Origin: Bradyrhizobium guangdongense
GTDB taxonomy: Bacteria; Pseudomonadota; Alphaproteobacteria; Rhizobiales; Xanthobacteraceae
Assembly: GCF_004114975.1 (NCBI RefSeq)
Contig: NZ_CP030051.1
Location: 1,984,001-2,048,000 of the forward strand
Direction of reading: 5' to 3'
DNA: 64,000 nucleotides
The translations under genes were made by a program, and so were the position numbers. This document shows, piece after piece, positions 1 to 64,000 of the stretch (its first letter is position 1; each line of letters opens with the position of its first letter). Below the pieces are notes generated by a model. The model did no database searches and had not been told where the DNA came from. It saw only the letters and a program-made list of their open reading frames with translations.

Positions 1-19
1 GTTTCGCTCCTCGCAATGA
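1..19. repeat. Right end of a dispersed inverted repeat (family A)
   Basis: The window opens in the terminal part of a repeat whose full copies lie at 1259-1382 and 7572-7690; the shared end reads CTCCTCGCAATGACG. The ATG inside this repeat end is in frame with the tartrate dehydratase and creates a spurious upstream start. Confidence 0.7.
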
Positions 20-39
20 CGATAGAGAAAGCCCCGCCC

Positions 40-1209
40 ATGTCCGTCCGCATCATCGACGTCCGCGAGATCACCAAGCCGATCTCGTCCCCGATCCGCA
101 ACGCCTATATCGACTTCACCAAGATGACGACCAGCCTCGTCGCCGTCGTCACCGATGTCGTGCGCGACGGCAAGCGCGTGGTCGGCTACGGCTTCAATTC
201 CAACGGCCGCTACGGGCAGGGCGGCCTGATCCGCGAGCGCTTCGCCAAGCGCATCACGGAAGCCGATCCGAAATCGCTGCTGAACGCAACAGGCGACAAT
301 CTCGACCCCGACAAGGTCTGGGCCGCGATGATGACCAACGAGAAGCCGGGCGGCCATGGCGAGCGCTCGGTCGCGGTCGGCACCATCGACATGGCGGTGT
401 GGGATGCGGTGGCGAAAATCTCAGGCAAGCCGCTGTTCCGCCTGCTCGCCGAGCGGCACGGCCTCACCGCCAATCCGCGCGTGTTCGTCTACGCCGCCGG
501 CGGCTATTACTATCCCGGCAAGGATCTCGCGATGCTGCGGGCCGAGATGCGCGGCTATCTCGATCGCGGCTACAATGTCGTCAAGATGAAGATCGGCGGC
601 GCCCCGATTGACGAAGACCGTACCCGCATTGAGGCGGTGCTGAAGGAGATCGGCAAGGACGCGCAGCTCGCCGTCGACGCTAACGGCCGCTTCAACCTCG
701 AGACCGGAATCGCCTACGCCAAGATGCTGCGCGATTATCCGCTGTTCTGGTACGAGGAAGTCGGCGATCCCCTCGACTATGCGCTGCAGGCCGCGCTCGC
801 CGAATTCTATCCCGGCCCCATGGCGACGGGCGAAAACCTCTTTAGCCATCAGGACGCCCGCAACCTCATCCGCTACGGCGGCATGCGCCCCGACCGCGAC
901 TGGCTGCAATTCGACTGTGCGCTGTCCTACGGCCTGTGCGAATACCAGCGCACGCTGGAAGTGCTGAAGACCCACGGCTGGTCGCCCAGCCGCTGCATCC
1001 CGCACGGCGGCCACCAGATGTCGCTCAACATCGCCGCCGGTCTCGGCCTCGGCGGAAACGAAAGCTATCCCGATCTGTTCCAGCCCTATGGCGGCTTCCC
1101 CGACGGCGTCCGCGTCGAGAACGGCCACATCACCATGCCGGATCTCCCGGGCATCGGCTTCGAAGGCAAGTCAGATCTCTACAAGGAGATGAAGGCGCTG
1201 GCGGAGTAG
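40..1209 (+). CDS. tarD: D(-)-tartrate dehydratase, enolase superfamily
   Basis: This cytoplasmic Mg-dependent enzyme dehydrates D-tartrate to oxaloacetate. The 389-residue product has the capping domain followed by a mandelate-racemase-type barrel. Visible active-site elements are the KxK motif (K182 and K184, in VVKMKIGG), D213 in AVDANGRF, the following metal-binding Glu residues (EEVGDP and ATGENLF) and the HGGHQ segment near residue 322. From memory it closely matches the structurally characterised enzyme of Bradyrhizobium japonicum, including length. I chose the ATG at 40 rather than the in-frame ATG at 16 because the latter lies in a dispersed repeat end and because 389 residues fits the family. 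The gene stands alone and is followed by a convergent gene. Confidence 0.93.
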   Translation: MSVRIIDVREITKPISSPIRNAYIDFTKMTTSLVAVVTDVVRDGKRVVGYGFNSNGRYGQGGLIRERFAKRITEADPKSLLNATGDNLDPDKVWAAMMTNEKPGGHGERSVAVGTIDMAVWDAVAKISGKPLFRLLAERHGLTANPRVFVYAAGGYYYPGKDLAMLRAEMRGYLDRGYNVVKMKIGGAPIDEDRTRIEAVLKEIGKDAQLAVDANGRFNLETGIAYAKMLRDYPLFWYEEVGDPLDYALQAALAEFYPGPMATGENLFSHQDARNLIRYGGMRPDRDWLQFDCALSYGLCEYQRTLEVLKTHGWSPSRCIPHGGHQMSLNIAAGLGLGGNESYPDLFQPYGGFPDGVRVENGHITMPDLPGIGFEGKSDLYKEMKALAE

Positions 1210-1258
1210 GCGCCGGGTAGACTGAGCGCATTGAGACGCAACGGCGGCGCCATACACT

Positions 1259-1382
1259 CCGTCATTGCGAGCGAAGCGAAACAATCCAGAGTCCTTCCGC
1301 GGACACGGTTCTGGATTGCTTCGTCGCATCCGCGCAAAATTGCTACGCAATTTTGTCGTTGAGCTCCTCGCAATGACGAGGA
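1259..1382. repeat. Dispersed inverted repeat, family A, full copy
   Basis: The element starts with GTCATTGCGAGCGAAGCGAA and ends with CTCCTCGCAATGACGAGG, so its termini are inverted repeats. Internally it has an AATCCAG...CTGGATT arm pair and an AAAATTGC...GCAATTTT arm pair. It lies between the convergent ends of tarD and the malonyl-CoA decarboxylase gene. Related copies are at 5064-5180, 7572-7690, 34009-34092 and 58986-59095. Confidence 0.85.
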
Positions 1383-1396
1383 GAGAGCATAGTCCC

Positions 1397-2749
1397 TTAC
1401 GACAACCGCATATCCAGCAGCCGTCGCCCTTCGCCCTTGAGCAGCTTCTTCACCGCGCTGGAGGCCACGACCTCGCCGTCGTTGGCGTAGGCTTCGTGGT
1501 TCTTCTCGATGTCGTCGAGGCGGTAGAGGTAGTTGACCATCACGCCGGCGGATTCCCGCAGGCCCTTGGGCGAGAGGTCGCCGAGCCAGTTGATGCGCTC
1601 GAGGCGGGCGCCGTTGCCGAGGTGGAAGCGGGCGACGGAATCGATCAGGCGGCCCTTCGACGTGCGCGCCTTCAGGAAGTAATGCGCGGCGAGCGGCTCG
1701 ATCACGCCGCGCAGCTGCGTGGTCGTTTCAGGGTTCTCGAACCATTTGGGATCGTCGAGCCGCTTCAGCAATTCGCGGTCCTCGTCCGACAGCGGCAGCT
1801 CCTTGTCCTGCTTGATCCATGGCATGAAGCCGGGCACCGGCGACAGCGTCACGAAGGTGTCGAGCTTGGGCAGCTCGCGGCGCAGCTCCTCCACCACCTG
1901 CTTGATCAGGAAGCTGCCGAACGAGATGCCGCCGAGGCCACGTTGCGTATTCGAGATCGAATAGAACACGGCGGTGCGCGCCTTCTCGGTCGGCAGGTAC
2001 TGGCGATCCACCGCCAATAGCGGCGCGATCGCGCCTGGGATCGTCTCGGTCAGCGCCACCTCGACGAAGATCAAGGGCTCGTCGACCATCGCGGGGTGGA
2101 AGAAGGCGTAGCAGCGGCGGTCGACCGGATCGATGCGGCGGCGCAGATCGTCCCAGTCGCTGATCTCGTGGACGGCCTCATAGCGAATGATCTTTTCGAG
2201 GATGTTGGCCGGGGTCGACCAGTCAATCCGGCGCAGCACGAGAAACCCCCTGTTGAACCATGACGAGAGCAGATGCGAGATGTCGTGGTCGAGCGCGGCG
2301 AGATCGGTGTGTCCGTTCATCATGCCGAGCAGGTCGGCGCGCATGGCGACGAGATCGCCGGTGCCGCCAGGCGCGCGGTTGAGGCGGCGGATCAGCTCCT
2401 GCCGTCGCGGTTCCGAGGCGAAATGCAGCGCGCTCGCGTCCTCGTCGGTGGGCTTGGTGCGCCACGTTTCGATCGCCTTGGTCAGGCGCTCGCGGTCCGG
2501 GCCGAAATCGCGCACCAGCCCTTCGAAGAAGGCGCGGCGTCCTGCCGCATCCAACTCCCGGTAGATGTCCAGCACCTCGCGCGCCATGGCAGTGCCGGAG
2601 GCCTCGCCCCGACCCGACAGTAGCGCGCCGCAGAGCGCGATCAGCCCGTCGGCGTCCTGCCTGGTATCGGCGGAATCCCCCCGTCGCAGCAGCGTGCGGC
2701 CGCGCTCGGAAATGGTGGCAAGCAGGTCGGAGAAGAAGGCATTGGCCAT
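1397..2749 (-). CDS. Malonyl-CoA decarboxylase
   Basis: The enzyme decarboxylates malonyl-CoA to acetyl-CoA in the cytoplasm, either for malonate use or to remove malonyl-CoA. The 450-residue protein covers the whole family: an N-terminal helical region and a C-terminal GNAT-fold catalytic domain. Recognisable family segments are YSISNTQRGLGGISFG, TLSPVPGFMPW (region of the catalytic Ser) and FHLGNGA (region of the catalytic His), followed by GVMVNYLY. The genes that usually accompany it in mat operons (malonyl-CoA synthetase, malonate transporter) are not adjacent, so it appears to be a lone gene. Its 3' end lies next to a dispersed repeat. The ATG at 2749 has only a weak ribosome-binding site. 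Confidence 0.9.
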   Translation of the reverse strand: MANAFFSDLLATISERGRTLLRRGDSADTRQDADGLIALCGALLSGRGEASGTAMAREVLDIYRELDAAGRRAFFEGLVRDFGPDRERLTKAIETWRTKPTDEDASALHFASEPRRQELIRRLNRAPGGTGDLVAMRADLLGMMNGHTDLAALDHDISHLLSSWFNRGFLVLRRIDWSTPANILEKIIRYEAVHEISDWDDLRRRIDPVDRRCYAFFHPAMVDEPLIFVEVALTETIPGAIAPLLAVDRQYLPTEKARTAVFYSISNTQRGLGGISFGSFLIKQVVEELRRELPKLDTFVTLSPVPGFMPWIKQDKELPLSDEDRELLKRLDDPKWFENPETTTQLRGVIEPLAAHYFLKARTSKGRLIDSVARFHLGNGARLERINWLGDLSPKGLRESAGVMVNYLYRLDDIEKNHEAYANDGEVVASSAVKKLLKGEGRRLLDMRLS

Positions 2750-2910
2750 CTGGGCTTTTCGAATCCGGGTTTGTGCGGTGCGGAAGCTTACACGGGATTT
2801 AAGCGGAAGCCGATCACAATCAAGCGGCGGAATGCGGCATCTTTAGTCGGGCTGTGCGCTTGGAGAATGCCGTCATGCCGGGTGAGGGTTGAGTGGCGCC
2901 ACACATCGCT

Positions 2911-3013
2911 GTCATGCCCCGGCTTGACCGGGGCATCCAGTACGCCGCGGCTTCTCGGTTCTAGCCGCGCTGTCTCGGAGTACTGGATCGCCCGGTCAAG
3001 CCGGGCGAGGACA
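2911..3013. repeat. Dispersed inverted repeat, family B
   Basis: It begins GTCATGCCCCGGCTTGACCG and ends with the near-complement of that arm, with GCATCCAGTAC and GTACTGGATCG as inner arms. A second copy lies at 58301-58402. It overlaps the last codons and stop of the AraC-type gene on the minus strand. Confidence 0.85.
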
Positions 3014-3821
3014 CCGAGTGTGTTGCAAACTCCGTCGGCGTCCGCCCGGTCACCTGGCGAAACGCCGCTGAAAACGCCGGGACGCTGGCATAGCCGAGCT
3101 GGGTCGCGAGCTGCTTTACCGAGACATTGACATCGGTTGACAAAAGCTGGATCGCGGACGCGATGCGGGCGCGCTGGCACCAGCTCTTGAAGCTGAGCTG
3201 CGTCTCGGTCGAGAACAATCGCGACAGCGTCCGTGCGGAGGTTCCGACCTCCCGCGCCAGCGTGTCGATGTCGTGGAGGCCCGTGGGATCGTCGAGCACG
3301 ATCATTGCGGCGCGGCGGCAGCGCGGCTCGTGCGGCAGCGGCACGAAGGTCGCGGAATCCTCGGCCTGCTGCAACTCCAGCATCACCAGGCGGACCAGGA
3401 GCTCGGTGCGCTCTTCGGTGTTGCGCGAATCGAACAGCGCCAGGATCGCCTGGTTGAGCAGCGGCGACACCCGCACCACGAACTCCCTGGTCAGTCCCTC
3501 ATAGCGCTTTTCGCGCTTCAACCAGGCGAGGTCGAAATAGAGCGTGCGCATCTCGATGTCGGCAAGCAGGTCGATGGCGTGCTGGAGCCCGGCCGGCACC
3601 CAGACCGCACGGTCCGGCGGCACCAGCCAGCGTCCGCCTGGTGTCGTCACCTGCATCGTGCCCTTGGCGGCATAGATCAACTGCGCCTCGCGGTGCATGT
3701 GCGGATCGATCCGCATGCCCCTGGGGTAGTCGCGCGCGACCAGGTGCACGCCCGCCGGCGAGCGGTGGTTGCTCCGGACCTCCCGCAGGATTGGCGTTTC
3801 CAAGACAGTCATTGGCAGCAT
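2961..3821 (-). CDS. AraC-family transcriptional regulator with N-terminal cupin
   Basis: A 286-residue DNA-binding regulator. Residues about 25-110 form a cupin-type sensing domain (IDPHMHREAQLIYAAKG, WVPAGLQHAI), and about 180-270 form the double helix-turn-helix of the AraC family (DIDTLAREVGTSARTLSRLF, then VKQLATQLGYASVPAFSAAF, RQVTGRTPTEF). It is divergent from the MFS transporter at 3873, which it most likely controls, across a 51-base gap. The last 15 or so residues (after TEFATHS) and the stop are encoded by a family B repeat, so the original C-terminus was probably different. Starts at 3821 (MLP) or 3812 (MTV) are both possible. Confidence 0.88.
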   Translation of the reverse strand: MLPMTVLETPILREVRSNHRSPAGVHLVARDYPRGMRIDPHMHREAQLIYAAKGTMQVTTPGGRWLVPPDRAVWVPAGLQHAIDLLADIEMRTLYFDLAWLKREKRYEGLTREFVVRVSPLLNQAILALFDSRNTEERTELLVRLVMLELQQAEDSATFVPLPHEPRCRRAAMIVLDDPTGLHDIDTLAREVGTSARTLSRLFSTETQLSFKSWCQRARIASAIQLLSTDVNVSVKQLATQLGYASVPAFSAAFRQVTGRTPTEFATHSVSSPGLTGRSSTPRQRG

Positions 3822-3872
3822 CCCGTCATGGCCATGACATATAACTCATTTCGGAGCAGGAGAGGATTCCGA

Positions 3873-5045
3873 ATGAACAGCCCCGGCAGGGTCATCAGTT
3901 TCGTCAACGCAGGCCATTTCATCGACCATTATTCGATGCTGATCTTCGCCGCCGCCGTAATCATCATGGGACCGGCGCTCGGCATGGCTTATTCGGAACT
4001 GCTTCCTTACGCGACTCCGGGCTTCATCGCCTTCGGCGCCGGCTCGCTGCTGACCGGCTGGCTCGGCGACCGCTGGAGCCGCCGCCACATGATGCTGATC
4101 TTCTTCCTCGGCATCGGCCTCTCCATGATATCGGTCGGCTTCGTGCAGACGGCGCTGCAGCTCGGCGCCGCGCTGCTCGCGATCGGCGTGTTCGCCTCGA
4201 TCTATCACCCGGTCGGCACCGCGATGATCGTGTCCTATGCCGACAGGCTCGGCCGCGAGATGGGTATCAACGGCGTCTGGGGCAATCTCGGCGTGGCCTC
4301 ATCCGCGCTGGTCACCGGCGTGATCGGGCAATATCTCGGCTGGCGCTTTGCCTTCATCATTCCCGGCATCGTCACCATCCTGATCGGCTTCGCCTTCGCG
4401 ATGATGGTCGTGCACGAGGACCGCAAGGGCTCCAAGCAGGCGGCCGCGCAAGCGCGCGTCGCCAAGCAGGACATGTGGCGCGTGGTCCTGTCGCTGCTGA
4501 TCGTGGTGATCGCGATCTCGACCACGTTCAACGCCGTCACCGTCGCGCTACCGAAACTGTTCGCGGAGCGGCTCGCGGATCTGACCAGGAGCCCCGCGCT
4601 GCTGGGCGTCATCGCGGCCTGCGTCTACGTGTTCGGCGCCATGACGCAATACACGATCGGCCGGCTGCTCGACCGCTATTCGCTGAAGACGGTCGCCTTG
4701 CCGCTGTCCTTCATGCTGGCGCCGTTCCTCTATCTCGCGGCGAGCCTGAGCAATCTGCCGCTGATCCTGGTGTCGATCGGCATCGTGATGGGCGCGTTCG
4801 GGCAGGTCACGGTGAACGATGCCATGGTCGGCAAATACACCAGCGAGGAATGGCGCTCGCGCGCCTATGCCGTGCGCTATTTCATCGGTTTCACCGCGGC
4901 GGGCGCGTCGGTGGGCCTCGTCGCCTGGCTCTACGAGCAAGGCGGCTTCGTCACCATGCTGCACGCGTTTGCAGCGCTGTGCCTGCTGGCGATCGCGGCG
5001 GCGATCATTCTGCCGCGCGAGATCCGCACGCCGGCGGCGGCGTGA
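3873..5045 (+). CDS. MFS transporter
   Basis: A 390-residue inner-membrane permease of the major facilitator superfamily with about 12 hydrophobic segments. The motif-A-like loop GWLGDRWSRRHMM follows TM2, and ASIYHPVG in TM4 recalls the fosmidomycin-resistance subgroup, although the substrate cannot be told from sequence. The ATG at 3873 is preceded by a clear AGGAGAGG ribosome-binding site. The frame stays open far upstream only as an antisense shadow of the AraC gene. The divergent AraC regulator next to it suggests inducible export or uptake of that regulator's ligand. A family A repeat follows the stop. Confidence 0.85.
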   Translation: MNSPGRVISFVNAGHFIDHYSMLIFAAAVIIMGPALGMAYSELLPYATPGFIAFGAGSLLTGWLGDRWSRRHMMLIFFLGIGLSMISVGFVQTALQLGAALLAIGVFASIYHPVGTAMIVSYADRLGREMGINGVWGNLGVASSALVTGVIGQYLGWRFAFIIPGIVTILIGFAFAMMVVHEDRKGSKQAAAQARVAKQDMWRVVLSLLIVVIAISTTFNAVTVALPKLFAERLADLTRSPALLGVIAACVYVFGAMTQYTIGRLLDRYSLKTVALPLSFMLAPFLYLAASLSNLPLILVSIGIVMGAFGQVTVNDAMVGKYTSEEWRSRAYAVRYFIGFTAAGASVGLVAWLYEQGGFVTMLHAFAALCLLAIAAAIILPREIRTPAAA

Positions 5046-5063
5046 GGGCGAGACTCTCTCCAC

Positions 5064-5180
5064 GCGTCATTGCGAGGCGCTCAGCGACAATTGCGTAGCA
5101 ATTTTGCGCGGCTGCGACGAAGCAATCCAGACTGCGTCCGCGGAGGGACCCTGGAATGCTTCGCTGCGCTCGCAATGACG
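5064..5180. repeat. Dispersed inverted repeat, family A, inverted copy
   Basis: Same element as at 1259-1382 but in the opposite orientation: the GCAATTTTGC arm comes first and the AATCCAG...CTGGAAT arms follow, ending TCGCAATGACGG. It lies between the MFS gene and the antiporter gene. Confidence 0.85.
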
Positions 5181-5298
5181 GCGGATGGGACGGCACCTTG
5201 ACCCGCCCGAAAGTCAGGGAACCCCGTCCACCCCCCGCAAGTTCTATCCCGGTGCCCCGGCACTCCGCCGGGTCAGCGAACGGGGGAAAAGCACCTGC

Positions 5299-7566
5299 AT
5301 GCAGTGGAGCCTGCTCCGACCGGTCGGCCTTGTCCCCGCGGCGCTCATCCTCACCACCATCGCCGCCGGCGCGGAGGGCGGCAAATCGGCCGGCCCGTCC
5401 GAATTCCTGCTGGTGACGCAGATCGTGCTGCTGATCGCGGTCGGCCGCGGTCTCGGCGAGATCATGCAGCGGATCGGCCAGCCCTCGGTGATCGGCGAAT
5501 TGCTCGCCGGGATCCTGCTCGGACCGTCGCTGTTCGGCTGGCTCTGGCCCGAGGCGCAAGCCGCGATCTTTCCGAAGGCACCCGAGCAGAAGGCGATGCT
5601 CGACGGCATCGCCCAATTCGGCATCCTCCTGCTGCTCCTGCTCACCGGCATGGAGACCGACCTCAAGCTGGTCAGGAAGATCGGCAAGGCCGCGATCGCG
5701 ATCTCGATCGCCGGCATTCTGGTGCCCTTTGCCTGCGGCTTCGCGCTCGGCGAGTTCCTGCCCGATGCGCTGCTGCCGAAGCCGGAGCAGCGCCTCGTCG
5801 CATCGCTGTTCATGGGCACGGCGCTATCGATCTCCTCGGTGAAGATCGTCGCCGTGGTGGTGCGCGAGATGAACTTCATGCGCCGCAACGTGGGCCAGAT
5901 CATCGTCGCGACTGCGGTGATCGACGACACCATCGGCTGGATCATCATCGCCGTCATCTTCAGCCTCGCCGCGCAAGGTGCGCTGGACATTGCCTCGGTG
6001 GCGAAGGCGGTGCTGGGCACGCTCGCCTTCCTCGCGGTCAGCTTCACCATCGGCCGCCGGCTGGTGTTTCAGCTGATCCGCTGGGCCAACGACAATCTCG
6101 TCAGCACGGCGGCGGTGATCACCGTGATCCTGTTGCTGATGGGCGCGATGGCGCTGATCACCCATGCGATCGGCGTCCACACCGTGCTCGGGGCTTTCGT
6201 CGCCGGCATCCTGGTCGGCGAGTCCCCGATCCTGACGCGGCAGATCGACGAGCGTCTGCGCGGGCTGATCTCCAGCTTCTTCATGCCCGTGTTCTTCGGC
6301 CTTGCCGGCCTCAGCGCCGATCTCTCGGTGCTGCGCGATCCCAATCTCCTGATGCTCACCGGGCTCCTGGTCGTGATCGCCAGCGTCGGCAAGTTCGGCG
6401 GCGCCTTTGTCGGCGGCACCGTCGGCGGTTTGAGCACGCGAGAGTCGCTGGCGCTCGCGAGCGGAATGAACGCGCGCGGCTCGACAGAGGTGATCATCGC
6501 CACCATCGGTCTCTCCATCGGCGTCCTCAGCCAGAATCTGTTCACGATGATCGTCACCATGGCGATCGTGACCACGATGGCCATGCCGCCGATGCTGCGC
6601 GCGGCGCTGGCCGGGCTGCCGATGAGCAAGGACGAGATGGAGCGCCTCGAGCGGGAGGAGTTCGAGAAGCGCGGCTTCGTTGCCAATCTCGAGCGTCCCC
6701 TGCTGGCTGTCGACGAGAGCGTCAATGCCACCTTCGCTTCACACGTCATCGGCCTGCTCGCCGGCATGCGCGGCCTGCCGATCACCGTGCTGCATATCGG
6801 CAAGCGCGCCAAGGAGCAGGAGAGGGGCCGCGACGAGGAGGAAAGCCACGAGACCGTGGTGAAGAGGGCCGCCGAAACCGTTTCCGCCGGCGGAGACGGC
6901 GACACCGGCAGTGTCGATGTCGTCACCCGCGCCAGGCGCGCCGAACTCGGCGAGACCATCACCGACGAAGCGCGCAAGGGCTTTGATCTCCTCGTCGTCG
7001 GCATCGACAAGGTCGCCGTCGCCAAGGATCGCTTCGATCGCAGGATCGAAGACATCGCCACGAAATTCGAGGGGCCGCTCGCGATCGTGGCGGCGAAGGG
7101 CAAGCATCTGAAGCAGCCGATGCCGGATGCGCTCAACATCCTCGTCCCGGTCTCCGGCAGCGGCATCTCCAAGCGGGGCGCCGAGGTCGCGGTGGCGCTG
7201 ACGCAGGCCGGATCAGGCTCGCTTCGGGTGATCTATGTCGCGACGACCCGGGACAAGGGCGCGCAGCGCGGCGCCTCTCGCGGCTTGAGCCAGGAAGCCG
7301 GCATCCTCAAAGACGCCAGCGATCTCGCCGCCCGCTACGACGTCGACATCACCACCACGTTGCGGGTGAACCGGGCACCGGAATCGGCGATCCTGCGCGA
7401 GATCGACACCACCGATGTCGACCTCGTCGTCATGGGCGTCGACCGCATCCATGCCGATCATCTCTCCTTCGGCGGCGTCGCCGACGCCGTGCTCAGGCAG
7501 TCGAAGGTGTCGGTGCTGCTGGTGTCGAGCGGGGAAGCGCGGCAGGTGTCAGGCGAGAAGGCCTAG
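5299..7566 (+). CDS. CPA2-type cation/proton antiporter with two C-terminal Usp-like domains
   Basis: A 755-residue inner-membrane protein. Residues about 35-435 carry a dozen hydrophobic segments of the Na+/H+ exchanger (Kef-like) fold, including IGELLAGILLGPSLFG, LLLLLTGMETDL and the ARGSTEVIIATIG segment. The cytoplasmic tail, about 475-750, holds two universal-stress-protein-like units; the last ends in DLVVMGVDRIHADHL and FGGVADAVLRQSKVSVLLVS. It probably exchanges K+ or Na+ for protons, with the Usp units acting as nucleotide-binding sensors (inference). The start ATG at 5299 is followed by a signal-like hydrophobic stretch; an upstream extension into repeat-flanked sequence is unlikely. 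It is monocistronic between two family A repeats. Confidence 0.85.
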   Translation: MQWSLLRPVGLVPAALILTTIAAGAEGGKSAGPSEFLLVTQIVLLIAVGRGLGEIMQRIGQPSVIGELLAGILLGPSLFGWLWPEAQAAIFPKAPEQKAMLDGIAQFGILLLLLLTGMETDLKLVRKIGKAAIAISIAGILVPFACGFALGEFLPDALLPKPEQRLVASLFMGTALSISSVKIVAVVVREMNFMRRNVGQIIVATAVIDDTIGWIIIAVIFSLAAQGALDIASVAKAVLGTLAFLAVSFTIGRRLVFQLIRWANDNLVSTAAVITVILLLMGAMALITHAIGVHTVLGAFVAGILVGESPILTRQIDERLRGLISSFFMPVFFGLAGLSADLSVLRDPNLLMLTGLLVVIASVGKFGGAFVGGTVGGLSTRESLALASGMNARGSTEVIIATIGLSIGVLSQNLFTMIVTMAIVTTMAMPPMLRAALAGLPMSKDEMERLEREEFEKRGFVANLERPLLAVDESVNATFASHVIGLLAGMRGLPITVLHIGKRAKEQERGRDEEESHETVVKRAAETVSAGGDGDTGSVDVVTRARRAELGETITDEARKGFDLLVVGIDKVAVAKDRFDRRIEDIATKFEGPLAIVAAKGKHLKQPMPDALNILVPVSGSGISKRGAEVAVALTQAGSGSLRVIYVATTRDKGAQRGASRGLSQEAGILKDASDLAARYDVDITTTLRVNRAPESAILREIDTTDVDLVVMGVDRIHADHLSFGGVADAVLRQSKVSVLLVSSGEARQVSGEKA

Positions 7567-7571
7567 CTCCG

Positions 7572-7690
7572 CCGTCATTGCGAGCGCAGCGAAGCAATCC
7601 AGAATCTTTCCTCGGAGACAGCCTGGATTGCTTCGTCGCATCAGCGCAAAATTGCCACGCGATTTTGTCGCGAGCTCCTCGCAACGACGG
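7572..7690. repeat. Dispersed inverted repeat, family A, full copy
   Basis: Starts CGTCATTGCGAGCGCAGCGA and ends GAGCTCCTCGCAACGACGG, with the same inner arms and the same orientation as the copy at 1259-1382. It lies immediately after the antiporter stop. Confidence 0.85.
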
Positions 7691-7733
7691 AGGAGGCACC
7701 TTACCCATGCGGCCCATCATGCCATTATGCCGG

Positions 7734-7822
7734 TGTTTTGCCCGACGGCGCAAGCAATTTTCGGTATAATCGAAATTGTCGTGCCTTTTCAATCCCGTCC
7801 CTACTGTGCATGGGGTTGTTTT
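7734..7822 (+). repeat. Bipartite dispersed repeat, copy 1
   Basis: Conserved ends TGTTTTGCCCGACGG and CTACTGTGCATGGGGTTGTT are separated by a less conserved centre. An inverted copy with the same ends and almost the same length lies at 58156-58241. The right end touches the stop codon of the RND permease. Confidence 0.75.
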
Positions 7823-10800
7823 AGGATTTCACCTCCGCGACCGCCTTCGGCGCCTTCTTGCTCACGCGCCAGTTCTCGAACCGCTGCACCACCACGAAGA
7901 AGGCCGGCACGAACAGCACCGCGAGGCAGGTCGAGGCCAGCATGCCCGAGAACACGGTGATGCCGATCGACTTGCGCGCGCTGGCGCCGGCGCCGGTCGC
8001 GAGCACCAGCGGCACCACGCCGAGGATGAAGGCGAACGAGGTCATCAGGATCGGACGGAAGCGGGCGCGCGCCGCTTCGATCGCGGAGTCGATGATCGGC
8101 TTGCCGTCGCGGCCGTGCAGCTCGAGCCCGACCTCGACGATCAGGATGGCGTTCTTGGCCGACAGCGCGATCAGGAGGATCAGGCCGATCTGGCAATAGA
8201 GGTTGTTGTCGATCTTGAGACCCGAGAGGATCAGCATCGGCCCGAGCAGCGACAAGGGCACGGCGAGGATCACCGAGATCGGCGCGTACCAGCTCTCATA
8301 CTGGCCGGCGAGCACGAGATAGACCAGCAGCATGGCAAGGCCGAACACCCAGTAGATCTGGTTCGAGACGGCCTTCTCCTGGTAGGACATCGCGGTCCAT
8401 TCATAACCGGTGCCCGGCGGCAGCGTCTTGTCCGCGATCTCCTCCATCAGCTTGAGCGACTGGCCGGACGAATAGCCCTGTGCCGGCAGCCCGATCACGG
8501 TCGAGGAGGGATAGAGATTGTAGAGGCTGATCAGGGAAGGACCGGTGGCCGGCGTGATGGTGGCGACGGTGCCGATCGGGATCATGTCGCCGTTCGAGTT
8601 GCGCACCATCATGTTGGCGATGTCGCGCTCGGTGACGCGGAAGGCAGGATCGGCCTGGGTGTAGACCTGGAACACGCGGCCGAATTTGTTGAACTGGTTG
8701 ACGAAGGACGAGCCGAGATAGGTCGACAATGCCGCGAACACCTGGTCGGTCGTCACGTGCAGCGTCTGGGTCTTGATGCGGTCGATCTCGACATTGAATT
8801 GCGGCACCGACGAGCGGAACGAGGACTGCACGCGCTGGAGCGCGCTCTGGCTCTGACCGTTGCTGACCATCGCCCCGGTGATCGCCTGGAGTTTCGCGAA
8901 ATCGCTGTTGCCGTCGCGCAGCTCGACCTGCATGGAGAAGCCGGCGGCGTTGCCGATGCCCTGAATGGGCGGCGGCGGCAGCACCAAGGTGCGTGCCTCC
9001 ATGATATCGGCGACCTTGTCGTTGAGGCCGTAGACCAGCGAGCGCAGATCCTCGCCTTTGCCGCGCGCCTCCCAGTCCTTCAGGATGATGTAGGCGACGC
9101 CGGCATTGGCAAGGCTGGCGCTGTTGTCCAGCGCGGAGATGCCGGCGATGGTGATGACCTGCTGGACGCCGGGCGTGTCCTTGATGATGTCGGCGGCCTT
9201 GTCGAGCACCTTCTGGGTCCGTTCCAGCGAAGCGCCGTCGGGCAGTTGCACGGCCGCGATCAGATAGCCCTGGTCCTCGATCGGCAGGAAGCCGGTCGGC
9301 ACCCGCGACAGGCCGTAGCCGCTGGCTCCGATCACCAGCAATGCGAACGCGACCGAGACGGTGGCGTGCTTCACCAGAAACGTGATCAGCCTGGTATAGC
9401 CGCGCTCGACCTTGTCGTAGACGGCGTTGAAGCCGCGGTAGAAGACGTTGCGTTGCTCGGGCGGGACCGCCGGCCGCAGCCATAGCGCGCATTGCGTCGG
9501 CTTCAGCGTCGCCGCGTTGACGGCGGAGAGCAGCGCGGTCGCGGCGATCACCAGCGCGAATTGCGAGTAGATGCGCCCGGTGAGGCCGGCAAGGAACGAG
9601 GCCGGCAGGAATACCGAGATCAGCACCAGCGTGATGCCGACGATCGGCGCGAACAGCTGGTCCATCGCCTTGATCGCGGCGTCGTGGCCGTTCATGCCTT
9701 TCTCGATATTGTGCGCCGCGCCTTCCACCACGACGATGGCGTCGTCGACCACGATGCCGATGGCGAGCACGATCGCAAACAGCGTCGACATGTTGATGGT
9801 GAAGCCGAGCGCCGCCATCGCGGCGAAGGCGCCGATGATGGTGACGGGCACGGTCGTCGCTGGCACCAGCATCGCGCGCCAGTCCTGCAGGAACACCAGG
9901 ATCACGACCAGCACCAAGAGGCCGGCCTCGATCAGGGTCATGTAGACCTCGTGCACCGAGGCGTTGACGAATTTCGTGGTGTCGAACGGCGTGTCGTACT
10001 TGATGCCCTCCGGAAAGCGCTTGGCAAGCTCCACCATCTTCTTCTCGACCGCCTGTTCGACCTCGAGCGCGTTGGCGCCGGGCGACTGGAATACGCCGAT
10101 GCCGGTGGCGGGCTGCTTGTTCAGCGAGAAAATCTGGCTGTAGGTCTGCGCGCCGAGCTCGACCCAGCCGACGTCGCGCACCCGCGTGACGTCGCCGCTG
10201 GTGCCCGATTTGACGATGATGTTCTCGAACTGGCTGGTGTCGTCGAGCCGGCCGTTGACGTTGAGCGTGTACTGGAACGCCTGTCCCGGCGGCGTCGGCG
10301 GCGCGCCGACCTGTCCGGCGGAGACCTGCTGGCTCTGCTGCTGGATCGCGTTGATGACGTCCTGCGGCACGAGCCCACGGACTTGCAGCTTGTTTGGATC
10401 GAGCCAGACCCGCATCGAATACTGGCCGGCGCCGAACACGGTGACGTTGCCGACGCCGGGCAGGCGGGAGAGCTCGTCACGGATGTTGATAGTAGCGTAG
10501 TTGCTCAGGTAAAGGCTGTCGAAGGTCTTGTCAGGCGATGTCAGCGTCACGAACAGCAGGATCGAGGTCGACCGCTTCTGCACGGTGACGCCCTGGTTCT
10601 GCACGGCTGAGGGCAGTTGCGACAGCGCGCTGGAGACGCGGTTCTGCACCAGCACCTGCGCGAAGTTGAGATCGGTGCCGATCTTGAAGGTCACGGTCAG
10701 CGTGTAAGTGCCGTCGGAGCCGCTGTAGGACTGCATGTAGAGCATGTCCTCGACGCCGTTGACCTGCTGCTCGATCGGCAGTGCCACGGTGTCGATCACG

Positions 10801-10970
10801 GTCTTGGCGCTGGCGCCCGGATAGCGCGTCGTCACCTGCACCGTCGGCGGCACGACATCGGGATATTGCGCGATCGCGAGGTTGAACAGCGCGACGCCGC
10901 CGATCAGGATCATCAAGAGCGCGATGACGTTCGAGAGGACCGGCCGCTCGATGAAGAATTTTGAGATCAT
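7821..10970 (-). CDS. RND efflux pump inner-membrane permease (HAE1/AcrB type)
   Basis: A 1049-residue proton-driven drug exporter of the resistance-nodulation-division family. It has the N-terminal TM1 start (FFIERPVLSNVIALLMILIG), two large periplasmic loops and 12 TM segments. The proton-relay residues are present: the Asp pair in GIVVDDAIVVVEG (TM4) and the Lys in ALSAKNAILIVE (TM10). Full length for the HAE1 subfamily. It lies 12 bases downstream of the adaptor gene on the same strand, forming a two-gene operon with no outer-membrane factor nearby, so the pump must borrow a TolC-like channel encoded elsewhere. The substrate is unknown. The stop codon overlaps a dispersed repeat end. Confidence 0.95.
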   Translation of the reverse strand: MISKFFIERPVLSNVIALLMILIGGVALFNLAIAQYPDVVPPTVQVTTRYPGASAKTVIDTVALPIEQQVNGVEDMLYMQSYSGSDGTYTLTVTFKIGTDLNFAQVLVQNRVSSALSQLPSAVQNQGVTVQKRSTSILLFVTLTSPDKTFDSLYLSNYATINIRDELSRLPGVGNVTVFGAGQYSMRVWLDPNKLQVRGLVPQDVINAIQQQSQQVSAGQVGAPPTPPGQAFQYTLNVNGRLDDTSQFENIIVKSGTSGDVTRVRDVGWVELGAQTYSQIFSLNKQPATGIGVFQSPGANALEVEQAVEKKMVELAKRFPEGIKYDTPFDTTKFVNASVHEVYMTLIEAGLLVLVVILVFLQDWRAMLVPATTVPVTIIGAFAAMAALGFTINMSTLFAIVLAIGIVVDDAIVVVEGAAHNIEKGMNGHDAAIKAMDQLFAPIVGITLVLISVFLPASFLAGLTGRIYSQFALVIAATALLSAVNAATLKPTQCALWLRPAVPPEQRNVFYRGFNAVYDKVERGYTRLITFLVKHATVSVAFALLVIGASGYGLSRVPTGFLPIEDQGYLIAAVQLPDGASLERTQKVLDKAADIIKDTPGVQQVITIAGISALDNSASLANAGVAYIILKDWEARGKGEDLRSLVYGLNDKVADIMEARTLVLPPPPIQGIGNAAGFSMQVELRDGNSDFAKLQAITGAMVSNGQSQSALQRVQSSFRSSVPQFNVEIDRIKTQTLHVTTDQVFAALSTYLGSSFVNQFNKFGRVFQVYTQADPAFRVTERDIANMMVRNSNGDMIPIGTVATITPATGPSLISLYNLYPSSTVIGLPAQGYSSGQSLKLMEEIADKTLPPGTGYEWTAMSYQEKAVSNQIYWVFGLAMLLVYLVLAGQYESWYAPISVILAVPLSLLGPMLILSGLKIDNNLYCQIGLILLIALSAKNAILIVEVGLELHGRDGKPIIDSAIEAARARFRPILMTSFAFILGVVPLVLATGAGASARKSIGITVFSGMLASTCLAVLFVPAFFVVVQRFENWRVSKKAPKAVAEVKS

Positions 10971-10982
10971 GGCTGCCAGCCC

Positions 10983-12176
10983 CTACTTGCTCGCGGCCTG
11001 CGGCTGCTCGATCTTGGTCTGCTGCGGGTCGATCTTCTGGCCCGGAATGACGCGCAGCAATCCTGACGTGACCACGCGATCGTCGGGCTTGAGGCCGCTT
11101 TCGATCACGCGCAGGCCGTTGTCGACTGGCCCGATCTGCACCTTGCGCTGCTCGACCACATTGTCCTTGTTGGCGACCAGCAGATAGCGTCCGCCCTGAT
11201 CGCTGCCGAGCGCCGTATCGGGGACCAGGAGGGCGTCCTTCTCCTGGGTGAAAGGCACCCGGACGCGGACGAAATAGCCTGGGAGCAGCACCCGCTTGTC
11301 ATTGGGCACGAGTCCGCGCACGGCAAGCGTGCCGGTCGATGAATTGAGGGTCGGCGCGACGTAGTCGAGCTTGCCCTCGTGCGGATAGCCGGTCTCGGTC
11401 TGGAGGCCGATTTCGATCGGGAATTGCTTGAGGTCGGCCGCGGTCAGTCCACGGCGTGCGGCCTCGGCACGGATGCGCAGCACGTCCTGCTCGTTGACGG
11501 TGAAGTTCACATAAATCGGATCCATCGCCACGATGGTCGCGAGCTGCGTCGGGGAGGAGACGCCGACGAGCTCGCCGACCGAGACCATGTGCGCGCTGAC
11601 GATACCATCGAATGGTGCGGTCACCCTGGTGTAGCCGTAATTGACCTCGGCGAGCCTGGTGTTGGCCTGGGCCTGCTGGAGGTTGGCTTGCGCGTTGTCG
11701 CGGGTCGATGTCGAGGTGTCCAGGGTCGCTTGCGAGACCGCCTGTCGCTGCACGAGGTCGCTCTGCCGCTTGAAGTCGGCCTCGGCCTGGCGGAGCGATG
11801 CCTGCGCGCCCGTCTCTGCCGCCTGCGCCTGCTCGAGCTTGAGCTTGTAGGTCTCGGGCTCGATCGTGAACAGCTGGGTGCCCTGCTTGACGAAGGTGCC
11901 GTCGGTGTAGTCGATCGTTTGCAGAAAACCCTGCACGCGCGCGACCAGATCGACGCTCTTGATCGGCGCGGTGTTGCCGGTGGCCTCGACATAGCGCGTG
12001 ACAGGACGCTGCACCGGCGTTGCGACATCCACCTTCGGCGGCGGCGGCGCGATGAACGTGTTCTTGTCCTCGCAGCCGGCGAGCGCAGCCACGGCTGCCG
12101 CAGCGGCCCAGGCCCGTCCGATATGCCTCCGCGCACGTTGGAATTGCGCGGGATCGGCGGGATTCGTTGCGGTCAT
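10983..12176 (-). CDS. RND efflux periplasmic adaptor (membrane fusion lipoprotein)
   Basis: A 397-residue adaptor joining the permease to an outer-membrane channel. The N-terminus has a lipobox (AALAGC), so it is probably anchored as a lipoprotein. It is followed by the beta-barrel/lipoyl segments (RVQGFLQTIDYTDGTFVKQG), a long alpha-helical hairpin rich in Ala and Gln (about residues 100-170) and the C-terminal beta domains. I chose the ATG at 12176 over the in-frame ATG at 12260 because it has a GGGGG ribosome-binding site and places the signal peptide correctly. It is the first gene of the pump operon; no TetR-type repressor is adjacent. Confidence 0.92.
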   Translation of the reverse strand: MTATNPADPAQFQRARRHIGRAWAAAAAVAALAGCEDKNTFIAPPPPKVDVATPVQRPVTRYVEATGNTAPIKSVDLVARVQGFLQTIDYTDGTFVKQGTQLFTIEPETYKLKLEQAQAAETGAQASLRQAEADFKRQSDLVQRQAVSQATLDTSTSTRDNAQANLQQAQANTRLAEVNYGYTRVTAPFDGIVSAHMVSVGELVGVSSPTQLATIVAMDPIYVNFTVNEQDVLRIRAEAARRGLTAADLKQFPIEIGLQTETGYPHEGKLDYVAPTLNSSTGTLAVRGLVPNDKRVLLPGYFVRVRVPFTQEKDALLVPDTALGSDQGGRYLLVANKDNVVEQRKVQIGPVDNGLRVIESGLKPDDRVVTSGLLRVIPGQKIDPQQTKIEQPQAASK

Positions 12177-12405
12177 TCGGTGGCCCCCGATGATTGTCTG
12201 TTGCCGGGGCAGGCTACCAACAAATGCCGAGCCGTGAAACACCATAGCCATGGCAGTCACAGCCCTTGCACTGCAAACAGTGGCGTGGCCTGTGACAGCT
12301 TTGTCATGACAAACCGCTTTTCATCGCGGGCACGATCGACCAGAATTGTGTCAAAGGCAGCGTGGCGCAGACCATCGGGCCACGTGGATTTCGACCTGGG
12401 GGCAC

Positions 12406-13658
12406 ATGCTCGGACGTTGGATTGCAATCGGGACGATGTCGCTGGTGCTGATGATGCAGAGCGCCCAGGCCCAACCCCTGACGGTCGATCCGGAGACCAT
12501 CGTCCCGTTGCCGCCCCGGTTCGAGATGGAGCCGCCGGCAACCGACGTGCCGCCGGAGATCGCACGCTTCCAGGGCGCGTGGATCGGGACCTGGCAAGAC
12601 GACCGGCACATCCTCGTGGTCGAGCGCGTCAGGCCTGACGGGCACGCCGATCTCGTATTCGCCCGCTCGGACTCGGCGTTCAACGGCATGAATCGCGAAT
12701 GGTGGCGGGACCAGGCGACGGTCGTCGATGGCGTCTTGACCATGACGGGATTTCGCATCTTCCGTTACGCCTTCGATGGCTCTGATCGCTTGTATATGAC
12801 GGCGACGCTCAAGAATGGGGTCGTGACGTCCGGAGCGTTGGTCCGCGCCGATCCGGCACGTCTGGCCGCGGGCGATCGACCGGACGAATGGCCGTGGCCC
12901 GGCGAGCGCGTCCGGATTCCGCACCTCTCGGTTCGAACGCCCGACGGCACTCGGCCGATCACGCTCGAGGGCACCTTTTATCCGCCGTCAGGGCAGGGAC
13001 CGGCACCGCTCGCGGTCATGACTCACGGATCGGACGTCGGCCGCAACCAGCTCAGGTCCTGGTCGTTCTCCACCGAGGCGCATTGGCTGCGCGATAACGG
13101 ATTTGCGGTGATGGCGCTGATGCGCCGCGGACGCGGCAGCTCCGAGGGCATCAATGGCGAAGAAACTTTCGGGCGCGATCACGATGGTAGCCTGATCGAT
13201 GTCGCCTCGGGCGTCGGCGAGGCCGTCGAGGATCTCCAGTCCGCGTCGCCTATGGTCGCACGCTACCTAACGTCAAGCCGGGCAAGGTGCTGCTCGCCGG
13301 CCAGTCGCGCGGCGGCTTCCTCGCGATGCACTACGCAGGCCTGAAGCCAGAAGAGGTGATGGGCGTCGTGAACTTCAGCGGCGGCTGGTACCCGTACGGA
13401 CCGGTGACTACACCTTACTATGCGAACGCCGGTCGCGGTGCGGGCGACAAGGTCAAGCAGCTCTGGCTCTATGCCGACAACGACCGCCTCTACAAGGAGG
13501 AGCTGATCCGCGAATATCACCACGCGTTCGCCGCCGCCGGCGGCAGCGCACGTTTCGAGCTGCTGCACGGCGTCCCCGGCGACGGCCATTTGCTGCGGCT
13601 CTATCCCGAGCGGTGGCGCGCCATCGCCGACGAGTATCTCAGCTCGCTTGATCGATAG
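12406..13658 (+). pseudogene. Exported alpha/beta hydrolase, interrupted by one frameshift
   Basis: The reading frame from the ATG at 12406 encodes a signal peptide (ending near QSAQAQP), a domain unlike any I recognise, and the first half of a hydrolase (LAVMTHGSDVGRNQ, RGRGSSEG). At about 13245 the coding continues in another frame, with AYGRTLPNVKPGKV then the nucleophile elbow AGQSRGG and the His segment GDGHLLRLYP near the end. Restoring one G in CCGCG at 13241-13245 would join the halves into a 417-residue protein. The first frame otherwise runs to a stop at 13344. It is either a recent pseudogene or a sequencing error. It is divergent from the RND pump operon. Confidence 0.8.
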
Positions 13659-13659
13659 C

Positions 13660-14730
13660 TCACTTGATTTCTGCGTATTTCACCATCGCCTTCTCGAATT
13701 TCCGCTTGAACGGCCACATCGCGCCGAGAATCTCGCGGAAGCTGGCCGAGCTTCGAGCCCGGTCTGTCTTGCCGAACGCGAAGATGCTGTTGTTGCGCAG
13801 GTGCTTCATGATAGTGGGATTGGACACTCTGTAGTTCAGCAGGTCGCCCGAGCTCAGCGCGGAGCGCGTCGGTGTCGGGACGATCTGGATCAGCTCGAAC
13901 AGCTTCATCTGGTCGATCGGGTCCGGCAGGGTCTTCACGATTGTGGGGATCTCGCGGAACAGATCGGCGTGCGCGTTCATCAGGCCGTCGCGCACATTTG
14001 TCCAGTGATTGAAGCGGCGGTCGGTGCCGCGGGAGCGGGCTTCCTCCTTGTCGTCCCGGGCGCTTAATGCCGGATCGAGCGTCGCGATCGTGCCCTTGAT
14101 GGCAGCCCATTTGCGCTGGCCGTTGCGGTCCTCCGAGGGGCCCGTCTGAAAGCTGCCCATATAGGTGTTCGAGCGCGCATTGCGGACGTTCTGCTTGCCG
14201 TTGGTCTCGGCATAGAACAGCCCCAGGCTGATGCGGCCCGCGGCTTCGGCGTCCTTGGATGCAAGTCCCTTGGCGCGCGCAATCGCGGTGCCGAGATCGA
14301 TGACGTCCTTGAACGGCGTTGCCGAATTCTGAGCGTCCTCGGGCGGCGCCTCCATGATGTCGAAGATGTCAGCATATTCGTCGACCAGCGGCTCGATTGC
14401 GGCATCGAAATATGCAGGAGGAATCCCGAACTTGTTTGGCTTGCCGATCCGCGACGGCATGGCGTCGGTGAGATCCTTGTAGGTGCTGATCACAGCGACG
14501 CGGGCGAGGTATAAGGCCTGGCCCGGCAGGTTCGGCAGCGGCTGCCTGGTTTCGATCTGGCGGCGCCGTTCGGCGAGGATCGATTTGAAATCGGCAAGCG
14601 CCCGATCATAGGCGGCTTGCGCGTCCGCTTGCGTTGACGTCAGCGGTTGCGCCCGGCTCGCGGCGGGCGTTGTGAGCAGTAGTAGCCCAAGCACCGCCGC
14701 GGCGGCTGCGGCCCGGCATCGTTGTCCCAT
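13660..14730 (-). CDS. Exported protein of unknown function, possible lysozyme-like fold
   Basis: I do not recognise a family. The product of about 356 residues has a signal peptide (AAAAAAVLGLLLL, cleavage near SRAQP) and a helical body. Around residues 190-225 the segment LFYAETNGKQNV followed by NTYMGSFQTG resembles the spacing of a catalytic Glu and the later Gly-x-x-Q motif in soluble lytic transglycosylases, but this is only a visual resemblance. In-frame ATGs at 14766 and 14760 are possible; 14730 gives the most compact signal peptide. It converges on the frameshifted hydrolase with one base between them. Confidence 0.7.
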   Translation of the reverse strand: MGQRCRAAAAAAVLGLLLLTTPAASRAQPLTSTQADAQAAYDRALADFKSILAERRRQIETRQPLPNLPGQALYLARVAVISTYKDLTDAMPSRIGKPNKFGIPPAYFDAAIEPLVDEYADIFDIMEAPPEDAQNSATPFKDVIDLGTAIARAKGLASKDAEAAGRISLGLFYAETNGKQNVRNARSNTYMGSFQTGPSEDRNGQRKWAAIKGTIATLDPALSARDDKEEARSRGTDRRFNHWTNVRDGLMNAHADLFREIPTIVKTLPDPIDQMKLFELIQIVPTPTRSALSSGDLLNYRVSNPTIMKHLRNNSIFAFGKTDRARSSASFREILGAMWPFKRKFEKAMVKYAEIK

Positions 14731-14822
14731 GGCGAGTTCCCGTCTCTCCCGGAGATTCATCGTCATGGGATCGTAAACGTCAGCCGCATCGCCTGGCGAG
14801 GTTCAAATCGGGTGCTCCGGTG

Positions 14823-16316
14823 TCATCCCACTGCTCGGTACTCCGGCGCCGTCGCCAGGAACTTGGCATAGGCATCCGCGTCCGGCGGCAGGAAGCGTCC
14901 CCCGAGCCCGCCGCGTTTTTGGGTCTTTGCGCCCATGTCGGCCATCAGCTCGTCGAAATGACGATAGTGATACGGCGCGACGCACAGGCCGCCATAGACG
15001 CCCGCGGCCGGCCGCTCGACGCGCTTGAAGTGCAGCATCATCTCGATGTTGTCGTGCATCTGCTGCGCCGTCGGCTGGTTTTTGAGTTGCCCGTCGGCAT
15101 AGCGGACCAGCCAGTTGGCCGCGAGATCGGCGCAGAGCACGGTGCAGAACGACGAGTTGAAACCGACGAAGCCGAGGTCGGGCAGGTCAGGATTGGCGAT
15201 CAGGCGATAGAGGCGGTACTGCCCGTCCGCATCGACCAGCTTTTGTTGATAGGCCTCGGGGAGAAACGGCACGCCGAGCTTGTAGCCGATCGCAAGCACC
15301 GCGACGTCGGCGCCGACACGCTCGCCGCCGCTCATCACGATCGTGTCGCCTTCATAATGATCGAACGTGCCGAACACCGCCTTGATGCGGCCGTCGGCGA
15401 CCATCGGATAGAAGCCCGGCGTTGCGATCGGTACCGAGCAATTGATGCCGTCCTCGATCCGCTCGTTCGGGACCATCCTGCACTTGTTGAGCTTGAGCTG
15501 CGCCTTCAAGAGGCTCTCCAGCCCGCGCCAGTTCGCCCAGGCCAGCGGCGCGGTGACGCGGTGCGCGAGCCGCGTCAGAGGGCTCGCACCCCAGCCCTGA
15601 AACATCTCTTCCTGCGCGCGGATGTAGAGGATCCGCTTGAAGTTGACGAGCCCGCCGATGAAATAGGGGATTCGCCACACCGGCTCGCGCATCACGATGG
15701 TGACCTCGCGCGCGCCCGACTTCACCGCGTTCACGGCAATATCGGTCGCCGATTTCGATCCGCCGAGCACGACGACGCGGCGGCCCTTCGCCAGCGTGGG
15801 GTCGCCGTATTTCGACGAATGCAGGACCTGTCCGCCCTGCGCCAGGAAACTTTCTTCGCCGCGGCAATGCAGCTCGCGCGGCTCGTTGAACTGTCCGATG
15901 CAGACCGCGACGAAATCGAAATCCTCGTTGGTGCTCGCGCCGTCCTTGGTCGTCAGCGTCAGGGTCCAGCCCGGCTTGCCGTCGGCGCGCCGCGCCATGC
16001 CCACGACCGAAGTGTTGAAGCGCAGCATGTGGTCGAGACCGAAGCTCCTGGCGTAATCGGCGAGATAGGCATGGACCTGCGGCCCCGTCGGCCATTCCGG
16101 ATAGGCGTCCGGCATGGCGCGATCGGTGTAGCGGTAGAGATCCTTCGGGCTCTGGGTCTGGACGTCGGGATAGGAACGTGCCGGTTCCCAGACGCCGCCG
16201 AGATCGGCGCTGCGCTCGACGATGGTGACGCGGTGGCCACGGGCGGAGAATGCTTTTGCGGTGGCGAGGCCGGAGACGCCGGCGCCGATCACGCAGACAT
16301 GTTTTTGGCTGACCAT
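14823..16316 (-). CDS. Flavin-containing monooxygenase (FMO-like, FAD/NADPH)
   Basis: A 497-residue cytosolic flavoprotein. The FAD-binding fingerprint VCVIGAGVSGLATAKAF starts at residue 5, followed by ERSADLGGVW. The second dinucleotide-binding site for NADPH is VVVLGGSKSATDIAV near residue 185, and FDFVAVCIGQFNEP fits the segment before it. Such enzymes oxygenate N, S or carbonyl groups (Baeyer-Villiger type); the substrate is unknown. It is probably co-transcribed with the cupin gene 106 bases upstream, and an AraC-type regulator is divergent beyond that. The ATG at 16316 lacks a good ribosome-binding site; an in-frame TTG 24 bases upstream is an alternative. Confidence 0.85.
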   Translation of the reverse strand: MVSQKHVCVIGAGVSGLATAKAFSARGHRVTIVERSADLGGVWEPARSYPDVQTQSPKDLYRYTDRAMPDAYPEWPTGPQVHAYLADYARSFGLDHMLRFNTSVVGMARRADGKPGWTLTLTTKDGASTNEDFDFVAVCIGQFNEPRELHCRGEESFLAQGGQVLHSSKYGDPTLAKGRRVVVLGGSKSATDIAVNAVKSGAREVTIVMREPVWRIPYFIGGLVNFKRILYIRAQEEMFQGWGASPLTRLAHRVTAPLAWANWRGLESLLKAQLKLNKCRMVPNERIEDGINCSVPIATPGFYPMVADGRIKAVFGTFDHYEGDTIVMSGGERVGADVAVLAIGYKLGVPFLPEAYQQKLVDADGQYRLYRLIANPDLPDLGFVGFNSSFCTVLCADLAANWLVRYADGQLKNQPTAQQMHDNIEMMLHFKRVERPAAGVYGGLCVAPYHYRHFDELMADMGAKTQKRGGLGGRFLPPDADAYAKFLATAPEYRAVG

Positions 16317-16422
16317 GGGAGGGCTCGCAATCAATCTGTTTCGCGCGCAAGCGGCCTGGTTCGGCCGCAAGGCACGGCCGGCCGAGCTGCAAGCAGATGA
16401 AAGGGACGAGGAGGCGTGCCGC

Positions 16423-16872
16423 TTAGTCGTTGGCCTCGGGCGGCAGGAAGTCGACCTCGTGCAGCGCCGAGATGCGCACGACTTCGGCCGGGTCGGTCAG
16501 ATTGTGGAGCTGGTTGAACAGCGCCTCCAGCTTCTGCGTCGGCGAGACCCAGAACAGCGCGCGGCACGGCTTGTCGGATTTGTTGAAATAGCCGTGCGGA
16601 ATGCCGCGCGGCATCCGCACGAGATCGCCGGCATGCGCCTTGACCCAGACGCCGTCGAGCTTGAGGTCGAGCGTGCCTTCCTGCACCAGGATGAATTCGT
16701 CCTGCGTCGGATGGATATGCACCGGCACGAACTGGCCGGGATCGCTGTTGGTCTCGAACGCGAAGGTGGACTCGGTGACGGCCTTGGGGAAATAGACTTG
16801 GCCAAGGATGTTCCAGCTCTTGCCGCCATAGCCCGTGCCGTTTGCAGTAATGCCCTTTTCGAGTGCAGTCAT
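16423..16872 (-). CDS. Single-domain cupin protein
   Basis: A 149-residue protein with one cupin barrel: metal-binding motif 1 is HIHPTQDEFILVQEG and motif 2 is MPRGIPHGYFNKSD. The set of His and Glu ligands is complete, so it may bind Fe, Mn or Ni and act as a dioxygenase, isomerase or ligand-binding protein. I chose the ATG at 16872 because of an AGGAGC site seven bases before it. It is first in a likely two-gene operon with the monooxygenase and divergent from the AraC regulator at 17055, suggesting a small catabolic unit. Confidence 0.82.
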   Translation of the reverse strand: MTALEKGITANGTGYGGKSWNILGQVYFPKAVTESTFAFETNSDPGQFVPVHIHPTQDEFILVQEGTLDLKLDGVWVKAHAGDLVRMPRGIPHGYFNKSDKPCRALFWVSPTQKLEALFNQLHNLTDPAEVVRISALHEVDFLPPEAND

Positions 16873-17054
16873 GGCTTGCTCCTGATGGATTCCGGCAGGG
16901 ACGGAGCTTCGGCCAGCCATGGCCTCCTGTCTATCCGCTAAACGAATCCGGTAAGGCTGCTGCTATGCAGCACGACGATTTCGAGAAACGGCTCTTTTCG
17001 CCTCCGGGCAACTATTATAAGCTTAAAGCAATTCCGTGACGCCATGCGTGGTCG

Positions 17055-18083
17055 ATGATGTCCGCAGCCGTGCAGGAAATGAGCGCAAGGGTGTCCGAAG
17101 CCGAACGGCTTGCAGCCTTTGCCCGCGTCACCACCGATGATGTCGATGAAGCGGCCGAGCAGATCGGGCGTATCTTCTGTCCGCATGATCTCAAGCCGGC
17201 ACGGCCCCGTGCGGCCGGGTTCTCCGCACGGCACAATTGCGCTGATTTCGACGGCTTTTCGATCAACTACGTTGCCTATGGCGGATCGGTGAGCATCGAT
17301 CCCGGCTGCCTCGATCGCTTCTTCCTGGTGCAGATCCCGCTCTCGGGCACAGCTCACATTCACGCCGGCGCCGGCGAATTCGATGCTGCTCCTGGCCGGA
17401 TCGCCTCGCTGCTGTCGCCGACCATCCCGACCCGGATGATGTGGAGCGATTGTGCGCAGGCGATCCTGCTGCTCGATCGCCGCATGGTCGAGCAGCGTGC
17501 CGCGGCGCTGTCCGGCGCGGCGGCCGGCGCGGTCGAGTTCGATCCTGTGGTCGACCTGAACACGTCGTCGGGCCAGGCCTTGCGGACCAGTCTTGCCGAG
17601 TTGATGACGCTCGCCGAACGGCTCGGACCGTCCGGCCTGATGTCGCCCGTCACGATGGCTGATTGGCGCGAGGTGCTGTTCGATCGTCTGCTCAACGGCC
17701 TGCGGCATGACCGGTCGGATGCGATCAGGACGTTTTCGGGGCAAGCCGAGCGTTTGCCGCGCGCACTCCGCGCCGCGCGCGATCATCTCGCCGACAATGC
17801 CGGCGAGCCGCTCGACCTGGTGCAGCTTGCCTGCGCGGCCGGGATCGGCATCCGCGCGCTCCAGCTCGGCTTCCGCCGTCACTTCGGGCTCTCGATCTCG
17901 CAGATGTTGCTCGACATGCGCCTTGCCGGTCTGCACGCCCGGCTCGCGCAGGCGTCACCCGACGTGTCGATCACCGACATCGCCTTCGATCTCGGCTTTA
18001 CCCATCTCGGCCGCATGGCCGGCGCCTATCGCGCAAAGTTCGGCGAGACGCCGTCGGCGACGTTGCGGCGACGGATGAGCTAG
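17055..18083 (+). CDS. AraC-family transcriptional regulator
   Basis: A 342-residue regulator with an N-terminal sensing region of the AraC-binding-2 type (DGFSINYVAYGGSVSIDPG, PLSGTAHIHAG) and a C-terminal AraC helix-turn-helix pair (LVQLACAAGIGIRALQLGFRRHFG; DVSITDIAFDLGFTHLGRMAGAY, GETPSATLRRR). The position, divergent from the cupin-monooxygenase pair across about 180 bases, suggests it activates them. The start could be 17055 or 17058; neither has a strong ribosome-binding site. Confidence 0.88.
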   Translation: MMSAAVQEMSARVSEAERLAAFARVTTDDVDEAAEQIGRIFCPHDLKPARPRAAGFSARHNCADFDGFSINYVAYGGSVSIDPGCLDRFFLVQIPLSGTAHIHAGAGEFDAAPGRIASLLSPTIPTRMMWSDCAQAILLLDRRMVEQRAAALSGAAAGAVEFDPVVDLNTSSGQALRTSLAELMTLAERLGPSGLMSPVTMADWREVLFDRLLNGLRHDRSDAIRTFSGQAERLPRALRAARDHLADNAGEPLDLVQLACAAGIGIRALQLGFRRHFGLSISQMLLDMRLAGLHARLAQASPDVSITDIAFDLGFTHLGRMAGAYRAKFGETPSATLRRRMS

Positions 18084-18128
18084 AGCATGATGAGACTAGG
18101 TTTCATTTGCCGCGACAAGAAAGGTGCG

Positions 18129-18252
18129 CTCCCTCCCCCGCCTGCGGGGGAGGGTTGGGGAGAGGGTTTCTCCGCAACGGGACACTCCCCCAGAGGAGAG
18201 AACCCTCACCCGGCGCGTTGCGCCGACCTCTCCCGCAAGCGGGAGAGGTGCA
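18129..18252. repeat. Dispersed inverted repeat, family C (CTCCCCCG arms)
   Basis: GC-rich nested hairpins: CCTCCCCCGCCTGCGGGGGAG, then GAGAGGGTTTCTC paired with GAGAACCCTCAC, and CCTCTCCCGCAAGCGGGAGAGG. It lies between an AraC gene and the convergent end of the histidine kinase gene and could terminate transcription from both sides. Confidence 0.75.
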
Positions 18253-18305
18253 CCGAGCCCGCGGCGGCTTGATTCAACCCAATCTCATCGCGCTTTAGGT
18301 CATGT

Positions 18306-20162
18306 TCACGATCGCGAGCCGCGGTCTTCGGCGGCCTGCCTGCGCAGAAAACCCTCGAGATCGGCCTGCACCGAATAGGGCGTCGGGATGGCGTCGCCCA
18401 CTGCGTCGACGGCGGTGTCGAGCGAGCGGCGCAGCATGCGTGCCAGTTCGGCCTTGCGATAGGGTTTCGTCAGAAGCGGCGCTCCCATGGTGACGCCTGC
18501 CTGCGCATGCTGGGAGTCGTGGGCATAGCCCGACGTGAACAGCACGCGAAGCGAAGGACGTGCGGCCACCATCTGGTCGGCGAGCTCGCGCCCGTTGATG
18601 CTTCCGGCCATCACGATGTCGGTGAAGAGCAGGTCGAACGGCGTGCCGGCGGCCGCAATCGCCAGCGCTTCGGCCGCGTTGGTGGCAGGGAGGACCTTGT
18701 AGCCCAGGCTCTCCAGCTGGACGGTGACGTATTGGCGGACGTCGCGGTCGTCCTCGACGCAAAGGATGGTCTCAGTCCCTCCCACGATCTTGCGCGCGTC
18801 ATAACTTGCGGGGCGAAGCGCGCTGGTCTCGGCCTTCGGCAGATAGATCGTGAAGACCGTGCCGTGGCCTTCCTCGGATCTGACCTTGATGCCGCCGCCG
18901 GATTGCTTGACGAAGCCGAACACCATGCTGAGCCCGAGGCCGGTGCCCTTGCCGACCTCCTTGGTCGAGAAGAACGGATCGAAGATGCGTTCGAGGAGCG
19001 CCTGCGGAATGCCGGTGCCGGTGTCTGCGATCTCGATCTCGACATAGTCGCCAGCATAGCCGGCGCCAACTGCGAAGGCTTCGCGCACGCCGAACACCAC
19101 GTTGCGTGTGGTCAGCGTCAAGCGGCCGCCTTCCGGCATCGCATCGCGGGCATTGATCGCGAGGTTGAGCAGCGCCGAGGAAAGCTGTCCGCGGTCGGCG
19201 AACGCCAGCCAGACGCTGCGGTCGAACTTCCTGACGATCTCGATCTTCTTGTCGAAGGTCGCCAGCAGCAGCTTCGCAAGCTCTTCGAGCAAATCGTTGA
19301 CGTCGATCTCGGCCGGTTGCAGCGCCTGCTTGCGCGCAAAGGACAGCAGGCTCGAGGTCAGGGCCGCGCCGCGATCGGCGGCCTCGCTGATCAGCTTGGT
19401 GATGGTGGCGAGCGGCGGATTGTCCTTCACGGCCTCGGCGAGGATCTCGATCGTGCCCGTGATCACCGTGAGCATGTTGTTGAATTCATGCGCGATGCCG
19501 CCGGTGAGCTGGCCGATGGCATCCATCTTCTGGGCCTGGATCAACTGTTCTTCGGCCGCGCGCTTCTGCGTCAGATCCTTGACGAAGACATTGATGATGG
19601 TGCGGCCGCCGGCGTGGAGCGCCGTGCTCGATGCCTCGACCAGCATCGCATCGCCGTTCCGGTGCACAAGGCTCGCCTCGAAACGGATGCCGATCGGCGT
19701 ATCGGATAATTCCGGCAACATCCGCATCATGCGTTGTCTGAAGCCTGATCGCAGCGGTTCGGCGAGCAGCAGTTCGACGACGTCCGCGCCGACCGCCTCC
19801 TGCCGCGACCATCCGGTCAGAGCCTCGGCCTGCACGCTCCACTCCAGCACGATGCCGGCAGCGTCGGTCTGAATGAACGCGTCGAGGGCGGTCCTGATGA
19901 CGGCTTGCGTCATCTGGGCACTGTCAGCGCGCGCCCGCGCCTGCTCGGCCAGTTGTCCGGCAACGTGCTTGTCTTGGGACGTTGCGATTCTGTCTGCGCA
20001 AAACCGCGCGAGCAGCACCGCAGCGGCGGCGCTTGTCAGCAAGGCGATGATTTGGGCAATGCCGAACCCGGGTCCGGCCACGACATAGGAGACGAGGAGG
20101 GCCGCAGCGGTCACGACGGCTTGCGCAGCCATCGCGCGTGTCAGAAACCCCCTGAGTTTCAT
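18306..20162 (-). CDS. Hybrid sensor histidine kinase with PAS and receiver domains
   Basis: A 618-residue membrane protein. Two TM segments occupy residues about 10-60 with almost no periplasmic loop. A PAS domain (about 95-215, TALDAFIQTDAAGIVLEWS) is followed by HisKA with the phosphoacceptor His in GGIAHEFNNML (about 235), then HATPase_c with NLAINARDAM, DTGTGIP, FDPFFSTK and GTGLGLSM, and a C-terminal receiver with the acidic ETILCVEDD, the Asp in LLFTDIVM and the Lys in LLTKPYRK. With its own receiver and no response regulator or phosphotransferase beside it, it is an orphan hybrid kinase. The signal is probably sensed inside the cell or membrane by PAS. Confidence 0.92.
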   Translation of the reverse strand: MKLRGFLTRAMAAQAVVTAAALLVSYVVAGPGFGIAQIIALLTSAAAAVLLARFCADRIATSQDKHVAGQLAEQARARADSAQMTQAVIRTALDAFIQTDAAGIVLEWSVQAEALTGWSRQEAVGADVVELLLAEPLRSGFRQRMMRMLPELSDTPIGIRFEASLVHRNGDAMLVEASSTALHAGGRTIINVFVKDLTQKRAAEEQLIQAQKMDAIGQLTGGIAHEFNNMLTVITGTIEILAEAVKDNPPLATITKLISEAADRGAALTSSLLSFARKQALQPAEIDVNDLLEELAKLLLATFDKKIEIVRKFDRSVWLAFADRGQLSSALLNLAINARDAMPEGGRLTLTTRNVVFGVREAFAVGAGYAGDYVEIEIADTGTGIPQALLERIFDPFFSTKEVGKGTGLGLSMVFGFVKQSGGGIKVRSEEGHGTVFTIYLPKAETSALRPASYDARKIVGGTETILCVEDDRDVRQYVTVQLESLGYKVLPATNAAEALAIAAAGTPFDLLFTDIVMAGSINGRELADQMVAARPSLRVLFTSGYAHDSQHAQAGVTMGAPLLTKPYRKAELARMLRRSLDTAVDAVGDAIPTPYSVQADLEGFLRRQAAEDRGSRS

Positions 20163-20324
20163 GGTCTGATCACACCCACGACGTTAGCCGCGAACCCCAG
20201 GGACCTTCATTGGACTTCCAGGTCCGCCCGGTCGAATGAGTCCGGCTCCCTGTGAGCTACAGACTCCCTGCGGCGCCGTCGAGGGCAATTTCCGGCGGTA
20301 TCGAGACGGGTGCGTGTCGGGTGC

Positions 20325-20957
20325 TCAACCAGCAGGCGAATCGGTCTGGCGCAGTGTCGTGACCCAGATCACGCGCGCGGTCTGTTGGGTCGGGTTGTCG
20401 AACATGTGCGGCACGATGCTCGGGAAGCGGAAGCTATCGCCTGCTTCGAGCACATGAGCCTGGTTGTCCAGCCACAGCCGCAGGCTGCCGGAGAGGATAT
20501 AGCCGGCCTTCTCGCCGGTATGTTGCAGGAAGTCGGTGCCTGAGGAGGCACCCGGATTGAGCGTGAGCTCATAGAGCTCGAGCTGGCCCTTGCCCTCCGG
20601 GGTCAGCGCTTCCTTGACGACGCCGCTGGCGGTGAGACGCAGCAGGCGCCGGTTGTTCTTGCGGACGATATAGCGCTGCACGTCGCCGGGATCGCTGCTC
20701 TCGAAGAAATAGGAGATCGGCACCTCTAGCGCGATGCTGAGCAGCCGCAGCGTGCGAATCGAGGGCATCGCGCGCGCGCGTTCGAGCTGGCTGATCATGC
20801 CGGTGGAGAGGCCGGTCTTGTTAGCGACGTCCTGGATCGACAGACCGGCCCGCTGACGCAGCAAGCGCACGGTTTCGCCGAGGCGCTGGTCCACGGCATC
20901 GTCAGTCTCGATCGCCGGGACGTCCTTCGGAGCGTTCGTGTCGCCGCGACCATCCAT
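20325..20957 (-). CDS. XRE-family regulator with C-terminal cupin (PuuR-like)
   Basis: A 210-residue DNA-binding protein. Residues about 20-75 form the XRE helix-turn-helix (VRLLRQRAGLSIQDVANKTG, STGMISQLERARAMPS) and about 125-195 a cupin ligand domain (YELTLNPGASSG, EKAGYILSGSLRLWL, FPSIVPHMF). Regulators of this plan often repress genes for amine or amino-acid use. It is divergent from the peptide-type ABC operon, which it most likely represses until the cupin binds the substrate. I chose the ATG at 20957 because GGGAGAG lies seven bases upstream of it. Confidence 0.9.
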   Translation of the reverse strand: MDGRGDTNAPKDVPAIETDDAVDQRLGETVRLLRQRAGLSIQDVANKTGLSTGMISQLERARAMPSIRTLRLLSIALEVPISYFFESSDPGDVQRYIVRKNNRRLLRLTASGVVKEALTPEGKGQLELYELTLNPGASSGTDFLQHTGEKAGYILSGSLRLWLDNQAHVLEAGDSFRFPSIVPHMFDNPTQQTARVIWVTTLRQTDSPAG

Positions 20958-21047
20958 GTCGCTCTCCCATGCATCGTCCGAAGCACCCGAGTGCATCGGT
21001 CCGCGGCTTCAGCCGGAGTGAAAAGGTCGCGCATACTAGCAATGCGA

Positions 21048-21092
21048 TTGACAGCTGTATTTAGTCGTGATGAAATTTTGTTTGAAAAATTT
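21048..21092 (+). promoter_or_regulatory. Promoter and candidate operator of the ABC-oxidase operon
   Basis: TTGACA at 21048-21053 and TGAAAT at 21071-21076 are separated by 17 bases, a reasonable sigma-70 promoter. Overlapping the -10 region is the inverted repeat AAATTTT-GTTTGA-AAAATTT at 21073-21092, in a locally AT-rich stretch. Its place makes it a plausible operator for the divergent XRE-cupin regulator. Confidence 0.5.
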
Positions 21093-21177
21093 AGAAGCAC
21101 TAAAGCTCACTCCTGTCCCTTTGCCGGGGTTTCGGGGGCGCGGGAGACGGTGCCGCGTGCGGGAACGGAGACTGGTC

Positions 21178-22869
21178 ATGGCAGACAGCACCGGCAAGCT
21201 CGGCGTTGGGAGACTGCATCACCTCGGCATTCCGACGCGCCGTCAATTCTTTCAGCTTGGCGCAGGTGCGGCGGCGTTGACGCTTCCAGGCAGCGCCTTT
21301 GCGCAGACGGAGCGTCCGGGCAATCCGCCGGACAAGCCGCGTGGCCAGGTGATCGCGGCGCTATCGCAGGAGCCGACCGTGTTTCATCCGCTGATGCCCG
21401 GCATCGAGGTTGATCAGGGTGTCTGGTGGCAAGTGTTCTCGCTGCTCTGGTTCATCGATCCCGAGGGCAATTTCGTTCCGGACCTGGCGCGCGAAGTCCC
21501 GACCATCGAGAATGGCGGATTGTCGGCCGACGGACTGACCTGGAAGATCAAGCTGCGCAGCGACGTAAAGTGGCACGACGGCACGCCGTTCACGGCCGAC
21601 GACGTCAAGTTCTCGCTCGAGCTGATCAACGATCCCAATTTCCGTGCGCGCAGCCGCGTCGGCCACAGCCTCGTCAAGGACATCGAGGTGGTCGCGCCGG
21701 ACGAGATCCACTGGCGCATGGAAGCGCCCTATTCGCCCTACATGTCGATCCTGGGCTCGCTGACTTTCATCGTGCCCAAGCACATTCTGGAGAAGGTCTC
21801 CGATCCCAACGCCTCGCCGTTCCACAATGCGCCTGTCGGCACCGGGCCGTTCCGCTGGGGCGAGCGCGTGCCCGGCGATCATATCCTGCTGAATGCCTAC
21901 ACGGGCTATCACGGCAAGGGGCCTTACGTCGAACGCGTGGTCTTCAAATACATCCCCGACCTCACCGTGCTCTACACCCAGTTCCGCACCGGACAGGTCG
22001 ACTACACCGGGCTGCAAGGCATCCTGCCGAACTTCGTGCAGGAGGCGAAGACGCTGAAGGGCCGCAAGATTGTCGTCTCGTCGACCTCCTCGGTGGAGCA
22101 CATTGCGCCCAATCTCGAGTTCGGTCCTTTCGCCGACCGTGCCGTGCGCGAGGCGCTCTATTACGCCATCAACAAGCAGGCGATCATCGACGCGCTCTAT
22201 TATGGTCTGCCGACGCAGACCGAGACGTTCGTGCCGCAGCAGGCCTGGTCGTTCCAGCAAGGGTTGCCGCAGCACAAATACGATCCCGCCAAGGCCAATA
22301 CGCTGCTTGATGCCGCGGGGTGGGTCCGCGGCTCCGGTGGCGTGCGCGAGAAGAACGGTGTGAAGCTCGAATTCACCAATTCGACGACGGCGGGCAGCGC
22401 CGTGCGCGAGCAGTGCCAGCAGCTCCTGATCCAGGACTGGCGGGCCATTGGCGCTGCGATGCGCGTCAACAACATGCCGGCGGCCGTAATCTGGGGCGAC
22501 TTCTGGCAGCAATCGAAGTTCAATTCGGTCATCGTCGGCGTGAACTTCATGCTGGGCAGCGACCCTGATGTGACGCCGCGGTTCGGCTCCGGCGCGATTC
22601 CCGCCAAGGGCGGCCGTGGCTACAACACCTATCAATACCAGAGCGCGGAGGCCGATCGGCTGCTCGCGCAAGGCGCCAAGCAGTTCGATCTCGCGCAGCG
22701 CAAGACCACTTACGGCGAGCTGCAGAAGCTGATCCGCAGCGACCTCGCGATCCTGCCGCTGTTCCAGGGCTTCATCGCCGAAGGCGTGAAGGAGGGGCTG
22801 CAGGGCTTCCGTCCCAACATCAACACCTCGATCAACAGCTGGAACATGCGCGAATGGTACTGGGCCTGA
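21178..22869 (+). CDS. Peptide-type ABC transporter, periplasmic substrate-binding protein
   Basis: A 563-residue solute-binding protein of the SBP_bac_5 (DppA/OppA) family. The N-terminus holds a twin-arginine signal (TRRQFFQLGAGAAAL, cleavage near AFAQ), so it is exported folded. The family segment DGTPFTADDVKFSLELI is clear. It delivers an oligopeptide, opine or amine-like solute to the permeases encoded just downstream. I chose the ATG at 21178 (GGAG upstream) instead of the ORF start at 21067, which would lie on the -35/-10 region. It is the first gene of a six-gene operon running to 28889. Confidence 0.92.
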   Translation: MADSTGKLGVGRLHHLGIPTRRQFFQLGAGAAALTLPGSAFAQTERPGNPPDKPRGQVIAALSQEPTVFHPLMPGIEVDQGVWWQVFSLLWFIDPEGNFVPDLAREVPTIENGGLSADGLTWKIKLRSDVKWHDGTPFTADDVKFSLELINDPNFRARSRVGHSLVKDIEVVAPDEIHWRMEAPYSPYMSILGSLTFIVPKHILEKVSDPNASPFHNAPVGTGPFRWGERVPGDHILLNAYTGYHGKGPYVERVVFKYIPDLTVLYTQFRTGQVDYTGLQGILPNFVQEAKTLKGRKIVVSSTSSVEHIAPNLEFGPFADRAVREALYYAINKQAIIDALYYGLPTQTETFVPQQAWSFQQGLPQHKYDPAKANTLLDAAGWVRGSGGVREKNGVKLEFTNSTTAGSAVREQCQQLLIQDWRAIGAAMRVNNMPAAVIWGDFWQQSKFNSVIVGVNFMLGSDPDVTPRFGSGAIPAKGGRGYNTYQYQSAEADRLLAQGAKQFDLAQRKTTYGELQKLIRSDLAILPLFQGFIAEGVKEGLQGFRPNINTSINSWNMREWYWA

Positions 22870-22884
22870 TCAGGATCGCCTGAG

Positions 22885-23835
22885 ATGGCCCGTTACGTCC
22901 TCAATCGCCTGGCGCAGGCGGCCATGCTGCTGGTGATCGTCTCGGCGATCGGCTTTGCCATCCTGCATCTGGCGCCGGGTGGTCCGCTCTCGCAATTTGC
23001 CGCGTCCGCTCAGATGACGCAGGAGGACCTTGACCGCGTCACCAGGCAGCTCGGCCTCGATCGCCCGCTGCCGATCCAGTATCTCGACTGGTTCGGCCGC
23101 ATGTTGAAAGGCGATTGGGGCAAGTCCTATCGCGACGGCGAGGCGGTGCTGTCGGTGATCTCCTCGCATCTCGGCGCAACGCTGGAGTTGATGACGACCG
23201 CGACCATCATCGCCGTGCTGCTCGGCTGCTGGATCGGCATCTCTGGCGCGCTGCGACGCTACTCGCTGTTCGACTCGCTCGCCACCGTCGGCGCCATGAT
23301 CGCGCTGTCGATCCCGACCTTCTGGTTCGGTCTTGTCACGATCTACGTGTTCTCGGTGAAGCTCGGCTGGCTGCCGGCCGGCAACCGCGAGACCGTCGGC
23401 GACGGCTCCTTGCCCGACCTGCTGCATCATCTGATTGCGCCGGCCATGGTGCTGGCGCTGGTCGAGACCGCGATGTGGGGGCGTTTCATGCGCTCCTCCA
23501 TGCTCGAGGTCATTAACCAGGATTACATCCGCACGGCGCGCGCCAAGGGTATCCCGGAATGGCGCATTCTCACCGTGCACGCGCTGCGCAATGCGCTGCT
23601 GCCGATGATCACGGTGGCCGGTCTTCAATTTCCCACACTGCTCGGCGGCGCGCTCGTGGCGGAGACCGTGTTCACCTGGCCCGGCATGGGCCGGCTGTTC
23701 CTCGATTCGATCGGCTACCGCGACTATCCCGTGGTGATGGGGATCCTGATGTTCTCGGCAATGATGGTGCTGATCGGCTCGCTGCTTGCGGACATGCTCT
23801 ACGCCGTCGTCGATCCGCGCATCCGGGTGGGCTAG
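22885..23835 (+). CDS. Peptide-type ABC transporter permease (DppB-like)
   Basis: A 316-residue inner-membrane permease. It begins MARYVLNRLAQAAMLLVIVSAIGF, has the N-terminal loop with QLGLDRPLPIQY, six TM segments, and the EAA loop that contacts the ATPases (RTARAKGIPEWRILTVHALRNALLP). It starts 15 bases after the binding-protein stop and ends 3 bases before the next permease, so the genes are tightly coupled. Confidence 0.93.
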   Translation: MARYVLNRLAQAAMLLVIVSAIGFAILHLAPGGPLSQFAASAQMTQEDLDRVTRQLGLDRPLPIQYLDWFGRMLKGDWGKSYRDGEAVLSVISSHLGATLELMTTATIIAVLLGCWIGISGALRRYSLFDSLATVGAMIALSIPTFWFGLVTIYVFSVKLGWLPAGNRETVGDGSLPDLLHHLIAPAMVLALVETAMWGRFMRSSMLEVINQDYIRTARAKGIPEWRILTVHALRNALLPMITVAGLQFPTLLGGALVAETVFTWPGMGRLFLDSIGYRDYPVVMGILMFSAMMVLIGSLLADMLYAVVDPRIRVG

Positions 23836-23838
23836 GCG

Positions 23839-24714
23839 ATGGCGACCGCAGTCTTGTCCACCGCTCAACCCCCGCCCGGCCAGGCCGCATGGCGGCGCTT
23901 CCGCCGGCATCGCCTGGCCCTCGCCGGTGCCGTCATCATTCTGGTGCTGGTGCTCGGCTCCGTCTTCGGTCCCTATCTACTGCCGTTCGACGACACCTAT
24001 ATCGACATCATGAAGCGGTTCGCGCCGCCGCTCTCGGGTGCGCATATCCTCGGCACCGACGAGCTCGGCCGCGACGTGCTGGCACGCCTGATGATGGGCG
24101 CACGCATCTCGCTGTCGATCGGCTTCGTCGCGATGGTGATCGCGATGGCGGTCGGCATCGTCGTCGGCGCCTTCGCCGGATTCTATGGCGGCGTGGTCGG
24201 GGCGGTGTTGATGCGGCTGGCCGACGCGGTGCTGTGCTTTCCGACCATCTTTCTGCTGCTGGCGCTGGCCGCGCTAACCGAGCCCGGCTTCGTCACCACC
24301 ACCGTGCTGATCGCAGCGACCGCCTGGATGTGGGTGGCCCGCGTCGTCGAGGCCCAGGTGCGCTCGCTGCGGGAACGCGAGTTCGCGGTGGCCGCGCTCG
24401 CCTTCGGCTCGTCCAATCTGCAGATCATGTTCCGCGAGCTCGTGCCCAACGCGATCGCGCCGATCGTGGTGGCCGCGACGCTCAACGTCGCCAAGGCCAT
24501 CCTGCTGGAATCCTATCTCAGCTATCTCGGCTACGGCATCCAGCCGCCGGCCGCGAGCCTGGGCAACATGCTCAACAACGCGCAGATCTATCTGACCAGC
24601 GCGCCGTGGCTCGCGATCGCGCCGGGCCTCGTCATCACCCTCGCGGTGACCAGCTTCAACTTCCTCGGTGACGGCCTGCGCGATGCACTCGATCCGCGAA
24701 TGAACATCTCATGA
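23839..24714 (+). CDS. Peptide-type ABC transporter permease (DppC-like)
   Basis: A 291-residue inner-membrane permease, partner of the DppB-like protein. It has the OppC-type N-terminal TM (RRHRLALAGAVIILVLVLGSVFG), the hallmark AHILGTDELGRDVLARLMMGARISL, six TM segments and an EAA-like loop (LREREFAVAALAFGSSNLQI). It lies within the operon, 34 bases before the oxidase gene. Confidence 0.93.
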   Translation: MATAVLSTAQPPPGQAAWRRFRRHRLALAGAVIILVLVLGSVFGPYLLPFDDTYIDIMKRFAPPLSGAHILGTDELGRDVLARLMMGARISLSIGFVAMVIAMAVGIVVGAFAGFYGGVVGAVLMRLADAVLCFPTIFLLLALAALTEPGFVTTTVLIAATAWMWVARVVEAQVRSLREREFAVAALAFGSSNLQIMFRELVPNAIAPIVVAATLNVAKAILLESYLSYLGYGIQPPAASLGNMLNNAQIYLTSAPWLAIAPGLVITLAVTSFNFLGDGLRDALDPRMNIS

Positions 24715-24748
24715 CAAAAAGACTCGAACCAAGCTTCAGGAGTCCATC

Positions 24749-26077
24749 ATGTCCCCGCCGCTCAACCGTATAAACAGCGACGAGCGCCTGCCGGCCCAGG
24801 CGGATGTCGTCGTCATCGGCGGCGGCGTGATCGGCGTGTCTGCGGCCTATCACCTAGCGAAGAAGGGCCTCTGCGTCGCGCTGGTCGAGAAAGGCCATGT
24901 CGGCGGGGAACAGTCGAGCCGCAATTGGGGCTGGTGTCGCCAGCAGGGACGCGCGCGCGAGGAAATCCCGCTCGCCCGAGAAGCGCTACGCTTGTGGGAG
25001 GACATGCAGAACGATGCCGGCGTCGATGCCGGCTTCCGCCGCACCGGCGTGCTGTTCCTGACCAAGAGCAAGGACGAACTCGCAAGCTGGGAACGCTGGG
25101 CTGCGGTCGCGCGCGAGATGCAGGTGCACTCGACGGTCCTCACGCCGGCCGAGGTCGCCGAGCGCATGCCGGGGAATACCGATCAATGGGTCGGCGGCCT
25201 GCACACCCCGAGCGATGGCCGCGCCGAGCCGTCGATGGCGGTGCCTGCGCTGGCGACTGCCGCGCGAAAGCACGGTGTCACCATCCACCAGGGCTGCGCC
25301 GCGCGCGGGCTGGAGACTTCAGGCGGAAAGGTCAGCGCTGTCGTCACGGAAAAGGGCACCATTCGCACCCAGGCGGTGCTGCTGTCGGGCGGCGCCTGGT
25401 CGTCGCTGTTCTGCCGCCGCCACGGCATCGAGCTGCCGATCGGACTCGTCAATGCCACGGCGTGCCGGACCACGCCGGGACCCGAGATCACCTCCGGTGC
25501 GCTGGGCACCGACTTCTACTGCATCCGCCGCCGCCTCGACGGCGGCTTCACGCTGGCCCTGCGCAACCGTGGCACGGTGGAGCTGTCCCCGGATCTGCTG
25601 CGCTACGCCTGGACCTTCTGGCCGACATATCTGCATCGCAAGAACGGATTGAAGATGTCGTTCGGCAAGTCGTTCTTCGACCAGCTTATGCGCGGCACCA
25701 GCTGGAGCTTTGACAGGCCGTCGCCGTTCGAGACCGAGCGCGTGCGCGATCCTGCGCCCGACATGTCCCTGGTCAACGCGGCGCTGGCCTCATTGATCAA
25801 GGCGAACCCTGAGCTGAAGGATATCGAGATCGCGGAAGCCTGGGGCGGCACCATCGATTGCACGCCGGATACGATTCCCGTGATCTCGCCGGTCGACGCG
25901 CTACCAGGCTTCTTCCTCGCCACGGGCTTCTCCGGCCATGGTTTCGGCATCGGGCCCGCCGCCGGCAAGCTCGCTGCCGACATCGTCACCGGCGCGACGC
26001 CGCTGGTCGATCCCGCCGCCTACAGCCACAAGCGCATGATCGATGGCCGTCGGCTGGCGCCGGTCAGCCCGTTCTGA
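24749..26077 (+). CDS. FAD-dependent oxidoreductase of the D-amino-acid oxidase (DAO) family
   Basis: A 442-residue flavoprotein. The ADP-binding fold is VVVIGGGVIGVSAAYHLAKKG with the ribose-binding Glu in VALVEKGHVGGEQSS. Next comes NWGWCRQQGRAREEIPLA, and near the C-terminus the FAD-binding GFFLATGFSGHGFGIGP. Members oxidatively deaminate amino acids, N-methyl amines or opines to 2-keto acids or aldehydes. It sits inside the ABC importer operon (AGGAG site, start 24749), so it probably oxidises the imported solute. No small electron-transfer subunit is adjacent, so the acceptor (O2 or quinone) is unclear. Confidence 0.9.
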   Translation: MSPPLNRINSDERLPAQADVVVIGGGVIGVSAAYHLAKKGLCVALVEKGHVGGEQSSRNWGWCRQQGRAREEIPLAREALRLWEDMQNDAGVDAGFRRTGVLFLTKSKDELASWERWAAVAREMQVHSTVLTPAEVAERMPGNTDQWVGGLHTPSDGRAEPSMAVPALATAARKHGVTIHQGCAARGLETSGGKVSAVVTEKGTIRTQAVLLSGGAWSSLFCRRHGIELPIGLVNATACRTTPGPEITSGALGTDFYCIRRRLDGGFTLALRNRGTVELSPDLLRYAWTFWPTYLHRKNGLKMSFGKSFFDQLMRGTSWSFDRPSPFETERVRDPAPDMSLVNAALASLIKANPELKDIEIAEAWGGTIDCTPDTIPVISPVDALPGFFLATGFSGHGFGIGPAAGKLAADIVTGATPLVDPAAYSHKRMIDGRRLAPVSPF

Positions 26078-26084
26078 GGGCCGC

Positions 26085-27011
26085 ATGACGGTCCTCTACA
26101 AGGCCAACATGGTGCGCGGCGCCGAGTGGGCGCGCTTCTTTGCGGAGCGCGCGCCTGATGTGCCATTCCGGCTTTGGCCCGACATCGGCAATGCCACCGA
26201 CGTTCGTTATCTCGTGGCCTGGGTGCCGCCTGACGATATCGCGACGACCTTTCCCAACCTCGAACTCGTCTTCTCGGTCGGCGCCGGCGTCGACCAGTTC
26301 GACGCGACGAAACTGCCCCCGCACATTCCACTGGTGCGCATGCTGGAGCCCGGCATCGCCGAGACCATGGTCGAATACGTCACCCTTGCTGTGCTGGCCT
26401 TGCACCGTGACCTCCTGCACTTCATCAACCAGCAGAAGGAGCAGGTCTGGCGCGAGATCCGGATCACGCCGGCTAGGCGTCGGCGGGTCGGCGTGATGGG
26501 GCTCGGCCAGCTCGGCCAAGCCGTGCTCGAACGGCTCAAAGCGTTCGGCTTTCCACTGTCGGGGTGGAATCGCTCGCTACGCGAGATTGCGGGCGTGGCT
26601 TGCTACGCGGGCGCGGGCACCTTGCCGGAGTTTCTCGCACATGCCGATATCCTCGTCTGCCTGTTGCCCCTGACCGACGAGACCCGCGGCATCCTCAACG
26701 CCGATCTGTTCGCGCGCCTGCCGCGCGGCGCAGGGCTCGTCAATGTCGGGCGCGGTCCGCATCTCATTGAGGCCGACTTCCTCGCGGCGCTCGACAGCGG
26801 CGCGCTGTCGGGGGCCGTCCTCGATGTCACCGATCCCGAGCCGCTGCCGGCGGCCCATCCGTTCTGGAGCCATCCGCGCATCCTGCTGACGCCGCACAAT
26901 GCCAGCATGACCTCGCCGGATACGGCCGTCGATTTCGTGCTCGACGTCATCGCCCGCCACCGGCGGGGCGAAGCGCTGCCGGGATTGGTCGATCGCGGCC
27001 GTGGTTACTAG
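26085..27011 (+). CDS. D-2-hydroxyacid dehydrogenase (GhrA-like glyoxylate/hydroxypyruvate reductase)
   Basis: A 308-residue NAD(P)-dependent reductase. The dinucleotide site is VGVMGLGQLGQAVLERL. The catalytic Arg lies in VNVGRGPHLI, the Glu in DVTDPEPLP and the His in LTPHNASMT. It resembles the GhrA subgroup, which reduces glyoxylate, hydroxypyruvate and related 2-keto acids. It starts 8 bases after the oxidase stop and would be expected to reduce the keto acid that the oxidase makes. I chose the ATG at 26085 because the upstream in-frame region overlaps the oxidase gene. Confidence 0.9.
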   Translation: MTVLYKANMVRGAEWARFFAERAPDVPFRLWPDIGNATDVRYLVAWVPPDDIATTFPNLELVFSVGAGVDQFDATKLPPHIPLVRMLEPGIAETMVEYVTLAVLALHRDLLHFINQQKEQVWREIRITPARRRRVGVMGLGQLGQAVLERLKAFGFPLSGWNRSLREIAGVACYAGAGTLPEFLAHADILVCLLPLTDETRGILNADLFARLPRGAGLVNVGRGPHLIEADFLAALDSGALSGAVLDVTDPEPLPAAHPFWSHPRILLTPHNASMTSPDTAVDFVLDVIARHRRGEALPGLVDRGRGY

Positions 27012-27020
27012 GACATTCGC

Positions 27021-28889
27021 ATGAGCATGAGCGCAAGCGGAGCCGACCACGTGATCGCCGAAGCGCGGTCGTCCGTGCTGTCCGTCTCCGGCCTGACCAC
27101 CTCCTTCATGCTCGAGCGACGATGGATTCCCGTCGTCCGCAATGTCTCCTTCGACATCGCGCCGCGGGAAACCGTGGCGATCGTCGGGGAGTCCGGCTCG
27201 GGCAAGAGCGTCACCGCCCTGTCGATCATGCGGCTCATTCCCAGGGAGATCGGCCGCGTCGAGGGGCGCGTCATGCTCGCCGGCCGTGATCTGCTGGCGC
27301 TGCCCGAACCGAGTATGAAGGACATCCGCGGCAACGATGTCGCGATGATCTTCCAGGAGCCGATGACGAGCCTCAATCCCGTGCTCACCATCGGTTTCCA
27401 GATCGCCGAAGCATTGATCCAGCATCGCGGCCTGTCGCGTGCGGCGGCGGAGGCCGAGACCATCCGTCTGCTCGATCGGGTCCGCATCCCCGCGGCGAAG
27501 TCACGCTTCCACGAGCATCCGCATCGCTTCTCCGGCGGCATGCGCCAGCGCGTGATGATTGCGATGGCGCTGGCCTGCAAGCCAAAACTCCTGATCGCGG
27601 ACGAGCCGACCACCGCGCTCGACGTCACCATCCAGGCTCAGATCCTGGAGCTCCTCAAGGAGCTTCAGCAGGAGGAGGGGATGGCGATCCTCTTCATCAC
27701 CCACGACATGGGCGTGGTCGCCGAGATCGCCGACCGCACCGTCGTCATGTATGGCGGCCAGGCGGTGGAAACGGATGCAACCGCGCGCATCTTCGCCGCG
27801 CCCTCGCATCCCTACACCCGCGCACTGCTGTCCGCCGTGCCGCGGCTCGGCTCCATGGAGGGACGCGCGCGACCGATGCGTTTCCCGATCGTCGACAAGG
27901 TGACGGGCACCTCGGACGAGCCGGCGGAGACGCCCGATACGGTCTCGACCGCCGAGCGGCCGCTGCTGGAGGTGTCAAATCTCACCACGCGCTTTCCGAT
28001 CCGCTCGGGCCTGTTCGGCAAGGTCTCGGGCCGCGTCCATGCGGTCGAGAACGTCTCCTTCACCTTGCGCGCCGGCGAGACCCTGGCGCTGGTCGGCGAG
28101 TCCGGCTGCGGCAAGTCGACCACCGGCCGCTCGATCCTCAAGCTGACCGAGCCGGATAGCGGCACCGTTCTGATCGACGGCCAGGACGTGCTCGCCATGA
28201 ACGGCCGCGCCTTGCGCGACTTCCGCAAGCATATGCAGATCGTGTTTCAGGATCCTTTCGCGAGCCTCAATCCGCGCATGTCGGTGGGCACCGCGATCGC
28301 CGCGCCCTTGCTTGCCAACGGGCTCGCCACTGCGTCCCAAGCGCGCGACAAAGTCGCCAATCTGCTGGTGCGCGTCGGCCTCGCCGCCGACATGGCGGCG
28401 CGCTTCCCGCACGAATTCTCCGGCGGCCAGCGTCAGCGCATCTGCATCGCGCGCGCGCTCGCGCTCGGACCAAAACTGATCGTCGCCGACGAGGCCGTCT
28501 CCGCGCTCGACGTCTCGGTGAAGGCGCAGGTCGTCAACCTGATGCTCGATCTCCAGGCCAGCATGGGCCTCGCCTATCTCTTCATTTCCCACGACATCGC
28601 GGTGGTCGAGCGGATGAGCCATCGCGTCGCCGTGATGTATCTTGGCGAGATCGTCGAGATCGGCCCGCGCGCGGCCTTGTTCGGCAATCCCCAGCACCCC
28701 TATACGAAGAAGCTGATGGAAGCCGTGCCGGTGCCCGATCCTGCACGCCGCGGCACCAGGCGCAAAGCGGCGAACGACGAGATCAGGAGCCCGGTGCGCG
28801 CGACGGATTACCAGCCGCCGGTGCGGCAATATCGCGAGGTCTCGCCCGGCCATGTCGTGCAGGTCTGGGGCGAGGAGTGGTCGGCCTGA
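27021..28889 (+). CDS. Peptide-type ABC transporter ATPase, DppD-DppF fusion
   Basis: A 622-residue protein with two complete ATPase domains. The first (about 10-270) has Walker A GESGSGKS, signature SGGMRQR and Walker B LLIADEPTT; the second (about 315-580) has GESGCGKS, SGGQRQR and LIVADEAVSALD. Each ends with the oligopeptide-type C-terminal extension (HPYTRALLSAVPRLG; HPYTKKLMEAVPVPDP). One polypeptide thus supplies both ATPases of the importer. It is the last gene of the operon, 10 bases after the reductase and 7 bases from the convergent depolymerase gene. Confidence 0.94.
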   Translation: MSMSASGADHVIAEARSSVLSVSGLTTSFMLERRWIPVVRNVSFDIAPRETVAIVGESGSGKSVTALSIMRLIPREIGRVEGRVMLAGRDLLALPEPSMKDIRGNDVAMIFQEPMTSLNPVLTIGFQIAEALIQHRGLSRAAAEAETIRLLDRVRIPAAKSRFHEHPHRFSGGMRQRVMIAMALACKPKLLIADEPTTALDVTIQAQILELLKELQQEEGMAILFITHDMGVVAEIADRTVVMYGGQAVETDATARIFAAPSHPYTRALLSAVPRLGSMEGRARPMRFPIVDKVTGTSDEPAETPDTVSTAERPLLEVSNLTTRFPIRSGLFGKVSGRVHAVENVSFTLRAGETLALVGESGCGKSTTGRSILKLTEPDSGTVLIDGQDVLAMNGRALRDFRKHMQIVFQDPFASLNPRMSVGTAIAAPLLANGLATASQARDKVANLLVRVGLAADMAARFPHEFSGGQRQRICIARALALGPKLIVADEAVSALDVSVKAQVVNLMLDLQASMGLAYLFISHDIAVVERMSHRVAVMYLGEIVEIGPRAALFGNPQHPYTKKLMEAVPVPDPARRGTRRKAANDEIRSPVRATDYQPPVRQYREVSPGHVVQVWGEEWSA

Positions 28890-28896
28890 GGAGCCG

Positions 28897-30120
28897 TCAT
28901 GAATTCACGTGCACGAAATCCCGCAGCAGCGGATAGATCTCGTTGTTCCAGCGTTTGCCGGAGAATACGCCGTAATGGCCGACGCCGGCCTGCATGTGAT
29001 GGACGCGACGATAGGCGCGCACGCTGGTGCAGAGGTCTTGCGCCGCCAGCGTCTGGCCGATCGAGCAGATGTCGTCCTTCTCGCCCTCGACCGTCATCAG
29101 GCCCATGCGGCTGACGGCCCTGGTGTCGACCGGGCGGCCGCGATGCATCAGCTTGCCCTGCGGGAGCAGGTGCTCCTGGAAAACATCGCGCACGGTCTCG
29201 ATGTAGAACTCGGCCGGCAGGTCCATCACCGCAAAATACTCGTCGTAGAAGGTCTTGATCGTCGCCGCCTTGTCCGTCTCGCCCTTGGCGATGTGGTTGG
29301 CGAGATCCATGTGCTGCTTGATGTGGCGCTCGAGATTCATCGAGACGAAGGCGGTGAGCTGCACGAAGCCGGGATAGACCTTCCGGAATGCGCCGCGGCA
29401 CTGCACCGGCACGTAGTTGATCAGGTTGCGCTCGAACCATTCGATCGGCTTGCTCTTGGCAAACTCGTTGACCTTGGTCGGCTGGATCCGCGTGTCGATG
29501 GGACCTGCCATCAGCGTCAGCGTCGCCGGGCGAGAGGGATGATTGCCCTCGCACATGATCGCCGCGGCCGCGAGCGCAGAGACGGACGGCTGGCAGATCG
29601 CCACCATATGCGGGCGCGGTCCGAGCTGGCCGAGGAAGTCGATCAGGTGTTCAGTGTAATCGTCGAGCCCGAAGCGGCCTTCGCTGCGCGGAATGTCGCG
29701 CGGATTGTGCCAGTCGGTGATGTAGACGTCGTGATCCTGCAGCAGCGTCTTGACGGTGCCGCGCAACAGCGTGGCAAAATGGCCCGACATCGGCGCCACC
29801 AGCAGCATGCGCGGCTGCTCGCTCACGCCGTGTTTCCTGAAGTGCAGCAGCGAGCCGAAGGGCGTTGCGTAGGCGATCTCCTCGGTGACGCCGACCTCGC
29901 GATTTCCGACCATCACGCTGTCGATGCCGTAGGCCGGGCGGTCATAGGTCAGGGTGGAGCGCGAGATCAGCTCCAGCGCCGCCGACAGCCGGCCGACGAC
30001 CTGGTCCGACATCCCCTGCGGCATCAGGTTGAGGAATTTCAGGGCGGACGAGGCGCCGGCCCGCAATGGCGCGGTCAGGTCCATCTGGTTCTGAAAAGCC
30101 TGATAATACATCGACATCAT
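28897..30120 (-). CDS. phaZ: Intracellular poly(3-hydroxybutyrate) depolymerase
   Basis: A 407-residue cytoplasmic enzyme that mobilises polyhydroxyalkanoate granules by hydrolysis or thiolysis. It has no signal peptide, which fits the intracellular class. The lipase-box region reads AICQPSVSAL, with Cys where serine hydrolases have Ser, as in the i-PHB depolymerases. The late segments VEGEKDDICSIGQT and AGVGHYGVFSGKRW supply the Asp and His of the triad. The start may be 30120, 30117 or 30111. It is divergent from the glutathione transferase gene. Confidence 0.92.
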   Translation of the reverse strand: MMSMYYQAFQNQMDLTAPLRAGASSALKFLNLMPQGMSDQVVGRLSAALELISRSTLTYDRPAYGIDSVMVGNREVGVTEEIAYATPFGSLLHFRKHGVSEQPRMLLVAPMSGHFATLLRGTVKTLLQDHDVYITDWHNPRDIPRSEGRFGLDDYTEHLIDFLGQLGPRPHMVAICQPSVSALAAAAIMCEGNHPSRPATLTLMAGPIDTRIQPTKVNEFAKSKPIEWFERNLINYVPVQCRGAFRKVYPGFVQLTAFVSMNLERHIKQHMDLANHIAKGETDKAATIKTFYDEYFAVMDLPAEFYIETVRDVFQEHLLPQGKLMHRGRPVDTRAVSRMGLMTVEGEKDDICSIGQTLAAQDLCTSVRAYRRVHHMQAGVGHYGVFSGKRWNNEIYPLLRDFVHVNS

Positions 30121-30189
30121 ACGGAAGCGCCCACCTGTCCGCTGCCGTCATGCAATATCGGAGCCAGACGGGGACGGACGTCCTCAAAT

Positions 30190-30205
30190 TGGCACGTCGC
30201 TTGCT
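30190..30205 (+). promoter_or_regulatory. Sigma-54 (RpoN) promoter, -24/-12
   Basis: TTGGCACGTCGCTTGCT (from 30189) matches the full consensus YTGGCACG-N4-TTGCW, with GG at 30191-30192 and GC at 30203-30204 and exactly ten bases between. It lies in the intergenic space, with a predicted start near 30216 and the glutathione transferase ATG at 30241. Confidence 0.65.
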
Positions 30206-30240
30206 GCTCGTTGGGCCGGAAAACGTGAGGGAAGGGCCCT

Positions 30241-30897
30241 ATGGCGAAGGCGACACTGACCATCAGCAGCAAGAACTACTCGTCCTGGTCGCTGCGTGGC
30301 TGGCTGCTGACGAAATTTTCCGGGCTCGAGTTCGAGGAGATCGTCACAGCGCCGGACGACGCGTCGGCGCGCGCCGAAATCCTGCTGCTGTCGTCCTCGA
30401 TCCTGGTGCCCTGCCTGCGGCACGACGGCGCCACCGTCTGGGATACGCTCGCCATCGCCGAATATCTCAACGAGGTGATGCCGGACGCCGGCCTGTTGCC
30501 TGATGACCGCGTCCAGCGCGCGCATTGCCGGTCGATCTGCGGCGAAATCCATTCCGGCTTCACCACGTTGCGCGCCTCTCTGCCGGTCAACCTGAAGAGC
30601 CATTTCCCCGGCTTCAAGATCTGGTCGCGCGCGCAGGCCGATATCGAGCGGGTCTGGTTCATCTGGCGCGACTGCCTGGAGAAGTCAGGCGGACCGTTCC
30701 TGTTCGGCGACAAGCGCACCATGGCGGATGCGATGTACGCCCCCGTGGTGACGCGCTTCGTCACCTACGACGTCAAGCTCGAGCCCCGGTTGAAGGCCTA
30801 TGCCGACACCATCATGGCCATGAGCGAGATGAAAGAATGGATCGCGGCCGCGAGGGAAGAGCCGGCTGAGATCGAGGAGCTCGAGGTCGAATATTAG
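30241..30897 (+). CDS. Glutathione S-transferase family protein
   Basis: A 218-residue protein with an N-terminal thioredoxin-like domain (ATLTISSKNYSSWSLRGWLLTKFSG; the SSWSLR segment places the likely catalytic Ser) and a C-terminal all-helical domain (LFGDKRTMADAMYAPVVTRF). The motif HDGATVWDTLAIAEYL fits the gamma-glutamyl-binding region. The function is probably conjugation or reduction of electrophiles; the substrate is unknown. A perfect sigma-54 promoter lies 35-50 bases upstream, which is unusual for this family and suggests control by nitrogen status or a specific enhancer-binding protein. Confidence 0.88.
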   Translation: MAKATLTISSKNYSSWSLRGWLLTKFSGLEFEEIVTAPDDASARAEILLLSSSILVPCLRHDGATVWDTLAIAEYLNEVMPDAGLLPDDRVQRAHCRSICGEIHSGFTTLRASLPVNLKSHFPGFKIWSRAQADIERVWFIWRDCLEKSGGPFLFGDKRTMADAMYAPVVTRFVTYDVKLEPRLKAYADTIMAMSEMKEWIAAAREEPAEIEELEVEY

Positions 30898-30920
30898 GCA
30901 GGCTCAGCGAGGCCCTGCCT
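30896..30920 (+). terminator. Hairpin at the end of the GST gene
   Basis: AGGCAGG (30896-30902) pairs with CCTGCCT (30914-30920), overlapping the last base of the stop codon region and followed by a short GTTTCC. The U tract is weak, so termination efficiency is uncertain. Confidence 0.4.
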
Positions 30921-31179
30921 GTTTCCGGGGCGAGCACGGCGAACGTTCGCGCCGGCCTCTATGTCTTTGCCAGCATTAACTTTTGGCGGTGGTCTGCGGC
31001 CTTGGGCAGCAATCGCGTTGCGCAGATCTTGTGCGTGCCCGTGGAGCCTTGCCGAGATCTAGCCGTGAACAACTGCGTACAGGCTTATCAGGCTGATTCG
31101 GACGTGATTCGTTCGGGCCGCGTTCCGTTCGTTAAGTTGGAAGCGCGGCCCCGTTGCATTTTGAGACAGAAGGGCGCCG

Positions 31180-31404
31180 TCAAGCAGCGCCGGAGTGCTT
31201 CACCCGGGGCATGCGCCAGCCGATGACGGTGGCTTCCACCGCGATGCCGGCCTCGTGGTTCTGCCAGCGTCCCTCGACGTAGCGGCAGGCGAACGGCAGC
31301 TGATACGTGCCGCTGTGGTCCTCGCACAAAACCTCGACCGGCAGGCCGGGTGGTGGTTCGCCGGCACCATCGAATTCCGCAAGACGTCTGTCGCGCGTTG
31401 CCAT
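31180..31404 (-). CDS. Small conserved hypothetical protein
   Basis: A 74-residue soluble protein with no signal peptide or TM segment. I do not recognise a family. It has several His and Cys residues (VLCEDHSGTYQLPFACRY) and the segment HEAGIAVEATVIGWR, which looks like a compact beta fold. The start ATG at 31404 has an AGGGGAG ribosome-binding site about eight bases before it, which supports a real gene. It is monocistronic. The 282 bases downstream, to the GST gene, hold no other gene, only a motif shared with 41474-41518. Confidence 0.6.
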   Translation of the reverse strand: MATRDRRLAEFDGAGEPPPGLPVEVLCEDHSGTYQLPFACRYVEGRWQNHEAGIAVEATVIGWRMPRVKHSGAA

Positions 31405-31590
31405 TCCAAAAAACTCCCCTAATCAAAGCCGCGGAAAGAGCGCCCAGTTCTTCCGCGCGCGGTTTACTGCTCCCCCGTCCAAAGGGAACACGCCAAGCTC
31501 AACGCGAGAATGCGGTACGAGTGTGGTAGCCTTACGCGGCTGTGCGCAATCGGCGCACATTGCCGTGATCAATTTGCTGAGGAACCTTTC

Positions 31591-31941
31591 ATGCCGCGCC
31601 GGATCGCTGCCGCTTGTTTCGTCATGTTACCGCTCGTCGCGCATACGCCGGTCGCGGCGCAGGACGTTCCCGGCATCGAGATCTGCACGGTCGAGAAGAC
31701 GATGGAGCGGCGCACCAGCTGCCTGCAGAGCAATGTCGATTTCCTGCAGAAGACCATCACCAAGCTCAATCTCGATCACCAGCAGAAGATCGACGCCGCG
31801 ACCCGCCAGATCGATACGCTGAAGGTGACGCTCGCAGGCCTGCAGAAGACCATCGGCGATCTGCAGGCGGCGCAGGCGAAGCAGGCGGACGAACTGAAGA
31901 AGAAACAGGATGTGCCCCGGCCGAAGGATGCGGCGAAGTAG
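31591..31941 (+). CDS. Exported coiled-coil protein of unknown function
   Basis: A 116-residue protein. It has a signal peptide (RRIAAACFVMLPLVAHTPVAAQ), then two Cys residues (EICTVEKTMERRTSCLQ) and a predicted coiled coil with heptad-like Leu/Ile spacing over residues about 45-105, and a Lys-rich tail. It is probably a small periplasmic protein that oligomerises. I chose the ATG at 31591 because GAGGAA lies just upstream and because it places the signal peptide at the N-terminus. Confidence 0.65.
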   Translation: MPRRIAAACFVMLPLVAHTPVAAQDVPGIEICTVEKTMERRTSCLQSNVDFLQKTITKLNLDHQQKIDAATRQIDTLKVTLAGLQKTIGDLQAAQAKQADELKKKQDVPRPKDAAK

Positions 31942-31951
31942 CAGCAGCGCC

Positions 31952-31991
31952 GTAGGGTGGGCACGGCGCTTGCGCGCCTTTGCCCACCCTC
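31952..31991. repeat. GTAGGGTGGGCA inverted repeat (family D)
   Basis: GTAGGGTGGGCACGGCGC is paired with GCGCCTTTGCCCACCC, a short palindromic element just after the coiled-coil gene. Related elements are at 36371-36402, 60429-60535 and 62708-62780. It can form a hairpin and may act as a terminator. Confidence 0.65.
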
Positions 31992-32085
31992 CGATTTTGG
32001 CATTCGGGCCCGAGAGCAATCCTGATCAAGCGCGGCGCGCGATGACGGCGCATCATCCCCCCGCTTCGAACGAGAGCCGTGACCC

Positions 32086-32919
32086 ATGAACCCAGCCCAG
32101 CGCGCGCTCTGGTACATCGAGAGCCATCTGGCCGAGCCGATGACGCTCGACGAGATCGCCGCGATGTCAGGCGTGTCGCGGTTCCACATCGTGCGCGCGT
32201 TTGCCGCGGCCACCGGTTATCCGGTGATGCGTTACGCGCGCGCTCGGCGGCTGACGGAAGCGGCGCGCAGTCTTGCGAAAGGCGCACCGGACATCCTCAG
32301 CATCGCGCTGGAGGCGGATTACGGCTCGCACGAGGCATTCACCCGCGCGTTCCGCGACCAGTTCGGCACCACGCCCGAAGCGGTCAGGGCCGCGAAATGC
32401 ACCGGTCATCTCAAGCTGCAGGAGCCGATCCTCATGGACTCCACCATGTCAGACAATCTCAAAGCCCCGCGTTTCGAAACGGCCAAGGCTTTCCTCGTTG
32501 CCGGTCCCGCCGAGCGCATCTCCTGCGACAACGGTGCGGCCATTCCCGGCCTGTGGCAGCGCTTCCACCAGGAGGTCGCCGATATCCCCGCGCGCATCGG
32601 CAAGCTCGCCTACGGCGTCTGTTGCAATGGCGACGATGCCGGAAATCTAGATTACATCGCGGGCGTCGAGGTCGCCGATTTCTCCGGCCTGCCGCGCCGC
32701 TTCGGCCGTATCCGCATTCCCGAGCAGCGCTATGCGGTCTTCACCCATTCGGAGCATATCTCCTCGATCCGCCGCACGGTCAGCGCAATCTGGAATCAGT
32801 GGTTGCCGGCCTCCGGCCTGAACGCCGCGGACGCGCCGAACTTCGAGCGCTACGACGAGACGTTCGATCCTGTGACCGGCAATGGCGGGCTTGAAATCTG
32901 GTTGCCGGTGCGAGAGTAA
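32086..32919 (+). CDS. AraC-family regulator with GyrI-like effector domain
   Basis: A 277-residue regulator with the reverse of the usual domain order. Residues 1-105 hold the AraC double helix-turn-helix (MTLDEIAAMSGVSRFHIVRAFAAATG; ILSIALEADYGSHEAFTRAF, GTTPEAVR), and residues about 120-277 hold a GyrI/BmrR-type effector-binding domain (FETAKAFLVAGPAERI ... GLEIWLPVRE). This plan is seen in Rob/SoxS-related activators that bind small hydrophobic molecules. No divergent gene identifies its target. Confidence 0.87.
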   Translation: MNPAQRALWYIESHLAEPMTLDEIAAMSGVSRFHIVRAFAAATGYPVMRYARARRLTEAARSLAKGAPDILSIALEADYGSHEAFTRAFRDQFGTTPEAVRAAKCTGHLKLQEPILMDSTMSDNLKAPRFETAKAFLVAGPAERISCDNGAAIPGLWQRFHQEVADIPARIGKLAYGVCCNGDDAGNLDYIAGVEVADFSGLPRRFGRIRIPEQRYAVFTHSEHISSIRRTVSAIWNQWLPASGLNAADAPNFERYDETFDPVTGNGGLEIWLPVRE

Positions 32920-33055
32920 CGCGCAACGCTGGCATACCGTCCCGCTTGCTTGGCAAGCGGAAGCGACTTTGTCATAACCGCTGGCAAACCTTGCCAGCGG
33001 GGCCCGTGCCGGACATCCCGCGTAAGCCATAACAAGCAAGCCGGGAGGGCCCCAA

Positions 33056-33994
33056 ATGTCCACTGCCACGCCCAACGTCCGCGTTCTCGCGACCGACCTC
33101 GAATTTCCCGAAGGGCCGGTCGTGATGCCCGATGGCTCGGTGGTGTTGGTGGAAATCCGGGGACAGCGCCTGACCCGCGTTTATCCCGACGGTCGCAAGG
33201 AGATCGTCGCGAAGGTGCCGGGCGGACCCAACGGCGCCGCGCTCGGACCTGACGGCAAGATCTACATCTGCAACAACGGCGGTTTCTCCTGGATCCCGAC
33301 CCGCAACATGATCATGCCGGGCCCGCAGCCGGAGGATTATCTCGGCGGCTCGATCCAGCGCGTCGATCTGCAAACGGGCAAGGTCGAGACCATCGTCACC
33401 AGATGCGGCGAGCACGACCTGCGCGGGCCGAATGATCTCGTGTTCGACAAGCAAGGCGGCCTGTGGTTCTCCGATCTCGGCAAGCGCCGGGCGCGCGAGA
33501 TGGATGTCGGCGGCATATACTATCTCAAGCCCGGCATGACCGAGATCGTCGAGGTCGTGCACGGCATATTGCCGGCCAACGGCATTGGCCTCTCGCCGGA
33601 CGAGAACATCGTCTACATCGCGGAGACGCCGACCGGCCGGCTCTGGGCCTATGAGCTCTCCGCGCCCGGCACGCTGAAGCCGCGCGACGTGATCTATCGC
33701 GGCGAACGCGGCAAGCCGATCTGCGGCCTCGGCGGTTACCAGATGTTCGACTCGCTCGCGGTCGAGGCGAACGGCAATGTCTGCGTCGCCACGCTGGTCT
33801 CAGGCTGCATCTCGGTGATCGCACCCGACGGCACCCTGGTCGAGCAGGTCCCGACCGGCGATCGCGTCACCACCAACATCGCCTTCGGCGGCCCCGAGCT
33901 GAAGACTGCTTATATCACGCTCTCGGGCAAGGGCGAGCTCGTCGCCATGGATTGGCCGCGCAGTGGTTTACCTCTCAATTTCCTAAACAAGTAA
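33056..33994 (+). CDS. SMP-30/gluconolactonase-family protein
   Basis: A 312-residue six-bladed beta-propeller. Family landmarks are the N-terminal Glu in EFPEGPVVMPDGSVV, the metal-ligand region RGPNDLVFDKQGGLWFSD and the conserved PANGIGLSPDENIVYIAET. It probably hydrolyses a sugar or other lactone using one divalent metal. The start ATG at 33056 is preceded by GGGAGG. No sugar-catabolic genes are adjacent, so the substrate is unknown. A family A repeat follows the stop. Confidence 0.88.
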   Translation: MSTATPNVRVLATDLEFPEGPVVMPDGSVVLVEIRGQRLTRVYPDGRKEIVAKVPGGPNGAALGPDGKIYICNNGGFSWIPTRNMIMPGPQPEDYLGGSIQRVDLQTGKVETIVTRCGEHDLRGPNDLVFDKQGGLWFSDLGKRRAREMDVGGIYYLKPGMTEIVEVVHGILPANGIGLSPDENIVYIAETPTGRLWAYELSAPGTLKPRDVIYRGERGKPICGLGGYQMFDSLAVEANGNVCVATLVSGCISVIAPDGTLVEQVPTGDRVTTNIAFGGPELKTAYITLSGKGELVAMDWPRSGLPLNFLNK

Positions 33995-34008
33995 ACGGTG
34001 CTAGTGAC

Positions 34009-34092
34009 CGTCGTTGCGAGCGGAGCTAAGCAATCCAGGAATGCCTCTGCGGAGTTAGTCTGGATTGCTTCGCTTCGCTCGCCATGACAACG
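34009..34092. repeat. Dispersed inverted repeat, family A, short form
   Basis: CGTCGTTGCGAGCGGAGC begins the element, with inner arms AATCCAGGAATGC and CTGGATTGCTTCGC and an end reading CGCTCGCCATGACAACGG. The AAAATTGC part of the full-length copies is missing. Confidence 0.8.
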
Positions 34093-34105
34093 GAGAGAGA
34101 CTTCA

Positions 34106-34699
34106 ATGCCCTGGCCTGATCCCATCACCCTGCGCGGACAGCACGCTCGTCTCGAGCCGCTGTCGAAAGAGCATCTTCCGGGCCTGACGGAGGCGGTGAA
34201 GGACGGCGAGCTGTCAAAGCTCTGGTACACGGCAATCCCGCTGCCGGAGAACATGGGCAAGGAGATCGACCGCCGCCTGGGCCTGCAGGCCGCAGGCTCC
34301 ATGCTGCCGTTCACGGTCTTCGACGCTGGCGGCAACATCGTCGGCATGACGACTTATATGAACATCGACGCCAACAACCGCCGCGTCGAGATCGGCTCGA
34401 CCTGGTACGGCAAGAGCGCGCAGCGCGGCCCGCTCAACACCCAGTGCAAGCTGCTTTTGCTTCGGCACGCCTTCGAGACGCTGAATTGCATCGCGGTGGA
34501 ATTCCGCACGCATTTTTTCAACCATCAGAGCCGCCGCGCCATCGAGCGCCTGGGCGCCAAGCAGGACGGCATCCTGCGCAGTCACCAGGTCGCGCCGAAC
34601 GGCACCCTGCGCGACACCGTCGTATACAGCATCACCGCGGCTGAATGGCCGACAGTGAAGGCGCATCTGGAATATCAACTCAACGACAAGCCGCGCTAG
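34106..34699 (+). CDS. GNAT-family N-acetyltransferase (RimJ/RimL type)
   Basis: A 197-residue protein with the GNAT fold in the arrangement of the RimJ/RimL group: LRGQHARLEPLSKEHL at the start, the central strand GGNIVGMTTYMNID, RRVEIGSTWYG, and the C-terminal NCIAVEFRTHFFNHQSRRAIERLGAKQDG. It probably acetylates an amino group on a protein or small molecule. The start has a GAGAGAG site. It lies 16 bases before the GMC oxidoreductase and may be co-transcribed with it. Confidence 0.87.
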   Translation: MPWPDPITLRGQHARLEPLSKEHLPGLTEAVKDGELSKLWYTAIPLPENMGKEIDRRLGLQAAGSMLPFTVFDAGGNIVGMTTYMNIDANNRRVEIGSTWYGKSAQRGPLNTQCKLLLLRHAFETLNCIAVEFRTHFFNHQSRRAIERLGAKQDGILRSHQVAPNGTLRDTVVYSITAAEWPTVKAHLEYQLNDKPR

Positions 34700-34715
34700 G
34701 GGCGGCCGAGGCACC

Positions 34716-36362
34716 ATGGATAGATTCGACTATGTGATCATCGGCGCGGGCTCTGCCGGTTGCATTCTCGCCTCCAGGCTCAGCGAAGATCCTGATGTCA
34801 GCGTCTGCGTGCTGGAGGCGGGGCCTTCCGACTGGCACCCCTACATCCATCTGCCGGCAGGTTTCATCAAGACCTTCCACATGAAGAGCATCAACTGGGC
34901 TTACCAGCAGGAGCCGGGCCCCTACACCGGCGGGCGCAGCATCTACGCGCCGCGCGGCAAGACGCTCGGCGGCTCGTCCTCGATCAACGGTCACATCTAC
35001 AATCGCGGCCAGCGCATGGATTTCGACACCTGGGCGCAGATGGGCAATCGCGGCTGGAGCTATGCCGACGTGCTGCCCTACTTCCGGCGGCTGGAGAAGC
35101 GGGTCGGCGAGGGTGAGGCGCTCTATCGCGGCCGCGAGGGCAGCCTCACCGTCACCACCATGGACTGGCGCGATCCGCTCTGCGAGGCCTTCATGGAAGG
35201 CGCGGTCTCGCTCGGCATCCCGCGCAACCCCGACTACAACGGCAAGACGCAAGAGGGGGTGTCTTACTGCCAGCGCACCATCAACAACGGCCTCCGCGTC
35301 TCCGGAGCAACCGCGTTCCTCAAGCCCGCGATGAAGCGGCCGAACGTGCATGTGCACACCCATGCGCACGCGACCGAGATCATCTTCGAGGGCAAGCGCG
35401 CCGTCGGCGTGCGCTACATGAAGGGCGGCCGCGGCGGAACGCCTGTCGAAGTACGTGCCAACAAGGAAGTGATCCTCTCCGGCGGCACCTATAATTCGCC
35501 CCAGCTCTTGCAACTCTCCGGCATCGGCTCGCCCGATCTGTTGCAGCAGCACGGGATCGCGGTGCGCCACGCGCTGCCGGTCGGCGAAGGGCTGCAGGAC
35601 CACTATGCGCCGCGCACCGTGGCGCGCGTCAAGGACATCAAGACCATCAACGAGCTTCGCCGCGGCTGGCGTCTCTGGGTCGAGGCGATGAAATGGGCTA
35701 CCCAGCGCAAGGGCCTGCTCTCGCTGTCACCGACCATGGTCTATTGCTTCTGGCATTCCGGCGAGAGCGCCGAGAGCTCCGACCTGCAACTCACCTTCAC
35801 GCCGGCTTCTTACAAGGAAGGCGTGCAGGGCCAGCTCGAGGACGAACCCGGCATGACGGTCGCCTCCTGGCAGCAGCGCCCGGAGAGCCGCGGCTATGTC
35901 CATATCCGCTCGTCAGATCCCTTTGCGCCGCCGATCATCCAGACCAATTATCTTGATGCCGAGCTCGATCGCCGCGTCATCGTCGGCGGCATGAAGCTCG
36001 CGCGGCGCCTTTTGAAGTCCGCGCCGCTGTCGCCCTATTACGCCTATGAGGATTTCCCCGGCCCCAACGTCAACAGCGACGACGAATTCTTGCACGCCGC
36101 CACCGAGCGCGGCACCACCACCTTCCACCCCGGCTGTACCTGCCGCATGGGCCCGGCGGATTCGACCTGGGCCGTCGTCGACGACCAGCTCCGCGTCCAC
36201 GGCCTCGAAGGGTTGCGGGTGATCGACGCCTCGGTCATGCCCCGCATGATCTCGGCCAACCTCAACGCCTCGACCATGATGATCGCCGACCGCGCCTCGG
36301 ACCTGATCCGTGGCAAGGCACCCATGGAAGCCGCAAGAATTCCGGACGCCGCGGTGGCGTAG
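34716..36362 (+). CDS. GMC-family FAD oxidoreductase (choline-dehydrogenase-like)
   Basis: A 548-residue flavoenzyme. The FAD-binding motif IIGAGSAGCILASRLSEDPD and the following VCVLEAG are at the N-terminus. The GMC signatures are RGKTLGGSSSINGHIYNRG and SGGTYNSPQLLQLSGIG. The active-site His lies in TTFHPGCTCRMG, with the Asn in NLNASTMMIADRASDLI. It oxidises an alcohol to an aldehyde; the substrate (choline, alkanol or polyethylene-glycol-like) cannot be told, and no betaine aldehyde dehydrogenase is nearby. Confidence 0.9.
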   Translation: MDRFDYVIIGAGSAGCILASRLSEDPDVSVCVLEAGPSDWHPYIHLPAGFIKTFHMKSINWAYQQEPGPYTGGRSIYAPRGKTLGGSSSINGHIYNRGQRMDFDTWAQMGNRGWSYADVLPYFRRLEKRVGEGEALYRGREGSLTVTTMDWRDPLCEAFMEGAVSLGIPRNPDYNGKTQEGVSYCQRTINNGLRVSGATAFLKPAMKRPNVHVHTHAHATEIIFEGKRAVGVRYMKGGRGGTPVEVRANKEVILSGGTYNSPQLLQLSGIGSPDLLQQHGIAVRHALPVGEGLQDHYAPRTVARVKDIKTINELRRGWRLWVEAMKWATQRKGLLSLSPTMVYCFWHSGESAESSDLQLTFTPASYKEGVQGQLEDEPGMTVASWQQRPESRGYVHIRSSDPFAPPIIQTNYLDAELDRRVIVGGMKLARRLLKSAPLSPYYAYEDFPGPNVNSDDEFLHAATERGTTTFHPGCTCRMGPADSTWAVVDDQLRVHGLEGLRVIDASVMPRMISANLNASTMMIADRASDLIRGKAPMEAARIPDAAVA

Positions 36363-36370
36363 GGCACTTG

Positions 36371-36402
36371 GTAGGGTGGGTAAGGCTGACCCAAACCCAC
36401 CC
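36371..36402. repeat. GTAGGGTGGG inverted repeat (family D)
   Basis: GTAGGGTGGGTAAGGCTG is paired with ACCCAAACCCACCCTA just after the GMC gene; a likely hairpin terminator. Confidence 0.6.
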
Positions 36403-36498
36403 TAATACGTCGTAGTCACATGAGCACGCGAGTCGGAGAGCGACGCCGTCGCCCCTCGGCAATGACGATGTAAACAGAGCCGCGAATGCTTCTCTGGC

Positions 36499-36619
36499 GT
36501 CGTCCTGGCGAAAGCCAGGACCCGTTACCCAGGGAGGGTTTTGCGAAAACTGTTCGGTACTCCGACGATCAGCAATCGATAGAGCATGCGGCATGGGTCC
36601 TGGCTTTCGCCAGGACGAC
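36499..36619. repeat. Dispersed inverted repeat, family E (GTCGTCCTGGCGAAAGCCAGGAC)
   Basis: The two ends, near 36499 and 36597-36619, each contain a small hairpin, CCTGG-CGAAAG-CCAGG and its complement, and are inverted relative to each other around a 75-base centre. It fills most of the gene-free 283 bases between the convergent GMC and MoxR genes. Confidence 0.8.
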
Positions 36620-36645
36620 ACCGGCAGTGTGACTAGCCGCGTGCC

Positions 36646-37488
36646 TCAAACTTCCCGTCGGCTCAAGAACGCCAGCCGCTCGAACAGATGCACGTCCTGC
36701 TCGTTCTTGAGCAGCGCGCCGTGCAGCGGCGGGATCAGTTTGCGTGGGTCGCGTTCGCGCAGTTGCTCGACGCTCATGTCTTCGTTGAGCAGCAGCTTGA
36801 GCCAGTCGAGCAGCTCCGACGTCGACGGCTTCTTCTTCAAGCCGGGCACCTCGCGGACCTCGAAGAAGATGCGCAGCGCTTCTTCCACCAGACGCTTCTT
36901 GATGCCGGGGAAGTGGACGTCGACGATGCGGCCCATTGTGTCGGCGTCGGGGAACTTGATGTAGTGGAAGAAGCAGCGGCGCAGGAAGGCGTCCGGCAGC
37001 TCCTTCTCGTTGTTGGAGGTGATCATCATGATCGGGCGCTGCTTGGCCTTGATGGTCTCCCCGGTCTCGTAGACATGGAATTCCATGCGGTCGAGTTCGA
37101 GCAGAAGATCGTTCGGGAATTCGATGTCGGCCTTGTCGATCTCGTCGATCAAGAGCACCGGGCGCTGCTCGGCGGTGAAGGCTTCCCACAGCTTGCCGCG
37201 CTTGATGTAGTTCTTGATGTCGGACACCCTGCTGTCGCCGAGCTGGCTGTCGCGCAGGCGCGACACGGCATCGTATTCGTAGAGGCCCTGCTGCGCCTTG
37301 GTGGTGGACTTGATGTGCCAGGTCAGCAGCGGCGCGTTCAGCGCTTTCGCCACTTCCTCCGCCAGCACCGTCTTGCCGGTGCCGGGCTCGCCCTTCACCA
37401 GGAGCGGGCGCTCCAGCACGATCGAGGCGTTGACGGCGACCTTGAGATCGTCGGTCGCAACATAATCCTTGGTGCCCGTAAATTTCAT
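36646..37488 (-). CDS. MoxR-family AAA+ ATPase
   Basis: A 280-residue AAA+ ATPase of the MoxR group. Walker A is GEPGTGKTVLAEEVA, Walker B is RPVLLIDEIDKAD, and sensor 1 is PIMMITSNNEKELPDAFLRRC. Members act as chaperones that insert cofactors or activate complexes together with a VWA protein. Its expected VWA partner is encoded divergently at 37951, separated by the small GlsB gene, instead of downstream in one operon. Confidence 0.92.
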   Translation of the reverse strand: MKFTGTKDYVATDDLKVAVNASIVLERPLLVKGEPGTGKTVLAEEVAKALNAPLLTWHIKSTTKAQQGLYEYDAVSRLRDSQLGDSRVSDIKNYIKRGKLWEAFTAEQRPVLLIDEIDKADIEFPNDLLLELDRMEFHVYETGETIKAKQRPIMMITSNNEKELPDAFLRRCFFHYIKFPDADTMGRIVDVHFPGIKKRLVEEALRIFFEVREVPGLKKKPSTSELLDWLKLLLNEDMSVEQLRERDPRKLIPPLHGALLKNEQDVHLFERLAFLSRREV

Positions 37489-37539
37489 TTCGCGTCCTTG
37501 TTGGTCGTCGTCCGGAGCTCTGTCCCGGTCGCGACAAGG

Positions 37540-37564
37540 GAACGGCCGCGGATGGCGGCCGTTC
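37540..37564 (-). terminator. Hairpin downstream of the GlsB gene
   Basis: GAACGGCCGC (37540-37549) pairs perfectly with GCGGCCGTTC (37555-37564) over ten base pairs with a five-base loop. It lies between the GlsB stop and the MoxR start. No clear U tract is present on the minus strand. Confidence 0.55.
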
Positions 37565-37581
37565 CTGGTTCGGTCAGGCTT

Positions 37582-37827
37582 TCAGACCCGTCTTATCAGC
37601 GAAAGGATCACCAGCACAATCACCGCGCCGATCGTGGCATCGACGATGGCGCCGAACGTGCCGGTGGCGAGCTCGATGTGCAGCTGCGGCAGCACCCAGC
37701 TCGCCACCAGCGCGCCGATGATGCCGACCACGATGTTGCCGATCAGCCCAAATCCCGCCCCGTGGACAATCTTGCCGGCAAGCCAGCCGGCGATCGCGCC
37801 GATGATCAGTGCTGCGATAATTCCCAT
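37582..37827 (-). CDS. GlsB/YeaQ/YmgE-family stress-response membrane protein
   Basis: An 81-residue inner-membrane protein with three hydrophobic helices and the typical Gly-rich packing of the transglycosylase-associated (YeaQ) family: GIIAALIIGAIAGWLAGKIVHGAGFGLIGNIVVGIIGALV, ending in IGAVIVLVILSLIRRV. Homologues are linked to general stress responses; the molecular function is unknown. The start at 37827 is preceded by GGGGGACG. It sits in the space between the divergent MoxR and VWA genes, reading with MoxR. Confidence 0.88.
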   Translation of the reverse strand: MGIIAALIIGAIAGWLAGKIVHGAGFGLIGNIVVGIIGALVASWVLPQLHIELATGTFGAIVDATIGAVIVLVILSLIRRV

Positions 37828-37950
37828 TGCAAACGTCCCCCAAACATCCCGTTGAAGCGGGCAATTCTAGAGGAAAAAGCCTCCCGGTCCAGCGTGGAAC
37901 GCCGGTCTCCGCCCCTTGACGTTCGCCACCCGACGGGCAATCTGTCAGCC

Positions 37951-39126
37951 ATGTTCCTGCAATTCTTCACTTCTCTGCGCGATGCGCAGGTCCCCGTGAC
38001 GCTGCGCGAATACCTCACGCTGATGGAGGCGCTCGACGCTGACCTCGGCGACTATTCGGTCGAGAATTTCTACTATCTTTCGCGCGCCTCGCTGGTGAAG
38101 GACGAGCGCAATCTCGACAAGTTCGACCGCGTCTTCGGTACGGTGTTCAAGGGTCTGGAAAGCCTGCTCGATGCCATGGAGAAGGCGGAGATCCCCGAGG
38201 AGTGGCTGAAGAAGCTCGCCGAGAAATATCTCAGCGAGGAGGAGAAGAAGCAGATCGAGGCGATGGGCTGGGACAAGCTCATGGAGACGTTGAAGAAGCG
38301 CCTCGAGGAACAGAAGGGCCGACATCAGGGCGGCTCGAAATGGATCGGCACCGCCGGGACCTCGCCGTTCGGCGCGCATGGCTACAATCCCGAAGGCGTG
38401 CGCATCGGTCAGGAGAAGAACCGCAACAACCGCGCCGTGAAGGTGTGGGACAAACGCGAGTTCAAGGATCTCGACGGCAATGTCGAGCTCGGCATTCGCA
38501 ACATCAAGGTGGCGCTGCGCCGCCTGCGCAAGTTCGCGCGCACCGGTGCGCCCGACGAGCTCGATCTCGACACCACCATTCGCGAGACCGCCAATCACGG
38601 CTATCTCGACGTCCACATGCGCCCCGAGCGGCGCAATGCGGTGAAGCTCTTGGTGTTCTTCGACATCGGCGGCTCCATGGATTCGCATATCGAGCAGGTC
38701 GAGGAGCTGTTCTCGGCGGCGAAGAGCGAGTTCAAGCACATGGAGTATTTCTACTTCCACAACTGCCTCTACGAGGGCGTGTGGAAGCAGAACAAGCGCC
38801 GCTTCACCGACCGCACGCCGACCTGGGACGTGCTGCACAAATACCCGCACGACTACAAGGTCGTGTTCGTCGGTGACGCCTCGATGTCGCCCTACGAGAT
38901 CATGGTGCCCGGCGGCTCGGTCGAGCACGTCAACGAGGAGCCGGGCTCGGTCTGGCTCGATCGCATCATCCGCACCTATCCGCACACGGTGTGGCTCAAT
39001 CCGGTTGCCCAGAAGCACTGGGACTATTCGGAATCCACCACGATCATCAAACGTATTTTCGCCAATCGCATGTACCCGATCACGATCGAGGGTCTGGAGA
39101 ATGCGATGAAGGAATTGACGCACTAG
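37951..39126 (+). CDS. VWA-domain protein (CoxE-like), MoxR partner
   Basis: A 391-residue cytoplasmic protein. The N-terminal region is helical, with a charged stretch about residues 65-130, and the C-terminal half is a von Willebrand A fold with the metal site written as FDIGGSMDSH, a variant of DxSxS. The late segment VGDASMSPYEIM is also typical of the CoxE group. Such proteins work with MoxR ATPases in metal-cofactor insertion. I chose the ATG at 37951; the upstream open frame is antisense to MoxR and GlsB. The rhodanese gene follows 32 bases downstream and could be co-transcribed. Confidence 0.9.
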   Translation: MFLQFFTSLRDAQVPVTLREYLTLMEALDADLGDYSVENFYYLSRASLVKDERNLDKFDRVFGTVFKGLESLLDAMEKAEIPEEWLKKLAEKYLSEEEKKQIEAMGWDKLMETLKKRLEEQKGRHQGGSKWIGTAGTSPFGAHGYNPEGVRIGQEKNRNNRAVKVWDKREFKDLDGNVELGIRNIKVALRRLRKFARTGAPDELDLDTTIRETANHGYLDVHMRPERRNAVKLLVFFDIGGSMDSHIEQVEELFSAAKSEFKHMEYFYFHNCLYEGVWKQNKRRFTDRTPTWDVLHKYPHDYKVVFVGDASMSPYEIMVPGGSVEHVNEEPGSVWLDRIIRTYPHTVWLNPVAQKHWDYSESTTIIKRIFANRMYPITIEGLENAMKELTH

Positions 39127-39158
39127 CTCCACGCGCGGCCGACAAGAGGGAGAACCAT

Positions 39159-39572
39159 ATGCCCCAAAACATCACCCGCGGCATCAAGGCGCTGATCGAC
39201 GAGGCCAATGCCGAGATCGAGACGCTCTCCGCCAAGGAGGCCATCGAGATCTCCAAGAACGGCGACGTCGTCATCGTCGATATCAGAGACCCCCGCGAGA
39301 TCGAGCGCGACGGCCGCATTCCCGGCGCGTTCTCCTGCACCCGCGGCATGCTCGAATTCTGGATCGATCCGCAGAGCCCGTATGCAAAGCCGATCTTCCA
39401 GGAAGACAAGAAGTTCGTGTTCCACTGCGCCGGCGGCCTGCGCTCCGCGCTTGCGGCCAAGACTGCGCAGGACATGGGCCTCAAGCCCGTCGCCCACATC
39501 GCCGGCGGCTACGCCGCCTGGCGCGATGCCGGCGGCCCGACGGAGAAGTGGGAGCCGAAGAAGAAGGGGTGA
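39159..39572 (+). CDS. Rhodanese-like sulfurtransferase
   Basis: A 137-residue single rhodanese domain. The N-terminal part reads AKEAIEISKNGDVVIVDIRDPREIERDGRIPGAF, and the catalytic Cys lies in the loop FHCAGGLRSALAA. It transfers or binds sulfane sulfur. An AAGAGGGAG site precedes the ATG at 39159. It lies after the VWA gene and 136 bases before a second sulfurtransferase, with a dispersed repeat between. Confidence 0.9.
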   Translation: MPQNITRGIKALIDEANAEIETLSAKEAIEISKNGDVVIVDIRDPREIERDGRIPGAFSCTRGMLEFWIDPQSPYAKPIFQEDKKFVFHCAGGLRSALAAKTAQDMGLKPVAHIAGGYAAWRDAGGPTEKWEPKKKG

Positions 39573-39592
39573 GGGCCTCGCTCTCTCCACTC

Positions 39593-39694
39593 GTCATTCC
39601 GGGGCGCGACGAGGTCGCGAGCCCGGAATCCATTCATCTACCAACGCTGCCGCACGATGGATTCCGGCTCGTGCTGCGCGCGTCCCGGAATGAC
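39593..39694. repeat. Dispersed inverted repeat, family F (GTCATTCCGGGGCGCG)
   Basis: Ends GTCATTCCGGGGCGCG and CGCGTCCCGGAATGAC are inverted repeats, with inner arms CGGAATCCAT and ATGGATTCCG. It separates the two sulfurtransferase genes. Confidence 0.85.
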
Positions 39695-39708
39695 AAGAAA
39701 GACGTAGC

Positions 39709-40560
39709 ATGACCACCGATCCCCTCGTTTCCACCGAATGGCTCGCCGCCCACGTCAACGATGCCAACGTTCGGGTGCTCGACGCCAGCTTCAAGCTGCC
39801 GGGCGTGCTGCCGCTGCCGAAGGATGACTATCTCGCCGCGCATCTGCCGGGCGCCGTGTTCTTCGACGTCGATGCGGTGTCGGACCATTCCAACCCGCTG
39901 CCGCACATGTATCCGAGCGCCGAGCAGTTCGGCCGCGATGTCGGCAATCTCGGCATCTCCGACACAGACACCGTCGTTATCTACGATGCCGGCGGCTGGG
40001 TCGCCGCGCCGCGCGCGTGGTGGATGTTCCTGGCCTTCGGACACAGCAATGTGCGCATCCTCAACGGCGGCTTGAAGAAATGGCGCGCAGAGGGGCGCCC
40101 TGTCGAGGGCGGTGAAGTGAAGCCGAAGCCCGCAAGCTTCAAGGCGAGCTTCGATCCGAGGCGCGTGCGCAGCATGCAGCAGCTGATTGCGAATCTCGAA
40201 AGCCCTGCCGAGCAGGTGATCGACGCCCGCGCCGCCGATCGTTTCGAAGGCCGCGCGCCCGAGCCGCGTGCAGGCATCCGTTCCGGCCACATCCCCCGCG
40301 CGCGCAACGTACCCTACAATCTGCTGTTCGATGCCCCGACCGGCATCATGAAGCCGCTCGAGGATCTCCGCGCAGCCTTCGTGAATGCCGGCGTCAAGCT
40401 CGATGCACCGATCGTGACGAGCTGCGGCTCCGGCGTCTCGGCAGGCGTGCTGACGCTCGCGCTTTATCGCCTGGGGATCACCGACACCGCGCTCTACGAC
40501 GGCTCATGGTCGGAATGGGGCCAGGAGAAGGGCCCGCCGATCGCGACGGGGCCGGCGTAA
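39709..40560 (+). CDS. sseA: 3-mercaptopyruvate/thiosulfate sulfurtransferase
   Basis: A 283-residue tandem rhodanese. The first domain (about 10-135) is inactive, and the second carries the catalytic Cys in TSCGSGVSAGVL, a CGSGVSA loop that marks mercaptopyruvate sulfurtransferases. Other family segments are GAVFFDVDAVSD, DSDTVVIYDAGG-like GISDTDTVVIYDAGG, and GHIPRARNVPYN. It transfers sulfur from 3-mercaptopyruvate to thiol or cyanide acceptors. It converges on the Pro/Ala-rich membrane protein with two bases between. Confidence 0.93.
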   Translation: MTTDPLVSTEWLAAHVNDANVRVLDASFKLPGVLPLPKDDYLAAHLPGAVFFDVDAVSDHSNPLPHMYPSAEQFGRDVGNLGISDTDTVVIYDAGGWVAAPRAWWMFLAFGHSNVRILNGGLKKWRAEGRPVEGGEVKPKPASFKASFDPRRVRSMQQLIANLESPAEQVIDARAADRFEGRAPEPRAGIRSGHIPRARNVPYNLLFDAPTGIMKPLEDLRAAFVNAGVKLDAPIVTSCGSGVSAGVLTLALYRLGITDTALYDGSWSEWGQEKGPPIATGPA

Positions 40561-40562
40561 GG

Positions 40563-41351
40563 TCAGCGCGCGCGAGTGGCCGTCGTGGCGAGCGTCTGCT
40601 GTGGCTGGCCGAACGGGTCGAGTGCCTGCTGGATCTGCTGCGGCGGTGGGCGCCGAACGACGCGGTGACGCTTCTTCGGCTTGTGCGCGCGCGGCTTGCT
40701 TTCTGGCCTAGCGCTGTCGGCCTTGGGCCTCGCCGGCGGATCCTTGCTGGCCGTGGCCGCAAGCTCGTTCAGCGCAGCTAAGCGGGCGGCGGCCATGTCG
40801 TTCACGCGCGAGGCCAATGCCGGTGTCGCGGTTCGCGGCACGTCGGTGGCGGACATTGCCGGGGCCGGCGGCGGCGCGGCGATGGAAACGGTCGTGTCGG
40901 CCGTGGCGAGCGTGTCGGTCGGCGCGGGAGAAGCAGCCTCAATCTTGGCCGGCTCGGGGACCGGTGCTTCGGTGGCGGGCGGAGCCGTCTCCACAGCCGG
41001 CGCGATCGCCGCGACCTGAGCCTCAGGTTGGGATTCGAGCGTCACCGCGGCCATCTGCGCGGGATCGGTCTCGACGGCGGGCAGGGCGATGCTCGGGATC
41101 TGGTCCTGCATCGCAGGTGTCGCCTCATCGGGGACCTGCGCGACCGGCTCAACGCGCAACGCTGCGAGCACCGGCCGGGCCGGTTCGGGCGCTTGCGCGA
41201 ACACCTGCTCCTGCGGACCGTTCCGCCAGGCCGGGTTATTGACATACTGCTCGTGGGTCGCCCGGAGCAGCGAGGCGGCGCCCAAGCCGAACACCAGGAT
41301 GGAGGTAGACAGCAGGATCGCGCCAAGCAGGAAGCGGAAGCCGGGAAGCAT
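40563..41351 (-). CDS. Single-pass membrane protein with long Ala/Pro/Glu-rich region
   Basis: About 262 residues. I do not recognise a family. One N-terminal TM segment (FLLGAILLSTSILVFGLGAASLL) is followed by a low-complexity stretch rich in Ala, Pro, Glu and Val, then a basic C-terminus (KPRAHKPKKRHRVVRRPPPQQ). It may be a periplasm-spanning linker with a cationic end, comparable in layout to proteins that bind peptidoglycan or DNA, but no domain proves this. Starts at 41351 or 41405 are both possible; neither has a clear ribosome-binding site. Confidence 0.6.
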   Translation of the reverse strand: MLPGFRFLLGAILLSTSILVFGLGAASLLRATHEQYVNNPAWRNGPQEQVFAQAPEPARPVLAALRVEPVAQVPDEATPAMQDQIPSIALPAVETDPAQMAAVTLESQPEAQVAAIAPAVETAPPATEAPVPEPAKIEAASPAPTDTLATADTTVSIAAPPPAPAMSATDVPRTATPALASRVNDMAAARLAALNELAATASKDPPARPKADSARPESKPRAHKPKKRHRVVRRPPPQQIQQALDPFGQPQQTLATTATRAR

Positions 41352-41717
41352 CGAAGGGTTACGAATTTCCGCCCCGGCGGCGTATGGCCGGGGCCCATGA
41401 GCCATCTGAACGCGGTGACGGTACTGCTTGCCGCGTTCGCCACGCGGGGGATTCGAGCTCAAAGCGGTGGCGAATCAGGCTGATTCGAACATATCGCAAC
41501 GTCTCCGCGCCGTTCCGTAAAAAACGGGGTGGAGAACTCCGGCATTCTACGGCGTGATGCGATTTCCGCCCCGTGATGCAACGGGGCAACTGTGTGCGAT
41601 TGCATCACAAATCGCAAAATCAGGCACAAATCAGCCTGTTGTGTCTTGAATGTGCCGCTATCTTCGGTCATCTGGCCCATGACGGCCTGGACGGGGCCCG
41701 GGGACGACACAAGAGCG
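41352..41717. other. Long divergent intergenic region
   Basis: These 366 bases separate the Ala/Pro-rich protein gene (minus) from the L,D-transpeptidase gene (plus). I see no convincing gene. It holds ATCAGGCTGATTCGAAC at 41474-41490 with CGTTCCGT at 41511-41518, a pair also found at 31087-31128, and an inverted AATCAGCCTG near 41633. Promoters for both genes must lie here. Confidence 0.5.
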
Positions 41718-42926
41718 ATGATGATCAAACATTTTCTGACGATATGCGCTGCCGCAACGGTCGCTGCGGCGGGAACCTCGCTTGTGCAGGCCCAGAGCTA
41801 TCCGGTCCAGCAGGCGCCGAGTTACGGCGCCCCCGCTGAATACCGGCCCGGTGACCGCACGCCGAATTTCGACGCGCTGGAAGATGATGACGACGCGGCG
41901 CCGCAGGCTGCGCTGCCGCCGCCGGGGCCGAACGGCCCGATCACTTCGCCGGACGATCCGCGCTACGGACGCCCGGCCGGTGGTCCCCCGGTCTACTCCG
42001 CTGCCCCGCCGCAGGGCCCCGTGATGTCGCCGGATGATCCTCGCTACGGCCGTCCGGCTGGCGCGCCGCCGGTTTATTCCGCCGCGCCGCCGCAAGGGCC
42101 GGTGATGTCGCCCGACGATCCCCGTTACGGCCGCCCCGCGGCTCCGCCTCCGGTGATCTATGCCGACCGTCCGGGCCAGGCGCCCGCTAACGACGGCATG
42201 CGTCCGCCCGAGGCCGTTAGCGGCCCGGCTGCGACCGGAGCGGTCTCGCCGCAACCCGGCGCCGGTGGCCGGCCGATGTCGGTTGCTTCGCTGCCGCCCG
42301 AGGAGCAGCCCGACGCCGCGCCAGCGCAGCTGTCTCCGAACCTGCGCCGCCAGGAAGTCGCGTTCCAAACCAAGGAGCCCGCCGGCACCATCGTGGTCGA
42401 TACGCCGAACACCTACCTCTATTACGTCCTCGGCAATGGCCGCGCGATCCGCTACGGCGTCCGTGTCGGCCGCGACGGCTTCACCTGGACCGGCGTGCAG
42501 AAGATCACCCGCAAGGCCGAGTGGCCGGATTGGCATCCGCCGGCGGAAATGATCGAGCGCCAGCCCTATCTGCCGCGCTTCATGGCCGGCGGCGAAGGCA
42601 ATCCGCTCGGCGCCCGCGCCATGTATCTCGGCTCGACCGTCTACCGTATCCACGGCACCAACCAGCCCTCGACGATCGGCAAGTTCGTCTCCTCCGGCTG
42701 CATCGGCATGCTGAACGAGGACGTCTCGGACCTGTTCGATCGCGTCAAGGTCGGCACCCGCGTCGTGGTGCTGCCGGGCGGTCCGGCGCCGGGAACGGCG
42801 ACGGCTTCCGCGGCGCCGACGCCGGGCGCTGCTGGTCCGGCTCCGATGGCCGCCCAGGCCGGCCCGGTTCCAGGGACCCAGCCGACCGTGGTGCCGCCGT
42901 TGCCCGCGCCGGTCACCGTGCGCTGA
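41718..42926 (+). CDS. L,D-transpeptidase (YkuD) with Pro-rich repeats
   Basis: A 402-residue exported enzyme that forms 3-3 peptidoglycan cross-links or anchors proteins to peptidoglycan. A signal peptide (KHFLTICAAATVAAAGTSLVQAQ) is followed by a Pro/Gly/Tyr-rich region with three 27-residue repeats (about residues 75-150), then the YkuD domain at about 220-355. The active site is YRIHGTN followed by VSSGCIGMLNEDV, giving the His and catalytic Cys. Most family members have SxGCxRM, so Gly instead of Arg after CI is a variant. A Pro/Ala-rich tail follows. Starts at 41718 or 41721 are equivalent. Confidence 0.92.
   Translation: MMIKHFLTICAAATVAAAGTSLVQAQSYPVQQAPSYGAPAEYRPGDRTPNFDALEDDDDAAPQAALPPPGPNGPITSPDDPRYGRPAGGPPVYSAAPPQGPVMSPDDPRYGRPAGAPPVYSAAPPQGPVMSPDDPRYGRPAAPPPVIYADRPGQAPANDGMRPPEAVSGPAATGAVSPQPGAGGRPMSVASLPPEEQPDAAPAQLSPNLRRQEVAFQTKEPAGTIVVDTPNTYLYYVLGNGRAIRYGVRVGRDGFTWTGVQKITRKAEWPDWHPPAEMIERQPYLPRFMAGGEGNPLGARAMYLGSTVYRIHGTNQPSTIGKFVSSGCIGMLNEDVSDLFDRVKVGTRVVVLPGGPAPGTATASAAPTPGAAGPAPMAAQAGPVPGTQPTVVPPLPAPVTVR
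41940..42170 (+). repeat. Three 81-base in-frame repeats in the L,D-transpeptidase gene
   Basis: Units begin at 41940, 42021 and 42102 with an exact 81-base period and encode SPDDPRYGRPAG followed by PPVYSAAPPQGPVM; the third is incomplete. They form a Pro-rich stalk between signal peptide and catalytic domain. Confidence 0.9.
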
Positions 42927-42948
42927 GCGCGGAGATCATTGAGATTGC

Positions 42949-42977
42949 GAAGGGCGTGCCGTCGGCGCGCCCTTCGT
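42949..42977. terminator. Bidirectional terminator hairpin
   Basis: CGAAGGGCG (42949-42957) pairs with CGCCCTTCG (42969-42977), between the convergent L,D-transpeptidase and hydroxyacid dehydrogenase genes, followed by TCGTTTC on the plus strand. Confidence 0.6.
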
Positions 42978-42981
42978 CGTT

Positions 42982-43944
42982 TCAGGCGAGCTTGCGCGGC
43001 AACTCACCGCCGTTGGTCCAGGCATCGATCGCCTCGACCATCTGGGCGTAATGCATGCGCAGCCCGTCTTCGGTCGCGTAGCCGAGGTGTGGCGTCAGCA
43101 CGAGATTGTCGAGCTTGCGGAAGGGATGATCCACCGGCAGCGGTTCGACTGAGAACACGTCAAGGCCGGCCCCGGCGATCTTCTTCTGTTGCAAGGCCTC
43201 GAGCAGCGCCTGCTCGTCGACGATCGGCCCGCGCGCGGTGTTGACGAGGAAGGCCGTCGGCTTCATCCGCGCGAGATCCGCACGGCTGACCAGGCCCCGC
43301 GAACGCTCACTCAGCACCACATGGATGGTGATGATGTCGGCCTTGGCGAACAGCTCCTCCTTGGTGGCGTAGCCGACGCCCGCGCCCGCACACTTCTCCG
43401 GTGTCAGGTTCGGGCTCCAGGCGATCACGTTCATGCCGAAGGCCTTCGCAATGCCGGCCATCTTGGTGCCGAGCTTGCCGAGGCCGACGATGCCGAGCGT
43501 CATGCCCTCGATCTCGACGCCGGCAAAGGTCTGCCAGGGCTCGCCGGCATGCATGCGCGCGTTCTCGCGGCCGATGCCGCGGGTCAGTTCGAGGATCAGG
43601 CCCATGGTCAGCGGCGCGGTGGGGTCGCGCGAGTATTGCGTGCCGCCGATCGCGACGCCCTTTGCCTTGGCGGCCTCCATGTCGATCGCGGCATTGCGCA
43701 TGCCTGACGTGAGCAGCAGCTTCAGGTTCGGCAGCTTGTCGAACAGGCCTTTGGGGAACGCGGTGCGCTCACGCATCGCGCAGATGATCTCGAAATCCGC
43801 CAGCGCGCCGGCCGTAGCCTGCTCGGAGGCGAAGGAGTGGGTGAACACGGTGATGTCGACGCGGTCGGACAGCTTCGACCACTGGGCGACGTCGAGGGCG
43901 AGGTTGAAATAGTCGTCGAGAATTGCACAGCGCAGCCGGCTCAT
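42982..43944 (-). CDS. D-2-hydroxyacid dehydrogenase family protein
   Basis: A 320-residue NAD-dependent oxidoreductase. The cofactor motif is LGIVGLGKLGTKMAGIAKAFG, with the catalytic Arg in NTARGPIVDEQAL, Glu in DVFSVEPLP and His in LTPHLGY. It belongs to the phosphoglycerate/glycerate dehydrogenase branch and is distinct from the GhrA-like enzyme at 26085. The substrate is unknown and no pathway genes are adjacent. Confidence 0.9.
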   Translation of the reverse strand: MSRLRCAILDDYFNLALDVAQWSKLSDRVDITVFTHSFASEQATAGALADFEIICAMRERTAFPKGLFDKLPNLKLLLTSGMRNAAIDMEAAKAKGVAIGGTQYSRDPTAPLTMGLILELTRGIGRENARMHAGEPWQTFAGVEIEGMTLGIVGLGKLGTKMAGIAKAFGMNVIAWSPNLTPEKCAGAGVGYATKEELFAKADIITIHVVLSERSRGLVSRADLARMKPTAFLVNTARGPIVDEQALLEALQQKKIAGAGLDVFSVEPLPVDHPFRKLDNLVLTPHLGYATEDGLRMHYAQMVEAIDAWTNGGELPRKLA

Positions 43945-44068
43945 CAGCGTTCATCCATGGCGAGGGGTGAAGGCGCGTGCGGGCGCCACCGTCGGACCGG
44001 GGCCATGGTTGCGCGCATTGGGGGCTGCGCGCAAGCAGCTTGCGTCTTCAAAAATCCGCAGCCGGCGA

Positions 44069-44284
44069 CTAGCGGTCGCGGGGCTTGAGCCGGATCGGCG
44101 CATCCATGCCATGCTTGGCGCGCCAGGCGGGGCCGGGGCCGCGCATGTAGTGCAGTTCGGGCCGGTAGGGGCTGAAGGCGGTGGTGAAGAAGCGCTTCCA
44201 GAAGCCCTTGACCTCCGCGACGAACCCGGAGACGTGCCCGGCTTCTACCGGAACGTGATGAGAGGTGGTCTCGATCAGAGCCAT
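44069..44284 (-). CDS. Small hypothetical protein
   Basis: A 71-residue soluble protein that I do not recognise. The sequence (VAEVKGFWKRFFTTAFSPYRPELHYMRGPGPAWRAKHG) is rich in aromatic and basic residues and has no TM segment. An AGCGAGG element lies upstream of the ATG at 44284. Support rests on amino-acid composition typical of coding sequence and an otherwise empty gap between flanking genes. The 233 bases from here to the ettA start contain no other gene that I can support. Confidence 0.5.
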   Translation of the reverse strand: MALIETTSHHVPVEAGHVSGFVAEVKGFWKRFFTTAFSPYRPELHYMRGPGPAWRAKHGMDAPIRLKPRDR

Positions 44285-44517
44285 GATGCGGCCTCGCTGT
44301 GCTCCCGGTCATTCTGAGCGGGTGGCGCTGTTTCCGCGCGAAACCGAGCTTTGGCTTGATTTATTAAAAGATGGTTTCAATTGTCCGGATCGGCGGCCGG
44401 ATGGTGTCCGTTCCGTATTCATCCGTGGTGAACGGACGGAAAACGTTGCCCTTTCAGGGCGGGATCGCTACATCGGCGGCAAGCAAATTTCCTCAAATCG
44501 AAGGTTTCACGGGACCG

Positions 44518-46167
<1,650 letters not shown>

Positions 46168-46174
46168 TTGCGGC

Positions 46175-47401
46175 ATGATGCGGCGGACGCTCATCGCTGC
46201 GGTGATCGTGGTCACCTGCGGCTGGTCGTCCGCGCACGCCGCCGATGCTGCGTTCACCCAGTTCATTGCTTCGCTCTGGCCGGAAGCGCAGGCCGCGGGT
46301 GTATCGCGCGCGGCCTTCGAAGAGCAAACGCGCGGGCTCGACCCGGATTACAAGCTGCCTGACCTGATCCTGCCGGGACGGCCCGCGACCGGCGCGCCGT
46401 CGCAGGCCGAGTTCGTGCAGGTGCCGGCCGACTACATCAAGGAAGCTTCGATCGCGCGGCTCGCGGGTGAGGGGCAACGGCTGCTGCAGAAATACAGCGC
46501 CGCGCTGGCGAAAATCGAGAAGAGCTCCGGCGTGCCTGCCACCGTGATGCTCGCGATCTGGGGGCGCGAGACCGATTACGGCCGCTATAAACTGCCTTAC
46601 GATCTCGTCCGGGTGCTCGCGACGCAGGCCTATGTCGGCCGGCGCAAGGATACCTATCGCAATGAATTCATCCTCGCGCTGAAGATTCTCAGCGAGGGTG
46701 TGGTCACGCGCAAGGACTTGACCTCATCCTGGGCCGGCGCCACCGGGCTCACGCAGTTCCTGCCGTCCGAATATTACAAGCACGGCGTCGATTTCGACGG
46801 CGATGGTCGCATCGACATCTGGCACTCGGTGCCGGATGCGCTGGCGTCCGCGGCGCAGCAGCTCGTCAACAAGGGCTGGCAGAGCGGGGTGCGCTGGGCC
46901 TACGAGGTACAGGCGCCGGCGAAGGTCGATTGCACGATGGGCGTGCCGGAGGTGACGAAGCCGATCGGCCAGTGGTTGCGCGATGGCTTCGTGCCGGTGC
47001 GCGGGCAAAAGCTCAGTGCCGCGGAGCAGGCGGAGCCGGCCTCGTTGCTTCAGCCGGAAGGCATCTATGGTCCGTCGTTCCTGGCGACGAAGAACTACTT
47101 CGTCATCAAGGAATACAATTTCTCCGACCTCTACGTGCTGTTCGTCGGCCATCTCAGCGATCGCATGACGAGCCCGCTGCCCTTTGCGACGCCCTGGTCG
47201 GCATCGAAGCAATTGCGCACTCGGGATGTTGAGGCGATGCAGCGCGGGCTCACGCGCGTCGGGCTCTACAAGGACAAGGTCGACGGCAAGGCCGGCATGC
47301 AGACCCGTGCGGCGCTCGGCGCCTATCAGAAGTCGGCAGGTCTCAAGGTCGATTGCTGGCCCAGCGAAGAGGTGCTGCGTTCGATCCAGGCTGCGCGATA
47401 G
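46175..47401 (+). CDS. Lytic murein transglycosylase (MltB family) with peptidoglycan-binding domain
   Basis: A 408-residue exported enzyme that cleaves peptidoglycan glycan strands to form 1,6-anhydro ends. The signal peptide (TLIAAVIVVTCGWSSAHAAD) lacks a lipobox. The SLT_2 catalytic domain spans about 28-325 with the catalytic Glu in AIWGRETDYGRYK and the motif WAGATGLTQFLPSEYYKHGVDFDGDGRIDIW. A PG_binding_1 domain ends the protein (DVEAMQRGLTRVGLYKDKVDGKAGMQTRAALGAYQ). It starts 7 bases after ettA and may share its transcript. A strong terminator hairpin follows. Confidence 0.93.
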   Translation: MMRRTLIAAVIVVTCGWSSAHAADAAFTQFIASLWPEAQAAGVSRAAFEEQTRGLDPDYKLPDLILPGRPATGAPSQAEFVQVPADYIKEASIARLAGEGQRLLQKYSAALAKIEKSSGVPATVMLAIWGRETDYGRYKLPYDLVRVLATQAYVGRRKDTYRNEFILALKILSEGVVTRKDLTSSWAGATGLTQFLPSEYYKHGVDFDGDGRIDIWHSVPDALASAAQQLVNKGWQSGVRWAYEVQAPAKVDCTMGVPEVTKPIGQWLRDGFVPVRGQKLSAAEQAEPASLLQPEGIYGPSFLATKNYFVIKEYNFSDLYVLFVGHLSDRMTSPLPFATPWSASKQLRTRDVEAMQRGLTRVGLYKDKVDGKAGMQTRAALGAYQKSAGLKVDCWPSEEVLRSIQAAR

Positions 47402-47419
47402 CGCGGGACCAAAAGAAAA

Positions 47420-47445
47420 GCCCGGTCGAGGGTGCTCGACCGGGC
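47420..47445. terminator. Strong bidirectional terminator hairpin
   Basis: GCCCGGTCGAG (47420-47430) pairs over eleven perfect base pairs with CTCGACCGGGC (47435-47445), with a GGTG loop. AAAAGAAAA lies on the left and CTTCG on the right. It serves the convergent transglycosylase and small exported protein genes. Confidence 0.8.
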
Positions 47446-47481
47446 TTCGATCGGGGCGCCCAAAAGCGCCGTGCGATCAGA

Positions 47482-47766
47482 TCAGTAGCAAACGCGAACC
47501 GGGCGGATGACCCAGCCATAGCCGTCCCAATAGCGCTGGCGCTGCCAGTAGCAGGGCGGGGGCGGCGGGCCGGGCTCGGCGACGTAAACCGGGCCGCCAT
47601 AGGCGGGACGGCTCGAGGCGATGGCGCCGCCAATGATCGCGCCGCCAAGCAGGCCGGCTGCGATGCCGGCACCGACGCCGTCGTGGGCCTGGGCGGACGG
47701 CGTGGCGGTCACCAGCGAACCGGCGATCGTCGCAACCGTGAGGGCGGCAACAATAGTCTTCTTCAT
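47482..47766 (-). CDS. Small exported glycine-zipper protein, paralogue 1
   Basis: A 94-residue protein with a signal peptide (KKTIVAALTVATIAGSLV, cleavage near AQAHD), a Gly/Ala-rich helix (VGAGIAAGLLGGAIIGGAIASS) that may insert in or lie on a membrane, a Pro-rich linker and a C-terminal module CYWQRQRYWDGYGWVIRPVRVC with two Cys that could form a disulfide. The same layout recurs at 47979. AGGAGA precedes the ATG. The function is unknown. Confidence 0.75.
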   Translation of the reverse strand: MKKTIVAALTVATIAGSLVTATPSAQAHDGVGAGIAAGLLGGAIIGGAIASSRPAYGGPVYVAEPGPPPPPCYWQRQRYWDGYGWVIRPVRVCY

Positions 47767-47978
47767 GCTCTTGGCTCTCCTGGGAGAAGGACGTCCCTTG
47801 TTAGGAGCGTCCGGGGTTCAAAGGTTCACGCAGACTTTGATGGAATTGGCCTTGTGGCTAGGAAGCGCGCAAATGGTCAATCCACGGTAAACGCACACGG
47901 AGCTGTGACGAGAAAAAGCGGTCTTTTTCGGGCCCTGAGATGAACGGCCCCTCCGTAGCGAACCGGCCCTCTACGGAC

Positions 47979-48302
47979 TCAGCCGCAGACCCGGACGCGG
48001 CGGATGCGCCAGGCATAGCCGTCCCAGAAGCGCTGTTTCTGCCAGACACAGCCACCGCCATAATAGTCGTCAGCGAGATAGCCGGGACCCGGCGCGTAGT
48101 AGCGGGGCGGGTAGTAGCCGGGTTCATAATAGCCCGGTCCAGGTCCGTAATAATACGGAGACGCCAGCGCACCGCCGACGATGGCGCCGCCGATGATCCC
48201 CGCGGCCACGCCGGCAGCGACACCGCGCTGTGCATGGGCCGGCGTTCCCGCCGTCAGGACCAGGGTTGCGGTGGCAGCGACTGCCATAAGCATCTTCTTC
48301 AT
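47979..48302 (-). CDS. Small exported glycine-zipper protein, paralogue 2
   Basis: A 107-residue protein sharing the plan of the preceding gene: signal peptide (cleavage near AHAQR), the Gly/Ala-rich segment VAAGVAAGIIGGAIVGGALAS, a Tyr/Pro/Gly-rich linker with YYxPG-like units, and a C-terminal CVWQKQRFWDGYAWRIRRVRVC module. The Tyr-rich linker is longer than in paralogue 1. The two genes lie in tandem 212 bases apart and probably arose by duplication. The function is unknown. Confidence 0.75.
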   Translation of the reverse strand: MKKMLMAVAATATLVLTAGTPAHAQRGVAAGVAAGIIGGAIVGGALASPYYYGPGPGYYEPGYYPPRYYAPGPGYLADDYYGGGCVWQKQRFWDGYAWRIRRVRVCG

Positions 48303-48437
48303 CGGAGCGACCTTTCACAGCGAACGCGGAACTCTTGCGGCCAAAGTTCCATATTTCGCTTGAACGATCAATGAACGGTTCGTGGGCCGGGTGCGACCAA
48401 ATGCTGGAAGGCACGGCTTTTTGCCCAGGAGACGACG

Positions 48438-48734
48438 ATGAACATCCTCACCGATGCCCTGATCGCCTTCGGGGCCGTCGGCGTGATCGGCTATGCCCTG
48501 ATGACCCATTTGCAGAGCCGAGCGCCGCGTCCGCGCGCCAGAGCAGGCGGCGACGGCGGAGGCGGTGACACTTATTCAGATACGCCGAACGACGGTTTCT
48601 CGCTGGGAAGCTGGTTTTCCAGCGACAGTTCCGGGAGCGCGACCGAGGGCAGCACCTGCTCGTCCAGCGATAGCAGCGGGGGCGGCGATTGCGGCGGAGG
48701 CGGCGACGGTGGAGGAGGCGGTGGCGGCGACTAG
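48438..48734 (+). CDS. Small membrane protein with Gly/Ser/Cys-rich tail
   Basis: A 98-residue protein. Residues 5-25 form one TM helix (DALIAFGAVGVIGYALMTHL), followed by a basic RAPRPRARAGG stretch and then a low-complexity tail of Gly, Ser, Asp and two Cys, ending in a run of Gly. GGAGACGACG precedes the ATG. I do not recognise a domain. Gly-rich tails of this type are often seen in small bacterial membrane proteins near metallopeptidases or TPM-domain proteins, but none is adjacent here. Confidence 0.7.
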   Translation: MNILTDALIAFGAVGVIGYALMTHLQSRAPRPRARAGGDGGGGDTYSDTPNDGFSLGSWFSSDSSGSATEGSTCSSSDSSGGGDCGGGGDGGGGGGGD

Positions 48735-48776
48735 GACCGATCAGGGTATCCCCTTGATCCAGCGCAACGCCCTGTT

Positions 48777-48791
48777 TTAGAGCCGTTCTAG
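48777..48791. promoter_or_regulatory. Irr-type iron control element upstream of bfd
   Basis: TTAGAG-CCG-TTCTAG: two six-base arms, imperfectly inverted around a three-base spacer, match the rhizobial ICE consensus TTAGAA-N3-TTCTAA in ten of twelve positions. It lies about 110 bases upstream of the bfd start. Confidence 0.65.
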
Positions 48792-48901
48792 GCTATGAAC
48801 GGGCCAGTTTGGAATAGCTTCAAATACCGGTTTTTCCTTTTGCATCGGGCCGGCCCGTTCAATATCGATGATGGCGCATCACCGAAGGGCCTACCACTTC
48901 C

Positions 48902-49174
48902 ATGATCGTTTGTTCCTGTAACGTGCTGAGCGATGACGACATCCGCGCCGCCGTCGCCGAGTCCGACGATGCCGTGCGTCATGCCAAGCAGGTCTATGGA
49001 TGTTTGGGCTGTAGCGCCGAATGCGGCCGTTGCGCGCGCACCATCAAGACCATCATCGACGAAGCGCTTGGCCCCTGTGCGCAGTCCTGCTGCGCCGGTT
49101 GCCCGCACAGCCACACGGTGGCTGCGAACGATGAGATCGCTGAACCCGTCCAGTTCGCCCTCGCGGCCTGCTGA
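48902..49174 (+). CDS. bfd: Bacterioferritin-associated ferredoxin
   Basis: A 90-residue [2Fe-2S] protein that reduces the ferric core of bacterioferritin so that iron can be released. The cluster ligands follow the C-x-C and C-x2-C pattern: C4 and C6 (IVCSCNV) and C41 and C44 (ECGRCARTIK). Unlike the 64-residue E. coli protein it has an extra C-x2-C at 34 and 37 and a Cys-rich C-terminal extension (CAQSCCAGCPHSH). It lies upstream of bfr on the same strand, and each gene has its own Irr box. Confidence 0.93.
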   Translation: MIVCSCNVLSDDDIRAAVAESDDAVRHAKQVYGCLGCSAECGRCARTIKTIIDEALGPCAQSCCAGCPHSHTVAANDEIAEPVQFALAAC

Positions 49175-49245
49175 ATTTCACGCCATTGGCTGAGCTTTTC
49201 CCCGGCTGCGTCCCCGTAGCCGGTTGCCCCCATATTTGACCTGAC

Positions 49246-49260
49246 TTAGAAACTTTCTAA
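49246..49260. promoter_or_regulatory. Irr-type iron control element upstream of bfr
   Basis: TTAGAA-ACT-TTCTAA is a perfect inverted repeat matching the ICE consensus bound by the iron regulator Irr in Bradyrhizobium and other rhizobia. Its right edge is 44 bases before the bfr start, a position suited to repression under iron limitation. Confidence 0.85.
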
Positions 49261-49303
49261 AATCGGACACGGCCCATTTGAACTGCAAGAGCTGGAGTGA
49301 ACC

Positions 49304-49792
49304 ATGCAGGGCGACGCAAAAGTCATCGACTATCTCAACAAGGCGCTGCGTCATGAGCTGACTGCGATCAACCAGTACTGGCTGCATTATCGCTTCCTCG
49401 ACAATTGGGGCCTCCTCGACATGGCCAAGGTCTGGCGCAAGGAGTCCATCGAGGAGATGGAGCACGCCGACAAGCTCACCGCACGCATCCTGTTTCTCGA
49501 CGGCTTCCCGAACATGCAGGTGCTCGATCCGCTGCGCATCGGCCAGAACGTCAAGGAGATCATCGAATGCGATCTCGCCGCTGAAATGAGCGCTCGGGCG
49601 CTCTACCAGGAAGCGGCGACCTATTGCCACGGCGCCAAGGATTACGTCACTCGCGACCTGTTCGAGAAGCTGATGAGCGACGAGGAGCACCACATCGACT
49701 TCCTCGAAACCCAGCTCGACCTGATCGGCCGGATCGGTCTTGAACTCTACACCCAGAAGCATGTCGGCGGGCTCGAGGGCGAGGGGCACTAA
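49304..49792 (+). CDS. bfr: Bacterioferritin
   Basis: A 162-residue haem-containing ferritin subunit that stores iron as a ferric mineral in a 24-mer. All ferroxidase ligands are at the canonical positions: E18, E51, H54, E94, E127 and H130. M52, the axial haem ligand, is present in IEEMEHAD. The helical body is complete and a short EGH-type tail follows. It has a perfect Irr box upstream and a strong terminator downstream, so it is a single-gene unit paired functionally with bfd. Confidence 0.97.
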
Positions 49793-49822
49793 GCTCAGCG
49801 CCAACATCAGCAGCACGCCTCG

Positions 49823-49858
49823 ATGTCGTCCCGGTTTTCCGGGACGACATTTTTATTT
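49823..49858 (+). terminator. Rho-independent terminator of bfr
   Basis: ATGTCGTCCCGG (49823-49834) pairs over twelve base pairs with CCGGGACGACAT (49839-49850), with a TTTT loop, followed by TTTTATTT. Confidence 0.9.
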
Positions 49859-49867
49859 GGGCGCGAG

Positions 49868-50470
49868 CTATAGCTGCGCCTTGTAGCGTTCTTCCACAAT
49901 CTCCTGGCTCTCCGGCTCGCCGAGGCTGGTCTGGTCGTGGATGACTTGGCTGATGCTCGGCATCACCGAGCGCTGCACTTTCTCTGGCGACCACAGCTTT
50001 GAGCGCATCAGCGCTTTGCCGCAGTGGAAATAGACTTCGCTGACGGCAACGTTCAGCACCGCGCGCGGAGGCTTGCCGAACTCCACCATCGAGGCGAGCA
50101 GATCCGGATCGGCCGAAAGCGTGCCGCGTCCGCCGACGCGCAGTGTCTCGTCGATCCCAGGCACGAAGAACAACAGGTGCACGAAGCCCGACCCCTCGAC
50201 GACGTTGCGAAAGCTGTCGATGCGGTTGTTGCCGGCACGGTCCGGCATCCGCAACTGATTAGGGCCGGTGACATGGACGAAGCCAACGCTGCCGCCGCGC
50301 GGTGAGGCGTCGACGCTGCCGTCGATGCCTGACGTCGCAAGCACGCAGAATGGCGACATCTCGATGAACTTCCTCGCATGCGCATCGATCGCGGGGCGCG
50401 CCTTCGCGATCACACGCGCCGTCGGCTTTGCATAAATGGTGGCGAGCTCTTCAGCGCAAAGGTCGGTCAA
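49868..50470 (-). CDS. Pyridoxamine-5'-phosphate-oxidase-family FMN-binding protein, TTG start
   Basis: A 200-residue protein of the split-barrel flavin family. Core segments are CVLATSGIDGSVDASPRGG, IDSFRNVVEGSGFVHLLFFVPG and ETLRVGGRGTLSADPDLL, resembling the DR2398/MSMEG group rather than true PdxH. It may bind FMN or F420 and reduce an unknown compound. No ATG fits; a TTG at 50470 has a GGAGG site seven bases before it and begins LTDLCAEELATIY, which is the expected N-terminal helix. The bfr terminator faces its 3' end. Confidence 0.82.
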   Translation of the reverse strand: MTDLCAEELATIYAKPTARVIAKARPAIDAHARKFIEMSPFCVLATSGIDGSVDASPRGGSVGFVHVTGPNQLRMPDRAGNNRIDSFRNVVEGSGFVHLLFFVPGIDETLRVGGRGTLSADPDLLASMVEFGKPPRAVLNVAVSEVYFHCGKALMRSKLWSPEKVQRSVMPSISQVIHDQTSLGEPESQEIVEERYKAQL

Positions 50471-50588
50471 CGGCGTACCTCCGTATTGGTTTGGGGCAAA
50501 GTACCCGATCGGCCGGTCTCCAGCATGGAAGCCATGCCAGACAGGTGCCGAAAGTAGCTGATGAGGATCGCAGCGCGATGAATCCGGC

Positions 50589-51650
50589 CTACATCGTGCG
50601 CTGCGGCGCGGTTTGCAGCAATTGGCGGACCTGCTCGCTGTAGAACTTCGCATTCCCGGTGGTGCCGTGGCCGCGCGTCTCGGTGCTTGCAGGGATGAGA
50701 TACAGTTTGCCGTTCTTGACCCGCTTCATTGCCGCGTCCGTGATGCCGGTTTCCGGCGGATTGCGCTCATCATCGGCGGAATTGATCAGCAGCAGCGTTG
50801 CCTCGATCTGCTCCAATTTGTCGCCGGCGTTGTAGTCGTGCGAGGACTCCCACTGGTAGACGTAGTCGTTGGCGTCCGCCGTGATCGGCGTCCCCAGCCG
50901 TTCGTCGACGATCTTGTCGGCCTTAGCCGCGGTCGGCGCCTGCTGCTGATAAGCGAGCGTGCCGCCGATGCTGGCGATGCCATAGGCCGTGATGGCGTAT
51001 TTCATCATGCGCGGCTGGCTGGTGTAATTGCCGCCATTGTAGTCGGGATCGTTGCGGATGGTGTCGAGCATGATCCGCCGCATCATCCAGTTGCGCGATG
51101 CCATCTCGGTCGGCTGTGAGGCCATCGGCACCAGCGCGTCCATGTCCTTGGGATATTTCTCGCCCCACAGCCAGGTCTGCATGCCGCCCATGGAGTTGCC
51201 GATCACGAGGCGCAGGTGCTTGATGCCGAGTCCTTCAGTCACGAGACGATGCTGAGCCTCGACCATGTCGTCGTAATCGTATTTGGGAAAGCTCGTCTTC
51301 ATCCCATCGGACGGCTTTGACGATTTGCCATGGCCGATCGCATCGGGAAGGATGATATAATATTTGGAAGCATCGAGCGGCTGTCCGGCACCGAACATCT
51401 CGCCCGCGAAGGCGGGCGTCAGCATGCTCGCACCCGAGCCGCCGGTGCCGTGCAGCACCAGCACCGGTTGTCCGCTTGGGTCACCGATGGTGGTGTAATG
51501 GAGCTTCAGGTCCGGCATGACCTCGCCGGTGTGGAATTTGAAATCTTTCGCGATCCAGTCGCCTTGCTTCGGCGCAGGGTAATCGGTTGCCAGCGCCGGA
51601 ATCGAGAACGACAGCAAGGCTGCGGCAAGCAGCGCGCTCGAGAACTTCAT
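50589..51650 (-). CDS. Exported alpha/beta hydrolase of the homoserine acetyltransferase (MetX)-like group
   Basis: A 353-residue protein with a signal peptide (LLAAALLSFSIPALAT). The fold resembles MetX: LKLHYTTIGDPSGQPVLVLHGTGGSG near the N-terminus, nucleophile elbow VIGNSMGGMQTWLWGEKYP, an Asp region in NSADDERNPPETG and the His in TRGHGT near the C-terminus. Export argues against a role in methionine synthesis and for hydrolysis of an ester or a lactone in the periplasm. GGGGAGGA precedes the ATG at 51650. Confidence 0.87.
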   Translation of the reverse strand: MKFSSALLAAALLSFSIPALATDYPAPKQGDWIAKDFKFHTGEVMPDLKLHYTTIGDPSGQPVLVLHGTGGSGASMLTPAFAGEMFGAGQPLDASKYYIILPDAIGHGKSSKPSDGMKTSFPKYDYDDMVEAQHRLVTEGLGIKHLRLVIGNSMGGMQTWLWGEKYPKDMDALVPMASQPTEMASRNWMMRRIMLDTIRNDPDYNGGNYTSQPRMMKYAITAYGIASIGGTLAYQQQAPTAAKADKIVDERLGTPITADANDYVYQWESSHDYNAGDKLEQIEATLLLINSADDERNPPETGITDAAMKRVKNGKLYLIPASTETRGHGTTGNAKFYSEQVRQLLQTAPQRTM

Positions 51651-51811
51651 GAGTTTCCTCCCCGCTGCGGCCGCTGGAATCCGGCCGCTTCGCACTCGAT
51701 ATTATCAGCCTCACTCGGATGATCGAGTGCCGATGTGCTGTCCGCAGCCAAAACTTTTCGCAATTGATGCGTCGCGCAAGGGGAATATCTGGAGGCGGCG
51801 AGGCTGGCGGC

Positions 51812-52219
51812 CTAATGCTCCCGGAGCAAACCAAGCGCATACCAGCCCCAGTAGACTCTGTGACGCTGGATCAGTCCATTGTCGATCTCCATGATCTCGA
51901 CCAGCTCCATCTGCTCGCCATCGGGAGCGACGCGTGGATATTCCCAGGTGACGATCCGGCCATCGGTGAAGAAGCCCTGCTTGAAGCGCTTTCGCTGCGG
52001 CGGATTGGTCTGGAACACGCGCGTAATGAAGACACGCAGATTGTCCCTGCCCTGGACGATCCCGGTGGGAGTGTTCATGAGATGCTGGACCAACGGGCTT
52101 TCGATGGATGCGTCATCGGCATAAAGTGCGAGCGACGCCTCGAGGTCCTTGTTGCCGAGGGCTTCATCCCAAAGTCTGCAGATGCGTTCTGCATCGCTCC
52201 GGTGGGCTTCGTAGACCAT
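51812..52219 (-). CDS. NTF2-like (SnoaL-type) protein
   Basis: A 135-residue single-domain protein with the cone-shaped NTF2 fold: ICRLWDEALGNKDLEASLALYADDASIESPLV at the start, GRDNLRVFITRVFQ in the middle and VEIMEIDNGLIQRHRVYWGWYAL at the end. Members act as small-molecule hydrolases, isomerases or binding proteins. The start at 52219 is preceded by GAGGAG. It is divergent from the ArsR-type regulator gene at 52360, which may control it. Confidence 0.85.
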   Translation of the reverse strand: MVYEAHRSDAERICRLWDEALGNKDLEASLALYADDASIESPLVQHLMNTPTGIVQGRDNLRVFITRVFQTNPPQRKRFKQGFFTDGRIVTWEYPRVAPDGEQMELVEIMEIDNGLIQRHRVYWGWYALGLLREH

Positions 52220-52359
52220 TGTTGTACTCCTCTGGATTTGGGACGGTATCTCGGGAGATCGCAAAGAACGCGGCCTTGAAGTTTCATTGAATTCTGAAAT
52301 GTCCGGCTCTGGAACGATGCGATGACGTGGCGGCAGGTCCACATGGGCGGGAGGTTTTG

Positions 52360-53052
52360 ATGGGCGCAGCCAGACAATCGGTACACTCGGGGTTTTCGCG
52401 GCTTACCGATGCCTTGAGCGATCCCGCGCGCGAGGCCATGGTGAGTGCTCTGTTCGGCGGCAAGGCGCTACCCGCAGGCGAGCTGGCACTGCTTGCCGGC
52501 GTATCGCCGCAAAGCGCCAGCGCGCATCTTCAGAAGCTGACCGAGGCGCGTCTGCTCTCGGTGTGGCAGCAGGGTCGGTTCCGCTACTACCGGATCGCGG
52601 ACGATGAGGTCGCGGGGCTGATCGAAAATCTCGTTAATGTCGCGGCCAGGACCGAGCATGCGGAACGTGCGCGAGGCGTGCCGATGCCGCTCCGTCAGTC
52701 GCGGACCTGCTATTGCCATCTCGCCGGCCAGCTCGGCGTGGCGCTGAGACACGGGTTGCTGGCCAGGAAGCTGATAGCTCTGCGCGGGCGCGAGGCTTTC
52801 ATCACCGACGAGGGACTCGCCTGGTGTCGTGCGGAGGCCGTCGACTTCAAGCCGGGTCGTGATGCACCTTTGCGGCTCTGCAACGATTGGACCGAGCGTG
52901 TGCCGCATCTGGCAGGACCGTTCGCCAATGCGATCCTGAAGCGGCTGATTGCGACGCATGCGCTGGCGCCGCACCGCGTTCCACGCGCGCTCCGTCTCAC
53001 CCCGAGGGGCCGGGCGTTCTTCGAACGGCTCGGCGTTTCAATTCCGTTCTGA
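52360..53052 (+). CDS. ArsR-family transcriptional regulator
   Basis: A 230-residue regulator with a winged helix-turn-helix near residues 10-85 (DALSDPAREAMVSALFGGKALPAGELALLAGVSPQSASAHLQKL, then LLSVWQQGRFRYYRI). The C-terminal half (about 110-230) is longer than in metal-sensing ArsR proteins and includes TCYCHLAGQLGVALRHGLL and two more Cys. The ligand is unknown. GGGAGG precedes the ATG. It is divergent from the NTF2-like gene. Confidence 0.88.
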   Translation: MGAARQSVHSGFSRLTDALSDPAREAMVSALFGGKALPAGELALLAGVSPQSASAHLQKLTEARLLSVWQQGRFRYYRIADDEVAGLIENLVNVAARTEHAERARGVPMPLRQSRTCYCHLAGQLGVALRHGLLARKLIALRGREAFITDEGLAWCRAEAVDFKPGRDAPLRLCNDWTERVPHLAGPFANAILKRLIATHALAPHRVPRALRLTPRGRAFFERLGVSIPF

Positions 53053-53147
53053 AGCCGCGCCGGATGACGGTGACACTGGCAGATCCCGCATGTAGCATTC
53101 GGCGGCCGCCGATCGTCCTTGAGCAGGATCGCCTTCCAGGAGGAACT

Positions 53148-53414
53148 ATGTGCCGCAACATCAAGACGCTGTTCAATTTCGAGCCGCCGGCGACCGAAGA
53201 CGAGATTCATGCCAGCGCGCTCCAGTTCGTGCGAAAGCTCTCCGGCTTCAACAAGCCGTCGCAGGCCAACGAGGCCGCATTCGAGCGCGCGGTGGCTGAG
53301 GTCTCGGAGGCAGCTCGGCGGCTGCTGACCTCGCTGCATACCCACGCGCCGGCGCGCGACCGCGAGGTCGAGGCGGAGAAGGCAAGGGAGCGTTCGCGGC
53401 TGCGCTTCGGCTAG
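53148..53414 (+). CDS. DUF2277-family protein
   Basis: An 88-residue soluble protein beginning MCRNIKTLFNFEPPATEDEI, the hallmark start of DUF2277, followed by a helical body (ASALQFVRKLSGFNKPSQANEAAFERAV) and a charged C-terminus. AGGAGG precedes the ATG. The function is unknown. It lies 95 bases after the ArsR gene. Confidence 0.88.
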   Translation: MCRNIKTLFNFEPPATEDEIHASALQFVRKLSGFNKPSQANEAAFERAVAEVSEAARRLLTSLHTHAPARDREVEAEKARERSRLRFG

Positions 53415-53509
53415 AGGGCGGCAAGCTCCACCGTGACCTGACTCACGGAAGCGGGGGGCGCTCATGCGCGATGATGTGCGCCGGGGTTTTGACAACCCGG
53501 AGCAGGACC

Positions 53510-53725
53510 ATGAACCGCCCCCTTATTCCGCTGAAAGCAGGTGCCATCGTTTTCACGCTGTTGTGGACCGCGTGGATGATGTGGTGGAGCGGCTCGTTCT
53601 CGAGCGCGAATGTCGTGATCCTCGCCTTCTGCGGGACAGCGGTCGGCTATCTCTGGTATCGCGCCATGCGCTGGCAATTCGAGCGCATGGGCATGTTGCC
53701 GGGGCCTGAGGATCAGGCCAAGTAG
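53510..53725 (+). CDS. Small two-TM membrane protein
   Basis: A 71-residue protein with two hydrophobic helices (AGAIVFTLLWTAWMMWWSGS and NVVILAFCGTAVGYLWYRAM) joined by a short loop, then RWQFERMGMLPGPED. GGAGCAGGACC precedes the ATG. I do not recognise a family. It converges on the collagen-like gene, five bases away. Confidence 0.7.
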   Translation: MNRPLIPLKAGAIVFTLLWTAWMMWWSGSFSSANVVILAFCGTAVGYLWYRAMRWQFERMGMLPGPEDQAK

Positions 53726-53730
53726 ACCGG

Positions 53731-54270
53731 CTAGTCTTTGTGGCCGTGCTTCTTCTTTTTCTTCTTCTTGCGCTCGCCGCCTTCGCCTTCGTCGCTCTCG
53801 CCACCTTCATCGGAGCAGGCATCGCCGGCCTCGTGCACGGCGGCTTCGAGTGCCGCGCGTTCGGCGGCCTCCTGCTCACGCCGGCGGCGGCGTTCGTCCC
53901 AGGCATCGAACAACTGCTCGAGCCACGGCAGCACCTGCTCGATCGACGGCAATTGGCCGGGCGGACCCGCTTCGCCGCGCGGGCCTTGAGGACCGGCGGG
54001 TCCCTGCGGACCAACGGGTCCTTGCGGACCGGCCGGGCCCTGTGGTCCCGCTGCTCCCCGCGGACCTGCTTCCCCTGGCTTGCCCGGCACGCCAGGCTTA
54101 CCCTGCGGGCCAGCCTTTCCGGCCGGACCTGGCTTGCCCTGCGGTCCCGGCTTGCCGCGTGCGCCATCCGGGCCGCGCTTGCCGGGATGCCCCTGCGGTC
54201 CCGGCCGTCCCGGCTCGCCCTGTCGTCCGCGCGGACCCTGAGGTCCCGGCCGTCCCTGTTCGTCTGCCAC
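53731..54270 (-). CDS. Collagen-like protein with 34 Gly-X-Y triplets, GTG start
   Basis: A 179-residue protein. Residues 6-107 are an uninterrupted run of 34 Gly-X-Y triplets with much Pro, Gln, Lys and Arg ([15 protein letters not shown] is the most regular part), expected to form a collagen triple helix. Then comes a helical segment [27 protein letters not shown] that could nucleate trimers, an acidic Glu/Asp/Gly stretch and a tail of seven Lys followed by HGHKD. There is no signal peptide or TM segment. I chose the GTG at 54270 because AAGGAG lies seven bases before it; the GTG at 54291 has no such site. A FixK/FNR box lies 81 bases upstream. Confidence 0.85.
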
Positions 54271-54350
54271 GCCGCTGCTCCTTCTGCGCACGCAAGCTAC
54301 TTAGCGGCGTTTGGCGACAGCAGCAATTCCGCCCGCACATCATGCCGGGC

Positions 54351-54364
54351 TTGATCAACATCAA
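54351..54364. promoter_or_regulatory. Perfect FixK/FNR box
   Basis: TTGAT-CAAC-ATCAA matches the FNR/FixK2 consensus exactly. It lies in the 155-base space between the divergent collagen-like gene (start 54270) and the small membrane protein gene (start 54426). Activation at -41.5 would place a start near 54399 on the plus strand or near 54316 on the minus strand, both consistent with short leaders. Confidence 0.65.
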
Positions 54365-54425
54365 TCCGCGACAGGGTGCGCCGTGTGATTGATGTCGCGG
54401 CCACAATCCTTGCGGGGAGCGACCG

Positions 54426-54701
54426 ATGCGCGCGGCGTGGAAAGTCTTTTGTCTGGCGGCAATCGTGCTCGCGGCGGCGATCGGCCTCGCTCATCTGCTC
54501 GTGCCGGATGTCGTGCCGGTCGGCTACGCCGAAGAGCCGCAGGCCTCATGGGCGATCCTGACGGCCTTTGCGCTACGCGCAATCGCGCTGACCGCGGCCT
54601 GGGTCGCGATCATCACGTTGTCGGTGCTCGTCGGCAGCAAGCTTCATCAGATGGTCTTCCGCGCAGATAGCGCGCGGAACGATCGCACCGTCACGCGCTA
54701 G
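54426..54701 (+). CDS. Small two-TM membrane protein
   Basis: A 91-residue protein with two TM helices (VFCLAAIVLAAAIGLAHLLV and ALTAAWVAIITLSVLVGSKL) separated by VPVGYAEEPQASWAILTAFALRA. GGGGAGCG precedes the ATG. I do not recognise a family. The FixK/FNR box 62 bases upstream suggests expression at low oxygen. Its 3' end overlaps the convergent Fis-type gene by four bases. Confidence 0.7.
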   Translation: MRAAWKVFCLAAIVLAAAIGLAHLLVPDVVPVGYAEEPQASWAILTAFALRAIALTAAWVAIITLSVLVGSKLHQMVFRADSARNDRTVTR

Positions 54702-54946
54702 TCATGATAGGCCGGCACCTCGATGCCGGAAGCCGCATAGAGCCTGATCTTGTTGCGCAGCGTCCGCACTGACAGGCCGAGCACGCGCGAGGCGCGCGTG
54801 CGGTTGCCGTCGCAGCGTGCGAGGGTCTGCAGCACGAGCTCGCGCTCGACCTCGCCGACAGTTGCGCCGATCAGCAGTGGAACGATCTCGTTGGGTGCAA
54901 GGAACTGCGCGCCCCGCTCGGGCGCCGCGACATGAACAGTGGTCAT
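54698..54946 (-). CDS. Orphan Fis-type helix-turn-helix protein
   Basis: An 82-residue protein. Residues about 30-70 match the C-terminal DNA-binding domain of NtrC-family activators and Fis: VGEVERELVLQTLARCDGNRTRASRVLGLSVRTLRNKIRLY. No AAA+ or receiver domain is present, so it is a stand-alone DNA-binding unit, comparable to the small Fis-like proteins of alphaproteobacteria. The ATG at 54946 has GGGGAG seven bases before it. Its target is unknown. Confidence 0.85.
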   Translation of the reverse strand: MTTVHVAAPERGAQFLAPNEIVPLLIGATVGEVERELVLQTLARCDGNRTRASRVLGLSVRTLRNKIRLYAASGIEVPAYHD

Positions 54947-55143
54947 CAACACACTCCCCGATCAACGCCCGCTTCCATCGTTGGAAGCGGATCGAGAACA
55001 AACGACCCCCAAGCCGTAGATCTACGGTCGGCGGGTTTGGTTAATGAAAGGTTAATTCGGCGCGAGCGCACGAATTGACCTTGGGAATGCCGCCGCGTTG
55101 CCGCGATTGGCACGAGATGCGTCGTGAAGCGGGCCTAACTTGC

Positions 55144-55911
55144 TCACACCGTGCGATATCCGCCGTCCACCATCACGATCGTTCCTGTGACGTAAGACGA
55201 CAGGTCCGAGGCGAGGAAGATCGCGGGGCCCACGATGTCCTCGGGCTTGCCGGTGCGCGCGAGCGGAGTGTGGTCGACGAAGGCCTGCACCAATGCGGGA
55301 TTGGTGGCGCGTACATTGGCGTTGATGTTGGTCTCGATGAAGCCTGGCCCGATCGCGTTGACGCGCACGCCCTCCTTGCCGAGCTCGACCGCGAGCGCTT
55401 TGGTGAAGCCGAGCACGCCGTGTTTTGACGTGGTGTACGCCGCCGAGCTCGGCGTGCGCAGATGCACGAAAGACTGGATCGAGCCGATATTGACGATCCG
55501 GCCCTTGCTTGCGCGTAACGGCGCGAGGAACGCCTGCGTCATGTTGAAGACGCCGTTGAGGTTCAGCGAGATGATGTCGTTCCAGTCCTTCGCCACGGTT
55601 TCCGTTTCCGCGGTGAAGGCGTTGCGGCGGGTGATACCGGCGTTGTTGACGAGGATCGAGACCTGCCCGACCTTGTCGGCCACCTGTTTGGCCAGCGCGA
55701 AGCAATCCTCGCGCCTGGTCACGTCGAGCGCAAAGCTCTCGGCCTTGCCGCCGGACTTGCGGATCTCCCCGGCGGCCTCCGCGACCGTCTCGGCATTGAC
55801 GTCCAGCAGCACCACTTGCGCGCCCTCGCGGGCGTAGCCGGCGGCGATCGCCCGGCCGATGCCGGAGCCTGCGCCCGTGACGACGGCGACGTGGTTTGCG
55901 AGCAATGCCAT
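55144..55911 (-). CDS. SDR-family oxidoreductase (FabG-like)
   Basis: A 255-residue NAD(P)-dependent short-chain dehydrogenase. The cofactor motif is VTGAGSGIGRAIAAGYA, with NNAG in ILVNNAGITRRNAF and the catalytic Tyr and Lys in SSAAYTTSKHGVLGFTKALA, and the C-terminal VTGTIVMVDGGYRTV. It resembles 3-oxoacyl-ACP reductases and gluconate 5-dehydrogenase-type enzymes; the substrate is unknown. AAGGAAACC precedes the ATG. Confidence 0.9.
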   Translation of the reverse strand: MALLANHVAVVTGAGSGIGRAIAAGYAREGAQVVLLDVNAETVAEAAGEIRKSGGKAESFALDVTRREDCFALAKQVADKVGQVSILVNNAGITRRNAFTAETETVAKDWNDIISLNLNGVFNMTQAFLAPLRASKGRIVNIGSIQSFVHLRTPSSAAYTTSKHGVLGFTKALAVELGKEGVRVNAIGPGFIETNINANVRATNPALVQAFVDHTPLARTGKPEDIVGPAIFLASDLSSYVTGTIVMVDGGYRTV

Positions 55912-56022
55912 GACGGTTTCCTTCCGGATTCGTTTCTAAGTTTCATGAAAGGCTAACCCGAAATTAAGGGGTCGGAAACGGCCGCCTTGGCATACTCGTC
56001 TTCATTGCTAAACGTTGCGCGC

Positions 56023-56508
56023 ATGATGGAACGACTTGAATCCTGGAAACTGGCGCTGGAGCGCCTGCGGTCGGCGGTTGATGCCGATTGGGCCGAGGCC
56101 GGCCGGCTCGTGGCCGAAATCGTCAGGATGAGCACGGATGCCACGTTGCGGCAGGCCGCCGAGCAGGCGCTGCCCGTCCTCCGCCAGGCCGCGGACAATG
56201 ACGATCACGGCGTCACGCTGGCCGCCCGGCGCCGCGTCGGCGTGATCCTCGATGTCGTCCATGATCTGACCGCGCCGCGCTTCGGCCGACGCAATGCGAC
56301 GCCGAAGAAGCTGTCCAGCGAAGATCGCGCCCGCAAGATGCTGGGCCTGCCGCTCGCGGTGCAGCTAACCTGCGACGACATCAACCAGGCCTATCGCCGC
56401 GCCGCCAAGGGGATGCATCCCGACCAGGGCGGCAGCGCGCAGGCCTTCATCGACCTCTCCGCCGCGCGCGATGTGTTGATTCATCCCGGCGCGCACAAGG
56501 ACGCCTGA
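56023..56508 (+). CDS. J-domain (DnaJ-like) protein
   Basis: A 161-residue protein. The N-terminal two-thirds are helical, and the C-terminus holds a short J domain (KMLGLPLAVQLTCDDINQAYRRAAKGMHPDQGGSAQAFIDLSAARDVLIHP) with an intact HPD tripeptide. It would stimulate an Hsp70 (DnaK) ATPase for an unknown client. The J domain at the C-terminus is the reverse of classic DnaJ. In-frame starts at 56023 and 56026 are likely; an earlier ATG at 55987 is less so. Confidence 0.82.
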   Translation: MMERLESWKLALERLRSAVDADWAEAGRLVAEIVRMSTDATLRQAAEQALPVLRQAADNDDHGVTLAARRRVGVILDVVHDLTAPRFGRRNATPKKLSSEDRARKMLGLPLAVQLTCDDINQAYRRAAKGMHPDQGGSAQAFIDLSAARDVLIHPGAHKDA

Positions 56509-56514
56509 GGGCGC

Positions 56515-57147
56515 TCAGCTCTTGTCGACGCAGCTCGGATAGGGCGCATCTTCGCCCGCGACGATCGGACAGAGATCGATCGGGCCGAGATCGCGCAGGC
56601 GCGCGTCCCAGCTGATGTCGTGGATCGGCGGCTCGTCGCTTTCGGGGCCGCGCTCGGCCCATTGGATGGTGTAATAATCGGTCGCGCCCCTGAGCGTGAT
56701 CAGGAGCGTCGTCTCGCTGTGCCGGGTCGGGCCGCTGTCGATGCGGCCGCAACCGATCACCGCGACGAAGCCCTCGAAGCGGCCGAATGTCGTCTCGCCC
56801 ACAGCCCTCGCCGCGAAACTGTCGGGGCAGGCCGACTTGAACCCGGCGGCGATCGTGCTCGCAAAAACTTGCGGCGAGTGACCTGGCGTCAAGGCCATGC
56901 CCTTCTCGCCGGTGATCGTGATCATCTGCGTCCAGCGCTCGGGCGTCTCGCCGTTCAGCACGGCTTCGCGGATGTAATGACCGCCCTTGGTGTTCTCGAA
57001 CACCACGGTGAAATTCGACGGCATCGCGAAAGAGACGAGCTGGCCGAAGATCGGCGAGATCACGCGGAAGGATTGCGGCGCCTGGGCCTGCGCCGCCACC
57101 GCGAGCAGGAGCGAAGCCGCGAGGGCTGAGGCTGTGATCACGCGCAT
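56515..57147 (-). CDS. Exported protein of unknown function
   Basis: A 210-residue protein with a signal peptide (MRVITASALAASLLLAVAAQAQA). The mature part is predominantly beta, with SFRVISPIFGQLVSFAMPSNFTVVFENTKGGHYIREAVL and several Cys near the C-terminus (CGRID, LCPIV, PSCVDKS) that could form disulfides in the periplasm. I do not recognise a domain. GGAG precedes the ATG. Confidence 0.72.
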   Translation of the reverse strand: MRVITASALAASLLLAVAAQAQAPQSFRVISPIFGQLVSFAMPSNFTVVFENTKGGHYIREAVLNGETPERWTQMITITGEKGMALTPGHSPQVFASTIAAGFKSACPDSFAARAVGETTFGRFEGFVAVIGCGRIDSGPTRHSETTLLITLRGATDYYTIQWAERGPESDEPPIHDISWDARLRDLGPIDLCPIVAGEDAPYPSCVDKS

Positions 57148-57170
57148 CGACCGGCTCCAATCCGCGAAAT

Positions 57171-57214
57171 GAAAAACGACCGGGCAAGGATGCTAGCACC
57201 GCAGCCTTGCCCGG
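57171..57214 (-). terminator. Rho-independent terminator of the 57239-57490 gene
   Basis: Read on the minus strand, CCGGGCAAGG (57205-57214) pairs over ten base pairs with CCTTGCCCGG (57180-57189), followed by GTCGTTTTTC. Confidence 0.8.
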
Positions 57215-57238
57215 CCCTGTCGTCCGCCGATCGAATTG

Positions 57239-57490
57239 TTACCAGCTGCAGTGACCGGCCTTCAGCGCCTGGTCCTTCAGCGCGAGCGCGTCGAGGAAGG
57301 TCGGCACCGAGGCGCTGGCGCGGTGATAGCCCGCCGGCCACGGTGTGGTCGGGATGCTCTCGTCCCAGATCTGGCACACGCCGCTGTCGTGCCAGCGGAT
57401 CAGGTGATAGCCGGCTTCGGCCGGGCTCGCGGCGACGAAGGCGGCGGCGGCGAGACCGGCGGCCGCGCAGAGCATGGAAATACGACGCAT
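57239..57490 (-). CDS. Small exported protein, paralogue A
   Basis: An 83-residue protein with a signal peptide (MLCAAAGLAAAAFVAASPAEA) and a short mature domain GYHLIRWHDSGVCQIWDESI, then PWPAGYHRASASVPTFLDALALKDQAL and a final Cys (GHCSW). Two Cys probably form a disulfide. The same pattern recurs in the gene at 57699. GAGGAG precedes the ATG, and a terminator follows. The function is unknown. Confidence 0.8.
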   Translation of the reverse strand: MRRISMLCAAAGLAAAAFVAASPAEAGYHLIRWHDSGVCQIWDESIPTTPWPAGYHRASASVPTFLDALALKDQALKAGHCSW

Positions 57491-57636
57491 GGATCAGCTC
57501 CTCAAATTGAAAGATGTGATGCGCCTCCCGGCAATGCGGGGAGGGGAGTGCGGGACGCTCTTTAAGCGTGCGCCCCGGACAAGGGGTGAGTAGTTCCATG
57601 CGCCGATCAGGTTCAAAGCGCGCCTGTGGGCCGGTG

Positions 57637-57672
57637 CAAAAGAAAAAGGCGGGCTGCTCGCGCAGGCCCGCC
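57637..57672 (-). terminator. Rho-independent terminator of the 57699-57959 gene
   Basis: On the minus strand GGCGGGC (57666-57672) pairs with GCCCGCC (57648-57654), followed by TTTTTCTTTT. Confidence 0.85.
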
Positions 57673-57698
57673 CTCCGGCAGTGGATCGTCGTGACAGC

Positions 57699-57959
57699 TC
57701 AGAGCGTGCAGCGGTGCTCGGCGCGCATCTTGATCTGCAGGTCGGACGCCTGCGTGAAGGTCGGGAGCGGCTTGCTGACGACCTTGTAGGTCGAGGCGCC
57801 CCACTGGAACGGCTTGTACTTCAGGTCCTCGTTCCAGACCTGGCAGATCCCCGTGTTGTCCCAGCGGATCACGTAATAGCCTGTCTTCGCGGACGCGGGC
57901 ACGGCGAAGACGGAACTGGCGATGCCGGCAACGGCACAAAGGGCGAGAACGCGACGCAT
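57699..57959 (-). CDS. Small exported protein, paralogue B
   Basis: An 86-residue protein with a signal peptide (VLALCAVAGIASSVFAVPASA) and a mature domain GYYVIRWDNTGICQVWNEDLKYKP followed by YKVVSKPLPTFTQASDLQIKM and a final Cys (EHRCTL). It shares the pattern GYxxIRWxxxGxCQxWxE and PTFxxAxxL with paralogue A. AGGAGA precedes the ATG at 57959. Each paralogue has its own terminator, so they are separate units. Confidence 0.82.
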   Translation of the reverse strand: MRRVLALCAVAGIASSVFAVPASAKTGYYVIRWDNTGICQVWNEDLKYKPFQWGASTYKVVSKPLPTFTQASDLQIKMRAEHRCTL

Positions 57960-58155
57960 GAAATATCTCCTGGTGGGGAAGGGTGAGCGGAAAATTCGTG
58001 CGGTAAAAACAGCCCCTTTGCAAGCCGGCGCGCCGGCTTTCACGGACATGTCAGACCGGCGCGGCCACTTGGTTTGCTTGCGTGCCCCGCAGGACACACA
58101 GGCTCACGTCACCAGCGATGCCGGTGCCGCGATGGCCATCAGCAACGGAATCGTG

Positions 58156-58241
58156 AAAACAACCCCATGCACAGTAGAAACGATTGGCAAAAATTCGAAT
58201 TCGGAAAGGAGGAAATCTGGGTTGACCCGTCGGGCAAAACA
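58156..58241 (-). repeat. Bipartite dispersed repeat, copy 2 (inverted)
   Basis: Reading on the minus strand it has the same ends, TGTTTTGCCCGACGG and CTACTGTGCATGGGGTTGTT, as the copy at 7734-7822, with a different centre. The lengths are 86 and 89 bases. Confidence 0.75.
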
Positions 58242-58300
58242 GGAGCAGGATGGCATGGTTGTAAAGTGCGGGTGCGACCCATGCAGCGTCGAACGCCGCT

Positions 58301-58402
58301 GTCATGCCCCGGCTTGACCGGGGCATCCAGTACGCCGCGGCCTGTCGGTTCAATCATAGCCGTCTCGGCGTACTGGATCGCCCGGTCGAGCCGGGCGATG
58401 AC
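58301..58402. repeat. Dispersed inverted repeat, family B
   Basis: It begins GTCATGCCCCGGCTTGACCG and continues GCATCCAGTACGCCGCGG exactly as the copy at 2911-3013, with a slightly different centre. Confidence 0.85.
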
Positions 58403-58532
58403 AGTTGAATGCGGAGCTGCATCTTGCCCCTCGCACCCGTACCCTCATCATGTTGCCGCCGCGTTCGATCGGATAAATTGCGGCGTCTGATTCGTTTTCC
58501 CTCCCTTGAAAAATAGCCCTCGGAGACGCCCC

Positions 58533-58967
58533 ATGAAGATTGCTTCCACCTTGCGTGCCGCGCTCGTCGTCCTTGCCGCGCTGGCCGGCCTCTCGACCGC
58601 GGCGCGGGCCGACGACGGCACCGTGGTGCTGACGATCTACAAGGCGGGCTGGATCATCGGCGGCTCCGGCGGCTCGGGCGTTCTGAACTTTCACGGCCGC
58701 TCCTATGGCCTCTCGACCGGCGGGCTCGATTACGGTCTCGTCTTCGGCGGCTCCAAGACCGTGCTGCGCGGCCGCGTCTCCAACATCTATCGTCCCTCCG
58801 ACGTCGCCGGCGTCTACGGTGCCGCCGGTGCGGGCCTTGCCGTCGGCCGCGGCGCGCGCGCCATCGTGCTGACCAACCAGAAGGGCGCGGTGCTGGAGCT
58901 GACCGGCACCCAGGTCGGCCTGATGGCGAACGCGGATCTCAGCGGGCTTGCGATCACGATGCGGTAA
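58533..58967 (+). CDS. Exported glycine-rich protein of unknown function
   Basis: A 144-residue protein with a signal peptide (LRAALVVLAALAGLSTAARAD) and a mature Gly-rich, mostly beta domain: AGWIIGGSGGSGVLNFHGRSYGLSTGGLDYGLVFGGSKTVLRGRV, then GAAGAGLAVGRGARAIVLTNQKGAVLELTGTQVGLMANADLSGLAI. The end resembles the alphaproteobacterial DUF992 and DUF1134 families, which are small periplasmic proteins, but I am not sure of either assignment. The start at 58533 is chosen for the signal peptide. Confidence 0.72.
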   Translation: MKIASTLRAALVVLAALAGLSTAARADDGTVVLTIYKAGWIIGGSGGSGVLNFHGRSYGLSTGGLDYGLVFGGSKTVLRGRVSNIYRPSDVAGVYGAAGAGLAVGRGARAIVLTNQKGAVLELTGTQVGLMANADLSGLAITMR

Positions 58968-58985
58968 GGCGCGCGGCATCAACAC

Positions 58986-59095
58986 CGTCATTGCGAGCGC
59001 AGCAATCCAGAATCCCTCCGCGGAACAACTCCTGGATTGCTTCGCGGAGCCTGTCATCGGGCCGCGCCTTGCGCGGACCCGTTGGCTCGCAATCG
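58986..59095. repeat. Dispersed inverted repeat, family A, divergent copy
   Basis: It starts CGTCATTGCGAGCGCAGCAA with the AATCCAG...CTGGATTGCTTCG arms; the remaining part, to GGCTCGCAATCGC, differs from other copies and has its own CGCGCCTTGCGCG hairpin. Confidence 0.7.
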
Positions 59096-59121
59096 CATGC
59101 ACCCGCCCGTAAGGCCCGCGC

Positions 59122-59652
59122 TCAGCGTGCCGGCTGCTTGGCCTTGTCGTCAGTCATGCTCGCCTGCGCGCGTTTTCCCGAGCGGATCATCAGGAACGAT
59201 CCCGAGGCGCCAGGCAGCCGCCAGCGCCCGTCGATCTCGGTCGCCTCGCCGTTGATGATGCCGTCGTACTGGACGGTGTCGAAGCCGTAGCCCGGCGGCT
59301 CGTAGCGTTTGACGAAGGACACGACGCTGCCGGCGCGATGGCCCGAGATCGAGGCGCTGTGGGTTCGTATCGGGCAGTGCGGATTGGAGCAGGGCTCGCT
59401 GATGCTGCCGCTCAGCGCACCGCCGGCCTCGATCAGGGTCGCCGTAAACGTGACCATTCCCGTGCCAGGCTGGATGTAAGTGCCGTCCCAGACACCGGAG
59501 AGATCGTCGCTCAAATTGGCGGCTTCCTCGAATTGATGTGAGCCGGTTGATGTCCGGCGCGAAGCTGTTCCACTCAAAGTCGTATCCCTGCCGTCACGCG
59601 CTTGCAATAGTCCCTGCGCGACGTTGCTTTCCGTCGTTATACTGCCTGACAT
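59122..59652 (-). CDS. Hypothetical protein with beta-rich domain
   Basis: About 176 residues. The recognisable coding part begins near LSDDLSGVWDGTYIQPGTGMVTFTATLIEAGGALSGSI, followed by a Cys pair (EPCSNPHCPIR) and FDTVQYDGIINGEATEIDGRWRLPGASGSFLMIRSG. Such a beta-strand series is like small lipocalin-type proteins. I do not recognise the family. The start is uncertain: ATGs at 59652 and 59685 are possible, the latter overlapping the divergent SDR start codon. Confidence 0.6.
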   Translation of the reverse strand: MSGSITTESNVAQGLLQARDGRDTTLSGTASRRTSTGSHQFEEAANLSDDLSGVWDGTYIQPGTGMVTFTATLIEAGGALSGSISEPCSNPHCPIRTHSASISGHRAGSVVSFVKRYEPPGYGFDTVQYDGIINGEATEIDGRWRLPGASGSFLMIRSGKRAQASMTDDKAKQPAR

Positions 59653-59683
59653 CAGCGAAATGGTGATCTGAAATGGTGATCTC

Positions 59684-60412
59684 ATGGGAAACGAATTGAA
59701 AGGCAAGGTGGCTGCCGTGACCGGGGCCGCCTCGGGCATCGGGCTGGCGAGCACTGAAGCGATGCTGGCCGCCGGCGCGCGCGTGGTGCTTGTCGACCGC
59801 GACGAGGCCGCGCTGCAGGCGCTCAGCCACAAGCATGGCGAGGCCGCGATCCCGCTGGTCGTCGACCTTCTCGATCCCAAAGACTGCGCAACGCTGCTGC
59901 CGCGTATTCTGCAGACGGCAGGGCAGCTCGACATCCTGCATGCGAATGCGGGCAGCTATGTCGGCGGCGACCTGGTCGATGCCGACACCAGCGCGATCGA
60001 CCGGATGCTGAACCTCAACGTCAACGTCGTGATGAAGAACGTGCACGACGTGCTGCCGCACATGATCGCGCGCGGGAGTGGCGACATCATCGTGACGAGC
60101 TCGCTGGCGGCGCATTTCCCGACGCCATGGGAGCCGGTCTATGCCTCGTCGAAATGGGCGATCAACTGCTTCGTCCAGACCGTGCGGCGCCAGGTCTTCA
60201 AGCACGGCATCCGCGTCGGCTCGATCTCGCCCGGCCCTGTCGTCACCGCGCTGCTCGCGGACTGGCCGGCGGAGAAGCTGCAGGACGCAAGGGACTCCGG
60301 AAGCCTCCTCGAGGCCAGCCAAGTCGCCGAAGTCGTGATGTTCATGCTGACGCGGCCGCGCGGCATGACCATCCGCGACGTCGTGATGATGCCGACGAAT
60401 TTCGATCTGTAG
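59684..60412 (+). CDS. SDR-family oxidoreductase
   Basis: A 242-residue short-chain dehydrogenase. The cofactor motif is VTGAASGIGLASTEAML with D in VVLVDRDEA (favouring NAD), and the catalytic Tyr and Lys lie in WEPVYASSKWAINCFVQ. NNAG is replaced by HANAG. The C-terminus RGMTIRDVVMMPTNFDL resembles ribitol dehydrogenase-type enzymes. The polyol or alcohol substrate is unknown. It is divergent from the hypothetical gene at 59122. Confidence 0.9.
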   Translation: MGNELKGKVAAVTGAASGIGLASTEAMLAAGARVVLVDRDEAALQALSHKHGEAAIPLVVDLLDPKDCATLLPRILQTAGQLDILHANAGSYVGGDLVDADTSAIDRMLNLNVNVVMKNVHDVLPHMIARGSGDIIVTSSLAAHFPTPWEPVYASSKWAINCFVQTVRRQVFKHGIRVGSISPGPVVTALLADWPAEKLQDARDSGSLLEASQVAEVVMFMLTRPRGMTIRDVVMMPTNFDL

Positions 60413-60428
60413 CTTTAGGCATGCTCTC

Positions 60429-60535
60429 GTAGGGTAGGCAAAGGCGCGCGTCCTCGCGCGACGTGCCCACGTTCTCTATCCATCACGGAGAAATCGTGGG
60501 CACGGGGCTGACGCGCCCTTGCCCACCCTACGGGA
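60429..60535. repeat. GTAGGGTAGGCAAAGGCGCGCG inverted repeat (family D, long form)
   Basis: Outer arms GTAGGGTAGGCAAAGGCGCG and CGCGCCCTTGCCCACCCTAC and inner arms CGTGCCCACG and CGTGGGCACG enclose a short centre. The right end includes the stop codon of the minus-strand gene at 60528. Confidence 0.8.
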
Positions 60536-60944
60536 CTGCGAATTTATCGGCCTGTGGGTCGGGTGCCAGGGCCTTCATGAGTTCGGGAAAAGGATAGAGC
60601 GGCTTGCAGCTGCCCATCCCCAATTCGACCGGCTTGACCCGACCGCCGTCGTTCTCGAATGCCCAATTGTCCTGGACGACGATCCCGAGAGGGTTGTCGC
60701 GAAAGACGGCAACGCAGACTACGGAAAACCTGCCGCCCCTGAGCAGGCCGCCCCATTGCTCGTAAGGCTTCGTGATCTTTGCATCGCGCACTACGTAGTG
60801 ATTGCGTTCGCTGAGATAGGTCGCGATGTAATCGCGATAGTTCGCCGGCATCGGCATTGCAGTGGGCTGGCTTTGTGCCAGCGATTGGACAACACCCGTG
60901 TTGAAGAGGACGAAGGAGAGTAGCAGGATGACGAAATTCCGCAT
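60528..60944 (-). CDS. Small exported protein of unknown function
   Basis: A 138-residue protein with a signal peptide (FVILLLSFVLFNTGVVQSLAQ). The mature part (YRDYIATYLSERNHYVVRDAKIT, SVVCVAVFRDNPLGIVVQDNWAFENDGG) has two Cys that may form a disulfide. I do not recognise a family. Its last codons and TAG stop lie in the end of a family D repeat. The ATG at 60944 is chosen for the signal peptide. Confidence 0.65.
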   Translation of the reverse strand: MRNFVILLLSFVLFNTGVVQSLAQSQPTAMPMPANYRDYIATYLSERNHYVVRDAKITKPYEQWGGLLRGGRFSVVCVAVFRDNPLGIVVQDNWAFENDGGRVKPVELGMGSCKPLYPFPELMKALAPDPQADKFAVP

Positions 60945-60969
60945 GATTTCCAGTTTTGCTTGATGCGCT

Positions 60970-61491
60970 CTAGCCATCATACGCGCTGTTGATCCATTGC
61001 GCGAGGTCCTGCCACGGCGCCAGTGTCCAGCTGCCGGAGGCTGTTCCCGATGGCGAAGCCAGCACGAAGACGTGGGGAAAGCCGCTCTCGGTTGGTTGCC
61101 GTCCCAGCACGATCCCGCTCGACGGCCGGCCATAAAACAAGCTGGCCGCCTTCTTGCTCGTGAACGCAATCGTCCGCGGCCGGTATTTCACCATCTTCGC
61201 CCTGAAGCCGGGCACGTCGATCGTCTCCGCCGCAATCTGGTGATCCATCCCCGCGCCCGACTTGGAGAGATCGGTGAAGCCGATGCCGAGCTCGATCAGC
61301 GATGCAAACTCGCTCGGCTGATAGCGCCGCGGCGTGATCCCGGCCTCATGGATCGCGCGCCAGAAGCGGTTGCCGGGATGGGCATAGTAGTGCCCCAGCT
61401 CGGCCGAGCGCGTCGAGGCGGCGGTGCCGACGAAGACGAGGCGGAGGTGCGGCCGGAGCTGGTCGGGGAGGCGGTGGAAGCTATTGGACAT
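60970..61491 (-). CDS. Mug/TDG-like DNA glycosylase with altered catalytic motif
   Basis: A 173-residue protein of the uracil-DNA glycosylase fold, closest to Mug/TDG. It has the landmark AELGHYYAHPGNRFWRAIHEAGITP and the second motif FVLASPSGTASGSW. In E. coli Mug the first motif is GINPG with the catalytic Asn; here the same place reads GTAASTRSA, so the Asn is Ala. The substrate may thus differ (other deaminated bases) or the mechanism may use another residue. It is encoded alone, on the minus strand. Confidence 0.85.
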   Translation of the reverse strand: MSNSFHRLPDQLRPHLRLVFVGTAASTRSAELGHYYAHPGNRFWRAIHEAGITPRRYQPSEFASLIELGIGFTDLSKSGAGMDHQIAAETIDVPGFRAKMVKYRPRTIAFTSKKAASLFYGRPSSGIVLGRQPTESGFPHVFVLASPSGTASGSWTLAPWQDLAQWINSAYDG

Positions 61492-61588
61492 CTTCGATGC
61501 GACTATTGACTTGCTTCTTGCCTGAATCTGTCGTCGATATTGTCAGCGGCGTGCGACCGCCGTGCGCCTCACGCCGGTTGGGGGAACG

Positions 61589-62080
61589 ATGCAGAACCAG
61601 TTCGCGTGGCCCGAGCCCGAGCCCGAGCACGAAGCCGACCACGTCATCTTGCGCAACGTCCGCAATCACGGCTGCCATATCACGGGTATACAAGATGGCA
61701 ATCCGCCGTTTGCATTTTCAATCGGCCTCTACCTGAATTACGGCCACCCCGAGCTCATCATCTTCGGCCAGAGTGCCCAGAACGCCCAAGCCATCATCAA
61801 CCTTATCCGCGATCGCGCTGCCGTGGGGCACAAATTCGCCGACGGTGACATCTCGGAGGACCTGCTGGAGAACGGCTACAAGCTCGGCTTCTGGACGGTG
61901 CCGTTCGGGGCCTATCCGGATTATCTCGGTACTGCGCTCTGGTTCTATCGGAAAGCGCGGCTCGCATTCCCCTGCCTCCAAATCGTCTGGCAGGACGTTG
62001 ACCATCGTTTCCCCTGGGAAGCGGAATGCGCGCCCGACGTCAGGCGCGATCAGCCGTTGTTGAAGAATATAGTCTCTTGA
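61589..62080 (+). CDS. DUF4262-family protein
   Basis: A 163-residue soluble protein. It has the DUF4262 hallmarks: VRNHGCHITGI, PPFAFSIGLYLNYGHPELIIFG, and FGAYPDYLGTALWFYR followed by FPCLQIVWQDVDHRFPWEAEC. The function is unknown; some members are linked to toxin or effector loci. GGGGGA precedes the ATG at 61589. The HD-domain gene follows 25 bases later and may be co-transcribed. Confidence 0.85.
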   Translation: MQNQFAWPEPEPEHEADHVILRNVRNHGCHITGIQDGNPPFAFSIGLYLNYGHPELIIFGQSAQNAQAIINLIRDRAAVGHKFADGDISEDLLENGYKLGFWTVPFGAYPDYLGTALWFYRKARLAFPCLQIVWQDVDHRFPWEAECAPDVRRDQPLLKNIVS

Positions 62081-62105
62081 TGTTGTCTTGCGAAACGTCC
62101 TGATA

Positions 62106-62651
62106 ATGACCCGCGAAGAATTAGCTGCCGCGTACACTGCGCCGGGCCGCCACTACCACAACCTCGCGCATATCGAGGACTGCCTTGCCGCGCTTGCGCA
62201 GGTGGAGGGTCTCTCGGCGCGCGAGCGCTTGGTTCTGTCGGAGGCGATCTGGTGGCACGACATCGTGTACGATCCGACGCGATCGGATAACGAGGAGCTC
62301 AGCGCACAATTGGCCGAACGGCACGTGCGTGCCGATATCAGCCACCAAGTCGGCCGCCTGATCCGCCTGACTAAGACGCATGACGTCGAGGCAGACGATC
62401 GCCTCGGCGCCATCCTGATCTCGATCGACCTCAGCATTTTGGGCGCGGAGCCGTCGCGCTATGACGACTATGCCGCCGCCATCCGGCAGGAGTTCATCCA
62501 ATTCGGCGACGCCGGCTATCGCGCCGGCCGAGCCGCGGTGCTGCGCCGGTTCGCCACCCGCCCGGTGATCTATCCAGATGCGAGCTTCGCCGCGACATAT
62601 GATCGGCAGGCCCGCGACAATCTTGCGCGCGAGTTGGCGTCGTTGAGTTGA
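62106..62651 (+). CDS. HD-superfamily metal-dependent phosphohydrolase
   Basis: A 181-residue protein of the predicted HD phosphohydrolase group. The metal ligands are visible: GRHYHNLAHIEDCL, EAIWWHDIVYDP (His-Asp pair) and later DLSILGAEPSRYDDYA. It probably hydrolyses phosphate from a nucleotide or other small molecule. I chose the ATG at 62106 because homologues begin with a similar helix; 62088 is also possible. Confidence 0.83.
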   Translation: MTREELAAAYTAPGRHYHNLAHIEDCLAALAQVEGLSARERLVLSEAIWWHDIVYDPTRSDNEELSAQLAERHVRADISHQVGRLIRLTKTHDVEADDRLGAILISIDLSILGAEPSRYDDYAAAIRQEFIQFGDAGYRAGRAAVLRRFATRPVIYPDASFAATYDRQARDNLARELASLS

Positions 62652-62707
62652 GTCGAGCAGCGTGGGTCAGCGGCTCATGAGTGCGGTCGTTCAACGGTGA
62701 CGACGCA

Positions 62708-62780
62708 AGGCGTAACCCACCACGTCTGGAGAGGCTGTGGGTGCCAAGTGGTGGGTTACGCTACGCTACCCACCCTACGA
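62708..62780. repeat. CGTAACCCACCAC inverted repeat (family D-like)
   Basis: CGTAACCCACCAC at 62709 pairs with GTGGTGGGTTACG at 62750-62762, followed by CTACCCACCCTACG. It ends directly at the stop codon of the minus-strand gene. Confidence 0.75.
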
Positions 62781-62781
62781 G

Positions 62782-63750
62782 CTACGATTGCTGCCCGACC
62801 CTCGCCATACGCTGGAGTTCTGCTTGCACGCGCGGCTCCGTACACAACTGGTGGTATCGTTCCGCGCGCCATACGACGTCAGAAGAATCTAAGTAGCCCC
62901 AAAGATTGCCAATAAATCGGTGTAGCCATTCTAGGTCTTGAGCGATCGTCTCCAAATCATCGGCTTCGTAGACGAAGACTTCTTCCAGATACTTGGTGTG
63001 CATCTGCGCGTAATCTGTACCCCAGACGGTAGCGGTATGGCGTACATAATCTTTTTGGTCTGTCCAGAGAACTCCGTCCTTGACGACTGTAGAGCCGCCA
63101 ATCAGCCCATGAACAAGATGATTTCTTGCTCCCTCCATCGTCCGTCGAATATTCATGATCGCTTGGAATAGTTTGAAGTCGTCTGCCGATAGCGCTGTCC
63201 TAGCCGCGGCCGTCAAAACGTCGATCTGAACGCGTGAACTTTGCATGGCGAGAAACATCGCCAAGGCCGGTTCCGTGTTGATCTTGAGTATTTTAGCCAA
63301 CAAGAGTGCCGTTTCATTTTCTACGTAGCTCCACTTGACCACACAGCGAGCGAATATAACTGCGCATTCGGGCTGATCTTCGATGAAACGTATGCCGAAG
63401 GTGGCTTTTGCCTTTGGATAGCGGTTTGATAGCTTCTGTCGTGCTTTCCCTGACGGTTTTCGGCGTGGAAGGGCAGGGCTGCCAAGTAGGTCTTCGTGTG
63501 CCTGCAGGGGTACCAGCTCGTGAGTGCCAAACAAGATTTCATCTGTTTCGCACGATCGACAAGGCACGCTGAATTTTGCTTCTCCAATCGCAACAGGACC
63601 CTTCGTTCCACCCTGTGTGGGATCGTCCAAGGAGTAAATGTTTGCGCCGCAGTGTGGGCAGATGAAGCCAAAATACCATCTACCCTTTTCAATCTTCATT
63701 CGGCTCGCTAGCCGCGATATTCCCTTCTCGAGGACAATTGGAATTGGCAT
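62782..63750 (-). CDS. Zinc-ribbon protein with a HEPN-like R-x4-H motif, low GC
   Basis: A 322-residue soluble protein that I do not recognise. Residues 31-67 form a likely zinc ribbon (C31 and C34 in ICPHCGANIY; C64 and C67 in VPCRSCETDE). The remainder is helical and contains ARNHLVHGLIGG at about 208-219, in which R209 and H214 fit the R-x4-H signature of HEPN ribonuclease domains, with Asn after Arg as is common. Base composition is clearly lower in GC than that of its neighbours, which suggests transfer. The ATG at 63750 is preceded by TTGGGGAA. The 3' end touches a dispersed repeat. Confidence 0.6.
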   Translation of the reverse strand: MPIPIVLEKGISRLASRMKIEKGRWYFGFICPHCGANIYSLDDPTQGGTKGPVAIGEAKFSVPCRSCETDEILFGTHELVPLQAHEDLLGSPALPRRKPSGKARQKLSNRYPKAKATFGIRFIEDQPECAVIFARCVVKWSYVENETALLLAKILKINTEPALAMFLAMQSSRVQIDVLTAAARTALSADDFKLFQAIMNIRRTMEGARNHLVHGLIGGSTVVKDGVLWTDQKDYVRHTATVWGTDYAQMHTKYLEEVFVYEADDLETIAQDLEWLHRFIGNLWGYLDSSDVVWRAERYHQLCTEPRVQAELQRMARVGQQS

Positions 63751-63775
63751 CGGTTATTCCCCAAGGAGCAGTTCA

Positions 63776-63901
63776 ATGGCGGTCTTAGTAGAGTTAGAAG
63801 CGCGATTTCGACGGCCGTATCAGAGCGTGGTGCCGCCACGACTTATATATGTCGAATGCTTCTTAACGTCGACTGAGGGAATCCGATGGCGCATCGGTTG
63901 A
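63776..63901 (+). CDS. Possible short ORF, 41 codons
   Basis: A short open frame with AAGGAG eight bases before its ATG, starting 26 bases from the divergent zinc-ribbon gene. The product (VELEARFRRPYQSVV, then RLIYVECFLTSTEG) matches nothing I know. The region is lower in GC, like the neighbouring gene. The call rests only on the ribosome-binding site. Confidence 0.3.
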   Translation: MAVLVELEARFRRPYQSVVPPRLIYVECFLTSTEGIRWRIG

Positions 63902-63926
63902 ACTTATCGTTCCGACCAAAAAGAAA

Positions 63927-63945
63927 GCCGGGCGGTTAGCCCGGC
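63927..63945 (+). terminator. Terminator-like hairpin
   Basis: GCCGGGC (63927-63933) pairs with GCCCGGC (63939-63945), with a GGTTA loop, AAGAAA before it and ATTCTTCATT after it. It lies after the short ORF near the window end. Confidence 0.55.
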
Positions 63946-64000
63946 ATTCTTCATTAGTAGCTCATTCAAGCTCCGATCTTTGTGCGCGCCCCCTTACAGC

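Follow-up and report, generated by a model that had tools for sequence, protein, structure and literature searches.

The gene at 53731 to 54270 of the window (the whole 64,000-nucleotide stretch of DNA analysed here) is, judged from its sequence, a real and conserved variant of the bacterial collagen-like proteins that lacks a signal peptide and occurs in Bradyrhizobium and relatives. Its product opens with five residues that lead into 34 Gly-X-Y triplets; these are followed by a helix predicted to span 42 residues, then by an acidic stretch and a run of seven lysines. Our best explanation, which draws on a structure model and to which we assign a probability of roughly one half, is that the protein would form a homotrimeric collagen rod nucleated by the helix, would act within the cell or leave it by a route that needs no classical signal, and would use its charge-segregated tail to bind electrostatically or to assemble. 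The features of the locus are as follows.

53731..54270, minus strand: collagen-like protein coding sequence, 179 aa, GTG start at 54270, stop codon ending at 53731 (reading frame and Pfam PF01391)
54278..54283, minus strand: Shine-Dalgarno sequence AAGGAG, separated from the GTG by 7 nt (read from the sequence)
53950..54255, minus strand: 34 uninterrupted Gly-X-Y triplets, residues 6-107 (strict triplet count)
53818..53943, minus strand: predicted amphipathic helix, residues 110-151 (AlphaFold2, alignments and periodicity)
53734..53817, minus strand: acidic, then basic C-terminal tail, residues 152-179 (sequence and relatives)
53749..53769, minus strand: seven consecutive lysine codons, residues 168-174 (read from the sequence)
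54298..54328, minus strand: promoter-like element AATTGCTGCTGTCGCCAAACGCCGCTAAGTA (TTGCTG, 17 nt, TAAGTA; upstream alignment, shuffles and genome pattern match)
54351..54364, no strand assigned: palindrome TTGATCAACATCAA (perfect box; may belong to the divergent gene at 54426)

A strict count bore out the 34 unbroken triplets that the earlier note had read in this frame. The longest other Gly-X-Y run in the six frames of the window comprises 5 triplets, which excludes a chance origin of the 34-triplet run. Pro occupies 17 of the 34 X positions, Y positions are mostly Pro (10), Gln (9), Ala (7) and Arg (5), and the net charge of the Gly-X-Y part is +10; hydroxyproline is not expected in the protein. 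The Pfam Collagen family (PF01391) matched the protein at E = 2e-18 with 66.3 bits, compared with a curated cut-off of 27.2, and a search of its own genome with the same family at E 0.001 gave two matches, both inside this one frame and at no second place. Across relatives, the strict run adjoining the C-terminal segment spans 14 to 41 triplets (median 31). AlphaFold2 confidence over the repeats is low (47-60 per block). Solved structures gave only weak matches to the protein (best E = 0.016), and scans of the window against Rfam (gathering scores) and for tRNAs were both empty.

The C-terminal region had been proposed for a search among relatives, on the premise that a lack of conservation would count against the protein, and it proved to be conserved. 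With an alignment of 19 C-terminal pieces as query, it was matched in 67 of 296 genomes of the same bacterial family, distributed over 11 of 47 genera. The same listing has the region in 19 of the 27 genomes of the same genus, with 8 lacking it, and in a wider sample of the order all ten matching genomes (out of 397) belong to the window's own family. Among named genomes, the best 80 of 162 places comprise 75 in Bradyrhizobium, two each in Afipia and Tardiphaga, and one in Frankia; this single Frankia record is taken to be mislabelled. The named relatives accord with the genus that the earlier note had guessed. Collagen-type matches of any sort were found in 54 of 60 genomes of the genus. Given the presence of the family in 19 of 27 genomes and these wider matches, the gene is not unusual for its genus, and the suggestion of the earlier note that such a protein would be unusual in a Bradyrhizobium-like organism is not supported. 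Moreover, because it belongs to a conserved family common to many relatives, the protein is real and no lone oddity. The family is nonetheless dispensable, since it is missing from eight of the 27 genus genomes, four of which are without any collagen match; the other four carry one, which in three of them lies in a frame of 123 aa (L150 was read) and in the fourth in a longer one.

The C-terminal segment (34 codons, 5672 pairs) gave a median pairwise dN/dS of 0.37 and the last 12 triplets (4335 pairs) one of 0.32, in both cases from 112 distinct sequences and using pairs with a synonymous difference between 0.1 and 0.65. On these codon comparisons, the C-terminal segment and the last triplets are under purifying selection. 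Four of 110 loci were left out: three lie at contig ends and have few triplets, and one (L024) has S where the locus search pattern wanted A or V. Because that pattern itself required P, W or Y, F, and A or V, residue counts over the loci it selected were not taken as evidence of conservation, and two alignments were used instead: the 19 C-terminal pieces (18 of 38 fetched proteins, hand-picked) and a set of 31 whole proteins (30 of the 38). Twelve columns are invariant in the former (among them L, P, I, P-W-L, F and E) and 11 in the latter (among them L, P, P-W-L, F and E).

The conserved segment, LP[ST]I[ED]QVxPWLxx[LI]FDAW, starts at residue 107. AlphaFold2, run with 31 sequences on one chain, predicted a single helix over residues 110-151, with a pLDDT of 96-98 over 111-140 and 86 over 141-150 (single-chain, whole-model mean pLDDT 63.5, pTM 0.32). 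Over the first 18 helix positions, family-mean hydrophobicity (106 proteins) peaks at 104 degrees per residue, although 18 positions are too few to separate a coiled coil, with its 3.5 residues per turn, from the 3.6 of an ordinary amphipathic helix. Heptad positions a, d and e are hydrophobic, and g is less so, yet fairly hydrophobic; the second half of the helix has no such hydrophobic period. As modelled, the helix is compatible with a short coiled coil beside the triple helix. The single-chain prediction of a helix and the amphipathic character of its first part lend support to the proposal that the segment following the repeats could nucleate a trimer. In some animal collagens, a helical coiled coil adjoins the triple helix. 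The likeness lies in a helical segment that flanks the repeats and could set the register of the chains, whereas the window's protein is much shorter and has no export signal.

In all, the non-collagen C-terminal part comprises 72 residues, made up of the conserved segment, the charged helix, the acidic stretch, the lysine run and a final HGHKD. The acidic stretch and seven consecutive lysines described in the earlier note are both there, the lysines numbering exactly seven. The basic tail is also a conserved property: at least four Lys stand in a row in 100 of the 106 distinct proteins, and the tail contains a 15-residue window with at least five acidic residues in 105 of them. Over its last 27 residues, the window's protein carries a net charge of only +1. 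Closely similar tails recur, one form in 6 of the 106 proteins and DHKKKKKHRKKDKK in 11. AlphaFold2 confidence in the tail is low (54-57). Cysteine is present in just one of the 106 proteins, namely that of the window.

The claim that the protein has no signal peptide was upheld by hydrophobicity across all 127 loci. The longest listed frame opens with a GTG at 54291 and extends the protein by seven residues only (MRRRSSG), and therefore no signal peptide is concealed by an error in the start. A start with a Shine-Dalgarno-like sequence was assigned in 116 of the 127 loci, with preference for GC after the start codon, giving the 106 distinct proteins, 102 of which start with GTG. Since this choice of starts had dropped 11 loci in which the segment or the start was missing, every in-frame start was tested, that is, all ATG, GTG and TTG codons in the open frame before the repeats of all 127 loci. 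None yielded a hydrophobic N-terminus (15-residue Kyte-Doolittle mean of at least 1.6 within the first 35 residues). With the Shine-Dalgarno-based starts, 5 to 13 residues precede the repeats, and the Kyte-Doolittle mean within the first 60 residues reaches 0.19 at most. As a control, we scored another collagen-like protein found in the genus, 123 aa long, that starts MRRILIAVLMGTALTLAGC and has a lipoprotein-type signal; it reached 2.23, and a copy from a second genome of the genus reached 1.73. By the measure of hydrophobicity, then, the signal peptide or anchor of surface-exposed collagen-like proteins was not found in this family.

The gene also has a recurrent upstream sequence. A consensus element, AATTGAAGCCGTCATC, usually with a G-n-TA motif after it, precedes it in several genera. 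Of 112 distinct upstream regions, 43 contain this consensus with up to three mismatches and 91 with up to four, the corresponding numbers among 2240 shuffles being 0 and 10; the consensus was chosen after viewing the alignment, from the same regions as were counted, many of them closely related. The window's copy has 5 mismatches, a level reached by 90 of the 2240 shuffles, and the longer pattern of the window's element has a single match in the 8.4-Mb genome. A scan for the sigma-70 consensus found no site, the promoter-like element included. The element appears promoter-like and conserved.

Farther upstream lies the palindrome at 54351..54364, which we take to be an FNR/FixK-type box. In the window alone, one such palindrome is not beyond chance at one mismatch; across relatives, the perfect form occurs in 37 of 112 distinct upstream regions and in none of 2240 single-base shuffles. 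In the 35 regions that have both, it stands 34 to 36 nt upstream of the promoter-like element, within a search confined to 26-44 nt downstream of the box. Divergent from the collagen-like gene, at 54426-54701 on the plus strand, is a frame for a 91-aa protein that has hydrophobic stretches and matches no Pfam family at E 1. Among the 111 distinct regions that extend 900 bases or more upstream, the box and this divergent gene occur together in 27, the box alone in 10, the gene alone in 2 and neither in 72. The box is thus present in 27 of 29 regions with the divergent gene and in 10 of 82 without it, a comparison confounded by relatedness. The genome holds 26 perfect palindrome sites, and the 15 inspected have a mixed set of neighbours. 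We considered the palindrome as a sign of oxygen control of the collagen-like gene and rejected it, because the box goes with the gene at 54426; it may serve that divergent gene instead.

To the observed anatomy, conservation, lack of a hydrophobic signal and predicted helix, the best explanation adds a trimer, its zipping, the binding by the tail and a location, all of which we infer. Three chains would meet via the hydrophobic face that I, V, L, L/I and W form on the helix, and this contact would set their register. The triple helix, in which the rise per residue is 0.286 nm, would then zip up, starting at the C-terminus and running to the N-terminus, to give a rod of about 29 nm (34 x 3 x 0.286 nm). 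The three tails, acidic beside basic, might bind polyanions or adjacent trimers by charge. The likeliest place of action would be inside the cell, since no relative examined shows a signal. Tentatively, and as a rather unlikely version in all its particulars, this would be a cytoplasmic, helix-nucleated collagen with its own conserved promoter that, in Bradyrhizobium and relatives, rigidly cross-links an anionic polymer (such as polyphosphate or DNA).

Alternatively, the poly-Lys/His tail may be the working end of a trimeric DNA or polyphosphate binder, with the collagen rod as a spacer. The lysine runs of 100 of the 106 relatives, the net charge of +10 in the Gly-X-Y part and the recurrence of near-alike tails (in 6 and in 11 proteins) would suit such a binder, and we consider it possible, although the acid-rich tail window in 105 of the 106 proteins and the net +1 of the last 27 residues count against it, as does the lack of a nucleic-acid-binding domain in the protein by Pfam. 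It is doubtful that the protein is a surface or matrix adhesin leaving the cell by non-classical export, be it through type I or another kind of secretion, in vesicles or by lysis. A number of collagen-like proteins in bacteria do act as adhesins, and in Bacillus amyloliquefaciens FZB42 such proteins are needed for biofilm formation and root adhesion, according to the available text of one study (PMC4319854). However, a hydrophobic N-terminus was found in 0 of 127 loci, no secretion family was detected among six Pfam-scanned neighbour proteins, and other collagen-like proteins, which do carry a lipoprotein-type signal, exist in the same genus.

Two further readings have much lower probability. 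An unexpressed or decaying reading frame, to which the absence of the family from 8 of the 27 listed genus genomes might point, is very unlikely in view of the dN/dS medians (0.37 and 0.32), the GTG start in 102 of 106 distinct proteins and the conserved upstream element. Least probable is a remnant of a phage tail fibre. PHROGs tail-fibre families do match the protein (best E = 3e-26, over residues 4-141), but most PHROGs matches stop where the Gly-X-Y part ends, and at E 1e-5 neither the 50,697 phage records nor the 72,556 plasmid records searched contain a match to the C-terminal 84 residues. In addition, a phage structural family was found in 0 of 7 scanned neighbours, and neighbour genes recur in relatives (e.g., the dehydrogenase at 55144 in 81 of 106 loci).

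The helix-nucleated collagen rod can be set beside several known systems. Scl1/Scl2, BclA, Bucl and Lcl are surface, spore or extracellular proteins, whereas the window's protein has no visible signal. What it shares with these PF01391 proteins is a Gly-X-Y region between non-collagen N- and C-terminal parts, as described in the available part of PMC8968730. Unlike them, it has a C-terminal helix with an acidic and poly-Lys tail. The 123-aa protein of the same genus (L150, L151) likewise has collagen repeats (18 triplets), but begins MRRIL...LAGC, a lipoprotein-type signal, has four Cys near its C-terminus and lacks a poly-Lys tail. Xu et al. (2010) reportedly obtained a recombinant triple helix from a collagen-like protein of Rhodopseudomonas palustris, and we assume that this organism probably belongs to the same bacterial family as that of the window. 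The likeness is drawn at the level of the bacterial family, in which relatives of the window's protein span several genera. In their available text, two cosmetics reviews merely name R. palustris as a collagen source (PMC7248025, PMC11946782). No paper on the signal-less family was found among the matches listed in the literature searched, and in the available part of a Bradyrhizobium genome paper the one mention of 'collagen' is a reference title on another organism. Among bacterial collagens, the best-known ones belong to the surface, to spores or to the extracellular space. A family across several genera that has kept the repeats, a likely nucleating helix and the poly-Lys tail, yet shows no export signal in any locus examined, raises the question of what role a collagen rod has inside a bacterium, or by what route it leaves. 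The compact helix and polyampholyte tail may also be usable for collagen engineering.

Gene context yields no function, because the neighbouring genes are not kept in all relatives. At 54698-54952 on the minus strand lies a frame for an 84-aa protein that matches strongly only a Fis-type helix-turn-helix (PF02954, E = 1.2e-13) and has neither a sensor nor an ATPase domain; 94 of 127 loci contain a relative of this protein. Elsewhere in the genus, L152 holds a 1761-aa frame with 382 Gly-X-Y triplets in a run, largely Gly-Ala-Thr, and hence a very long collagen-like protein. L153 has a 519-aa frame with 78 triplets, in a genome with 21 collagen matches, several of them as equal-score pairs at two places. 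Within the window, the step at 63001-64000 has a G+C content of 0.515, compared with 0.596-0.720 in the remaining 1-kb steps, and a 322-aa frame at 62782-63750 (minus strand) is perhaps an acquired gene.
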